From positions 1-35,644 of the IMG/VR virus record IMGVR_UViG_3300030390_001779: DNA of 35,644 nt; one strand, written 5' to 3'. This DNA is from a virus. The notes below the pieces were generated by a model that worked only from the letters and a program-made list of their open reading frames with translations, was not told where the DNA came from and did not search any database. Below, in pieces: positions 1 to 35,644 of the stretch. The position numbers and the translations under genes are program-made. Numbering within the stretch: the first letter of the stretch is position 1; every line of letters starts with the position of its first letter.

Positions 1-44
1 TGTGGTATTGTAAGCCACAAGCGTTTTAATTCTTCTCTGTTCAT
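1..44 (-). CDS. 5' end of a leftward gene cut by the window edge
   Basis: An ATG at 44-42 on the minus strand opens a frame with no stop before position 1, giving 14 codons beginning MNREELKRLW. It starts two bases after the stop codon of the 36-codon gene at 47-157, the tight spacing of co-transcribed phage genes, so it probably belongs to the same leftward transcript. Too little is visible to name a family. Confidence 0.5.
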   Translation of the reverse strand, partial: MNREELKRLWLTIP

Positions 45-46
45 AC

Positions 47-157
47 TTAATACTTTGTTGTGCCGTTTTTAGCGATTAATGATTTGATTAGTGAGTCTAA
101 CTCTGCTAATGCTTGTTTTTGTTTATACTGTTTCCAGTGTTCTATTGCTTCGTACAT
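47..157 (-). CDS. Small hypothetical protein (36 aa)
   Basis: A 36-codon minus-strand frame begins MYEAIEHWKQYKQK and ends KNGTTKY. It is predicted to be mostly helical and polar, with many Lys, Gln and Glu, and has no membrane segment. Its ATG lies 20 bases downstream of a copy of the repeated two-box promoter-like motif (178-210), and the next gene begins two bases after its stop. The leader is A/T-rich (AAAAAAAATAAT before ATG) with no Shine-Dalgarno. That position supports a real gene despite its size. Function unknown; no family recognised. Confidence 0.55.
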   Translation of the reverse strand: MYEAIEHWKQYKQKQALAELDSLIKSLIAKNGTTKY

Positions 158-177
158 ATTATTTTTTTTATTACATT

Positions 178-210
178 TATATTATCCATTTTGTGTCGTA
201 TTTAGTTTGT
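178..210 (-). promoter_or_regulatory. Phage promoter-like motif, copy 1 (leftward)
   Basis: Read on the minus strand, box A ACAAACTAAATACGA (210-196) is followed after 7 bases by box B TGGATAATATA (188-178). The same boxes with the same spacing recur at 755-787, 1253-1285, 1422-1454 and, on the plus strand, 1495-1527. This copy overlaps the 3' end of the HAD-like gene and would drive the 36-codon gene starting at 157. Confidence 0.7.
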
Positions 211-753
211 GATAATTGATTTGCCACCTTGAACTAAAAAACCTTTTGGGTATTCTTTGAACATTTCTTTAACAGCTTCTACGTTACTAAACGCATCATC
301 TACAAAGTATATGTCATTTAAACCTGACGCTATTAAATTTTCTTGTATCCATTTAGCTTTTGCTTCGCCTGTTGAGTTGCCAAGACCTACTACATTTTGT
401 AGTTTTAGCTCGATATTTTGTGTTAATAACCACTCGTGTATTGCTTGCTCGCTGTCACTGTGTCGTGCTGTTAGTATGTATACTTGATCGTTACCATACT
501 TTTTTATTTGATTTTTTAACTTTTGAATGAGTGGACCTGGAGTGCCATCTGTTACTTGGTTGAAGTCTGTGAAATCAAAGCTATATCCTTCTGCTTTTAG
601 TTTTTCACCTACTTTAGGCCACTCATCAGACGTTACTGATATTGACTTATTGTTAAGAGTTGCATACACTACATTGTTGCTGAAACCTACTGTTTCGTCA
701 AAGTCGAAGATGCTTGCTCCGTGTGTTATTTTATTTAATTTATTCATATTCAT
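202..753 (-). CDS. HAD-superfamily phosphatase-like protein
   Basis: A 183-residue protein with HAD (haloacid dehalogenase-like) hydrolase motifs in the expected order: motif I FDFDET with nucleophile D17 and acid D19; motif II YILTAR with T95; a lysine-bearing stretch near residues 131-134 (motif III candidate); and motif IV FVDD with D152/D153. The family hydrolyses phosphoesters through an aspartyl-phosphate. Phage members of this size resemble the phosphatase half of polynucleotide kinase or nucleotide phosphatases, so a role in nucleotide or nucleic-acid end repair is plausible but not shown. A promoter-like motif ends one base before the ATG at 753; the second Met at 747 is an alternative start. 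Its stop overlaps the next promoter copy. Confidence 0.8.
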   Translation of the reverse strand: MNMNKLNKITHGASIFDFDETVGFSNNVVYATLNNKSISVTSDEWPKVGEKLKAEGYSFDFTDFNQVTDGTPGPLIQKLKNQIKKYGNDQVYILTARHSDSEQAIHEWLLTQNIELKLQNVVGLGNSTGEAKAKWIQENLIASGLNDIYFVDDAFSNVEAVKEMFKEYPKGFLVQGGKSIITN

Positions 754-754
754 C

Positions 755-787
755 TATATTATCCAATACTGTTCGTATTTAGTTTGT
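755..787 (-). promoter_or_regulatory. Phage promoter-like motif, copy 2 (leftward)
   Basis: Minus-strand box A ACAAACTAAATACGA (787-773) and box B TGGATAATATA (765-755) with 7 bases between. Box B ends two bases before the ATG of the HAD-like gene (753), so if box B is a -10-type element the transcript would start at or inside the annotated start codon. The right end of box A nearly touches the stop of the 29-codon ORF at 790. Confidence 0.7.
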
Positions 788-789
788 AC

Positions 790-879
790 TTAGTTTTTAA
801 AGTCGCTTGACTTAATTGCTGTGAACAAGTGTACTAACTGTAGTACTATCATTATTGTTGTTATTGTTATAAAATTCAT
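790..879 (-). CDS. Possible 29-residue membrane peptide
   Basis: A minus-strand frame from ATG 879 to TAA 790 encodes a 29-residue peptide with a hydrophobic N-terminal two thirds (MNFITITTIMIVLQLVHLF) and a polar tail ending SSDFKN. This is the composition of a single membrane-spanning phage peptide. The ORF exactly fills the gap between a tRNA-like hairpin and the promoter-like motif at 755-787. Its leader has no ribosome-binding site. It is short enough to be chance, but the gap-filling position favours a gene. Function unknown. Confidence 0.4.
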   Translation of the reverse strand: MNFITITTIMIVLQLVHLFTAIKSSDFKN

Positions 880-880
880 G

Positions 881-920
881 TTGTAGTATGAGAATCGAAC
901 TCACATAAACCATTACTACA
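881..920 (-). ncRNA. tRNA-like hairpin (T-arm plus acceptor-like stem)
   Basis: On the minus strand, TGTAGTA (920-914) pairs with TACTACA (888-882), and inside it TGAG (903-900) pairs with CTCA (892-889) around the loop TTCGATT (899-893). That loop is a canonical tRNA T-loop, and GTGAG/CTCAT would be an acceptable T-stem. A 10-base stretch fills the place where the D and anticodon arms should be, so this is not an ordinary tRNA. It could be a decayed tRNA, a tRNA-like RNA element, or coincidence. A second hairpin (944-968, stem CCAGT/ACTGG) lies just upstream. Confidence 0.3.
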
Positions 921-978
921 CTGTACTCATTCATTTTGATATACCAGTAAACAAGTGAAACTAACTGGACTTTTGCTA

Positions 979-1224
979 CTATGCTAACTTTAGATTTCTA
1001 CAGAAAGCTGGTATTGCATTTGAGTTTGTATAACTTTTATATTTAGCAAAACAATTCATTGAGTTAAATCTTTTTGAATGTGCATTATACACTTCATCAT
1101 GATTATAAGAAACATTTTCTTGTTTTTTATTAGTAAATGTTATTACTATATTTTTACCAATTAATGATTTTCTTATTACAAATCTTTTAGTTTTAAGTTC
1201 TTCAACTTTGTTTACATTTGACAT
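979..1224 (-). CDS. Hypothetical protein (81 aa)
   Basis: An 81-residue minus-strand protein starting MSNVNKVEELKTKRF. It is basic, with a beta-like stretch (KNIVITFTNKK, about residues 24-34) followed by a His/Tyr/Asn-rich part and two Cys (58 and 76). It lies 28 bases downstream of promoter-like copy 3 (1253-1285), an arrangement like the 36-codon gene and copy 1, which supports it as a real gene. No family recognised and no membrane segment. Confidence 0.6.
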   Translation of the reverse strand: MSNVNKVEELKTKRFVIRKSLIGKNIVITFTNKKQENVSYNHDEVYNAHSKRFNSMNCFAKYKSYTNSNAIPAFCRNLKLA

Positions 1225-1252
1225 ATTTAATTATTTATTTATTTGTTACGTT

Positions 1253-1285
1253 TATATTATCCATTTAACTTCGTATTTACATTGT
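1253..1285 (-). promoter_or_regulatory. Phage promoter-like motif, copy 3 (leftward)
   Basis: Minus-strand box A is the most divergent copy, ACAATGTAAATACGA (1285-1271); box B TGGATAATATA (1263-1253) is identical to copies 1 and 2 and the 7-base spacing is kept. It stands 28 bases upstream of the ATG at 1224. Confidence 0.65.
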
Positions 1286-1421
1286 AAAAGTATATACTTT
1301 ATTTGTTTGTTATTATTGCTTAGCAGATACTGCCCGCACTGTCACACTTCGCAATTGCCATTCGTATTCTTTATACTCGCTAAATGCTGCTCAACTACGA
1401 GTGTTTGTTTGTTGTTACATA

Positions 1422-1454
1422 TCTATTATCCAAATGCAGTCGTATATAGTTTGT
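1422..1454 (-). promoter_or_regulatory. Phage promoter-like motif, copy 4 (leftward, divergent)
   Basis: Minus-strand box A ACAAACTATATACGA (1454-1440) and box B TGGATAATAGA (1432-1422), spacing 7. It faces away from copy 5 with 40 bases between them. No convincing ORF lies between it and copy 3 (only 13 codons from an ATG near 1360), so its product may be an untranslated RNA or simply a second start for the leftward transcript. Confidence 0.6.
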
Positions 1455-1494
1455 AAATGTATATGTGAAATATAATATGTGAAAATTTATAAAT

Positions 1495-1527
1495 ACAAAC
1501 TAAAAACGAATTGACATGGATAATAAT
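1495..1527 (+). promoter_or_regulatory. Phage promoter-like motif, copy 5 (rightward)
   Basis: Plus-strand box A ACAAACTAAAAACGA (1495-1509) and box B TGGATAATAAT (1517-1527) with the same 7-base spacing as the four leftward copies. It is the only rightward copy found and lies upstream of the whole rightward cluster, so it is the best candidate for that cluster's first promoter. Confidence 0.65.
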
Positions 1528-1615
1528 AATATATAAATAAAATCACAAATGTAAAAGAAAAAACGAAAAAGTAGTATAAAACAGCGGGGCTGGGTTAGTA
1601 GAGGCCACTTTTGAT

Positions 1616-1658
1616 GGGGGAGGGGGTAGGCCTATATAGGGGGGGAACGCAGTACCCC
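1616..1658 (+). other. G-run tract, possible G-quadruplex
   Basis: Runs of 5, 5 and 7 G occur at 1616-1620, 1622-1626 and 1639-1645, with shorter runs at 1585-1588 and 1592-1594; a run of four C (1655-1658) could instead pair with the last G-run. This is a sharp compositional exception in a strongly A+T-rich sequence. It might be a G-quadruplex, an RNA hairpin in the leader, a replication element or a packaging/end site; the sequence alone does not decide. Confidence 0.45.
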
Positions 1659-1678
1659 AATATTTATAATGTTTTTTT

Positions 1679-1730
1679 TGTGACATTAGGCTATTAATAG
1701 TACTAGTAACAGGCAAGTGTCACACTTTTT
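1679..1730 (+). terminator. Inverted repeat followed by a T-run, possible attenuator
   Basis: TGTGACA (1679-1685) and TGTCACA (1718-1724) form a 7-bp stem followed by CTTTTT. The 32-base loop is long for an intrinsic terminator but contains the self-complementary CTATTAATAG (1691-1700) and TACTAGTA (1701-1708). Lying in the leader before the first rightward gene, it could be an attenuator; weak evidence. Confidence 0.3.
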
Positions 1731-1754
1731 GTAAATTACTCTTTTACTATGTAA

Positions 1755-1768
1755 TCATACTAGTATGA
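1755..1768. promoter_or_regulatory. 14-bp perfect palindrome, operator-like
   Basis: TCATACTAGTATGA is a perfect 14-bp palindrome ending 15 bases before the first rightward ATG. Its 8-bp core TACTAGTA also occurs at 1701-1708, exactly 57 bp upstream, as expected for paired sites of a dimeric DNA-binding protein. No cognate regulator is identified, though a winged-helix protein is encoded at 6617. Confidence 0.45.
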
Positions 1769-1783
1769 GAAACACAAACTACT

Positions 1784-2230
1784 ATGGCTTATAAAATGAA
1801 AGGATCTAAATTTTACGGTATGGGGAATAGTTCTCCGGCTAAGCACGGGACGACAGATGATTTTCTATATGGTAGAAATGGGCACAATCCAGATATTATG
1901 GAAGGTAAGCACGAAGATTGGCATACAGACAAGATAGAGGCGGAAAAGAAAAAACCATCTCCAAATAAGCAAAAAGTAAAAATAAAAGATCCAAGACCTA
2001 AAAAAGATAATTTAGCATATTTAGAGGGTGTAGATCCTTTTAACAAAGGGGAAATGGCGTTGGCACGTTATAAAAAAGACAAGCAACGGGCGGATTTAAA
2101 AAAACGGAGAGAAGGTACTAAAAAGATGTTAAACTGGGTTGATGAGCAAAATAGCAAGAAATTTCGAGGTATGATGGATAAACACATGGGTGTTGATCCA
2201 AGTAAGGAAATTAAGATAAAAAAGAAGTAG
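1784..2230 (+). CDS. Lysine-rich tagged protein (148 aa)
   Basis: A basic, polar 148-residue protein and first gene of the rightward cluster. Its N-terminus MAYKMKGSKFYGMG closely matches the start of the 8136 protein and, less closely, those at 2467 and 7687. It contains S-P-A-K near residue 17 and S-P-N-K-Q near residue 58, motifs repeated in other small proteins here. The rest is mostly charged and probably helical (KKDKQRADLKKRREGTKK). There is no membrane segment or enzyme motif. The tag and position suggest a virion-associated or DNA-binding role, which is inference. Similar short MKG-starting proteins occur, as far as I recall, in uncultured marine phages. Confidence 0.75.
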   Translation: MAYKMKGSKFYGMGNSSPAKHGTTDDFLYGRNGHNPDIMEGKHEDWHTDKIEAEKKKPSPNKQKVKIKDPRPKKDNLAYLEGVDPFNKGEMALARYKKDKQRADLKKRREGTKKMLNWVDEQNSKKFRGMMDKHMGVDPSKEIKIKKK

Positions 2231-2231
2231 T

Positions 2232-2465
2232 ATGAGAAACGCACCGCTACCAGGATTAATAAAGACATCGACAATGGGATATAAGAGAAATAGTCCTGAT
2301 GTAAATAAGAAAGTCAATGTAATACCTTCTGGTGATATAACAATGAAAGGTGTTGATTTTAAAGTTAAAGGCACGGATAATTTAGGCAACACAAAAATAA
2401 TGAAACCAGGTAAAAACTATAAGTTCCCTGGTAATATAGTAACAGAAACTAAATACAAAAAATAA
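2232..2465 (+). CDS. Conserved small phage protein (77 aa)
   Basis: A 77-residue protein starting one base after the preceding stop. The central part NSPDVNKK, IPSGDITMKGVDFKVKGTDN and GKNYKFPG resembles a short protein seen repeatedly in marine phage genomes (recognition from memory). It reads as alternating short beta strands with conserved Gly and Pro, so a small structural protein is plausible. It lies between two tagged lysine-rich genes in one operon. Function unknown. Confidence 0.7.
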   Translation: MRNAPLPGLIKTSTMGYKRNSPDVNKKVNVIPSGDITMKGVDFKVKGTDNLGNTKIMKPGKNYKFPGNIVTETKYKK

Positions 2466-2466
2466 T

Positions 2467-3606
2467 ATGGCATTTAAAATGAAAGGTTTTTCCATGCATC
2501 AAGGAACATCGCCGGCAAAAGCGTTTGTATCAGCTGCGCAAAGAAAAGCTGTGTGGGCATCTAAAAATGAGCAGTCACCAAACAAGCAGAAAAAAACTAA
2601 AGAAGATTTAATAAAAGAAGGCTTTACACCTGCTGATGCTGATAAAATGATTAAAGATGGTGCAACTACTGGAAGAACTGAACTTGCTAAAGCAAACACA
2701 TCAATTCAACTAGATCGGGCAAAAAAAGAAAAAGGTAAAACTGCTGATCCAAAAGCAACAAGTGAAACTATGGGAGGAGCAAGAACAACTAAAAAATCTA
2801 CAACTAAAAAATCTACTGTATCTGCACATGGTCAATTAAATGATGCAGAACTAGAATATCAAGAAGACTTAAAGAGATCAAAGGAAACGCCAAACAAACA
2901 AAAAGAAGTAGGTGGTACTGAAAGCAAAAAAGGTAATATATTTACTAGAAGAGGTAGAACGCAAAGATCTATAAATAAGGTTGAAAAAACTAAAAATAAA
3001 CTTAAAGATAACGCTAACAAAGAAGGTTTTGATACTAAAAAATCTAAAAAGTTAATAAAAAAAGTTATAAAGAAAACAGTTAAAAGAGATAAAAAAATTA
3101 CTAAGTACTTGACAAAAGATGCACCGTTAAAACATGCTCCTTGGGATAAAGCTCATAAACAAAAAGCTGCACATCCTAATACTGCTGAAGCTCACAATGC
3201 ATCTCCTACTAAGAAAAAAGGATTTCATAAAATGCCTGACGGAACAATGATGGCTGATTCAGCTATGAAACAAAAGAAAACAAAAGGTTTTGGGCCAAGA
3301 GCAGCTAAAGGTGATGATGATCAAAGCAAAGAGTTAGCAAGATCAAGATATGAAATGGGTATGTATAAAAATGATCCTACAGGACAAGCAAAACCTAAAC
3401 AAAGTGATTTTACACCAGCTTATGAAGGTGCTGATTACAGTAAAGATGAAATTCGTAGAATGTCTGAATCAGAGAAAATAGCAAAAATAGACGGATATAC
3501 TCCTAAAAAATCAAAAAAAGTAATGAAAGATGGTAGTAAAACTCAAACTCACCAAAAAGGTAAAGGTGCTGTTGATTTTACACCACATCAATTTAGAAAA
3601 AAATAG
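2467..3606 (+). CDS. Large lysine-rich tagged protein with repeated S/T-P-x-K motifs
   Basis: A 379-residue, extremely lysine-rich and low-complexity protein. It opens with MAFKMKGFSMHQGTSPAK, the best example of the shared tag. S/T-P-x-K motifs occur at residues 15-18 (SPAK), 37-40 (SPNK), 141-144 (TPNK), 246-249 (SPTK) and 345-348 (TPKK), plus basic clusters such as KKSKKLIKKVIKK near 191-203. Motifs of the SPKK class in histone tails bind the minor groove of A/T-rich DNA, so a DNA-binding or condensing role fits, but this is inference. No enzyme domain is visible. It starts one base after the previous stop. Confidence 0.75.
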   Translation: MAFKMKGFSMHQGTSPAKAFVSAAQRKAVWASKNEQSPNKQKKTKEDLIKEGFTPADADKMIKDGATTGRTELAKANTSIQLDRAKKEKGKTADPKATSETMGGARTTKKSTTKKSTVSAHGQLNDAELEYQEDLKRSKETPNKQKEVGGTESKKGNIFTRRGRTQRSINKVEKTKNKLKDNANKEGFDTKKSKKLIKKVIKKTVKRDKKITKYLTKDAPLKHAPWDKAHKQKAAHPNTAEAHNASPTKKKGFHKMPDGTMMADSAMKQKKTKGFGPRAAKGDDDQSKELARSRYEMGMYKNDPTGQAKPKQSDFTPAYEGADYSKDEIRRMSESEKIAKIDGYTPKKSKKVMKDGSKTQTHQKGKGAVDFTPHQFRKK

Positions 3607-3650
3607 GGAAACACCCTAAACCAAGTCAATATTAACCTAAAACCAAAAAA

Positions 3651-3941
3651 ATGACTTATCTATACTACAAGACCAGTATGACTGGCACAGTTAAACCAAA
3701 TGAAACAACAATTAACCATTGGAAACACCTCGCTGAAAAGAAAAATTGGCGAATAACCCAATTACCTAATGGATTTTACCAAACAGAATGCCAAAACCCT
3801 GACAAAGAAGGTGAGTGGCAAGATGTTACGCGTAGAGAAACTATAGAAGGAGCTGAATCTGCAATAAACGGTAGTGTTAAGCACTTTGCTGACAAATTAG
3901 AGGCTACGAAAGGGCCAAAGGTTGTAAAAACTTTCGAATAA
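3651..3941 (+). CDS. Hypothetical protein upstream of the chaperonin genes (96 aa)
   Basis: A compact mixed alpha/beta protein of 96 residues (MTYLYYKTSM, then TINHWKHLAEKKNWRITQLPNGFYQTEC). The pattern of a helix followed by a strand with W/R/L and NGFYQ suggests a small folded domain. An A/C-rich leader precedes it, similar in kind to the leader at 5780-5848. It ends 28 bases before the GroEL gene and is probably co-transcribed with it. No family recognised and no membrane segment. Confidence 0.65.
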   Translation: MTYLYYKTSMTGTVKPNETTINHWKHLAEKKNWRITQLPNGFYQTECQNPDKEGEWQDVTRRETIEGAESAINGSVKHFADKLEATKGPKVVKTFE

Positions 3942-3969
3942 TATACTTTAATCAAATTTAATTTAATAC

Positions 3970-5535
3970 ATGGAATACAATCAGCCTAGTACTATTGTCA
4001 AAGACTTAAACTTTGGCGATAATGCTAAAAATAAAATAGCAGCAGGCGTTATTAAGCTAGCTCAAGCAGTAAAATCAACCTTAGGAGCATCTGGAAAGTG
4101 CGTTATATACGAAGACGCCAGAGGACTTCCGGTCATAACAAAAGACGGTGTAACAGTAGCAGAATCTGTAGTCTTATTTGACCCGGTTGAAAATATGGGA
4201 GCTACTTTAATAAAAGAAGCGGCTAGAAATACGGTGAGAGAAGCAGGTGACGGTACTACAACAGCAACCGTCCTTGCTGAATCACTTTTAAAAGAAGTTA
4301 ATAGTTGCAATAAAGATGTGACTATAAGAGATATAAAAGATGGAATAAAATCTGGTCTTAAAAAAATTAACGATTATCTAAACGAAGTTTCTGTCAAGAT
4401 CGAAGGCGACATGCTCGAATCTGTTAGTTCAATAAGTTGTAATAATGATGCGGAACTAGGAAAGATTATAGCAGAAGCTTATACTAAAGTAGGTAAAGAT
4501 GGTGTGGTGTTAATGGAAGAGTCACCAACTGAAGAAACATACGTCGAAGTAGTTGATGGCGTACAAGTAGATTCAGGGCTCACATCTCCACATTTTGTTA
4601 CTGATAAGGACAAGCAAATTTGTGAGCTTGACAACCCGTTAGTATTAATAGTAACTTCAGAGATACCTAACATAAGAAAAATACAAACAGTATTAGAACA
4701 TGTTGTAAAAACTAAACGAGCACTACTTATTGTAGCTCCAGTTGATCAACAGGTAAAAGCTGCACTTCTTATGAATAAAGTAAAAGGTAATATAAAAATA
4801 AACATAGTTGACTTACCAGGCTTTGGTCCCACTAAAAACGATACTGTAGCAGACCTTGCTTTTCTTGTAGGTGCTAAGGTTATAAACGAAGAACTTGGTG
4901 ATGATTTGGATCTTATAGATATAGATTGTTTAGGTGAGGCATATACGTCTATAACAGATGATAAAAACACTGTGCTTACTATAGATACACCTGGTGATGA
5001 ATTACAAGAAAGAGTTAAAAGCATACAGAAGTTAATAGAAAAAGAAGATAAAAATCCTTTTTTTAAAAAGAAACACCAACAAAGATTAGCAATGCTTTCA
5101 GGATCAGTAGGTATGGTAAAAGTAGGCGCTGATTCTAAAGTTGAACTAAAAGAAAAGAAAGATAGAATAGAAGATGCTATATATGCTACAAAAGCAGCTT
5201 TGAAAGAAGGAATAGTTCCAGGTGGTGGAGTTGCATTATTAAACGCATCTCAAAAAATCACCGCTGAAGCGGTAGGTGAAGAAATACTACTTAAAGCTAT
5301 TACATCTCCTTTTAAAACTGTACTTAGCAACGCTGGAATAAAAACTACACGTAAATTTAAAGAAGGTGAAGGTATAGATGTAGTAACTGGACTATTTGTT
5401 AATATGAGTAAAGCTGGTATAATAGATCCGGTTTTGGTTACAAAATCGGCGCTGAAAAATGCAGTAAGCGTAGTATCAACAATTATATCTGCAGATTGTG
5501 TAATTTCAAATATGAGGATAGATGAAAGCAATTAA
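3970..5535 (+). CDS. groEL: Phage-encoded GroEL (Cpn60) chaperonin
   Basis: A 521-residue group I chaperonin subunit; bacterial GroEL is about 545. Nucleotide-binding elements are present: TLGASGK (37-43, P-loop region), ITKDGVTVA (56-64, catalytic Asp59), GDGTTTATVLA (93-103), IEDA (400-403, matching the GroEL Asp398 region) and GGGVALL (418-424). The family forms a double ring that folds proteins with ATP and a GroES lid. The C-terminus ends RIDESN without the usual Gly-Gly-Met tail, and the sequence is Cys- and Lys-rich compared with host GroELs, so it is a diverged phage type. The groES-like gene overlaps its end. A role in folding capsid or nozzle proteins is inferred. Confidence 0.95.
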   Translation: MEYNQPSTIVKDLNFGDNAKNKIAAGVIKLAQAVKSTLGASGKCVIYEDARGLPVITKDGVTVAESVVLFDPVENMGATLIKEAARNTVREAGDGTTTATVLAESLLKEVNSCNKDVTIRDIKDGIKSGLKKINDYLNEVSVKIEGDMLESVSSISCNNDAELGKIIAEAYTKVGKDGVVLMEESPTEETYVEVVDGVQVDSGLTSPHFVTDKDKQICELDNPLVLIVTSEIPNIRKIQTVLEHVVKTKRALLIVAPVDQQVKAALLMNKVKGNIKINIVDLPGFGPTKNDTVADLAFLVGAKVINEELGDDLDLIDIDCLGEAYTSITDDKNTVLTIDTPGDELQERVKSIQKLIEKEDKNPFFKKKHQQRLAMLSGSVGMVKVGADSKVELKEKKDRIEDAIYATKAALKEGIVPGGGVALLNASQKITAEAVGEEILLKAITSPFKTVLSNAGIKTTRKFKEGEGIDVVTGLFVNMSKAGIIDPVLVTKSALKNAVSVVSTIISADCVISNMRIDESN

Positions 5536-5779
5536 TAGATATATAATAGTAAATAAAATAAAAGCACAACCTAAAAAGGTTGCTGGTCTTATAATGACAG
5601 ACAATACCGATGTTGATAATAGGTATTTAAAAGCAGAAATAATATCGTGTGGAAACCTTGTGGAAGGATTAAAAGATGGTGATACGATATATTACGATAA
5701 ACACGCAGGACACGACATATCATGGAAAGATACTCTTTATAGAGTTATTCAAGATAGAGACGTTGTTCTCGTAGATTAA
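5522..5779 (+). CDS. groES: GroES-like co-chaperonin
   Basis: An 85-residue GroES-family protein; host GroES is about 97. RYIIVNKI is the first strand; KKVAGLIMTDNTDVDNRY matches the mobile loop, with the hydrophobic LIM that docks on GroEL; KAEIISCGN matches the GEVLAVGN strand; GDTIYYDKHAGH matches VGDIVIFNDGYG; and YRVIQDRDVVLVD is the C-terminal strand. The roof hairpin is short. The gene overlaps groEL by 14 bases, implying translational coupling with it. In bacteria groES normally precedes groEL; here the order is reversed. Confidence 0.88.
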   Translation: MKAINRYIIVNKIKAQPKKVAGLIMTDNTDVDNRYLKAEIISCGNLVEGLKDGDTIYYDKHAGHDISWKDTLYRVIQDRDVVLVD

Positions 5780-5848
5780 CCTAAACCACAACCCACAAAC
5801 CTTAAACTTAGAAACAAAAAACAAAATTAATAATTAAAAAAAAAAAAA

Positions 5849-6613
5849 ATGAACAATTCAAGATTCGTATACATACGAAATGCTGAAGATGACGCTTACT
5901 TAAACAGTGCGGACAACTTCAAAGGAGTGACACAGACTGGGTCTGGCGCTATAACAGTTTTATTCGATGCTGCTGAAGGTGCTGCAGGAAACAATGGAGG
6001 TTTTGATAAAATTATTTTAGCTGTAACGGCTAATAAAGAAAAAGAAGCTATGCTAGCGGTTGCTGGTGCAATTGCTGGTGGTAAAGCTGGAACAACAGTA
6101 GTTATTGCTGATGATCACGGTGGTGTTACTTGTGCTGATGAAATATTAACTGTTACTAGTATTACTAAGAACACTGCAGGCAACGCTCTTTATAGATTAA
6201 TTACTTGGACTGAAGATTTAGCACTAGAATCTTCTGATAGTGGAGCTTGGATTTACGCTGCTGACGCAACTGCACTAGATTTAAGATTACCTACTGCTTC
6301 TGGTAATGCTGGTGTTAACTACCAAATATTTATACAAAAAGCACAAACAGGTAATACTCACATTTTAGCTGAAGCTGGTGACTTCTTTGAAGGAGCTTTA
6401 CTTATGTCAGATGCTGACACTGCAACTGAAAACTTATTCTTTGCTGTAGCAAACACTACTGAAGATGATGCTATCAATTTAGATAGTGACGCAAAAGGTA
6501 GATTAGCTGGTGGTTTTATTGAGTTAGTTTGTGATGGAACTAAATGGCACGTACAAGGTAGATTAAATGGTACTGGTACATTAGCTACACCTTTCCATAC
6601 TGCTGAATCATAG
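5849..6613 (+). CDS. Putative virion decoration or minor structural protein
   Basis: A 254-residue acidic protein rich in Gly, Ala, Thr and Asp with strongly alternating beta-strand character. Stretches such as YQIFIQKAQTGNTHILAEAGDFFEG and FIELVCDGTKWHVQGRLNGTG have the W-x-V-x-G ending common in phage beta-sandwich proteins. An A-rich leader with 13 consecutive A directly before ATG suggests strong translation. The 8952 protein has similar composition. No named family recognised; capsid decoration or fibre-associated protein is a guess from composition and context. Confidence 0.6.
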   Translation: MNNSRFVYIRNAEDDAYLNSADNFKGVTQTGSGAITVLFDAAEGAAGNNGGFDKIILAVTANKEKEAMLAVAGAIAGGKAGTTVVIADDHGGVTCADEILTVTSITKNTAGNALYRLITWTEDLALESSDSGAWIYAADATALDLRLPTASGNAGVNYQIFIQKAQTGNTHILAEAGDFFEGALLMSDADTATENLFFAVANTTEDDAINLDSDAKGRLAGGFIELVCDGTKWHVQGRLNGTGTLATPFHTAES

Positions 6614-6616
6614 TAG

Positions 6617-7057
6617 ATGCGATTAACCGCGCAAGATTTGCGTGATATGAATATCCTGAAGTATTACAGGCTCACTAGAAAGTGGGTCTGTAAAACTTAC
6701 GGATTAAAAGACGCAGACTTAGAATTATTAATTTATTTAGATTGTAAAGGAAGATTTACACGAAACGATTTTATCAACGGGGTTTATACATACTCGTGGG
6801 ATAAAGCAAGATGGGAAAGATTAAAACAAGAAGGTTGGATAGAAACTTGGAGACACAGAAACAGAACAACTATTATGTATTCTGTATTTAAAACTTCTTT
6901 TAAATGTTCTCAAATGATAAGTAGAATATATAGAATTCTACTAGGTGAAGAAGACTTACCCACTTCAGAAAGAAGTGTATTTTATAATAACAAATCATAT
7001 ACAGACAAAGTTTACAATAAAGCTATTGATGATATGATTAAAGACAAAAACAGATAA
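6617..7057 (+). CDS. Winged-helix DNA-binding protein, possible late regulator
   Basis: A 146-residue basic protein. LKDADLELLIYLDCKGRFTRNDF (about residues 31-53) reads as two helices of a helix-turn-helix. WDKARWERLKQEGWIETW (about 61-78) is a recognition-helix and turn pattern, and RNRTTIMYSVFKTS a wing and strand, as in MarR-type winged helices. The C-terminal part is helical and could dimerise. Such proteins bind DNA as dimers. It starts three bases after the previous stop inside the structural cluster, so a late-gene regulator or a DNA-binding virion protein are both possible. Confidence 0.65.
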   Translation: MRLTAQDLRDMNILKYYRLTRKWVCKTYGLKDADLELLIYLDCKGRFTRNDFINGVYTYSWDKARWERLKQEGWIETWRHRNRTTIMYSVFKTSFKCSQMISRIYRILLGEEDLPTSERSVFYNNKSYTDKVYNKAIDDMIKDKNR

Positions 7058-7061
7058 AACT

Positions 7062-7328
7062 ATGCCAAGTAAATACGGATTCGGAAACTCAAGAAAAAAA
7101 CAAAGTGCTATGCCAATGTATGGTAGTGTACAAAAAAACCCACTAAAAAAAGCTTTAGTTGGTAATCAAGATAACTTACCAGAAGAGTTAAAAGCTAAAA
7201 TTGAAGCTGCTCCTGGTAAAATGTACGATTCTCCAAACAAACAAGCAAAGCCAGATTTTATAGATATCGACGGTGATGGTGATACAACAGAATCAATGAA
7301 GTCTGCAGCAAAAATGTATAAGAAATAG
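7062..7328 (+). CDS. Small protein with S-P-N-K-Q motif and Asp-rich loop
   Basis: An 88-residue basic protein. Residues about 57-61 read SPNKQ, as in the 1784, 2467 and 8136 proteins. Immediately after comes PDFIDIDGDGDTTESMKSAAK, whose DxDxDG resembles the start of an EF-hand or dockerin-type calcium loop although position 12 is Met instead of Glu. The N-terminus MPSKYGFGNSRKK is a looser relative of the shared tag. Proteins ending in IDIDGDG-x-SMKKA are, from memory, common in marine phage structural regions. Function unknown; possibly virion-associated. Confidence 0.65.
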   Translation: MPSKYGFGNSRKKQSAMPMYGSVQKNPLKKALVGNQDNLPEELKAKIEAAPGKMYDSPNKQAKPDFIDIDGDGDTTESMKSAAKMYKK

Positions 7329-7331
7329 ATA

Positions 7332-7670
7332 ATGGCATTTAGGCTAAAAAACCAAAGTTCTTTTAAAAACAACGGTAAAAACACAACACCTATAATAAGA
7401 AAAGATTTAGGTGAAGGTATTTTAGGTGAAGCTAATGACGATGGTACTATATATGTTTCAAATAATGTAGAACCAGATAGCGAGCAAGAAAGATCTGTTG
7501 TTATGCACGAGATGAAACACATGACAGATATGAAGATTGGTAAGTTAGGATACACAGATAATGAAATAACCTGGAACGGTAATAAGTTTGAAAGAGCAGA
7601 AGGACATATAAAATTTGAAGGTAAATGGTATCCTGAAGGGGATAAAGCATTTCCTTGGGAACAACATTAA
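7332..7670 (+). CDS. Mini zinc-metallopeptidase-like protein (HExxH)
   Basis: A 112-residue protein with HEMKH at residues 59-63 inside the helix RSVVMHEMKHMTDMK, the zinc-binding motif of metallopeptidases. Two His and a Glu base are present, but the third ligand is not obvious; Glu78, Asp66 and Glu90 are candidates. The N-terminus MAFRLKNQSSF loosely matches the tag of neighbouring proteins. The C-terminus ends KAFPWEQH. It is far shorter than typical peptidases, so it could be a minimal domain, a zinc-binding structural protein, or an inactive relative. It lies among tagged virion-like genes and ends before 7687 with a 16-base gap. Processing of virion or host proteins is possible. Confidence 0.6.
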   Translation: MAFRLKNQSSFKNNGKNTTPIIRKDLGEGILGEANDDGTIYVSNNVEPDSEQERSVVMHEMKHMTDMKIGKLGYTDNEITWNGNKFERAEGHIKFEGKWYPEGDKAFPWEQH

Positions 7671-7686
7671 TAAATAAAAAAAACAA

Positions 7687-8112
7687 ATGGCACCATTTAA
7701 AATGAAAGGCTTTAGCGGATTTAAACAAGTATCAGGAAAATCTTTGGATGACGATATGGAAGGACCTATAGATAGAAAAAATTTAAAGCTTCAACCAGGT
7801 GAAAACGATGCAACTTATGTATTCGGTAGAAACTATGGTGACGAAGGTACTAGTACAGGTGAAGGCTTTGAACCTACTGGTACTAAAAAACAAAAGTTTA
7901 CAGCTCAAGAAAGAATTAATGATTTAGAAGAAAGAGCAAGTTACATGGATGAAGACATGGAACTTGGCAGTGATAAGTATTTAGGTGGACCAAGTATTTT
8001 TGGCAACCCTAAAAAAGGTAAAAAGGTAAGAGCAACAAAACAAAAAACAAAAGAAAACCTTGAGATGGAAGCTGAAATAATGAGGGATAGAAGAAAAAAC
8101 GAAAGAAAATAA
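7687..8112 (+). CDS. Tagged charged protein (141 aa)
   Basis: A 141-residue protein starting MAPFKMKGFSGFKQ, almost identical over eight residues to the start of the 8136 protein. The middle is acidic and Gly-rich (DDDMEGP, GDEGTSTGEG), and the C-terminal third is a basic, probably coiled-coil helix (KTKENLEMEAEIMRDRRKNERK). It has no catalytic motif or membrane segment. The shared tag and neighbours suggest a virion-associated role. No family recognised. Confidence 0.7.
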   Translation: MAPFKMKGFSGFKQVSGKSLDDDMEGPIDRKNLKLQPGENDATYVFGRNYGDEGTSTGEGFEPTGTKKQKFTAQERINDLEERASYMDEDMELGSDKYLGGPSIFGNPKKGKKVRATKQKTKENLEMEAEIMRDRRKNERK

Positions 8113-8135
8113 TTAATAATAAAAAAATAGAAAAA

Positions 8136-8561
8136 ATGGCACCATTCAAAATGAAAGGATCTGCATTTTACGGACACGGATCACCAGCACCAAATAAACA
8201 AAAAAAATCTGTAATCGAATCTCAAGCGGACAAAGCTAAAAAAGTAGTAGCAAAAGGAACGGGTAAGGAGCTTAAAAACTTTAATGTACAAGATATTTCA
8301 GCTGTACAAACAGATAAAAAAGGAAATAAGTTTGTAACATCATTAACGGATGACGAATCTTACTCTGGATTTGATGATAACCCAGTTACAACATCAAGAA
8401 AAGGTTTTGCAAATTTTGACTTTGATGTAGATAGAACTTCACCAAGAGATACTTTTATGGTTAGTAAAAATTATCCACAAGGTTCTTTAATTGATGAAAC
8501 TGAAATGGAAACTGGTAAAGCACAGATAAAAGGCTTTAAACCAAGAAAGAAAAATTACTAG
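8136..8561 (+). CDS. Tagged lysine-rich protein (141 aa)
   Basis: A 141-residue protein beginning MAPFKMKGSAFYGHGSPAP, combining the start of the 7687 protein with the SxFYG pattern of the 1784 protein; the corresponding DNA (AAAATGAAAGGATCT then ATTTTACGG) is also nearly the same as at 1793. PNKQKK follows. The C-terminal part is mixed (ANFDFDVDRTSPRDTFMVSK) and ends basic. Its stop overlaps the holin start by one base. Probably virion-associated or DNA-binding; function not established. Confidence 0.7.
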   Translation: MAPFKMKGSAFYGHGSPAPNKQKKSVIESQADKAKKVVAKGTGKELKNFNVQDISAVQTDKKGNKFVTSLTDDESYSGFDDNPVTTSRKGFANFDFDVDRTSPRDTFMVSKNYPQGSLIDETEMETGKAQIKGFKPRKKNY

Positions 8562-8947
8562 TGTTAAATAAACTTTTGTCTGGTGGTGCTGCCGATCTTA
8601 TAAAGAATGTTGGTGGTGTTATAGACAACTTGCATACTTCAAAAGAAGAAAAGCTAGCAGCTGAACTTAAAATCAAAGATATGGTTATGGGTTACGAAGC
8701 TGAAATGCAAAAGCAAGTAACAGAAAGATGGAAAGTAGACATGAACTCAGATTCGTGGTTAAGCAAAAATATAAGACCATTAGTTTTAGTATTTTTAGTT
8801 GTAACAACAGTATTATTGATATTTATTGACGCTGGAACTATAACTTTTAAAGTAGAAGATAAATGGACAGACTTATTACAATTAGTATTAATAACCGTGA
8901 TTGGTGCCTACTTTGGTGGACGATCATTAGAAAAAGTAAAAAAATAA
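8561..8947 (+). CDS. Holin of the 3TM/GTA-holin type
   Basis: A 128-residue membrane protein. An amphipathic N-terminal half (NLHTSKEEKLAAELKIKDMV) is followed by two clear hydrophobic segments, about residues 72-90 (RPLVLVFLVVTTVLLIFID) and 104-120 (DLLQLVLITVIGAYFGG), then GGRSLEKVKK. The ending YFGGRSLEK is typical of the holin group that includes gene-transfer-agent holins. Holins permeabilise the inner membrane to start lysis. The start codon is GTG at 8561, overlapping the preceding TAG by one base, which fixes this start. No endolysin is visible in the window. Confidence 0.85.
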   Translation: MLNKLLSGGAADLIKNVGGVIDNLHTSKEEKLAAELKIKDMVMGYEAEMQKQVTERWKVDMNSDSWLSKNIRPLVLVFLVVTTVLLIFIDAGTITFKVEDKWTDLLQLVLITVIGAYFGGRSLEKVKK

Positions 8948-8951
8948 AAAT

Positions 8952-9689
8952 ATGAAATCAAAATATTTTACAGTAGAAATAAAACCAACAATGTTAGCTA
9001 CAGTTAATGGTCTTCACAACGCATTTGGTGATAATGAAGTTCTTTTTGACTGGACATCGTTTGAAGTTCCAAGAGGTGGTGGTAAACTTTTAGCAGCTAA
9101 TATAGAAATGAGACCTAAAGGAGATTCTGGCACAACTCCAAACATATTCCCTTTAGAGCTTATGTTTGCTAAGACAAAAAACGGTGGAACAGCACCAAGT
9201 ACTTTAGGTGCTTTAGGAGCGGCACCAACTCCGTCGGCTGTTATAGGAACAACAACTGATGTTTTTGTAGGACACATGCCTATAGTTGCTGGTAATTTTG
9301 CGGTTTCAGATCAACTTGCTTTAGCGTCTGCACCAGCTCCAGGTGGTCTTGTGTTACAAGGTGAGCCATACTCAGGTTCTAACATAGGCCTTGATGTATT
9401 TTATATTGCTGGTATAGCTGGCGGAGCTATTGATTTTGTATCTACAGTTGAAACAGCTGGTATATCAGCAGCAAACCAAACTGTACTTGATTACGATGGG
9501 CTTGATGCAAGAAAAATATTTCAAGTTGGAGATGTTATTCATGATGAAGATGGTAGGTTAATGGGTACTATAAGATCTTTAGATGACGACGAAATAACAA
9601 TGACAGGTAACTTAGCAAACGCTTCTGTTAACGATAAAAAATTATACAACATAAATCCAATAAGGATATTATTAACATTTGAAAAATAA
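8952..9689 (+). CDS. Putative structural protein (245 aa)
   Basis: A 245-residue beta-rich protein, rich in Gly, Ala and Thr with low lysine, unlike its neighbours. It begins MKSKYFTVEIKPTMLATVNG and contains strand-like segments such as LDVFYIAGIAGGAIDFVS and a C-terminal DVIHDEDGRLMGTIRSLDDDEITM. Composition resembles the 5849 protein and phage decoration or head-fibre proteins. No signal peptide or catalytic motif. Function inferred only from composition and place. Confidence 0.6.
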   Translation: MKSKYFTVEIKPTMLATVNGLHNAFGDNEVLFDWTSFEVPRGGGKLLAANIEMRPKGDSGTTPNIFPLELMFAKTKNGGTAPSTLGALGAAPTPSAVIGTTTDVFVGHMPIVAGNFAVSDQLALASAPAPGGLVLQGEPYSGSNIGLDVFYIAGIAGGAIDFVSTVETAGISAANQTVLDYDGLDARKIFQVGDVIHDEDGRLMGTIRSLDDDEITMTGNLANASVNDKKLYNINPIRILLTFEK

Positions 9690-9717
9690 ACAATTAACAA
9701 TTAAATTAAATTAAATT

Positions 9718-9999
9718 ATGGCAACAAAAGAAAAATTAGTAAACTTAAAAGCAGAAAAAGTAAGCGCAGAGCAATTAAAACAAATTCAAACAACAGTCAG
9801 CATGATCAACAAAGCTCAAAATGAGATTGGTGGGTTAGAAATAAAAAAACACCAATTGATACACGCTATTAGTGGTGAAGAAAAAAAATTAGGTGAATTA
9901 CAAGCTGAGCTGGTTAAAGAGTACGGTACTGTTAATATCAATATTAATGATGGAACAATAAACTACAGGGAAGATGTCAAAGCTGATAAGAAAGATTAG
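9718..9999 (+). CDS. Small coiled-coil protein (93 aa)
   Basis: A 93-residue protein dominated by heptad-like helix from about residue 10 to 70 (EQLKQIQTTVSMINKAQNEIGGLEIKK), followed by KEYGTVNININDGTINY. Short coiled coils ending YG-x-NI-x-G-x-I are common in marine phage genomes (from memory) and have no assigned function. An ATTAA-repeat leader precedes the ATG. The next gene overlaps its end by 26 bases, implying translational coupling. Confidence 0.7.
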   Translation: MATKEKLVNLKAEKVSAEQLKQIQTTVSMINKAQNEIGGLEIKKHQLIHAISGEEKKLGELQAELVKEYGTVNININDGTINYREDVKADKKD

Positions 10000-10195
10000 T
10001 ATAGGCGCTAACTATAAGAATGACGCTATGCACTATGCCGTGGGGCAAGAAGTGTATGGTGGTCATACTATATGCGATATTATAGAAGAAGACGATAAGT
10101 TTTCTATTTATATTAAAAAAAATAAAGACGTATTGCCTTGGAAAGATTTTAACAAAAACATGGCAGTGTCTGTAGAGTATAATTTAGAATATTAA
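9974..10195 (+). CDS. Conserved small phage protein (73 aa)
   Basis: A 73-residue protein with ISIGANYKNDAMHYAVGQEV, DIIEEDDKFSIYIKK and PWKDFNKNMAVSVEYNLEY. It reads as a small beta-rich domain with a short helix, and a pattern I recall from other marine phages without known function. The start lies 26 bases inside the previous gene and is the only in-frame ATG giving the full conserved N-terminus. No membrane or enzyme motif. Confidence 0.65.
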   Translation: MSKLIRKISIGANYKNDAMHYAVGQEVYGGHTICDIIEEDDKFSIYIKKNKDVLPWKDFNKNMAVSVEYNLEY

Positions 10196-10199
10196 AAAA

Positions 10200-10448
10200 A
10201 TGGCATACACACAAAGTAAAAATCCTTTTAAAAAGCTTGACAACGAGGCTAAGCAAAAAGAAATAAAATCTTTTATTAAAAGCAATATGAACAAAATGTC
10301 TGATGTTGATTTAATGAAAAAAATTAGAAAAATGTCTGACAACAAGACAGAATACAATTGGAATAATAAAAGCGGTAAAGTAGAGTCTCATCCTGTGAAA
10401 GGTCAAGATCATCCTGATTACAGGGGTAATTACGACGAAGTAGATTAG
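10200..10448 (+). CDS. Hypothetical protein (82 aa)
   Basis: An 82-residue hydrophilic protein starting MAYTQSKNPFKKLDNEAKQ. The first half is probably helical (KEIKSFIKSNMNKMSDVDLMKKIRKMS); the second is Gly/His/Asp-rich (HPVKGQDHPDYRGNYDEVD). KNPFKKL is a faint echo of the basic N-terminal tag of nearby proteins. Spacings of four and two bases to its neighbours show it is part of the operon. No family recognised. Confidence 0.6.
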   Translation: MAYTQSKNPFKKLDNEAKQKEIKSFIKSNMNKMSDVDLMKKIRKMSDNKTEYNWNNKSGKVESHPVKGQDHPDYRGNYDEVD

Positions 10449-10450
10449 CA

Positions 10451-11041
10451 ATGAACAGCGTGTACAATTTTGTTGTAACACCAAAAGGAAGTAGATATAA
10501 TAACACTAAAGAATTAGAAGAAGGAAAACTTATTCTTAACACAGAAGTGTTTAATCATGAGTATGTTAATAGAGAGGCAATTGTAATATCTACGCCTATA
10601 GTGGGAAAAACAAATATAAAAACCGGCGATACAGTTGTTTTGCATCATAATGTCTTTAGAAGATGGCATGATATGAAAGGTAGAGAAAAAAACAGTAGAA
10701 GTTATTTTGATGAGTCTACTTATTTTATAACACAAGATCAAATCTTTTTATACAAAAAAAAAGACGAATGGCAAGCTCCAAAAGGATATTGCTTTGTAGC
10801 ACCTTTAAAAGCTACTGATCAATTTAACACTGAGTCTGAAAAACCATTACAAGGTATTGTTAAGTATTCAGACGGTACTGTAAAAGTTAACGATCTAGTT
10901 GGTTTTAGACCAGGTAGTGAATACGAATTTATAGTTGACGGTGAAAAACTATACAGAATATTATCTAATTTTATTACAATCAAATATGAATATCAAGGAG
11001 ACGAAGAAAAGTATAATCCAAGCTGGGCACAAAGCTGTTGA
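10451..11041 (+). CDS. Tandem GroES-like (double co-chaperonin fold) protein
   Basis: A 196-residue protein that appears to hold two GroES-type barrels. In the first (about 1-103), NFVVTPKG, then KLILNTEVFNHEYVNREA (mobile-loop-like, hydrophobic LIL), AIVISTP, IKTGDTVVLHHNVF and YFITQDQIFLYKK follow the order of GroES strands. In the second (about 109-180), YCFVAPL, LQGIVKYSDG, VKVNDLVGF, KLYRILSNFITIKYE repeat it with a shortened mobile loop. If correct it could act as a lid or adaptor for the GroEL at 3970. This is pattern-based; an unrelated beta-barrel remains possible. It ends 56 bases inside the next gene. Confidence 0.5.
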   Translation: MNSVYNFVVTPKGSRYNNTKELEEGKLILNTEVFNHEYVNREAIVISTPIVGKTNIKTGDTVVLHHNVFRRWHDMKGREKNSRSYFDESTYFITQDQIFLYKKKDEWQAPKGYCFVAPLKATDQFNTESEKPLQGIVKYSDGTVKVNDLVGFRPGSEYEFIVDGEKLYRILSNFITIKYEYQGDEEKYNPSWAQSC

Positions 11042-11261
11042 AGAGTTAATAAAGGTTGCTAAAGAAGCTATTGTTGATTCAGACGATGATATATCAGCTG
11101 ATAGGCTTAAGAATGCAGCGGCAACTAAAAAACTAGCTATATTTGATGCGTTTGAAATACTTAATAGAATACAAGAAGAAGAGAACTTACTTGATGGTAA
11201 AACTCTAGAGGATAAAAAAGAAAAAGTTTTTAAAGGCTTTGCAGAAGGTAGATCAAAATAA
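10986..11261 (+). CDS. Putative small terminase subunit
   Basis: A 91-residue helical, charged protein (MNIKETKKSII...KGFAEGRSK) directly upstream of the large terminase, with a one-base TAATG overlap. The conserved-looking core SADRLKNAAATKKLAIFDAFEIL is followed by an acidic helix EEENLLDG, and the place is where TerS genes usually lie. TerS recognises the packaging site and regulates TerL. The longer frame from 10935 would overlap the previous gene by 107 bases; the ATG at 10986 is preferred. No classic helix-turn-helix stands out, so the call is mainly positional. Confidence 0.5.
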   Translation: MNIKETKKSIIQAGHKAVEELIKVAKEAIVDSDDDISADRLKNAAATKKLAIFDAFEILNRIQEEENLLDGKTLEDKKEKVFKGFAEGRSK

Positions 11262-13477
11262 TGTACGAGCAAAGTTTAGTTAAAACTATTGAGCCAGTTA
11301 AAAAAACTACTATAAGTAGACTTAACAAAGGTAAAAAGTGGAAATACGGTTATGACAAAGAACACGATATTATTGTGTTATCACACAACGGTCAAATAGG
11401 TGAAATTATAGAAATACAAAACCTAGCTATAGCTTTACCAAAAACACCTAAACAGATATATAAACATGAAAAAAACAAATGGGTAAAGTTTGAGCAACCT
11501 AAAGAGTTAGAACGTTTAAAAAATATATTTGATTGGAGAGCGTATCCAGAAGACCAAAAAGATCAATGGCACGATTATATAGACGAAGAGTTTAAAAGAA
11601 GAGAAGAAGGTTTTTGGTTTATGAACAATGATAAACCAACTTATATAGTAGGAACACATTATATGTATTTACAATGGAGCAAAATAGATGTTGGAGCTCC
11701 AGACTTTAGAGAAGCAAACAGATTATTTTATATATTTTGGGAAGCTTGCAAAGCAGATAAAAGATGCTACGGTATGTGTTATCTTAAAAACAGAAGATCT
11801 GGTTTTTCTTTTATGTCATCAGCTGAAACAGTTAACTTAGCTACTCTTGCAAGTGATAGTAGATATGGTATATTATCTAAGAGTGGTTCAGATGCTAAAA
11901 AAATGTTTACCGATAAAGTTGTGCCTATATCAATTAATTACCCTTTCTTTTTTAAACCTGTACAAGATGGTATGGATCGTCCTAAATCAGAGCTTGCTTA
12001 TAGAGTTCCAGCCAGCAAATTTACAAGAAAAAAGATTACGGCTAATGAAAAGCTAGAGAACATACAGGGATTAGACACAACAATTGATTGGAAAAATACA
12101 GGTGACAATAGTTATGATGGTGAAAAATTAGCGTTATTAGTACACGATGAAAGTGGTAAATGGGAAAGACCTGATAATATACTAAACAACTGGCGAGTTA
12201 CAAAGACATGCTTAAGGTTAGGTAGCAGAATAGTTGGTAAGTGTATGATGGGCTCAACTTCAAACGCTTTAGATAAAGGAGGTGATAACTTTAAAAAATT
12301 ATACAATGCATCAGATGTCACTAAGAGAAATAGAAATGGTCAAACAAAGTCTGGTTTATACTCTTTGTTTATCCCAATGGAATGGAACTACGAAGGATTT
12401 ATTGACGAGCACGGAGTTCCAGTTTTTACTACTCCTAGTGTCGACTTGTTCGCCCCAGACGGTGAGTTAATAGATGTAGGTGTAATTGATAGTTGGCAAA
12501 ACGAAGTAGACGGTTTAAAAGATGATCAAGATGCTTTAAACGAATTTTATCGTCAATTCCCAAGAACAACTGAGCATGCATTTAGAGACGAAACAAAAGG
12601 TAGTATATTTAACTTAGTTAAAATATATGAACAAATAGATTACAATGAAGAAATGTCTAGAACGTTAGGTATTACAACTGGTAATTTTCAATGGGTTAGT
12701 GGTATTAAAGATTCTCAAGTTATATTCTATCCAGATAAAAAAGGTAGATTTAAAATAAGCTGGGTACCACCTCAACATTTACAAAATAGAGTGGTTTTAA
12801 AAAATGGTATAAAATATCCTGGTAATGAACACATGGGAGCGTTTGGATGTGACTCTTATGATATATCAGGAACCGTAGATGGAGAAGGTTCTAAAGGAGC
12901 TTTGCATGGCCTTACTAGATTTAGCATGGAAGACGCTCCTGCAAACAGTTTCTTTTTAGAATACTTATCAAGACCACCTACGGCAGAAATATTCTTTGAA
13001 GATGTTTTAATGGCCTGCGTGTTTTACGGCATGCCTATATTAGCAGAGAATAACAAACCTCGTTTACTGTATTATTTTAGAAGACGTGGTTACAGAGGCT
13101 TTAGCATGAACAGACCAGATAAAATATGGAATAAATTATCTGTAGCAGAAAAAGAAGTTGGTGGTATACCTAACTCAAGTGAAGATATTAAACAAGCACA
13201 TGCAGCTGCAATTGAAATGTATATACAAGCACATGTTGGTTTACAACAAGACGGATCAGTTGGAGATTGTTACTTTAATGATTTGTTAAACGATTGGACT
13301 AGATTTGACATTAACAAAAGAACAAAGCACGATGCTTCTATTAGTTCTGGTTTAGCTATCATGGCTAACAATAGGCATTTGTATGCACCAAACGCTAAGA
13401 TTGAAAAACCAAAATTAAATATACATATTTCAAAATATGAAAACAAAGGTGGTATGTCTAAAATAATTAAACAATAA
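11261..13477 (+). CDS. terL: Terminase large subunit
   Basis: A 738-residue DNA-packaging motor. The ATPase P-loop appears as KNRRSGFS (176-183), where the usual Lys of GK[S/T] is replaced by Phe, a deviant Walker A with basic residues earlier in the loop. Walker B is LALLVHDE (290-297, Asp296/Glu297). GSTSNALDKGG (about 329-339) fits the coupling motif. The RNase H-like nuclease has FGCDSYD (Asp531) and TKHDA (Asp691). TerL translocates DNA into the prohead and cuts it. Length is at the upper end for TerL. The portal gene starts two bases after its end, the classic packaging module order. Confidence 0.92.
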   Translation: MYEQSLVKTIEPVKKTTISRLNKGKKWKYGYDKEHDIIVLSHNGQIGEIIEIQNLAIALPKTPKQIYKHEKNKWVKFEQPKELERLKNIFDWRAYPEDQKDQWHDYIDEEFKRREEGFWFMNNDKPTYIVGTHYMYLQWSKIDVGAPDFREANRLFYIFWEACKADKRCYGMCYLKNRRSGFSFMSSAETVNLATLASDSRYGILSKSGSDAKKMFTDKVVPISINYPFFFKPVQDGMDRPKSELAYRVPASKFTRKKITANEKLENIQGLDTTIDWKNTGDNSYDGEKLALLVHDESGKWERPDNILNNWRVTKTCLRLGSRIVGKCMMGSTSNALDKGGDNFKKLYNASDVTKRNRNGQTKSGLYSLFIPMEWNYEGFIDEHGVPVFTTPSVDLFAPDGELIDVGVIDSWQNEVDGLKDDQDALNEFYRQFPRTTEHAFRDETKGSIFNLVKIYEQIDYNEEMSRTLGITTGNFQWVSGIKDSQVIFYPDKKGRFKISWVPPQHLQNRVVLKNGIKYPGNEHMGAFGCDSYDISGTVDGEGSKGALHGLTRFSMEDAPANSFFLEYLSRPPTAEIFFEDVLMACVFYGMPILAENNKPRLLYYFRRRGYRGFSMNRPDKIWNKLSVAEKEVGGIPNSSEDIKQAHAAAIEMYIQAHVGLQQDGSVGDCYFNDLLNDWTRFDINKRTKHDASISSGLAIMANNRHLYAPNAKIEKPKLNIHISKYENKGGMSKIIKQ

Positions 13478-13478
13478 T

Positions 13479-15878
13479 ATGATAGGAAATTTTCCAAGTC
13501 AAGTAGTTAGTGACGCTGAAAAAATAAGTTACGAGTACGGTTTAGAAGTTGGCAAAGCTATTCAAAGCGAGTGGCATGGTAACGAGACTAGTGCTAATAG
13601 CTCTAACAGTAGACATGATCATACAAAAAGAACTTTTCATAATTTAAGGCTATATGCTAGAGGAGAACAATCAATACAAAAATATAAAGATGAACTGTCT
13701 ATTAACGGTGATTTATCTTATTTAAACTTAGACTGGAAGCCAGTACCTATTATATCTAAATTTGTAGATATAGTAGTTAATGGTATGGCTGAGAGAATGT
13801 TTGATATAAAAGCTTACTCACAAGATCCATACGGTGTTGCAAAAAGAACTGAATACATGGAGTCTGTGTTAAAAGATGTAAAAACTCAAGAGTTAAACGA
13901 GTTATCTCAACAAGCGTTTGGTATTCCACTAAACGAAAATCCACAAGAAACTTTACCAGAAACAGAAGAAGAAGTTGCTCTTCACATGCAGTTAACATAC
14001 AAACAATCTGTAGAGTTAGCAGAAGAACAAGCTTTAAATGTTTTATTAGAAGGAAATAAATACGAACTAACTAAAAAACGAATTTTATCAGACTTGGTGA
14101 TACTAGGTATTGGAGCTGTAAAAACTGACTTTAGTACTTCTGAAGGAGCTACTATTAAATATGTTGATCCTGCTAACTTAGTTTATTCACACACTGAATC
14201 GCCTTACTTTGACGATATATACTATGTTGGAGAAGTAAAAGAAATACCAATAAACGAACTTGTCAAAGAGTTTCCTCATTTAAAAAACGAAGACTTAGAA
14301 AAAATATCAAAATCAAGTTCAACTTTTTATGGTCGTTATCACGATAAAAAAACTAGTGGTGATAGAAACAAAATTCAGGTTTTATATTTTAACTATAAAA
14401 CTTATATGAACGAAGTTTACAAGGTTAAAAAAACAGGAACAGGTGCTGACAAGTTGATACCTAAAAACGATAGTTTTAATCCGCCAGAAAATTTAGAAGG
14501 AGGTTATAGTAAAATGCTTAGACAAGTAGAGTGTTTGTTTGAAGGTGCTATGATACTTGGTACTGAAAAGTTACTTAAGTGGGAAAAATCTCAAAACATG
14601 ATGCGTTCAAAAAGTGATTATACTAAAGTTAAAATGAATTATAGTATAGTAGCTCCAAGAATGTATGAAGGTAGAATTGATTCGTTAGTTAACAGAGTTA
14701 CTGGTTTTGCTGACATGATACAGCTTACGCACTTAAAGCTTCAACAAGTTATGGCTAGAATGGTGCCAGATGGTGTTTATTTAGATGCTGATGGTTTGGC
14801 TGAGATAGATCTAGGCAACGGTACAAGTTACAATCCACAAGAAGCTTTAAACATGTTCTTCCAAACAGGATCTGTTATTGGTAGAAGCTTTACAGCTGAT
14901 GGAGATCAAAACCCTGGTAAAATACCTATTCAAGAATTACAATCAGGTTCTGGTGGTAACAAAATGCAAAGTTTAATACAAACGTATAATTATTATTTAC
15001 AAATGATAAGAGACGTAACAGGTTTAAACGAGGCTTCAGACGGATCTAAACCTGATAAGTATTCTTTAGTTGGTGTTCAAAAACTAGCAGCTGCAAACTC
15101 TAACACAGCAACAAGACATATATTACAAGCTAACTTATTTTTAACAGCTGACGTTTGTGAAAAATTATCGCTAAGAATATCTGATATTATAGAGTACTCT
15201 CCAACTAAAGACGCTTTTATACAAGCTATAGGTGCTCACAATGTAGCTACACTAGAAGAAGTATCAGAGTTACACCTATATGACTTTGGTATATTTTTAG
15301 AGCTAGCTCCAGATGAAGAAGAAAAACAATTACTAGAAAACAACATACAAGTAGCCCTAGGTCAGCAGTTGATAGAACTTGCTGATGCTATAGATCTTAG
15401 AGAAATAAAAAGTATAAAACTAGCTAATCAATTATTAAAGATTAGAAGAAAAAAGAAACTTGATAGAGATCAAGCTATGCAGCAAGAAAATATTAAAGCT
15501 CAATCAGAAGCAAACCAACAAACACAAGCCGCTGCCGCACAAGCTGAAGTTCAAAAAGCACAACAACTAGCTCAAACAGAAATACAGATAGAGCAGGCTA
15601 AAGCACAAATGGAATCAGCAAGATTAAGAGAAGAAGCTGAAATTAAAAAACAATTGATAGAAGCTGAATACGGTTTTAAAATGCAATTAGCTAAAATGCA
15701 ATTAGGTGAAGGTGGTGGAAAAGAAAAAGAAAAAGAAGATCGTAAAGATGAAAGAACAAGAATTCAAGCAACACAGCAATCAGAATTAATTGACCAAAGA
15801 AACAGTGGTAAACCACCTAAAAACTTTGAGAAAACAAGTGATGATAATATGCAAGGTGGCTTTGGATTAGGTATGTAA
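13479..15878 (+). CDS. Portal protein
   Basis: A 799-residue protein starting two bases after terL. The N-terminal half has the large mixed core of podovirus portals (WKPVPIISKFVDIVVNGMAERMFDI, then DPANLVYSHTESPYFDDIYYVGEV). The middle holds a helical stem region (ETLPETEEEVALHMQLTYKQ). The C-terminal about 150 residues are long Gln/Ala/Glu-rich coiled coil (EIQIEQAKAQMESARLREEA), matching a barrel. Portals form a 12-subunit ring at one capsid vertex through which DNA passes. The size resembles crAss-like and P22-type portals. Confidence 0.88.
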   Translation: MIGNFPSQVVSDAEKISYEYGLEVGKAIQSEWHGNETSANSSNSRHDHTKRTFHNLRLYARGEQSIQKYKDELSINGDLSYLNLDWKPVPIISKFVDIVVNGMAERMFDIKAYSQDPYGVAKRTEYMESVLKDVKTQELNELSQQAFGIPLNENPQETLPETEEEVALHMQLTYKQSVELAEEQALNVLLEGNKYELTKKRILSDLVILGIGAVKTDFSTSEGATIKYVDPANLVYSHTESPYFDDIYYVGEVKEIPINELVKEFPHLKNEDLEKISKSSSTFYGRYHDKKTSGDRNKIQVLYFNYKTYMNEVYKVKKTGTGADKLIPKNDSFNPPENLEGGYSKMLRQVECLFEGAMILGTEKLLKWEKSQNMMRSKSDYTKVKMNYSIVAPRMYEGRIDSLVNRVTGFADMIQLTHLKLQQVMARMVPDGVYLDADGLAEIDLGNGTSYNPQEALNMFFQTGSVIGRSFTADGDQNPGKIPIQELQSGSGGNKMQSLIQTYNYYLQMIRDVTGLNEASDGSKPDKYSLVGVQKLAAANSNTATRHILQANLFLTADVCEKLSLRISDIIEYSPTKDAFIQAIGAHNVATLEEVSELHLYDFGIFLELAPDEEEKQLLENNIQVALGQQLIELADAIDLREIKSIKLANQLLKIRRKKKLDRDQAMQQENIKAQSEANQQTQAAAAQAEVQKAQQLAQTEIQIEQAKAQMESARLREEAEIKKQLIEAEYGFKMQLAKMQLGEGGGKEKEKEDRKDERTRIQATQQSELIDQRNSGKPPKNFEKTSDDNMQGGFGLGM

Positions 15879-15906
15879 AATTTATTAACTATTATTATAT
15901 TATATT

Positions 15907-17148
15907 ATGGCAGAAAAAGAAGAGCCAATCGCAAGTGACGAAACTGGCAAAATTAAAGTAAAAGCAAAAACAGAAAAACAACCAGATGGTAACGAAACAA
16001 AAGGAAACGTTACTAAAGTTAAAGAAAAAATGAAAATGAAACCAAAAGTTATTGAACAGTCAATGACTAAGGTTGATTTAAATAAACCAATAAAACCAAA
16101 AGAAGATGAAATTAAAAAAGATAACCTTAACAACGAGGGAGTGGTTAGAGTCGATGAAAATGCCGATGCCACACAAAAACAAGAAGAAATATCAAAGGAA
16201 GCCGAAGCACAAGAAACTCCAGTCTTACAAGAAATAACAACTGAAGAGAAAAAAGAAATAGTAGCTAGTGCGGCTAAAGAAGCTGTTAAAGAAAATTTAG
16301 AAACAGGTAAGCCTTTACCAGAAAACATACAAAAACTAGTAAATTTTATGGAGGAAACTGGAGGTGATCTAACCGACTATGTTACTCTAAACACAAACTA
16401 TGACGATATGGATAGTCAGGATTTACTACTAGAATATTATAAAAATACAAAACCTCATCTTAATAGTGAAGAAATAAACTTCTTAATGGATGATCAATTT
16501 TCTTTTAACGAAGACATTGATGATGAGAGAGATATTAAAAGAAAAAAATTAGCGCTAAAAGAGCAAGTTGCCAACGCTAAAAGCCACTTAGACGGGCTAA
16601 AGTCTAAATACTATGAAGATATCAAAATGGGTTCTAAGCTCACTAGTGATCAAAAGAAAGCAATTGATTTCTTTAATAGATACAACGAGGAAGAAGCAGG
16701 ACGTCAAGAAGTACTTGACAAAAACACTTCTACTTTTTTAAATAAAACTAATCAAGTTTTTAACGATGAATTCAAAGGTTTTGAATACAATATCGGAGAT
16801 AAAAAGTTTAGAATGAATGTCAATAATACCGAAAAGGTTAAAGAAACACAAAGCGATATTAACAATTTCATCAAAAAGTTTTTGAATGAAAATGAAGCAA
16901 TTGAAGACGCTGCGGGTTATCATAAATCTTTATATACAGCAATGAACGCTGATACTATAGCTAATCATTTTTATGAGCAAGGCAAATCAGATGCTTTAAA
17001 AGAAAGTATTTCAAATGCTAAAAACGTAAACATGGAAGCTAGACAATCACATGGCGAAGTAAATGCTGGTGGTATGAAAGTAAAAGTACTAGGTGATAAT
17101 TCTGCTAATTTTAAGTTTAAAATCAAAAACAATAAATTTAAAAAATAA
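15907..17148 (+). CDS. Putative head scaffolding protein
   Basis: A 413-residue, highly charged, mostly helical protein between portal and major capsid genes, the usual place of a scaffold. The first 100 residues are disordered and Lys/Glu-rich (KVKAKTEKQPDGNETKG). A long acidic helical middle follows (LLLEYYKNTKPHLNSEEINFLMDD), and the C-terminus is short and basic (FKIKNNKFKK), as expected for the capsid-binding end of scaffolds. Leader TATTATATTATATT precedes ATG. No protease motif is seen, so release of the scaffold may not involve this protein. Confidence 0.75.
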   Translation: MAEKEEPIASDETGKIKVKAKTEKQPDGNETKGNVTKVKEKMKMKPKVIEQSMTKVDLNKPIKPKEDEIKKDNLNNEGVVRVDENADATQKQEEISKEAEAQETPVLQEITTEEKKEIVASAAKEAVKENLETGKPLPENIQKLVNFMEETGGDLTDYVTLNTNYDDMDSQDLLLEYYKNTKPHLNSEEINFLMDDQFSFNEDIDDERDIKRKKLALKEQVANAKSHLDGLKSKYYEDIKMGSKLTSDQKKAIDFFNRYNEEEAGRQEVLDKNTSTFLNKTNQVFNDEFKGFEYNIGDKKFRMNVNNTEKVKETQSDINNFIKKFLNENEAIEDAAGYHKSLYTAMNADTIANHFYEQGKSDALKESISNAKNVNMEARQSHGEVNAGGMKVKVLGDNSANFKFKIKNNKFKK

Positions 17149-17164
17149 TTAAAAATAAAAAATT

Positions 17165-18661
17165 ATGGCAATATCAAATCCGGGAGGTAATTTGAATAGT
17201 GTACCTGCTTCACAGCAACAAACACTAGCTACAAATTATCTAGATTTCAACACAGACATGGGTTGGGCTCAACAATATTTACCAGATCTTATGGAGCAAG
17301 AAGCTGAAGTTTTCGGACCGAGAACTATTTCAGGTTTCTTATCTCAAGTAGGAGCTGAAGAAGCGATGCAAGCTGATCAAGTTATTTGGTCTGAGCAAGG
17401 TCGTTTACATTTATCTTACAAAGTTAAATTAACAACTGCAACAAATATCTTGATACAAACAGATATCGACGGTGCTAAAGGTAATGGTACAGCTGGTATA
17501 TCTAACGGTTTATCAGGTGTACATCACGGTCTTAGAGTTAACGACACTATTATATTATCAGATGCTAATCAGATTAAAAAATGTATGATTACAGCTGTAA
17601 ATGCTAGTGATAGTTGTACTGTTCAGACTTATGATGGTAGTACTCTTACTGCAACTAATGCTAACTTAGCAACAACTATATTAGTTTATGGTTCTGAATT
17701 TGCTAAAGGTGTTGGTTACAATAATACTGACGACACTACTGTAGAGTCAAGAGGTGCTAACGAGCCAGACTTTAAAACATTTTCTAACAAGCCAATTATA
17801 ATGAAAGACTACTACGAAGTATCAGGTTCTGATACAGCTAGAGTTGGTTGGGTTGAAACAACTTCTGAAAGCGGACAATCAGGTTACTTATGGTACCTAA
17901 AAGCTGAAGCTGACACAAGAGCTAGATTTAACGATTACGTTGAAATGGCAATGTTAGAAGGTGAAATAAACCGTCTTGACGCTGTTGACACTCTTGTTGA
18001 AGATGCTTTATATGGAGCTGACGGAGCAAAAACAGTTGGTACTGAAGGTTTATTTGCTGCTATTGAAGATAGAGGTAATATAACTACTGGTGTAACTGGT
18101 GTTAATGCTGCTACTGATTTAGCTGAGTTTGACGCTATCTTAGCTGAGTTTGATAAGCAAGGTGCTATAGAAGAAAACATGATGTTTGTAAACAGAGCTA
18201 CTTCGTTAGCGATGGACGACATGCTGGCTTCTATGAATTCTTACGGAGCTGGAGGTACTTCTTACGGAGTATTTGACAACTCAGAAGATATGGCATTAAA
18301 CTTAGGTTTCTCAGGTTTCAGACGTGGATCTTACGATTTCTACAAGTCTGACTTTAGATATTTAAATGACTTTGCTACAAGAGGTGGTATTAATGCTGCT
18401 AATGCTTCAGAAGCAATTAGAGGTATTATAGTTCCTGCTGGAACTTCTACTGTTTATGATCAAATGTTAGGGAAAAACTTAAAGCGACCATTTTTACATG
18501 TTCGTTACAGAGCTTCTCAAACTGATGACAGAAGAATGAAAACATGGGTTACTGGTTCTGTTGGAGCTGCTACATCTGCTTTAGATGCAATGCAAATCCA
18601 CATGTTAACTGAAAGATGTTTAATTACTCAAGGTGCTAACAATTTCATGTTAATGAAATAA
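17165..18661 (+). CDS. Major capsid protein (HK97-fold, crAss-like type)
   Basis: A 498-residue protein. The stretch KPIIMKDYYEVSGSDTARVGWVE and LWYLKAEADTRARFNDYVEMAM resembles the conserved core of crAss-like and related Bacteroidetes podovirus capsid proteins. Residues about 95-175 look like an inserted beta domain (VNDTIILSD, ITAVNASDSCTVQTYDG). The C-terminal part contains RPFLHVRYRASQTDDRRMKTWVTG, typical of the P-domain end. HK97-fold proteins form the icosahedral shell. It follows the scaffold gene and is followed by an intrinsic terminator, in keeping with abundant expression. No cleaved N-terminal delta domain is evident. Confidence 0.88.
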   Translation: MAISNPGGNLNSVPASQQQTLATNYLDFNTDMGWAQQYLPDLMEQEAEVFGPRTISGFLSQVGAEEAMQADQVIWSEQGRLHLSYKVKLTTATNILIQTDIDGAKGNGTAGISNGLSGVHHGLRVNDTIILSDANQIKKCMITAVNASDSCTVQTYDGSTLTATNANLATTILVYGSEFAKGVGYNNTDDTTVESRGANEPDFKTFSNKPIIMKDYYEVSGSDTARVGWVETTSESGQSGYLWYLKAEADTRARFNDYVEMAMLEGEINRLDAVDTLVEDALYGADGAKTVGTEGLFAAIEDRGNITTGVTGVNAATDLAEFDAILAEFDKQGAIEENMMFVNRATSLAMDDMLASMNSYGAGGTSYGVFDNSEDMALNLGFSGFRRGSYDFYKSDFRYLNDFATRGGINAANASEAIRGIIVPAGTSTVYDQMLGKNLKRPFLHVRYRASQTDDRRMKTWVTGSVGAATSALDAMQIHMLTERCLITQGANNFMLMK

Positions 18662-18679
18662 GCACATTTATATTAAAGA

Positions 18680-18709
18680 CCGGGGCTTCGGCCTCGGCCT
18701 TTTATTTTT
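18680..18709 (+). terminator. Intrinsic terminator after the capsid gene
   Basis: A 7-bp stem (CCGGGGC at 18680-18686 with GCCTCGG at 18691-18697, one G-U pair) closed by the stable loop TTCG is followed by CCTTTTATTTTT. It lies 19 bases after the capsid stop codon and is the clearest terminator seen in the plus-strand cluster. Confidence 0.85.
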
Positions 18710-18733
18710 ATTAATTTTATTATATATTATATT

Positions 18734-19573
18734 ATGGCAAAAACAACAAAAAAAGCTTACGCAGGAGATCCTGGCGATGAGCATGTAGAAACAATAGTTA
18801 AAGAAACAATAGTAGAAAAACCAGTAGCAAGAGAAAGACTAAAACCATCTAATGAGTGGGAAATAAAAGACAGGATTTACAATTTAAAAGGAAGAAAAAA
18901 ACCTCTTTCAAGATCAATTAAATCTGCTAATATTTTTTGGTTTGATGAAAACAAAGGTTACGAAAGAGAGTTAAAATATTGTCAAAATCAAAGAACATCA
19001 TTTGTTGATGAAATGAAAGGTGATCAAAGATTAGAACACATTATTTTTAGAAGTGGACAGTTGTTTGTACCAAAAGAACAAACTGTTTTACAAAAATTAT
19101 TATCTTTGTATCACCCTCATAGAGATAAAATATACGAAGAGTACAAACCATCAGCTCTAGCAGCCGAAGAAATTGATACTTTAAACATGCAAGTTGACGC
19201 TTTAGTAGCGGCTAGAAATATTGACATTGATATGGCAGAAGCTATCATGCGTGTTGAGAGAGGATCTGATGTGTCTAACTTAAGTTCTAAAGAACTTAAA
19301 AGAGATTTATTAGTATTTGCTCGTAACAATCCTAAACTCTTCTTAGAGTTAGCAGATGACGAAAATGTAATGTTAAGAAACTTTGGTATTAAAGCTGTTG
19401 AAGCTGGAATAATAAGGTTGTCAACTGATCAAAGAAACTTTTTGTGGGGAAGTAATGGAAAAAAACTAATGGTTATACCATTTGATTCACATCCATACAC
19501 TGCCTTAGCATCATGGTTTAAAACAGATGAAGGAATGGAGATATACTCCAATATTGAAAAAAGATTAAATTAA
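18734..19573 (+). CDS. Conserved virion-type protein (279 aa)
   Basis: A 279-residue helical protein. After a disordered N-terminus (AYAGDPGDEHVETIVK) come patterns I recall from other marine phages just after the capsid gene: IKSANIFWFDENKGYEREL, LLSLYHPHRDKIYEEY, SSKELKRDLLVFARNNPKLF and PFDSHPYTALASWFKTDEG. The family appears well conserved but has no known function; a head-associated role is suggested by place. It starts after the terminator with the leader TATATTATATT and lies upstream of a stem-loop at 19587. Confidence 0.7.
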   Translation: MAKTTKKAYAGDPGDEHVETIVKETIVEKPVARERLKPSNEWEIKDRIYNLKGRKKPLSRSIKSANIFWFDENKGYERELKYCQNQRTSFVDEMKGDQRLEHIIFRSGQLFVPKEQTVLQKLLSLYHPHRDKIYEEYKPSALAAEEIDTLNMQVDALVAARNIDIDMAEAIMRVERGSDVSNLSSKELKRDLLVFARNNPKLFLELADDENVMLRNFGIKAVEAGIIRLSTDQRNFLWGSNGKKLMVIPFDSHPYTALASWFKTDEGMEIYSNIEKRLN

Positions 19574-19580
19574 TCTAACT

Positions 19581-19617
19581 GTAGAAGCGGTCGCTCTACG
19601 GGGCGATCGCAAACTAC
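19581..19617 (+). other. Stem-loop between virion genes
   Basis: GCGGTCGC (19587-19594) pairs with GCGATCGC (19603-19610) in 8 bp with one G-U and an 8-base loop. Outer GTAG/CTAC (19581-19584 and 19614-19617) can extend it. It is G+C-rich in an A+T-rich genome. No T-run follows, so it is not a standard intrinsic terminator; RNA processing or protection of upstream mRNA is possible. Confidence 0.55.
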
Positions 19618-19633
19618 AAATTAAAAAGAAATT

Positions 19634-20350
19634 ATGGCAATAAGCGTAGATACAGTATATCAAAAAGTTTTAGCTTTAGCTAATAAAGAACAAAGAGGTT
19701 ACATAACACCTCAAGAGTATTTATTATTAGCTGATCAAGCGCAGCAACTTATATTTGAACAATACTTTTACGATATAGACAAGTCTTTAGATTTGTTTGC
19801 CAACAACACTGAGTACAGCAATAGAATGAGCGAGATAGAAGAAAGATTAGCTCCTTTTAAAAACACAAATGTAGATATGGCAAGTGTGTCAGGTTCTACA
19901 ATGACACTACCAACAACTTTACATAGATTAGGAACTGTTTTTTACAACGACGGTACTAGAAGTGTTAAAGTGGAACAAGTAGATGCAGGTGAAGCTGAGA
20001 TGATGCAGCAAACAGCTTTGTATGCCGCTACTCAATTAAGACCTATTTATGTAAGAAGAACAGCAACTAAAATACAGTTTTATCCTAGTTCGGCAACGCC
20101 GGCATATTCTACGTCAACGGTAAACTGTAACTTTATTGATACACCTGTAAAACCAATTTGGAACTACACTGTTGTAAACAATCAAGCTTTATATAACACT
20201 ACAGGTTCTGTTGATTTTGAACTTCACGAGTCTGAAGAAACTGATTTAGTTTATAAAATATTAGAAATGGCTGGTGTTGTTTTAAACAAACCAGGTTTAG
20301 TTCAAATAGCTACAAACGAAGAAACAGCACTAATAGCAAAAAAACAATAA
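19634..20350 (+). CDS. Putative ring/connector protein 1 (head-to-tail adaptor)
   Basis: A 238-residue protein. A helical N-terminus (VYQKVLALANKEQRGYITPQEYLLLADQAQQLIFEQ) is followed by a beta-rich middle (GSTMTLPTTLHRLGTVFYNDG, IYVRRTATKIQFYPS). The start ALANKEQRGYITPQEF-like is typical of a protein found after the capsid gene in Bacteroidetes podoviruses, where ring proteins stack below the portal. It precedes a second connector candidate by three bases. Function by analogy of position and pattern. Confidence 0.6.
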   Translation: MAISVDTVYQKVLALANKEQRGYITPQEYLLLADQAQQLIFEQYFYDIDKSLDLFANNTEYSNRMSEIEERLAPFKNTNVDMASVSGSTMTLPTTLHRLGTVFYNDGTRSVKVEQVDAGEAEMMQQTALYAATQLRPIYVRRTATKIQFYPSSATPAYSTSTVNCNFIDTPVKPIWNYTVVNNQALYNTTGSVDFELHESEETDLVYKILEMAGVVLNKPGLVQIATNEETALIAKKQ

Positions 20351-20353
20351 TAA

Positions 20354-21229
20354 ATGGGATTAATATCACAAACAGGGCAACAGTATTATAGTACAGCGTC
20401 ACCAACGCCTTTTGGTAATTATCAATTTGTATCGCTAGAGCATATTATAAATCAGTTTATAATAGCTTATGTTGGTGAAGATAAAATTATAAGCAAAATT
20501 AAAAGAACAGATGTAGCTTTTCACGCTATGAGAGCTTTGCAAGAATTATCTTTTGATACTTTTAAATCTATTAAATCTCAAGAAATAGTTTTGGCACCAT
20601 CATTAACAATGGTACTTCCGCAAGATTATGTTAACTATGTAAAATTATCTTGGAGCGATGGCGATGGAAATGAGCATGTAATATATCCAGCAATCACAAC
20701 CTCAAACCCGCTTCAAGTACAACAAGATGCAGATGGTGTTTATCAATACGATGGAACTGCTCTTGACACAGATAACACGTCAACAACAAATGAAAGTTTT
20801 AAATCAAACACTTCAGATCAAGATGCTAGTTTAGTAGATCACCATGATCATTGGTTGTTTGATGGAACAAGATATGGTCTTGATCCGCAAAGATCTCAAG
20901 TTAATGGAGGGTTTTTTATAGACGAAAACACAGGTAAAATTCATTTTAGCTCTAACATTGCTGGAAAAACTATAATATTAAAATACATAAGTGATAGCCT
21001 TGGTACTGACGACGAAATGAAAGTGCACAAGTTTGCAGAAGAAGCTATGTACAAACATATTGCCTACGCTGTTATGTGTACAAGAAAAAATATTCAAGAG
21101 TATATTGTACATAGATTTAAAAAAGAAAGATTTGCTGAAACAAGAAAAGCAAAATTAAGATTATCAAACATCAAGCCAGAAGAGCTTACGCAAATTTTAA
21201 GAGGAAAGTCGAAACAAATAAAACACTAG
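20354..21229 (+). CDS. Putative ring/connector protein 2 (tail-tube adaptor-like)
   Basis: A 291-residue protein. SLEHIINQFIIAYVGEDKIISKIKRTDVAFHAMRALQELSFDTFK (about 28-72) is a helical bundle. EIVLAPSLTMVLPQDYVNYVKLSW (about 77-100) is a strand pair with LPQDYV-x-Y-V-x-L, a pattern common to short-tailed phage adaptor proteins. The C-terminus is basic and helical. Adaptor proteins attach nozzle to portal. The nozzle gene starts four bases later, in agreement. Confidence 0.65.
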   Translation: MGLISQTGQQYYSTASPTPFGNYQFVSLEHIINQFIIAYVGEDKIISKIKRTDVAFHAMRALQELSFDTFKSIKSQEIVLAPSLTMVLPQDYVNYVKLSWSDGDGNEHVIYPAITTSNPLQVQQDADGVYQYDGTALDTDNTSTTNESFKSNTSDQDASLVDHHDHWLFDGTRYGLDPQRSQVNGGFFIDENTGKIHFSSNIAGKTIILKYISDSLGTDDEMKVHKFAEEAMYKHIAYAVMCTRKNIQEYIVHRFKKERFAETRKAKLRLSNIKPEELTQILRGKSKQIKH

Positions 21230-21232
21230 TAT

Positions 21233-24200
21233 ATGCCAGAGTTGAAGCGTAATTTTACAAAAGGTCGAATGAATAAAGACCTTGATGAAAGAATGATACC
21301 TAACGGTGAGTATAGAGATGCTTTAAACATTGAAGTGGCTACTTCTGAAGCGTCAAACGTAGGAACTATACAAACAGTAAAAGGTAATACTAAAGTTTCA
21401 ACTACTTTGGCTGCTGATTTATTTGGTGTTAATGCTACTTGTGTTGGAGCTATAGCTAACGATAAAAATGAGAAATTATATTGGTTAGTTTCGTCTCCAG
21501 ATAAAAACACAGAAGCTAGTAAAACTCATACTCACACCGAGCAAGATGACAGCGGAAGTGTTAGCGTTGTTAACAATGTATACTCTGATTATATAATGGA
21601 GTATGATGAAAAAAATAATGAAAAAAATTATATAGTAGTAGAAAATTACAAGGTTGAAACAATTATATCTAACGATGGTCATGGAACTATATTTGACCAC
21701 TTACACGTAAGTAATCTTGGTAGCGCTGATGATATAAGAGAAGTTGGCATACAACCAGGTATGGATGTTTTTGTAAGAGGTGTTAAAACATCAATTATTA
21801 AAATTGAAAAAGATACTTCTGCATTTGCTGGTTGGAGAGTTTATACAGAACACACGGCTAGTGACCAAGGTTGGGAGTCTTTAAATGATGTTACTGCTGG
21901 TGATGCTGTAACTTTTGAAATACCTTTTGATAAAAGAGCTTTAGGTTTTACTCATTTTGCTAGTGAAAAACCTAAAAAACTTATAACAGGTATTAATATT
22001 ATTGATGATTTATTATTTTGGACAGATGGAATTACAGAGCCAAAAAAAATAAATATTGAAAGATGTAGATATGGATCTCAAGATTTAACGCCAGGTATTT
22101 ATCCTAACGGTACGAATAAATACTATACTTTACTTGTTGTAAATGGCCAAGTACCGCACCCCTCAAATGGAAGATTATCAACTGATGACTCTACTTACCC
22201 ATCAGGTTTTTCATACATGCCCTTAACTTATAGAGAAACAACCGTTATAAGAAAATCCCCAAGAAGTGTTTTAACGTTAACAATGTCTAATACTACTAGA
22301 GCTGATATAGTTATTGATGGTAGTTTAAACGTTGACTCAAACGTTGCTCTTACAACAACTTCAAGTTCAGATTTTTTCTTTGACTCTGTAGGAAGAAGAC
22401 TAGCTCACGGAGCTGAGACCGACAATCTTACTTTTCCAATTGTAATGGACTGGAGCATAGGTAATATTGTTGAATTTTTTCCTGAAGACGAGGACGCTGG
22501 TACAGCTAATGATGTTTTAGTTACGGCAAAAGTCGAAAACATATCAAATGGTGGTGATACTTTTAAATTTGAAATACTATCAATTTCAACAAAAGTAACA
22601 AAACTATTTACAACTTATAAGGTTAAATTAAAACAAGAAGACCCTTTGTTTGAGTTTAAGTTTCCTAGGTTTGCGTATAGATGGAAATATGAAGATGGAG
22701 AATACTCAACGTATTCACCTTTCTCAGAAGTTGCTTTTTTACCTGATCAATTTGATTATTTACCTAAAAAAGGTTTTAATCTTGGTATGACAAACAATTT
22801 AAGATATTTACTATTGTCTGGTTTTAAACCAATAACAACACCGCTAGATGTTGTTGAAATAGATATACTATATAAAGAATCAAACTCTCCAAACGTATAT
22901 ACTGTAAAAACAATAAAATCACCTAGCTCAAAAGTAGACATTTTAGGAACAGACTCTCACCCTGGTGACGAAGGTTGGTTTGGAAGAATAAAAGAAGGTG
23001 GTAGTTGGGTTGAAGCACCAAACACAAAAACAACAACAACTCACATGGTTAGTTCTAACACTTTTGATGGAACTTCTAGAGTTTTATCTTCTGGCACGTT
23101 TTATGGCTTAGATAAAGATTTTGACGATACTAACATGAAGATTGGTGATATTTTAACTTTTCCAATTACTGCCTCTGGATTAGCAGCAAACCCTGTTGTT
23201 GTAAGAATGAATAGCTTTACTAACCCAAACGGTGATATATCAACAGAAGTAAATTTAACAGTTAATGGTGTTGCTGTAACAAATTCAACGTTCAATCCTT
23301 TATTAGACTTAGAAGTTGAGTTTAACAGAACAATAGCTACTAGACCAGCATTATATGTAGATTATCCAACTGGTTCGTTAGAAGTAAAAACAGACATGAT
23401 ACACGCAACTTTACCATCTAATCAACTGTTAAGACCTTGGGATAATGTTCCTATCAAAGCTTTAGCTCAAGAAATAACTGGTAATAGAGTTGTTTATGGT
23501 AATTACACTCAAAATTATAACTTAACAAACGGTCAAGACGAAGTAATAAAAAACAGCTTTAACGTTAATGTAACAAAAAGAAAAAACGTTAGAGAAAACG
23601 TGCGTTATGATGATAGAACAGCTTTGCGACATCCTAACACTGGTGCTGTTATAGATTCGTGGGATCCTGCTAATGCTATTTTAGAAGTACCATCATTTCC
23701 AGAAAGATCTATAAAAAGTTTAAGAGATTATCAAATTGGTGTTGTTTATATAGATGAGTTTGGAAGACAAACGCCAGTTCAAACTCATGAAACAGGTGTT
23801 TTAAAATTATCCAAAGATTTTGCTAAAGACTATAATCAGTTTAACTTTAGACTTAGAAACAGTTTAGATGCATCAAATAAACTTGTTGATGCTGTTGCTC
23901 CTGAGTGGGCGTCTCATTATAAATATTTCATAAAAGAAAACTCTAATGAATATTACAACTTATCAATGGATCGTTTTTACGAAGCCGAAGATGGTAATAT
24001 ATGGTTGTCTTTTCCTTCTTCTGAAAGAAACAAAGTTGATGATGAAACTTTTTTGATATTAAAAAAACAACACGATAACGATACTTTTGTTAGAGATAAT
24101 GCTAGGTATAAAATTTTGGCTATATCTAATGAAGCGCCTTTATTTATAAAAATAAAAACAGACTCTTTTGGTATAATAACACCACCGTATTCAACCAATG

Positions 24201-27139
24201 GCGAACCTAAGTTTGAAGCGCAACACGTAGACTTACCAGCTAATCTTTTTGACACAGGCGGTAGCTATGAAAAAGTTAGTGAGGCTAGAAATAGAGTTAT
24301 TAGAGTTTCAAACTCTACAAACATATCTAGTTTTTACGATATAGCTAAAATAGCTTCTTACGGTAGTGACAAAAGAATAACATTAAGAAAACCTTTTGGA
24401 ACAGATGTTTCTTTTACAACTAGTGACGGAACAAACCTTGGTACTTTTATTGGCAACGTATCTGTAGAAATAGCAGAAAAAGAAGAAAAAAACTTAGCTG
24501 AATTTGAAGGAAGATTTTTTGTAAAAGTATTTAAAGATGCTGTTTTAGAAAAAAATGTTTTAGCGTCTGCTCCAGAAAAAACTTATATCACTACAGGTGC
24601 TGTTGATCTTGGAAACTTACCTAGAACTACAGCTTTAACAGTTAGTGTAGGTCCATCTCCAAATCCATTAAATTTTCTTGAACCAGCTCAAGAGCGTGAG
24701 GCATATTGGCATGATACTTTATTGTCTAATTCGTTTCACAAAAGAAAATTTTTTGTTGACAGTGCTAGATCAGAGGGTATAAACCACAAAGAACCAGATC
24801 ATGGTGGTTTTACTCAACATGGAAGAGGACTTCACAATGGAAGAAAATCTATTGACATAGCTTTTAATCATTTTGCAGGTGACACTGAAGGTCCTTGGCA
24901 TGTTAGAGTCGCTGAAGACGTAACTGAGTTTGATAAAGATGTTGCTAATAAAATGACAACACCAGGCATGTTGTTTAGATTTAAAGGTGACACAACAATA
25001 TATAGAATAACAGGAGGTAAAAGTAGATCAATTGAAAACTTCAAAGCTAAATCTGGTTCAGCTGGTTATAAGAAAAAACAAAATCATAGAGAAAGATTCC
25101 AAGTTAGTTTTACTCCAGCGTTAGGTAGTGGGGCTAGTGTTATAGATGCAGCTGGCAATCCGTGTACAGACTATGATCCTTTTCAAAACAATGTACCTGG
25201 TGATGGGTTTGACTGGGGAAGTTTTGATGCTTCGGACAATTATGATAAAAGAACAATAGAGTTTTTAGAAGAATCTCTTAACGACAGTAGTTACACTAGT
25301 GACAATCCTGCTATTTGGGAAACAGAACCAAAAGAAAATGTTGATGTAGACTTATACAACGAAGCAAGCGATGCTTTGCCTATAAATTATGAGTGGAACG
25401 CTTTTTTAAATAAATATGTACATTATAGATTTTTTAACAGTTACAATCCTGTTAATTATTATAATTGCTTTTCTTTTAACAATGGTGTTGAGTCAAATAG
25501 AGTAAGAGATGATTTTAATGCTGTTACTATTGACAAAGGCCCTAAAGTATCTACAGTTCTAGCTGAGCAATACAAACAAGAAGCAAGACAGTCTGGTTTA
25601 ATATACTCTGGTATATACAATTCTACTAGTGGTGTTAATAATCTTAATCAATTTATACAAGCTGAAAAAATAACAAAAGACATTAATCCTACTTACGGTA
25701 GTATTCAAAAGTTGTTTTCTAGAGATACTGATTTAGTAACTTTTTGTGAAGATCGCGTAATAAGAGTGTTAGCTAATAAAGATGCTGTTTTTAACGCTGA
25801 TGGAAATATTAATTTAACTTCAACAAACAATGTTTTAGGCCAAGCAACTCCATACGCTGGTGATTATGGTATGTCAAAAAATCCAGAATCTTTTGCCGTA
25901 GATCAATATAGAGCTTATTTTACTGATAAATCAAGAGGTTCTGTAATAAGACTTTCTATGGATGGTATAACACCAATATCAGATTTAGGTATGAGAGATT
26001 GGTTTAAAGACACGTTTAAACAACATAATCTTTGCTTAATAGGTAGTTATGATGATAACAAAAAAACTTATAATTTAACAGTAGATACTACTAGTGAGTT
26101 AATAGCTAAAGAGTTTGCAGCCTCTAGTCCGCCAGCTGGTTCTACAAAAACATATTTTGGTGTTACTGGTAATGGAGGTAGTGGCTTAGTACCAGGTAGT
26201 GTTATAACAAAAGACTGGGCTCCGTTTGATATAAATAATAACATAAACTTTAACCCATCTTCTATATCTTTCATAGATGTAGCTGTTAATGATTATGATG
26301 GTGTAGATCAAACAGTTTGGTTAGCTACGTTAAAAACCGCTGTTGATGCTGGTAATGCTTACAACCTTGCTATCGGTATTGATGATACAGAAGGATATGG
26401 TGGTGGACCAGTTGGTGAAAATATTTTTACAGTAACATCGGTAAGCGCGCCAGCTCTAAGCGTAACAGGTGTTTTGTATTATAGAATACAATTAACACAT
26501 GACTCTGGTACAATAGATTTACACTCACACAGAGCTTATATAATTTATTATTTAAAAACTCCAAGTGTTAGTAAAAAAGGAGACACAACAAGTCCTTACA
26601 CTGTAAGTTTTAGTGAAGACACTAAAGGTTGGACTTCGTTTAAATCTTGGATACAAGAAACGGGTGTTTCAATAAATGATAAATTTTTCACCTTTAAAGG
26701 CGCTGAGTTATTTGAACATCATTCAAACGAGACTAGAAACAACTTTTACGGAGAACAATATGAATCTACCGTGTGTACTGTTTTTAACAACATGCCTAGT
26801 AGTGTTAAAAACTTTGGTTCAATAAGCTACGAAGGTAGTCAATCTAAAATTGATTTAGATTTAACTGACGCCGAATACTACAACAACGCAGCTGTTAGTG
26901 GTTGGTATGCTGAGTTGATAACAACAGATTTAGAAACAGGTTTCATACCTGAGTTTAAAGAAAAAGAAGGTAAGTGGTTTAATTACATTAGAGGAAACCA
27001 AGAAAATATTTTAGAAAATCTTGATGTTAAACAGTTTTCAACACAAGGTATAGGAACACCATCAGCTATTCAAATCTTTGTATCCGGAGCAACAGTATTG
27101 AGCAAGTTAACAACAAAAGACATTGGAGACAATGATTAA
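21233..27139 (+). CDS. Giant tail nozzle/stabilisation protein (1968 aa)
   Basis: The largest complete gene. The N-terminus KGRMNKDLDERMIPNGEYRDALN and VGTIQTVKGN is the signature of the 'stabilisation' or nozzle/muzzle proteins of Bacteroidetes podoviruses, similar in role to P22 gp10. The C-terminus TKGWTSFKSWIQETG and NNFYGEQYESTVCTVFNN (about residues 1800-1850) matches the same family. Between them is a very long beta-rich region. It forms the short tail below the ring proteins. The length exceeds the usual size of such proteins, suggesting inserted domains. Starts three bases after the previous stop. Confidence 0.8.
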   Translation: MPELKRNFTKGRMNKDLDERMIPNGEYRDALNIEVATSEASNVGTIQTVKGNTKVSTTLAADLFGVNATCVGAIANDKNEKLYWLVSSPDKNTEASKTHTHTEQDDSGSVSVVNNVYSDYIMEYDEKNNEKNYIVVENYKVETIISNDGHGTIFDHLHVSNLGSADDIREVGIQPGMDVFVRGVKTSIIKIEKDTSAFAGWRVYTEHTASDQGWESLNDVTAGDAVTFEIPFDKRALGFTHFASEKPKKLITGINIIDDLLFWTDGITEPKKINIERCRYGSQDLTPGIYPNGTNKYYTLLVVNGQVPHPSNGRLSTDDSTYPSGFSYMPLTYRETTVIRKSPRSVLTLTMSNTTRADIVIDGSLNVDSNVALTTTSSSDFFFDSVGRRLAHGAETDNLTFPIVMDWSIGNIVEFFPEDEDAGTANDVLVTAKVENISNGGDTFKFEILSISTKVTKLFTTYKVKLKQEDPLFEFKFPRFAYRWKYEDGEYSTYSPFSEVAFLPDQFDYLPKKGFNLGMTNNLRYLLLSGFKPITTPLDVVEIDILYKESNSPNVYTVKTIKSPSSKVDILGTDSHPGDEGWFGRIKEGGSWVEAPNTKTTTTHMVSSNTFDGTSRVLSSGTFYGLDKDFDDTNMKIGDILTFPITASGLAANPVVVRMNSFTNPNGDISTEVNLTVNGVAVTNSTFNPLLDLEVEFNRTIATRPALYVDYPTGSLEVKTDMIHATLPSNQLLRPWDNVPIKALAQEITGNRVVYGNYTQNYNLTNGQDEVIKNSFNVNVTKRKNVRENVRYDDRTALRHPNTGAVIDSWDPANAILEVPSFPERSIKSLRDYQIGVVYIDEFGRQTPVQTHETGVLKLSKDFAKDYNQFNFRLRNSLDASNKLVDAVAPEWASHYKYFIKENSNEYYNLSMDRFYEAEDGNIWLSFPSSERNKVDDETFLILKKQHDNDTFVRDNARYKILAISNEAPLFIKIKTDSFGIITPPYSTNGEPKFEAQHVDLPANLFDTGGSYEKVSEARNRVIRVSNSTNISSFYDIAKIASYGSDKRITLRKPFGTDVSFTTSDGTNLGTFIGNVSVEIAEKEEKNLAEFEGRFFVKVFKDAVLEKNVLASAPEKTYITTGAVDLGNLPRTTALTVSVGPSPNPLNFLEPAQEREAYWHDTLLSNSFHKRKFFVDSARSEGINHKEPDHGGFTQHGRGLHNGRKSIDIAFNHFAGDTEGPWHVRVAEDVTEFDKDVANKMTTPGMLFRFKGDTTIYRITGGKSRSIENFKAKSGSAGYKKKQNHRERFQVSFTPALGSGASVIDAAGNPCTDYDPFQNNVPGDGFDWGSFDASDNYDKRTIEFLEESLNDSSYTSDNPAIWETEPKENVDVDLYNEASDALPINYEWNAFLNKYVHYRFFNSYNPVNYYNCFSFNNGVESNRVRDDFNAVTIDKGPKVSTVLAEQYKQEARQSGLIYSGIYNSTSGVNNLNQFIQAEKITKDINPTYGSIQKLFSRDTDLVTFCEDRVIRVLANKDAVFNADGNINLTSTNNVLGQATPYAGDYGMSKNPESFAVDQYRAYFTDKSRGSVIRLSMDGITPISDLGMRDWFKDTFKQHNLCLIGSYDDNKKTYNLTVDTTSELIAKEFAASSPPAGSTKTYFGVTGNGGSGLVPGSVITKDWAPFDINNNINFNPSSISFIDVAVNDYDGVDQTVWLATLKTAVDAGNAYNLAIGIDDTEGYGGGPVGENIFTVTSVSAPALSVTGVLYYRIQLTHDSGTIDLHSHRAYIIYYLKTPSVSKKGDTTSPYTVSFSEDTKGWTSFKSWIQETGVSINDKFFTFKGAELFEHHSNETRNNFYGEQYESTVCTVFNNMPSSVKNFGSISYEGSQSKIDLDLTDAEYYNNAAVSGWYAELITTDLETGFIPEFKEKEGKWFNYIRGNQENILENLDVKQFSTQGIGTPSAIQIFVSGATVLSKLTTKDIGDND

Positions 27140-27149
27140 AATAAAATAA

Positions 27150-29372
27150 ATGGCAAATAATTACTCAGTATCAAGTTTTACAACTTTAGAAAACACCGGT
27201 GATAACGTTGGTAATGGAACAATTTTATCTCCTGTATATTTGTATATAACACCAGATCCTGGTTTTGTTATACAAGCTAGTGATTTTTCTATTGGAACTG
27301 CTTTGCCACCAGAAGCAATATCTGTAGTATTTACTGACACAACAACAGCTCTTGCTACAACAAACTTAGTTAAAGCTACTGTTGAGTTAGCATCTTGGTA
27401 TATTCACGGATCAACTGCTTTTAATATAGATATAGACATAGACGGACGTACACATGCGGCAAAAGCAAGATTAAACTTTACAACAGTTCATGTTAGTGGT
27501 GTTAGTAACATAACACAAGTGTTAACAGCTACTAATAAAACAGCGGTAACAAGTGGTGATATTACAACTAATACTTGTTTTTTAGATATACAACAAAACA
27601 CAACAGCACTAGTTGCTGCTTTTACATACACAGCTGCCTCTGGTTATCACTTAACTTCTACGCCTGCTTTTACAATAAACTCTAGTGACCAAACAAAATG
27701 GAGCTCTGTGTTAAGTGATCAAGTTTATAATAGTGACAATCAGTTAACGTCGCTTAAATATTCTTTTCACTATAGCATACAAGATACTACAATACCTTTA
27801 ACATCAGGCGAGTCTTTAATATTTGAAGCACCTGTATTAGAACTTGATAGAGTTCCATGCGTTAAAATAAGCTCTGCTTATTACAATGGATTTAGCAATG
27901 ACTCAGAGCTTTTATCTGGTACAAACTTTCTTACTTTAAATGTTTACGGAGATGAAAATGCTACTTACACTATAAAAATACAAGACAACCTTGGTTTAAC
28001 TTACAACTTTGAAACAGATGTTTTTACAAGAGAGGGTAGTCCATTTTCACCTGTACAAACTATTTTTTCACCATCAAAACAAATAATATTAGGAAGAAAC
28101 GCTGGTTACAACCAACATACTATAATATTTCCAGAATCGTTTCCAGAAGAAGCAACTGATATTTTATTTACAACAACAATAACTCCAACTGGATCTACAA
28201 AAATTAAAGCTTGTGAAAGCACAGAACCTATTGTTATAAGGTTAAATAAGTTTGGTGAAGTTGATTATGTTTTAACTACTGGTGTTGGTAACTTTGGAGT
28301 AATAGCAGCAAACAATTCTATAAAAAGTGTTTTAAACAAAAGACCGTTATCTGATTTAACAACTTTTGTTCCTTCACAATTCCCAAACCTAAGCACAGCT
28401 AACAATGGTTATTTCACTTATTCTCAAGTGTTAGGTTATACTGTTAATGGAACCGTTGCTAGTCACGGTTCGACAACAACAACAACCGTAGGTTTAACAG
28501 CTACAACATCTAGCTTAAAACTACAAGTAGGAGACAAGGTAACAGGTACAAACGTTCCTACAAATGCTGTTATATCATCTCATGAAGAAAGTTCTATTGT
28601 TTTAAGCATAGCTCCATCAGCAACAATATCTGGTACTTTAACATTTGTTAGAACTGTTGGTATATCTAGAAAGCCAACAGAAACAGATGTAAAATCTTCT
28701 TCGCCTATAAATAATCAAACTGCTCTAATAAATTACCCTGAATACAGCGTTACAAGATCTACTACTTCTTCTAAAACAGTTGTAGTAAACGATCCAAGTG
28801 GAGGAGACTTTTCAAACTTAACAGTTGGTATGTTAATACAAGGCGCTAATATAGCTGGTTATCCTACTCTAACTAGTTTTTCAAAAGGAGTTATTAATAT
28901 GTCAACAAATCAAAGCTTAGACGCTGGAGATGTTTTGAATTTTTCAGTTGCTGGAAGTAAACTTTTTATAGAAAACATTAGTGTTACTGGCGCTGGTACT
29001 TCTAACTGTAAATTAAATGTAGATGGTTATATTGAAAAAATGGGTAACGTAGACGTTGCCGCAGAAATTGTATTAAGTAATTTTATAGTTGCTTATGTAG
29101 CACCTACTATTACGGCTACTACAGCTACTACGGCTGTTGGTAACACTATTGAAATATTTCCACTTGAAAGTGACACAAGTACAAATGATGGTTTAACAAT
29201 TACAGAGATTACAAGCTCTGGTAACGGCTCAGCTAAAGTACATCCAAACGGAAGATCTATTAAATACAAAGCTCCAACTACTGGTACTAGCGATACTATA
29301 TCATACAAAATATCTGATGGTATTTCAGCGGAATCATCAGCTGCAAACATAGTAATAACATTAACTTCATAA
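27150..29372 (+). CDS. Putative tail fibre/surface structural protein with Ig-like end
   Basis: A 740-residue Ser/Thr/Asn-rich beta protein with low charge, just after the nozzle gene, where fibres or receptor-binding proteins lie. The middle has repeated beta segments (TTTTTVGLTATTSSLKLQVG, GDKVTGTNVP; VVNDPSGGDFSNLTVGMLIQG), which look like two copies of a small domain. The last 90 residues (DGLTITEITSSGNGSAKVHP, GTSDTISYKISDG) match a bacterial Ig/cadherin-like domain. Such domains mediate surface binding. Host-receptor contact is inferred. Confidence 0.65.
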   Translation: MANNYSVSSFTTLENTGDNVGNGTILSPVYLYITPDPGFVIQASDFSIGTALPPEAISVVFTDTTTALATTNLVKATVELASWYIHGSTAFNIDIDIDGRTHAAKARLNFTTVHVSGVSNITQVLTATNKTAVTSGDITTNTCFLDIQQNTTALVAAFTYTAASGYHLTSTPAFTINSSDQTKWSSVLSDQVYNSDNQLTSLKYSFHYSIQDTTIPLTSGESLIFEAPVLELDRVPCVKISSAYYNGFSNDSELLSGTNFLTLNVYGDENATYTIKIQDNLGLTYNFETDVFTREGSPFSPVQTIFSPSKQIILGRNAGYNQHTIIFPESFPEEATDILFTTTITPTGSTKIKACESTEPIVIRLNKFGEVDYVLTTGVGNFGVIAANNSIKSVLNKRPLSDLTTFVPSQFPNLSTANNGYFTYSQVLGYTVNGTVASHGSTTTTTVGLTATTSSLKLQVGDKVTGTNVPTNAVISSHEESSIVLSIAPSATISGTLTFVRTVGISRKPTETDVKSSSPINNQTALINYPEYSVTRSTTSSKTVVVNDPSGGDFSNLTVGMLIQGANIAGYPTLTSFSKGVINMSTNQSLDAGDVLNFSVAGSKLFIENISVTGAGTSNCKLNVDGYIEKMGNVDVAAEIVLSNFIVAYVAPTITATTATTAVGNTIEIFPLESDTSTNDGLTITEITSSGNGSAKVHPNGRSIKYKAPTTGTSDTISYKISDGISAESSAANIVITLTS

Positions 29373-29375
29373 AAT

Positions 29376-29735
29376 ATGGCTAGCGTACAGATAACATTTG
29401 CAAACAAAATAAACGACTCAGTGCAAACAGGAGATATAGTTATGTACTCTAACCCTACAACTGTTGGAAATTTTTCTACCTCAGCGACTTCGGATGTAGT
29501 TTTATTAGGTGCTTGCGATTATATTGACCCAAACAGACTGTCTATGATTGTTTTGTTTAATAACGCAACAACACTACCTCCAACAACTAATAGTTTTATA
29601 TTTTTTAGTAAAGATAAGTTTGTTAATCCAAGTGGAGCTCTTGGTTATTTTGCCGAAGTATGCTTTAGAAATAACTCTACGGTAGAGTCTGAGCTGTTCG
29701 GTATTAATGCCGACGTGTTTGAAAGTAGTAAATAG
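29376..29735 (+). CDS. Small conserved structural protein (119 aa)
   Basis: A 119-residue beta-rich protein (VQTGDIVMYSNP, FIFFSKDKFVNPSGALGYFAEV, RNNSTVESELFGINADVFESSK). A Q-x-GD-V-Y start, FI-FSKD and GYFAEV-x-x-NNS ending in E-ESSK is a pattern I recall beside fibre genes in marine phages. It starts three bases after the fibre gene. Function unknown; a tail-associated protein is likely. Confidence 0.6.
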   Translation: MASVQITFANKINDSVQTGDIVMYSNPTTVGNFSTSATSDVVLLGACDYIDPNRLSMIVLFNNATTLPPTTNSFIFFSKDKFVNPSGALGYFAEVCFRNNSTVESELFGINADVFESSK

Positions 29736-29778
29736 TTATTAAAAACTGTGACTATATAGACATGTTAAATTAAATTAA

Positions 29779-30246
29779 ATGTATATAAACAAAAGAAAAT
29801 CAGAGTTGCTAGTAACTCACAAAGAAAAAGTAGCAAAACTTGAAAGCGCTTTGATTAGTGTTGCTGATGAAAAAAATATAATCACAAAACAAAACACTAA
29901 AACATTTCCATTAAAACATACTTTTGCTGACGGTGTATACGTTAGACAAATGAGTATGAAAAAAGATAGCTCTGTTATAGGCGCAATACACAATCACTTA
30001 CATGTTTGGTTTTTATTAACTGGGAATATATCTGTAGCAACAGAAGGAGCAGTTGAAGATTACATAGCACCTTGTTATGTAGTAGCAACACCTGGAACTA
30101 AAAGAGTTATATATGCTAACGAAGACTCTATATTTGTCAACGTCCACAAAAATCCTTCTAACACAAAAAACATAAACAAATTAGAAAGTGAATTGGTTTC
30201 AATAAATTATCAAGAATATGAAAAATATATTAACAAAAACAAATAG
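29779..30246 (+). CDS. Cupin-fold protein
   Basis: A 155-residue protein with a cupin pattern: IGAIHNHLHVWFLLTGNISVATEGAVEDYIAPCYVVATPGTKRV, where H74, H76 and H78 are possible metal ligands and G-x-I-x-V is the strand after the turn, followed by ANEDSIFVNVH with a second His. Cupins are small beta-barrels binding metals or sugars. The gene lies next to fibre and ejection genes, so it may be virion-associated rather than metabolic. An ATTAA-repeat leader precedes the ATG. Catalysis not shown. Confidence 0.7.
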   Translation: MYINKRKSELLVTHKEKVAKLESALISVADEKNIITKQNTKTFPLKHTFADGVYVRQMSMKKDSSVIGAIHNHLHVWFLLTGNISVATEGAVEDYIAPCYVVATPGTKRVIYANEDSIFVNVHKNPSNTKNINKLESELVSINYQEYEKYINKNK

Positions 30247-30249
30247 CTT

Positions 30250-30948
30250 ATGAGTTTCTTATTAGTAGGCATAGCAGCTGCAGCTGGAGTTTCGCAGATA
30301 GTGATGGCAACATCTGGCAGTAAAAAAAGAAAAGCAGAACAAAAAGCTGCTGCAGCAGAGTTATCACAGCGTAAAAGTGATTATCAAAACTTAGACACTA
30401 GTAATCCTTATGCTAACATGGAAAACACTATGGAAGATCTTACCGTGAACACTCAACAAGCTCAGTTTCAAGCACAACAAGGCCAACAACAAAGAGCTAA
30501 TATAATGCAAAATATGCAAGGCGCAGCTGGTGGATCTGGTATTGCTGGACTAGCTCAAGCTATGGCAAATCAAGGTGCTCTCGCTACACAGAAAGCATCA
30601 GCTTCAATTGGCCAACAAGAAGCATCTAATAAACAAGCTATGGCAAGAGAAGCTTCTAAACTGCAAACAATGGAAAGACGTGGCGATGCTAGAAGTCAAG
30701 ACATGGAAAAAGATAAAACAGAAACTTTGTTTGGCATGGCTCAACAAAGAAAAGGTGCTGCAGACGCAGCTAGACAAAGAGCTAAAGATCAAGTTGCTGC
30801 TGGTATAGGTACTATAGGCGCCGCGGGAATGCAAGGAGCTAAAACAGGAAACGCGAACATGGAGGCAGGAGAAGGTTTTTTCGGTGATAACCCGTTTGGC
30901 GAGGGGAATAAAACTATTTTTAACAAAGACTATAGAAAAGGACTATAA
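30250..30948 (+). CDS. Putative internal virion (ejection) protein
   Basis: A 232-residue Ala/Gln/Met-rich protein. A hydrophobic N-terminus (SFLLVGIAAAAGVSQIVMA, about 2-20) is followed by a long helical region with Gln repeats (QAQFQAQQGQQQRANIMQNM) and a Gly/Ala segment (GSGIAGLAQAMANQGALA). This composition, with a membrane-like N-terminus and Gln-rich amphipathic helix, resembles podovirus ejection proteins such as P22 gp7 or T7 gp14. Place after the tail genes fits. Role is inferred. Confidence 0.6.
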   Translation: MSFLLVGIAAAAGVSQIVMATSGSKKRKAEQKAAAAELSQRKSDYQNLDTSNPYANMENTMEDLTVNTQQAQFQAQQGQQQRANIMQNMQGAAGGSGIAGLAQAMANQGALATQKASASIGQQEASNKQAMAREASKLQTMERRGDARSQDMEKDKTETLFGMAQQRKGAADAARQRAKDQVAAGIGTIGAAGMQGAKTGNANMEAGEGFFGDNPFGEGNKTIFNKDYRKGL

Positions 30949-30949
30949 C

Positions 30950-33007
30950 ATGGCAAAGAAATTTAAAAAACACATGATGTATGGTGATGGTAAAGAAAAA
31001 ATGGCCAACACTCATAAAGAACATTTAAAGCTTAAAGCTAAAGGTTGGGGTCATAGTAAGCCTAAATCTAAAAGTCCTTTAGACTTAAATCAAACTTTAG
31101 TTAGAGGTGCTGGTATTTCTAATTTTCAAAAAGGTGGATCAACTAGTCTTACAGCTGGTGACTGGAAAGGTGAGTTAATAACAAAACCTATTATGGATGC
31201 TTTAGTTGGTAAAAAATTAACTGAGGAAGAACAAAAAGCAGCTAACAATACAAAGAAAAAAGAAACTATTAAACGGGATACAGAAGTTGTAAAAGGTTGT
31301 ATGGATTCAAGTGCTAATAATTACAATAAAAACGCTACAGAAGATGATGGATCTTGTGAGTATACTGAAACACCAGGTCCAGATCCGGTTGTTGATGATA
31401 TTATTCCAATAGCAATTGACAAGAAAAAAGATAAAAAGAAAAAAGACGACGCTAACAGAGGAGGTGATGGTTTTGAAATTGATCTTGAAAAAACTAAACA
31501 AAAGAAAAAAAAAGGAAGAAAGCTTAGCGTATCAAACAATAAAAGAAACATTTTACAACGGTTGTTTAATAAAGATGGTGGTGCTGGTAAACAAGATTAC
31601 GTTAACGATGCAGATGCTAGAAAAACAATTGGAATTGAGGTAAGCAAATATAGACGTGCTAAAAACGAATATTTACAAGAAAACCCAGGCGCAAACAAAA
31701 AAGATAAAGACGGAAATTATATAGATAAAAAATATGAAGAACTTGAAAATTCATTTAATGAAACGCGTAATAAAAAATATGAAAAATATATAAAAGTCAA
31801 GAAAAAAGGATTATTTAATGACAAAAAAATGACTCGTGCAGAGTTTGAAAAATTAATTAAAGAACAAAATCTGCAAAAAAGAGGCGACAGCGATGTATTT
31901 ACAGGTGATTATTACTCTCCACTTGAAATGAACTCTAGAGAAAAAGTTTTAAGAAAAAGATCTTCTAACTCTAATAGCCATGCTCCATTTGCATACAAAG
32001 AAAGAGTTGGCGATAGTACTCCTTTTTATCAAGTTGGAGAATTTGACAATAAAGAAAAAGCAATGCCAGCAAAAAATCCAATTGCAAGAAAAAAATTGGA
32101 AGAGGTTGAAGTTGATGGAAACGCTTTTGACTTAATGGGAAAGTATGGAGATTTAAAAGTAGGAAAAGTAGTAGATAATATGCAGCTTATTGGTGATGAA
32201 AAACCACCACAACTATTAGGCGCGCCAGCTGTTTCTGCTATATCAGACTTTATGCAATTACAAAAAGAAGAGATGTATAAAATGCTAAAGAAACCTATGG
32301 GTTCAGGTAAAAATAGTAGTGGAGCAAACCCATCAAGAGAAGCACAAAATATTTTATCTAACGCTCAGAATTTATCTGTAAATATGAATAAAATTGGTGG
32401 TTGGATGGCTGAAAACATAGAGTCTATATCTGAGGAAACTGAATCATTAGGATCATCTGTTGCAAATACTTATTTAAGAGATATACTTATTACTAAAAAA
32501 ACAGATGAAGAAGGTCAACCTTTAACAACAATGATAGTTGATAATAATAATGACCTAGCTATAAAGTTTAGAGATATTGCAGACACTTATAACTTAGACT
32601 CTATAAACGAAAACATATTTCCTAAATCATTTAAAACTTTTGAAACTTTGTCTACAGCAATGAGATCAACTATGGACGAGGCTATCTCTGGTTTACCTTT
32701 TAATGAAGAAGGTGCAAGAGCTTTAATAAATAACGCTTTGAAAACACAAGAAGAAATACTTTCCACAATACATGATGAAGAAAGCCCAATGCATAAAATA
32801 CTAGAAGATTTTGCAGAATCCTATCCTGGTGCTAATCTAGATTTTTTCCACATAGACTCTCCTTATTTTAACTTAGACGACGTAAAACCTATAGTAAAAG
32901 ATTATGCATTAAAAAAATTAAGAAGCCAACACGCTTTGTATTCAAAAGGAAAAGGTGGGGTTAATAAATTAACAGCTGAAGAAATAATTAAAAAATTTAG
33001 TAAATAA
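30950..33007 (+). CDS. Large charged virion-associated protein with Cys-Asp motif
   Basis: A 685-residue protein. The preferred start is ATG 30950, one base after the previous stop; an upstream ATG at 30884 would overlap that gene by 65 bases. The N-terminus MAKKFKKHMMYGDGKEKM is basic. Residues 116-138 carry GCMDSSANNY then DDGSCEY (Cys117, Cys136), a motif widespread in secreted marine Bacteroidetes proteins. A Lys-rich linker follows, then a helical C-terminal half. Probably an internal or ejected virion protein; no enzyme domain recognised. Confidence 0.6.
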   Translation: MAKKFKKHMMYGDGKEKMANTHKEHLKLKAKGWGHSKPKSKSPLDLNQTLVRGAGISNFQKGGSTSLTAGDWKGELITKPIMDALVGKKLTEEEQKAANNTKKKETIKRDTEVVKGCMDSSANNYNKNATEDDGSCEYTETPGPDPVVDDIIPIAIDKKKDKKKKDDANRGGDGFEIDLEKTKQKKKKGRKLSVSNNKRNILQRLFNKDGGAGKQDYVNDADARKTIGIEVSKYRRAKNEYLQENPGANKKDKDGNYIDKKYEELENSFNETRNKKYEKYIKVKKKGLFNDKKMTRAEFEKLIKEQNLQKRGDSDVFTGDYYSPLEMNSREKVLRKRSSNSNSHAPFAYKERVGDSTPFYQVGEFDNKEKAMPAKNPIARKKLEEVEVDGNAFDLMGKYGDLKVGKVVDNMQLIGDEKPPQLLGAPAVSAISDFMQLQKEEMYKMLKKPMGSGKNSSGANPSREAQNILSNAQNLSVNMNKIGGWMAENIESISEETESLGSSVANTYLRDILITKKTDEEGQPLTTMIVDNNNDLAIKFRDIADTYNLDSINENIFPKSFKTFETLSTAMRSTMDEAISGLPFNEEGARALINNALKTQEEILSTIHDEESPMHKILEDFAESYPGANLDFFHIDSPYFNLDDVKPIVKDYALKKLRSQHALYSKGKGGVNKLTAEEIIKKFSK

Positions 33008-35644
33008 TGGATAATGAGTTAAAGGCAATTATTGAAGGTATGCAAGCTGAAAACAAAGACTCTATAGACAGAGGTGGAGTGGAAATATACAGCGGAGATG
33101 ATTTTAAACGTGTTGTTGATGAATACAACGCTAGTAAAAAAACTAATCCAAATCCACTGATACAAAATACTTCTAACGTAGAAAGCACGCAAGCTGATAA
33201 TAATAGTTTTTTAGAAAAAGATTTATCTCAATATGAAGCACCAGTAATATCGCTAGAAGAGTTTAGTATATTTAAAGAAAATGACAAAGGAGAAGACGTA
33301 GAGCTACAAGTTTCTAACTTAATAAATGAAAGATTAGCTGATAAAAATATAACCGCAAAGCCAACAGAGGCTGGGGACAAAATAGAAGTTACGTTAGCAA
33401 ACGGTGTAAGTACTGTTATACCTTTGTTTTCAGAATGGAACACCTCTGGTGCATTACAGCTTAGCACTGCAGAAAGTCCAGAAGATTCTTATGAAAAATT
33501 TATGGAATTTATAAACCTTGATGTCGATCAACAAGAAGCTGATATATATAGTAAAACTGGTTTAATGGCTAACACCGAGGGTGAAAGAGAAGGTTTGTAC
33601 GATGTAGATATTCAAATGGACTATGATGTTAATCAAGGCGAGGAAATGGCTACTTACTCTGCGGATGTTGATCAAATTCAGTTTTTAACAGAGAACATAG
33701 AACAAGAAGCGTTACTAGCGTTCACATCTGTATCTGTTGACGGTGTAAGTATTGATTATCCAGGTCTTGAAGAATATTATAATTCTTTTAATTTACAAAA
33801 CATAAGCAAAGACACTAAAGAAAATGTTAAAAAAGCTATATACGATCAGGTTTCTCAAGCTTTTAGGTTTGAATATAACGAGTACGGTAAACCCGAGCGT
33901 TTCAACATAACATACAAAGAGTTTTCTAAAATTATTGGAGGTGACAAAAGTGGTCTTTTTACAAAAACATTACAAAAACTAGGAGTAAAACAACAAATTA
34001 AAAACAATAGAAACTCGTTAAGTGCTATAGATTTAAATCAAGATTTTATAAAAACATCTAATGAAGTAATGTTAAACTCTTTAGACGATGGTAGTAAAAA
34101 GAAAAAAGAATATAACGATTTGCTTTTTGAGCAATACAAAATAAAACAAAAAGCAATAGATGATGGTGATACTACCGCCGAAAACAACGCTACATTAGAA
34201 ATAGAAAATATTAATAAAGATATAGCTGGTTTAGGTTCAGAGTTTGCAACTTTAGAAGTTGGTTTTTATGGAAGTTCGGGTCTTGGCTTTCAGTTTTTTA
34301 AACCAAAAATGAACGAAAGGCTAACTAGTTATTTCTTTAACGAAAAAGGTATGAGTGATTACCGTGTTAAAAATGCCACCAAAGGTGCTGATGACGCAAT
34401 TAATTCTCTTAGCTTTAGTTTAAACGGGATAAAAACTAAATTCCCTAATATATCAGATAGAGATGCTTTAATAAAATATTACGAAACAAAAGTTGTTAGA
34501 TATCAACAGTTGATGAAAGAAGGTGATGAGTTAATTATTAAGTTAGATACAAAAAAGTTTTTATCATTAAGACAATCAGGAGATCCAGAGTACAACGATT
34601 TAGTAAAGAAAATTTTAAACGGCGTAGATAAAATGGTAATACCTAAAGGCCAAGAAACAATAGATGTTTCTATCAACGATATATTTGATGCCGGGTTGGA
34701 CGCTAGAGATTTTGATGGAATATTTGATATAATGAAAGGTTTGATAAGTGAAAAAGACGTAGATCTATTAATGCAATATGAAACCACAAGAGATAACAAC
34801 GAAGGAGAAAGAAGAGGTTTGTATGAGCTTATATATTTAAATACAAATCCTTTGTCAATGGAAAAAGAGGGTGGTGTTGGGGCTATGCTTAGAGGCGTAA
34901 AACAAGCTGTAATGACTGATTGGCTAGAGCAAAGCGCGTCTGAGTCTACAAAAATGTTTAGCGGTGATTTTAACGAAAGAGCGGTTAAAGATCATATACA
35001 AAATACAATAAACAATTACAACGCTGAATTTGCTGGCTCAATAGATCCATCAACTGGTGCTGAGTTTCAAATGATAAATTTAACTGACGATCAAATAGAA
35101 AATCTTACAAGAACTTTTGGAGAAGAAGTTGGTGAAGGAGTTGGTGTTTTTACACCTATGTTAATTGAGATGGCTGGTTTGAACGTTGCTACTGGTGGTG
35201 TTCTAGGTTATGGTCAGATAGGTAGAATTTACCAAATGTTTAGAAGTGGTAATAAGTTTCAAAAATTAACGTATCACGGTTTTAATGTAGCTCTTGAAGA
35301 AGCTAAAATGCAAGTTGCTTTTGATATGCCTGTTCTTGGTGGTACTACTTTTTATACTATCGGCCAGTTAACCTCTAACATGTCTCCTTTTAACAATACA
35401 AAATTTGCTGCTTTAAACGGTTTGTGGCACAAGGTTGTTAAAAGCGGTGTTGTTGGAGCTTCTTCTTCTCAACTTGCCCACGTTTCTGAAGAGGCTTATA
35501 ACAGTTTTATGAACGATGAGGATTTCATGACACAGTTTGATGACATGTATAGTGACTTGGATGAAACTTCTAGAAGATTTTTAATAGATATGGTTGTGTT
35601 TGGTATTACTGGTTTTTCTCATACTACAAGACTAGACTACATGG
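33007..35644 (+). CDS. Very large virion protein, open at the window edge
   Basis: An ATG at 33007 (overlapping the previous stop by one base, TAATG) opens a frame with no stop up to the right edge, at least 879 residues. It begins MDNELKAIIEGMQAENKD. The first 300 residues are acidic and probably disordered to helical; the middle has helical Lys/Glu stretches; and residues about 710-820 contain hydrophobic segments (GVFTPMLIEMAGLNVATGGVLG, LGGTTFYTIGQLTS, GVVGASSSQLA). Large proteins with amphipathic or membrane-active segments at this place are internal ejection proteins in podoviruses. The true length and family cannot be judged here. Confidence 0.7.
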   Translation, partial: MDNELKAIIEGMQAENKDSIDRGGVEIYSGDDFKRVVDEYNASKKTNPNPLIQNTSNVESTQADNNSFLEKDLSQYEAPVISLEEFSIFKENDKGEDVELQVSNLINERLADKNITAKPTEAGDKIEVTLANGVSTVIPLFSEWNTSGALQLSTAESPEDSYEKFMEFINLDVDQQEADIYSKTGLMANTEGEREGLYDVDIQMDYDVNQGEEMATYSADVDQIQFLTENIEQEALLAFTSVSVDGVSIDYPGLEEYYNSFNLQNISKDTKENVKKAIYDQVSQAFRFEYNEYGKPERFNITYKEFSKIIGGDKSGLFTKTLQKLGVKQQIKNNRNSLSAIDLNQDFIKTSNEVMLNSLDDGSKKKKEYNDLLFEQYKIKQKAIDDGDTTAENNATLEIENINKDIAGLGSEFATLEVGFYGSSGLGFQFFKPKMNERLTSYFFNEKGMSDYRVKNATKGADDAINSLSFSLNGIKTKFPNISDRDALIKYYETKVVRYQQLMKEGDELIIKLDTKKFLSLRQSGDPEYNDLVKKILNGVDKMVIPKGQETIDVSINDIFDAGLDARDFDGIFDIMKGLISEKDVDLLMQYETTRDNNEGERRGLYELIYLNTNPLSMEKEGGVGAMLRGVKQAVMTDWLEQSASESTKMFSGDFNERAVKDHIQNTINNYNAEFAGSIDPSTGAEFQMINLTDDQIENLTRTFGEEVGEGVGVFTPMLIEMAGLNVATGGVLGYGQIGRIYQMFRSGNKFQKLTYHGFNVALEEAKMQVAFDMPVLGGTTFYTIGQLTSNMSPFNNTKFAALNGLWHKVVKSGVVGASSSQLAHVSEEAYNSFMNDEDFMTQFDDMYSDLDETSRRFLIDMVVFGITGFSHTTRLDYM

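Follow-up and report, generated by a model that had tools for sequence, protein, structure and literature searches.

Several phages redirect the core RNA polymerase of their host to non-host promoters with sigma factors of their own, among them SPO1 (gp28, gp33-34) and T4 (gp55), and in both phages the early genes use the host sigma. The late promoter of T4 is TATAAATA, without a -35 element, and its MotA/AsiA-dependent middle promoters combine a conserved box centred near -30, the MotA box, with a sigma70-type -10. T7 polymerase reads AATACGA-N7-TAGGG and starts at the GG. In phiEco32 and phage 7-11, early genes are served by host promoters, middle and late genes by a phage sigma, and an anti-sigma shuts host transcription (PMC4331800). 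TAHHTTTG is the element recognized by the primary sigma of flavobacteria (PMC6847099). For the phage lineage considered here, we found no description of gene regulation in the literature, and a search for phage sigma factors in Bacteroidetes phages yielded nothing on this system.

The two-box motif described below is very probably a sigma70-type promoter family read by the host core RNA polymerase together with a phage-encoded sigma factor of ~250 aa. With SPO1 and T4 gp55 it would share the use of host core and phage sigma, but the promoter sequences differ. The box near -30 and the sigma70-type -10 are common to the MotA/AsiA promoters, whereas here the -10 is non-host, a full phage sigma is encoded, and no homologue of MotA or AsiA was noticed among the proteins scanned. 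An AATACGA-N7-TxGG-like string is shared with the T7 promoter, but the predicted start position differs and lineage variants keep the -10/+1 pattern. The likeness to phiEco32 and 7-11 lies in regulation: a phage sigma70-related factor, low-copy and well-conserved phage-specific promoters, and the placement of some promoters upstream of the sigma gene, giving self-feeding expression (PMC4331800). Unlike in those phages, the sites here lie where the replication arm begins, the structural arm yielded none, host-type elements show no enrichment, and the -35 element is long and dominant.

The window and its relatives

We analysed a stretch of 35,644 nucleotides (the window), the first 35.6 kb of a virus record of 52,203 bases. 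Its terminase and portal matched those of Flavobacterium 'elemo' phages, Cellulophaga phages (Pervagoviridae, Pachyviridae), Tenacibaculum phage Gundel_1 and MW202828, an environmental genome from Manatee Spring (terminase 64%). A search of a phage collection found no isolate of the lineage. The plus strand of the record formed the late, structural arm, and the minus-strand arm was present only as the first ~1.5 kb. Near-complete relatives measured 66-70 kb, and their second arm carried small genes together with those for ligase, exonuclease, primase-helicase, thymidylate synthase and ribonucleotide reductase. The replication-arm proteins scanned in relatives were ligase, sigma, exonuclease, primase-helicase, thymidylate synthase, MazG and ribonucleotide reductase. 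Genes for GroEL and GroES lay close to the start of the late arm (window 3970-5779) and were present in relatives too.

Five motif copies in the window

The original prediction described five copies of a motif made of box A and box B, and all five were recovered at their positions and strands with a gap of exactly 7 bases (Table 1). The 33-base pattern, with up to three mismatches allowed, gave 5 matches in the window and 0 in 100 dinucleotide shuffles. The motif had also been said to be absent from the structural cluster; a scan of the 52,203-base record returned the same five copies and none there, and the pattern read backwards had 0 matches in that record. Box B by itself occurred at chance level (28 matches, 22.9 expected) and box A by itself modestly above it (11, 3.9 expected). 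The significance is in the pairing of the boxes at fixed spacing, and the single boxes are weak evidence.

Table 1. Putative promoters and neighbouring genes in the window.
Feature	Positions	Strand	Predicted +1	Mismatches	Predicted leader (nt)	Remarks
Putative promoter, copy 1	178..210	-	G at 174	0		box A 196-210 (-36..-22), box B 178-188; register from site logos
Short ORF, 36 aa, MYEAIEHWKQYKQ...	47..157	-			17	behind copy 1; from translation
Putative promoter, copy 2	755..787	-	G at 751	0		
HAD-like protein gene	202..753	-			4	behind copy 2; from ORF list
Putative promoter, copy 3	1253..1285	-	G at 1249	2		site precedes same gene in 68/75 relatives
Conserved 81-aa gene, predicted early arm	979..1224	-			25	behind copy 3
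Putative promoter, copy 4	1422..1454	-	G at 1418	2		tandem upstream site, minus-strand (predicted early) arm
Putative promoter, copy 5	1495..1527	+	A at 1531	3		divergent, towards late arm
Opening genes of the arm towards which copy 5 points	1784..3606	+				148, 77, 379 aa; function not assigned; ORFs

Four of the five copies had been placed just upstream of a gene. This was correct for copies 1, 2 and 3; copy 4 is a second, tandem site ~194 nt ahead of the 81-aa gene, and copy 5 aims at the late arm, whose first long ORF (1784) is ~253 nt away. A start at 751 would make the first ATG of the HAD-like gene (753) unusable, so that translation would begin at the ATG at 747. A relative of the 81-aa gene was encoded in 111 IMG/VR stretches. 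The first gene behind copy 5 (148 aa) had no PHROG or Pfam match.

The divergent region also held a TGTGACA...TGTCACA inverted repeat (window 1680-1735), and similar repeats occurred near the arm junction in several relatives. The HAD-like protein resembled a domain inside the giant virion protein of relatives (L211:5516-14641, L215:3035-10195), as would be seen after a transfer of the domain, in either direction, between early and virion genes.

Motif anatomy and placement across relatives

At least 119 IMG/VR stretches matched one strict form of the motif, and ~450 further copies were present in related marine phages. The logo from 486 sites read ttACAAACTAAATACGA-N7-TGGATAATAtAAAT-R. Ten near-complete relatives carried 4-13 copies each, with a spacing of 7 nt throughout, on the replication-arm strand and concentrated at the start of that arm. 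The few copies on the opposite strand lay in the divergent region near the arm junction and faced the late arm; in the loci of the 81-aa gene, divergent sites numbered 11 among 388. The scan of the full record and its relatives suggested by the original prediction thus gave five copies in the record and many in the relatives, at one spacing. We also looked for copies lying at random positions, in both orientations and within genes, and such a pattern was not found.

When sites were selected on box A only, GATAAT stood at one fixed offset in 94% of 451 sites and at a neighbouring offset in one. Because most of these loci had been retrieved with the motif pattern, we repeated the analysis on loci retrieved solely by homology to the 81-aa protein of the window. 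The results showed GATAAT at the fixed offset from box A, found alone, in 328 sites and at another offset in 1; a further 119 box-A-like strings without exact GATAAT stood outside these 328/329. The base seven positions past the last T of GATAAT, which had not been selected, was G in 171 sites, A in 157 and a pyrimidine in 0 (n = 328), and the base before it was T or C in 299 of the 328. From this pattern we infer a start site at +1 with GATAAT as the -10 element (-12..-7). A sigma70-type -10 with A-11 and T-7 was present, as was a purine at the predicted start 7 nt past T-7. Upstream, box A has the position of an extended -35 element (-36..-22), its conservation to -22 being longer than that of a normal -35, and an upstream element at fixed spacing was found in three lineages.

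The placement of the sites relative to genes was equally regular. Among independently retrieved loci with enough upstream sequence, the 81-aa gene was preceded by a site in 68 of 75, in nearly all of these at 5-73 nt. Fixed geometry, a purine start base and this recurrence ahead of the same conserved gene support the view of the motif as a promoter. Measured over 472 sites, the closest ATG that opens an ORF of 40 codons or more stood at a median of +19, compared with 94 for random positions. In 89 of the 472 sites an ATG coincided exactly with the predicted +1, so these messages would be leaderless. Leaderless messages make up 5.5% in F. psychrophilum (PMC9723704), and 87% of predicted leaders in F. 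johnsoniae exceed 10 nt (PMC6847099); such messages would be unusual for the presumed hosts. ORFs with their ATG on the predicted +1 occurred at roughly one site in five (e.g. in L106, L131, L146), and several of them encoded proteins of 62-77 aa with paired CxC and CxxC motifs, possibly small zinc-finger regulators.

A phage sigma factor accompanies the motif

The original prediction had proposed a search for a phage RNA polymerase or sigma factor; a sigma was found in the genomes of relatives, and an RNA polymerase was not. The protein, of ~250 aa and encoded on the same arm, matched Pfam Sigma70_r2 and r4 and a PHROG sigma family and aligned with RpoD/SigA. The top PDB fold matches of its structural model (mean pLDDT 73.5) were all sigma factors. 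All ten near-complete motif-bearing relatives carried the gene on the motif strand, with nine of the proteins 56-62% identical to the query. Directly ahead of it in the ten genomes lay the gene of a 207-aa HTH protein, which accompanied sigma in 99 of 104 loci and often overlapped the sigma start (e.g. L221:6547-7170). A fold search with this HTH protein (~207 aa, C-terminal HTH) gave a low-confidence model and no significant match; it is a candidate partner of the sigma.

We then compared the distribution of the sigma gene with that of the motif. Five motif-less relatives had 0 sites and neither the sigma nor its HTH neighbour. Conversely, 67 of 80 loci retrieved by sigma homology carried sites, 376 on the sigma strand and 3 on the opposite strand, and the reversed-sequence control gave 0. 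Most of the 13 loci without sites had little sequence on the promoter side, and some carried a variant motif. Descent alone could account for the co-occurrence, as the phages without the motif are at the same time more distantly related. The gene group ending in ligase-HTH-sigma was preceded by a site in most genomes, so that the sigma would amplify its own expression.

No sigma gene was seen in the record of the window because the record ends inside that arm. In the closest relative with both genes (L337), the 81-aa gene was 88% identical and the sigma lay ~6 kb downstream; by this comparison, the unseen arm of the window phage probably carries a sigma gene. In bacterial genome records the sigma had six matches, all in metagenome bins of mixed taxonomy, and no host can therefore be named.

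Sigma lineages and their -35 boxes

Divergent sigma lineages were found with different upstream boxes. A genome of 63.6 kb (G036) encoded the 81-aa gene and a divergent sigma and lacked the canonical motif; it carried instead a repeated GCAGATTCTTAACGA-N9-TATAAT in the same register as the canonical motif. Two loci with a third sigma lineage (L473/L474) carried CACGGACTTA-N15-GATAAT, with 14 forward and 0 reverse copies, and the box pair was absent at the other spacings checked from 10 to 20. A pyrimidine-G step stood at the predicted -1/+1 in 12 of these 14 copies. The same type of motif occurred once in L472 and twice in L475, and a de novo motif search restricted to L472/L475 and L467/L471 produced no clear motif. 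If the sigma reads these promoters, one would expect each of the three sigma lineages to have its own -35 box within a shared -10/+1 frame, as was found.

A distance-matrix (Mantel) map across the sigma protein showed covariation of box A (-36..-29) with region 4.2 (r 0.30; permutation p 0.013, maximum over windows) but none with region 2. The correlation fell from 0.30 to 0.15 without one seven-member clade, and its support for a pairing of sigma region 4 with box A is suggestive only.

Two finer assignments were tried. A direct contact between the invariant Arg at the sigma70 T440 position and G-12 was dropped, as the G036 sigma keeps the Arg and its promoters have T-12. Associations of single sigma columns with motif bases were confounded by a few clades.

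Host-type promoters

The original prediction held that the motif is not a standard Bacteroidetes promoter, and our results agree: the logo lacked the TAnnTTTG -7 element, and this element was not sense-strand enriched in the sigma clade. In the gaps before genes, TA[ACT][ACT]TTTG occurred 43 times forward and 15 times reverse in 16.4 kb of sigma-less relatives, compared with 14 forward and 13 reverse in 32 kb of the sigma clade. For the TAnnTTTG version, the two groups differed with a Fisher p of 0.004. A search for a conserved host-type element before the sigma gene group found none. Compared with Bacteroidetes sigmaA promoters (TTTG/TAnnTTTG; PMC6847099, PMC7366714, PMC9723704), the phage motif has A-11 and T-7 in common but carries G-12 (T in one lineage), A-6/T-5 for T-6/G-5, and a strong extended -35 where sigmaA has a weak -33. 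In the genomes compared, phage sigma promoters apparently stand in for ordinary host promoters.

Alternative readings

The original prediction called the motif promoter-like and named three candidates to read it: a polymerase or a sigma-like factor made by the phage, or the host aided by an activator. The promoter and the phage sigma are supported by the evidence above, the phage polymerase is not, and an activator is possible as a helper. A single-subunit polymerase of T7 type reading AATACGA-N7-TGG would account for the resemblance of AATACGA and GG to the T7 promoter. We consider it very improbable, since the comparative signal is an invariant purine 13 bases past the first G of GG, and since box A changes in the variant lineages, one of which loses the GG, with their -10 hexamer and +1 retained. 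RNA_pol (PF00940) had no match in 20 genomes in a search run without a positive control, and no such domain was present in the proteins scanned. A polymerase carried in the virion, of N4 or crAss type, could read the motif at entry, and these phages do encode a giant late protein (about 2400-3070 aa) and carry the motif on the arm whose transcription should come first. The giant protein had no RNA polymerase match in Pfam, PHROG or PDB sequence searches, however, none of the five site strands (0/5) folded significantly better than shuffles, which argues against a hairpin, and the -10/+1 arrangement matches sigma-dependent initiation, so that this reading has only a slight chance of being right.

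A different division of labour would follow the logic of T4 MotA, with host polymerase and host sigma on the -10, the 207-aa HTH protein as phage activator on box A, and the phage sigma serving other promoters. The centre of box A near -30, the constancy with which the HTH gene travels with sigma and a conservation that exceeds the usual reach of sigma region 4 all fit this arrangement, but the third lineage lacks the -27..-22 part, and box A distance tracks sigma region 4 (0.33) more than the HTH protein (0.11-0.19). Moreover, the -10 (G/T A T A A T A) differs from the flavobacterial TAnnTTTG (PMC6847099) and is not described among the six motifs that have been mapped for sigma factors in F. 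psychrophilum (PMC9723704). We regard this division as improbable, and the HTH protein as a possible helper activator. An operator, a replication or recombination repeat or an RNA processing element would hardly be expected on one strand, directly ahead of starts, with a -10/+1 geometry and purine, and with a rigid spacing kept in three lineages of different sequence; we give a non-promoter function almost no weight.

Proposed mechanism and significance

In the preferred reading, the host core RNA polymerase would carry the phage sigma, whose region 4 would read box A and whose region 2 would open the -10. Box B would hold the -10 hexamer GATAAT (-12..-7), and R would be +1. Under the control of these promoters would be the small genes with which the replication arm begins, as well as the ligase-HTH-sigma gene group; the divergent copy of some genomes, the window included, would face the late arm. 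They would be early/middle promoters, with the sigma under its own promoter; binding of the sigma to the motif is deduced from the comparisons above, and the timing is presumed, 'early' resting on gene position.

Because the sigma gene lies behind promoters that the sigma would itself serve, the cycle needs another trigger. The first sigma may come from sigma carried in the virion, from a degenerate promoter read by the host, or from a second, weaker late-arm motif. A stronger version, which we think unlikely, is that host promoters are no longer used at all and that the sigma, with or without its HTH neighbour, is brought in by the virion or present at entry by some other route, and guides the host core to the earliest genes. 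If this were true, infection would begin under a promoter code specific to the phage, with no phage polymerase involved.

For what seems to be a common group of marine phages, the motif marks out the predicted start sites. The lineage seems to have exchanged host promoters for its own sigma, and sigma and -35 box diverge together in at least three branches, which provide a natural series on how a sigma and its promoters shift specificity in step. The sharp question that this raises is the source of the first sigma.

The weaker motif (~aaCRwGTRAYwATA) occurred before late-arm genes (window 29736-29778; G001, G013-G016, G018), with 19 matches in late-strand gaps versus 4 on the early strand. Its RAYWAT resembled the -10 of the main motif and box A was missing; it is perhaps a late promoter class. 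Elsewhere in the late arm, a conserved terminator-like hairpin stood behind the major capsid gene (window 18662-18733), followed in most relatives by a near-identical TTATTATATTATATTATG leader.
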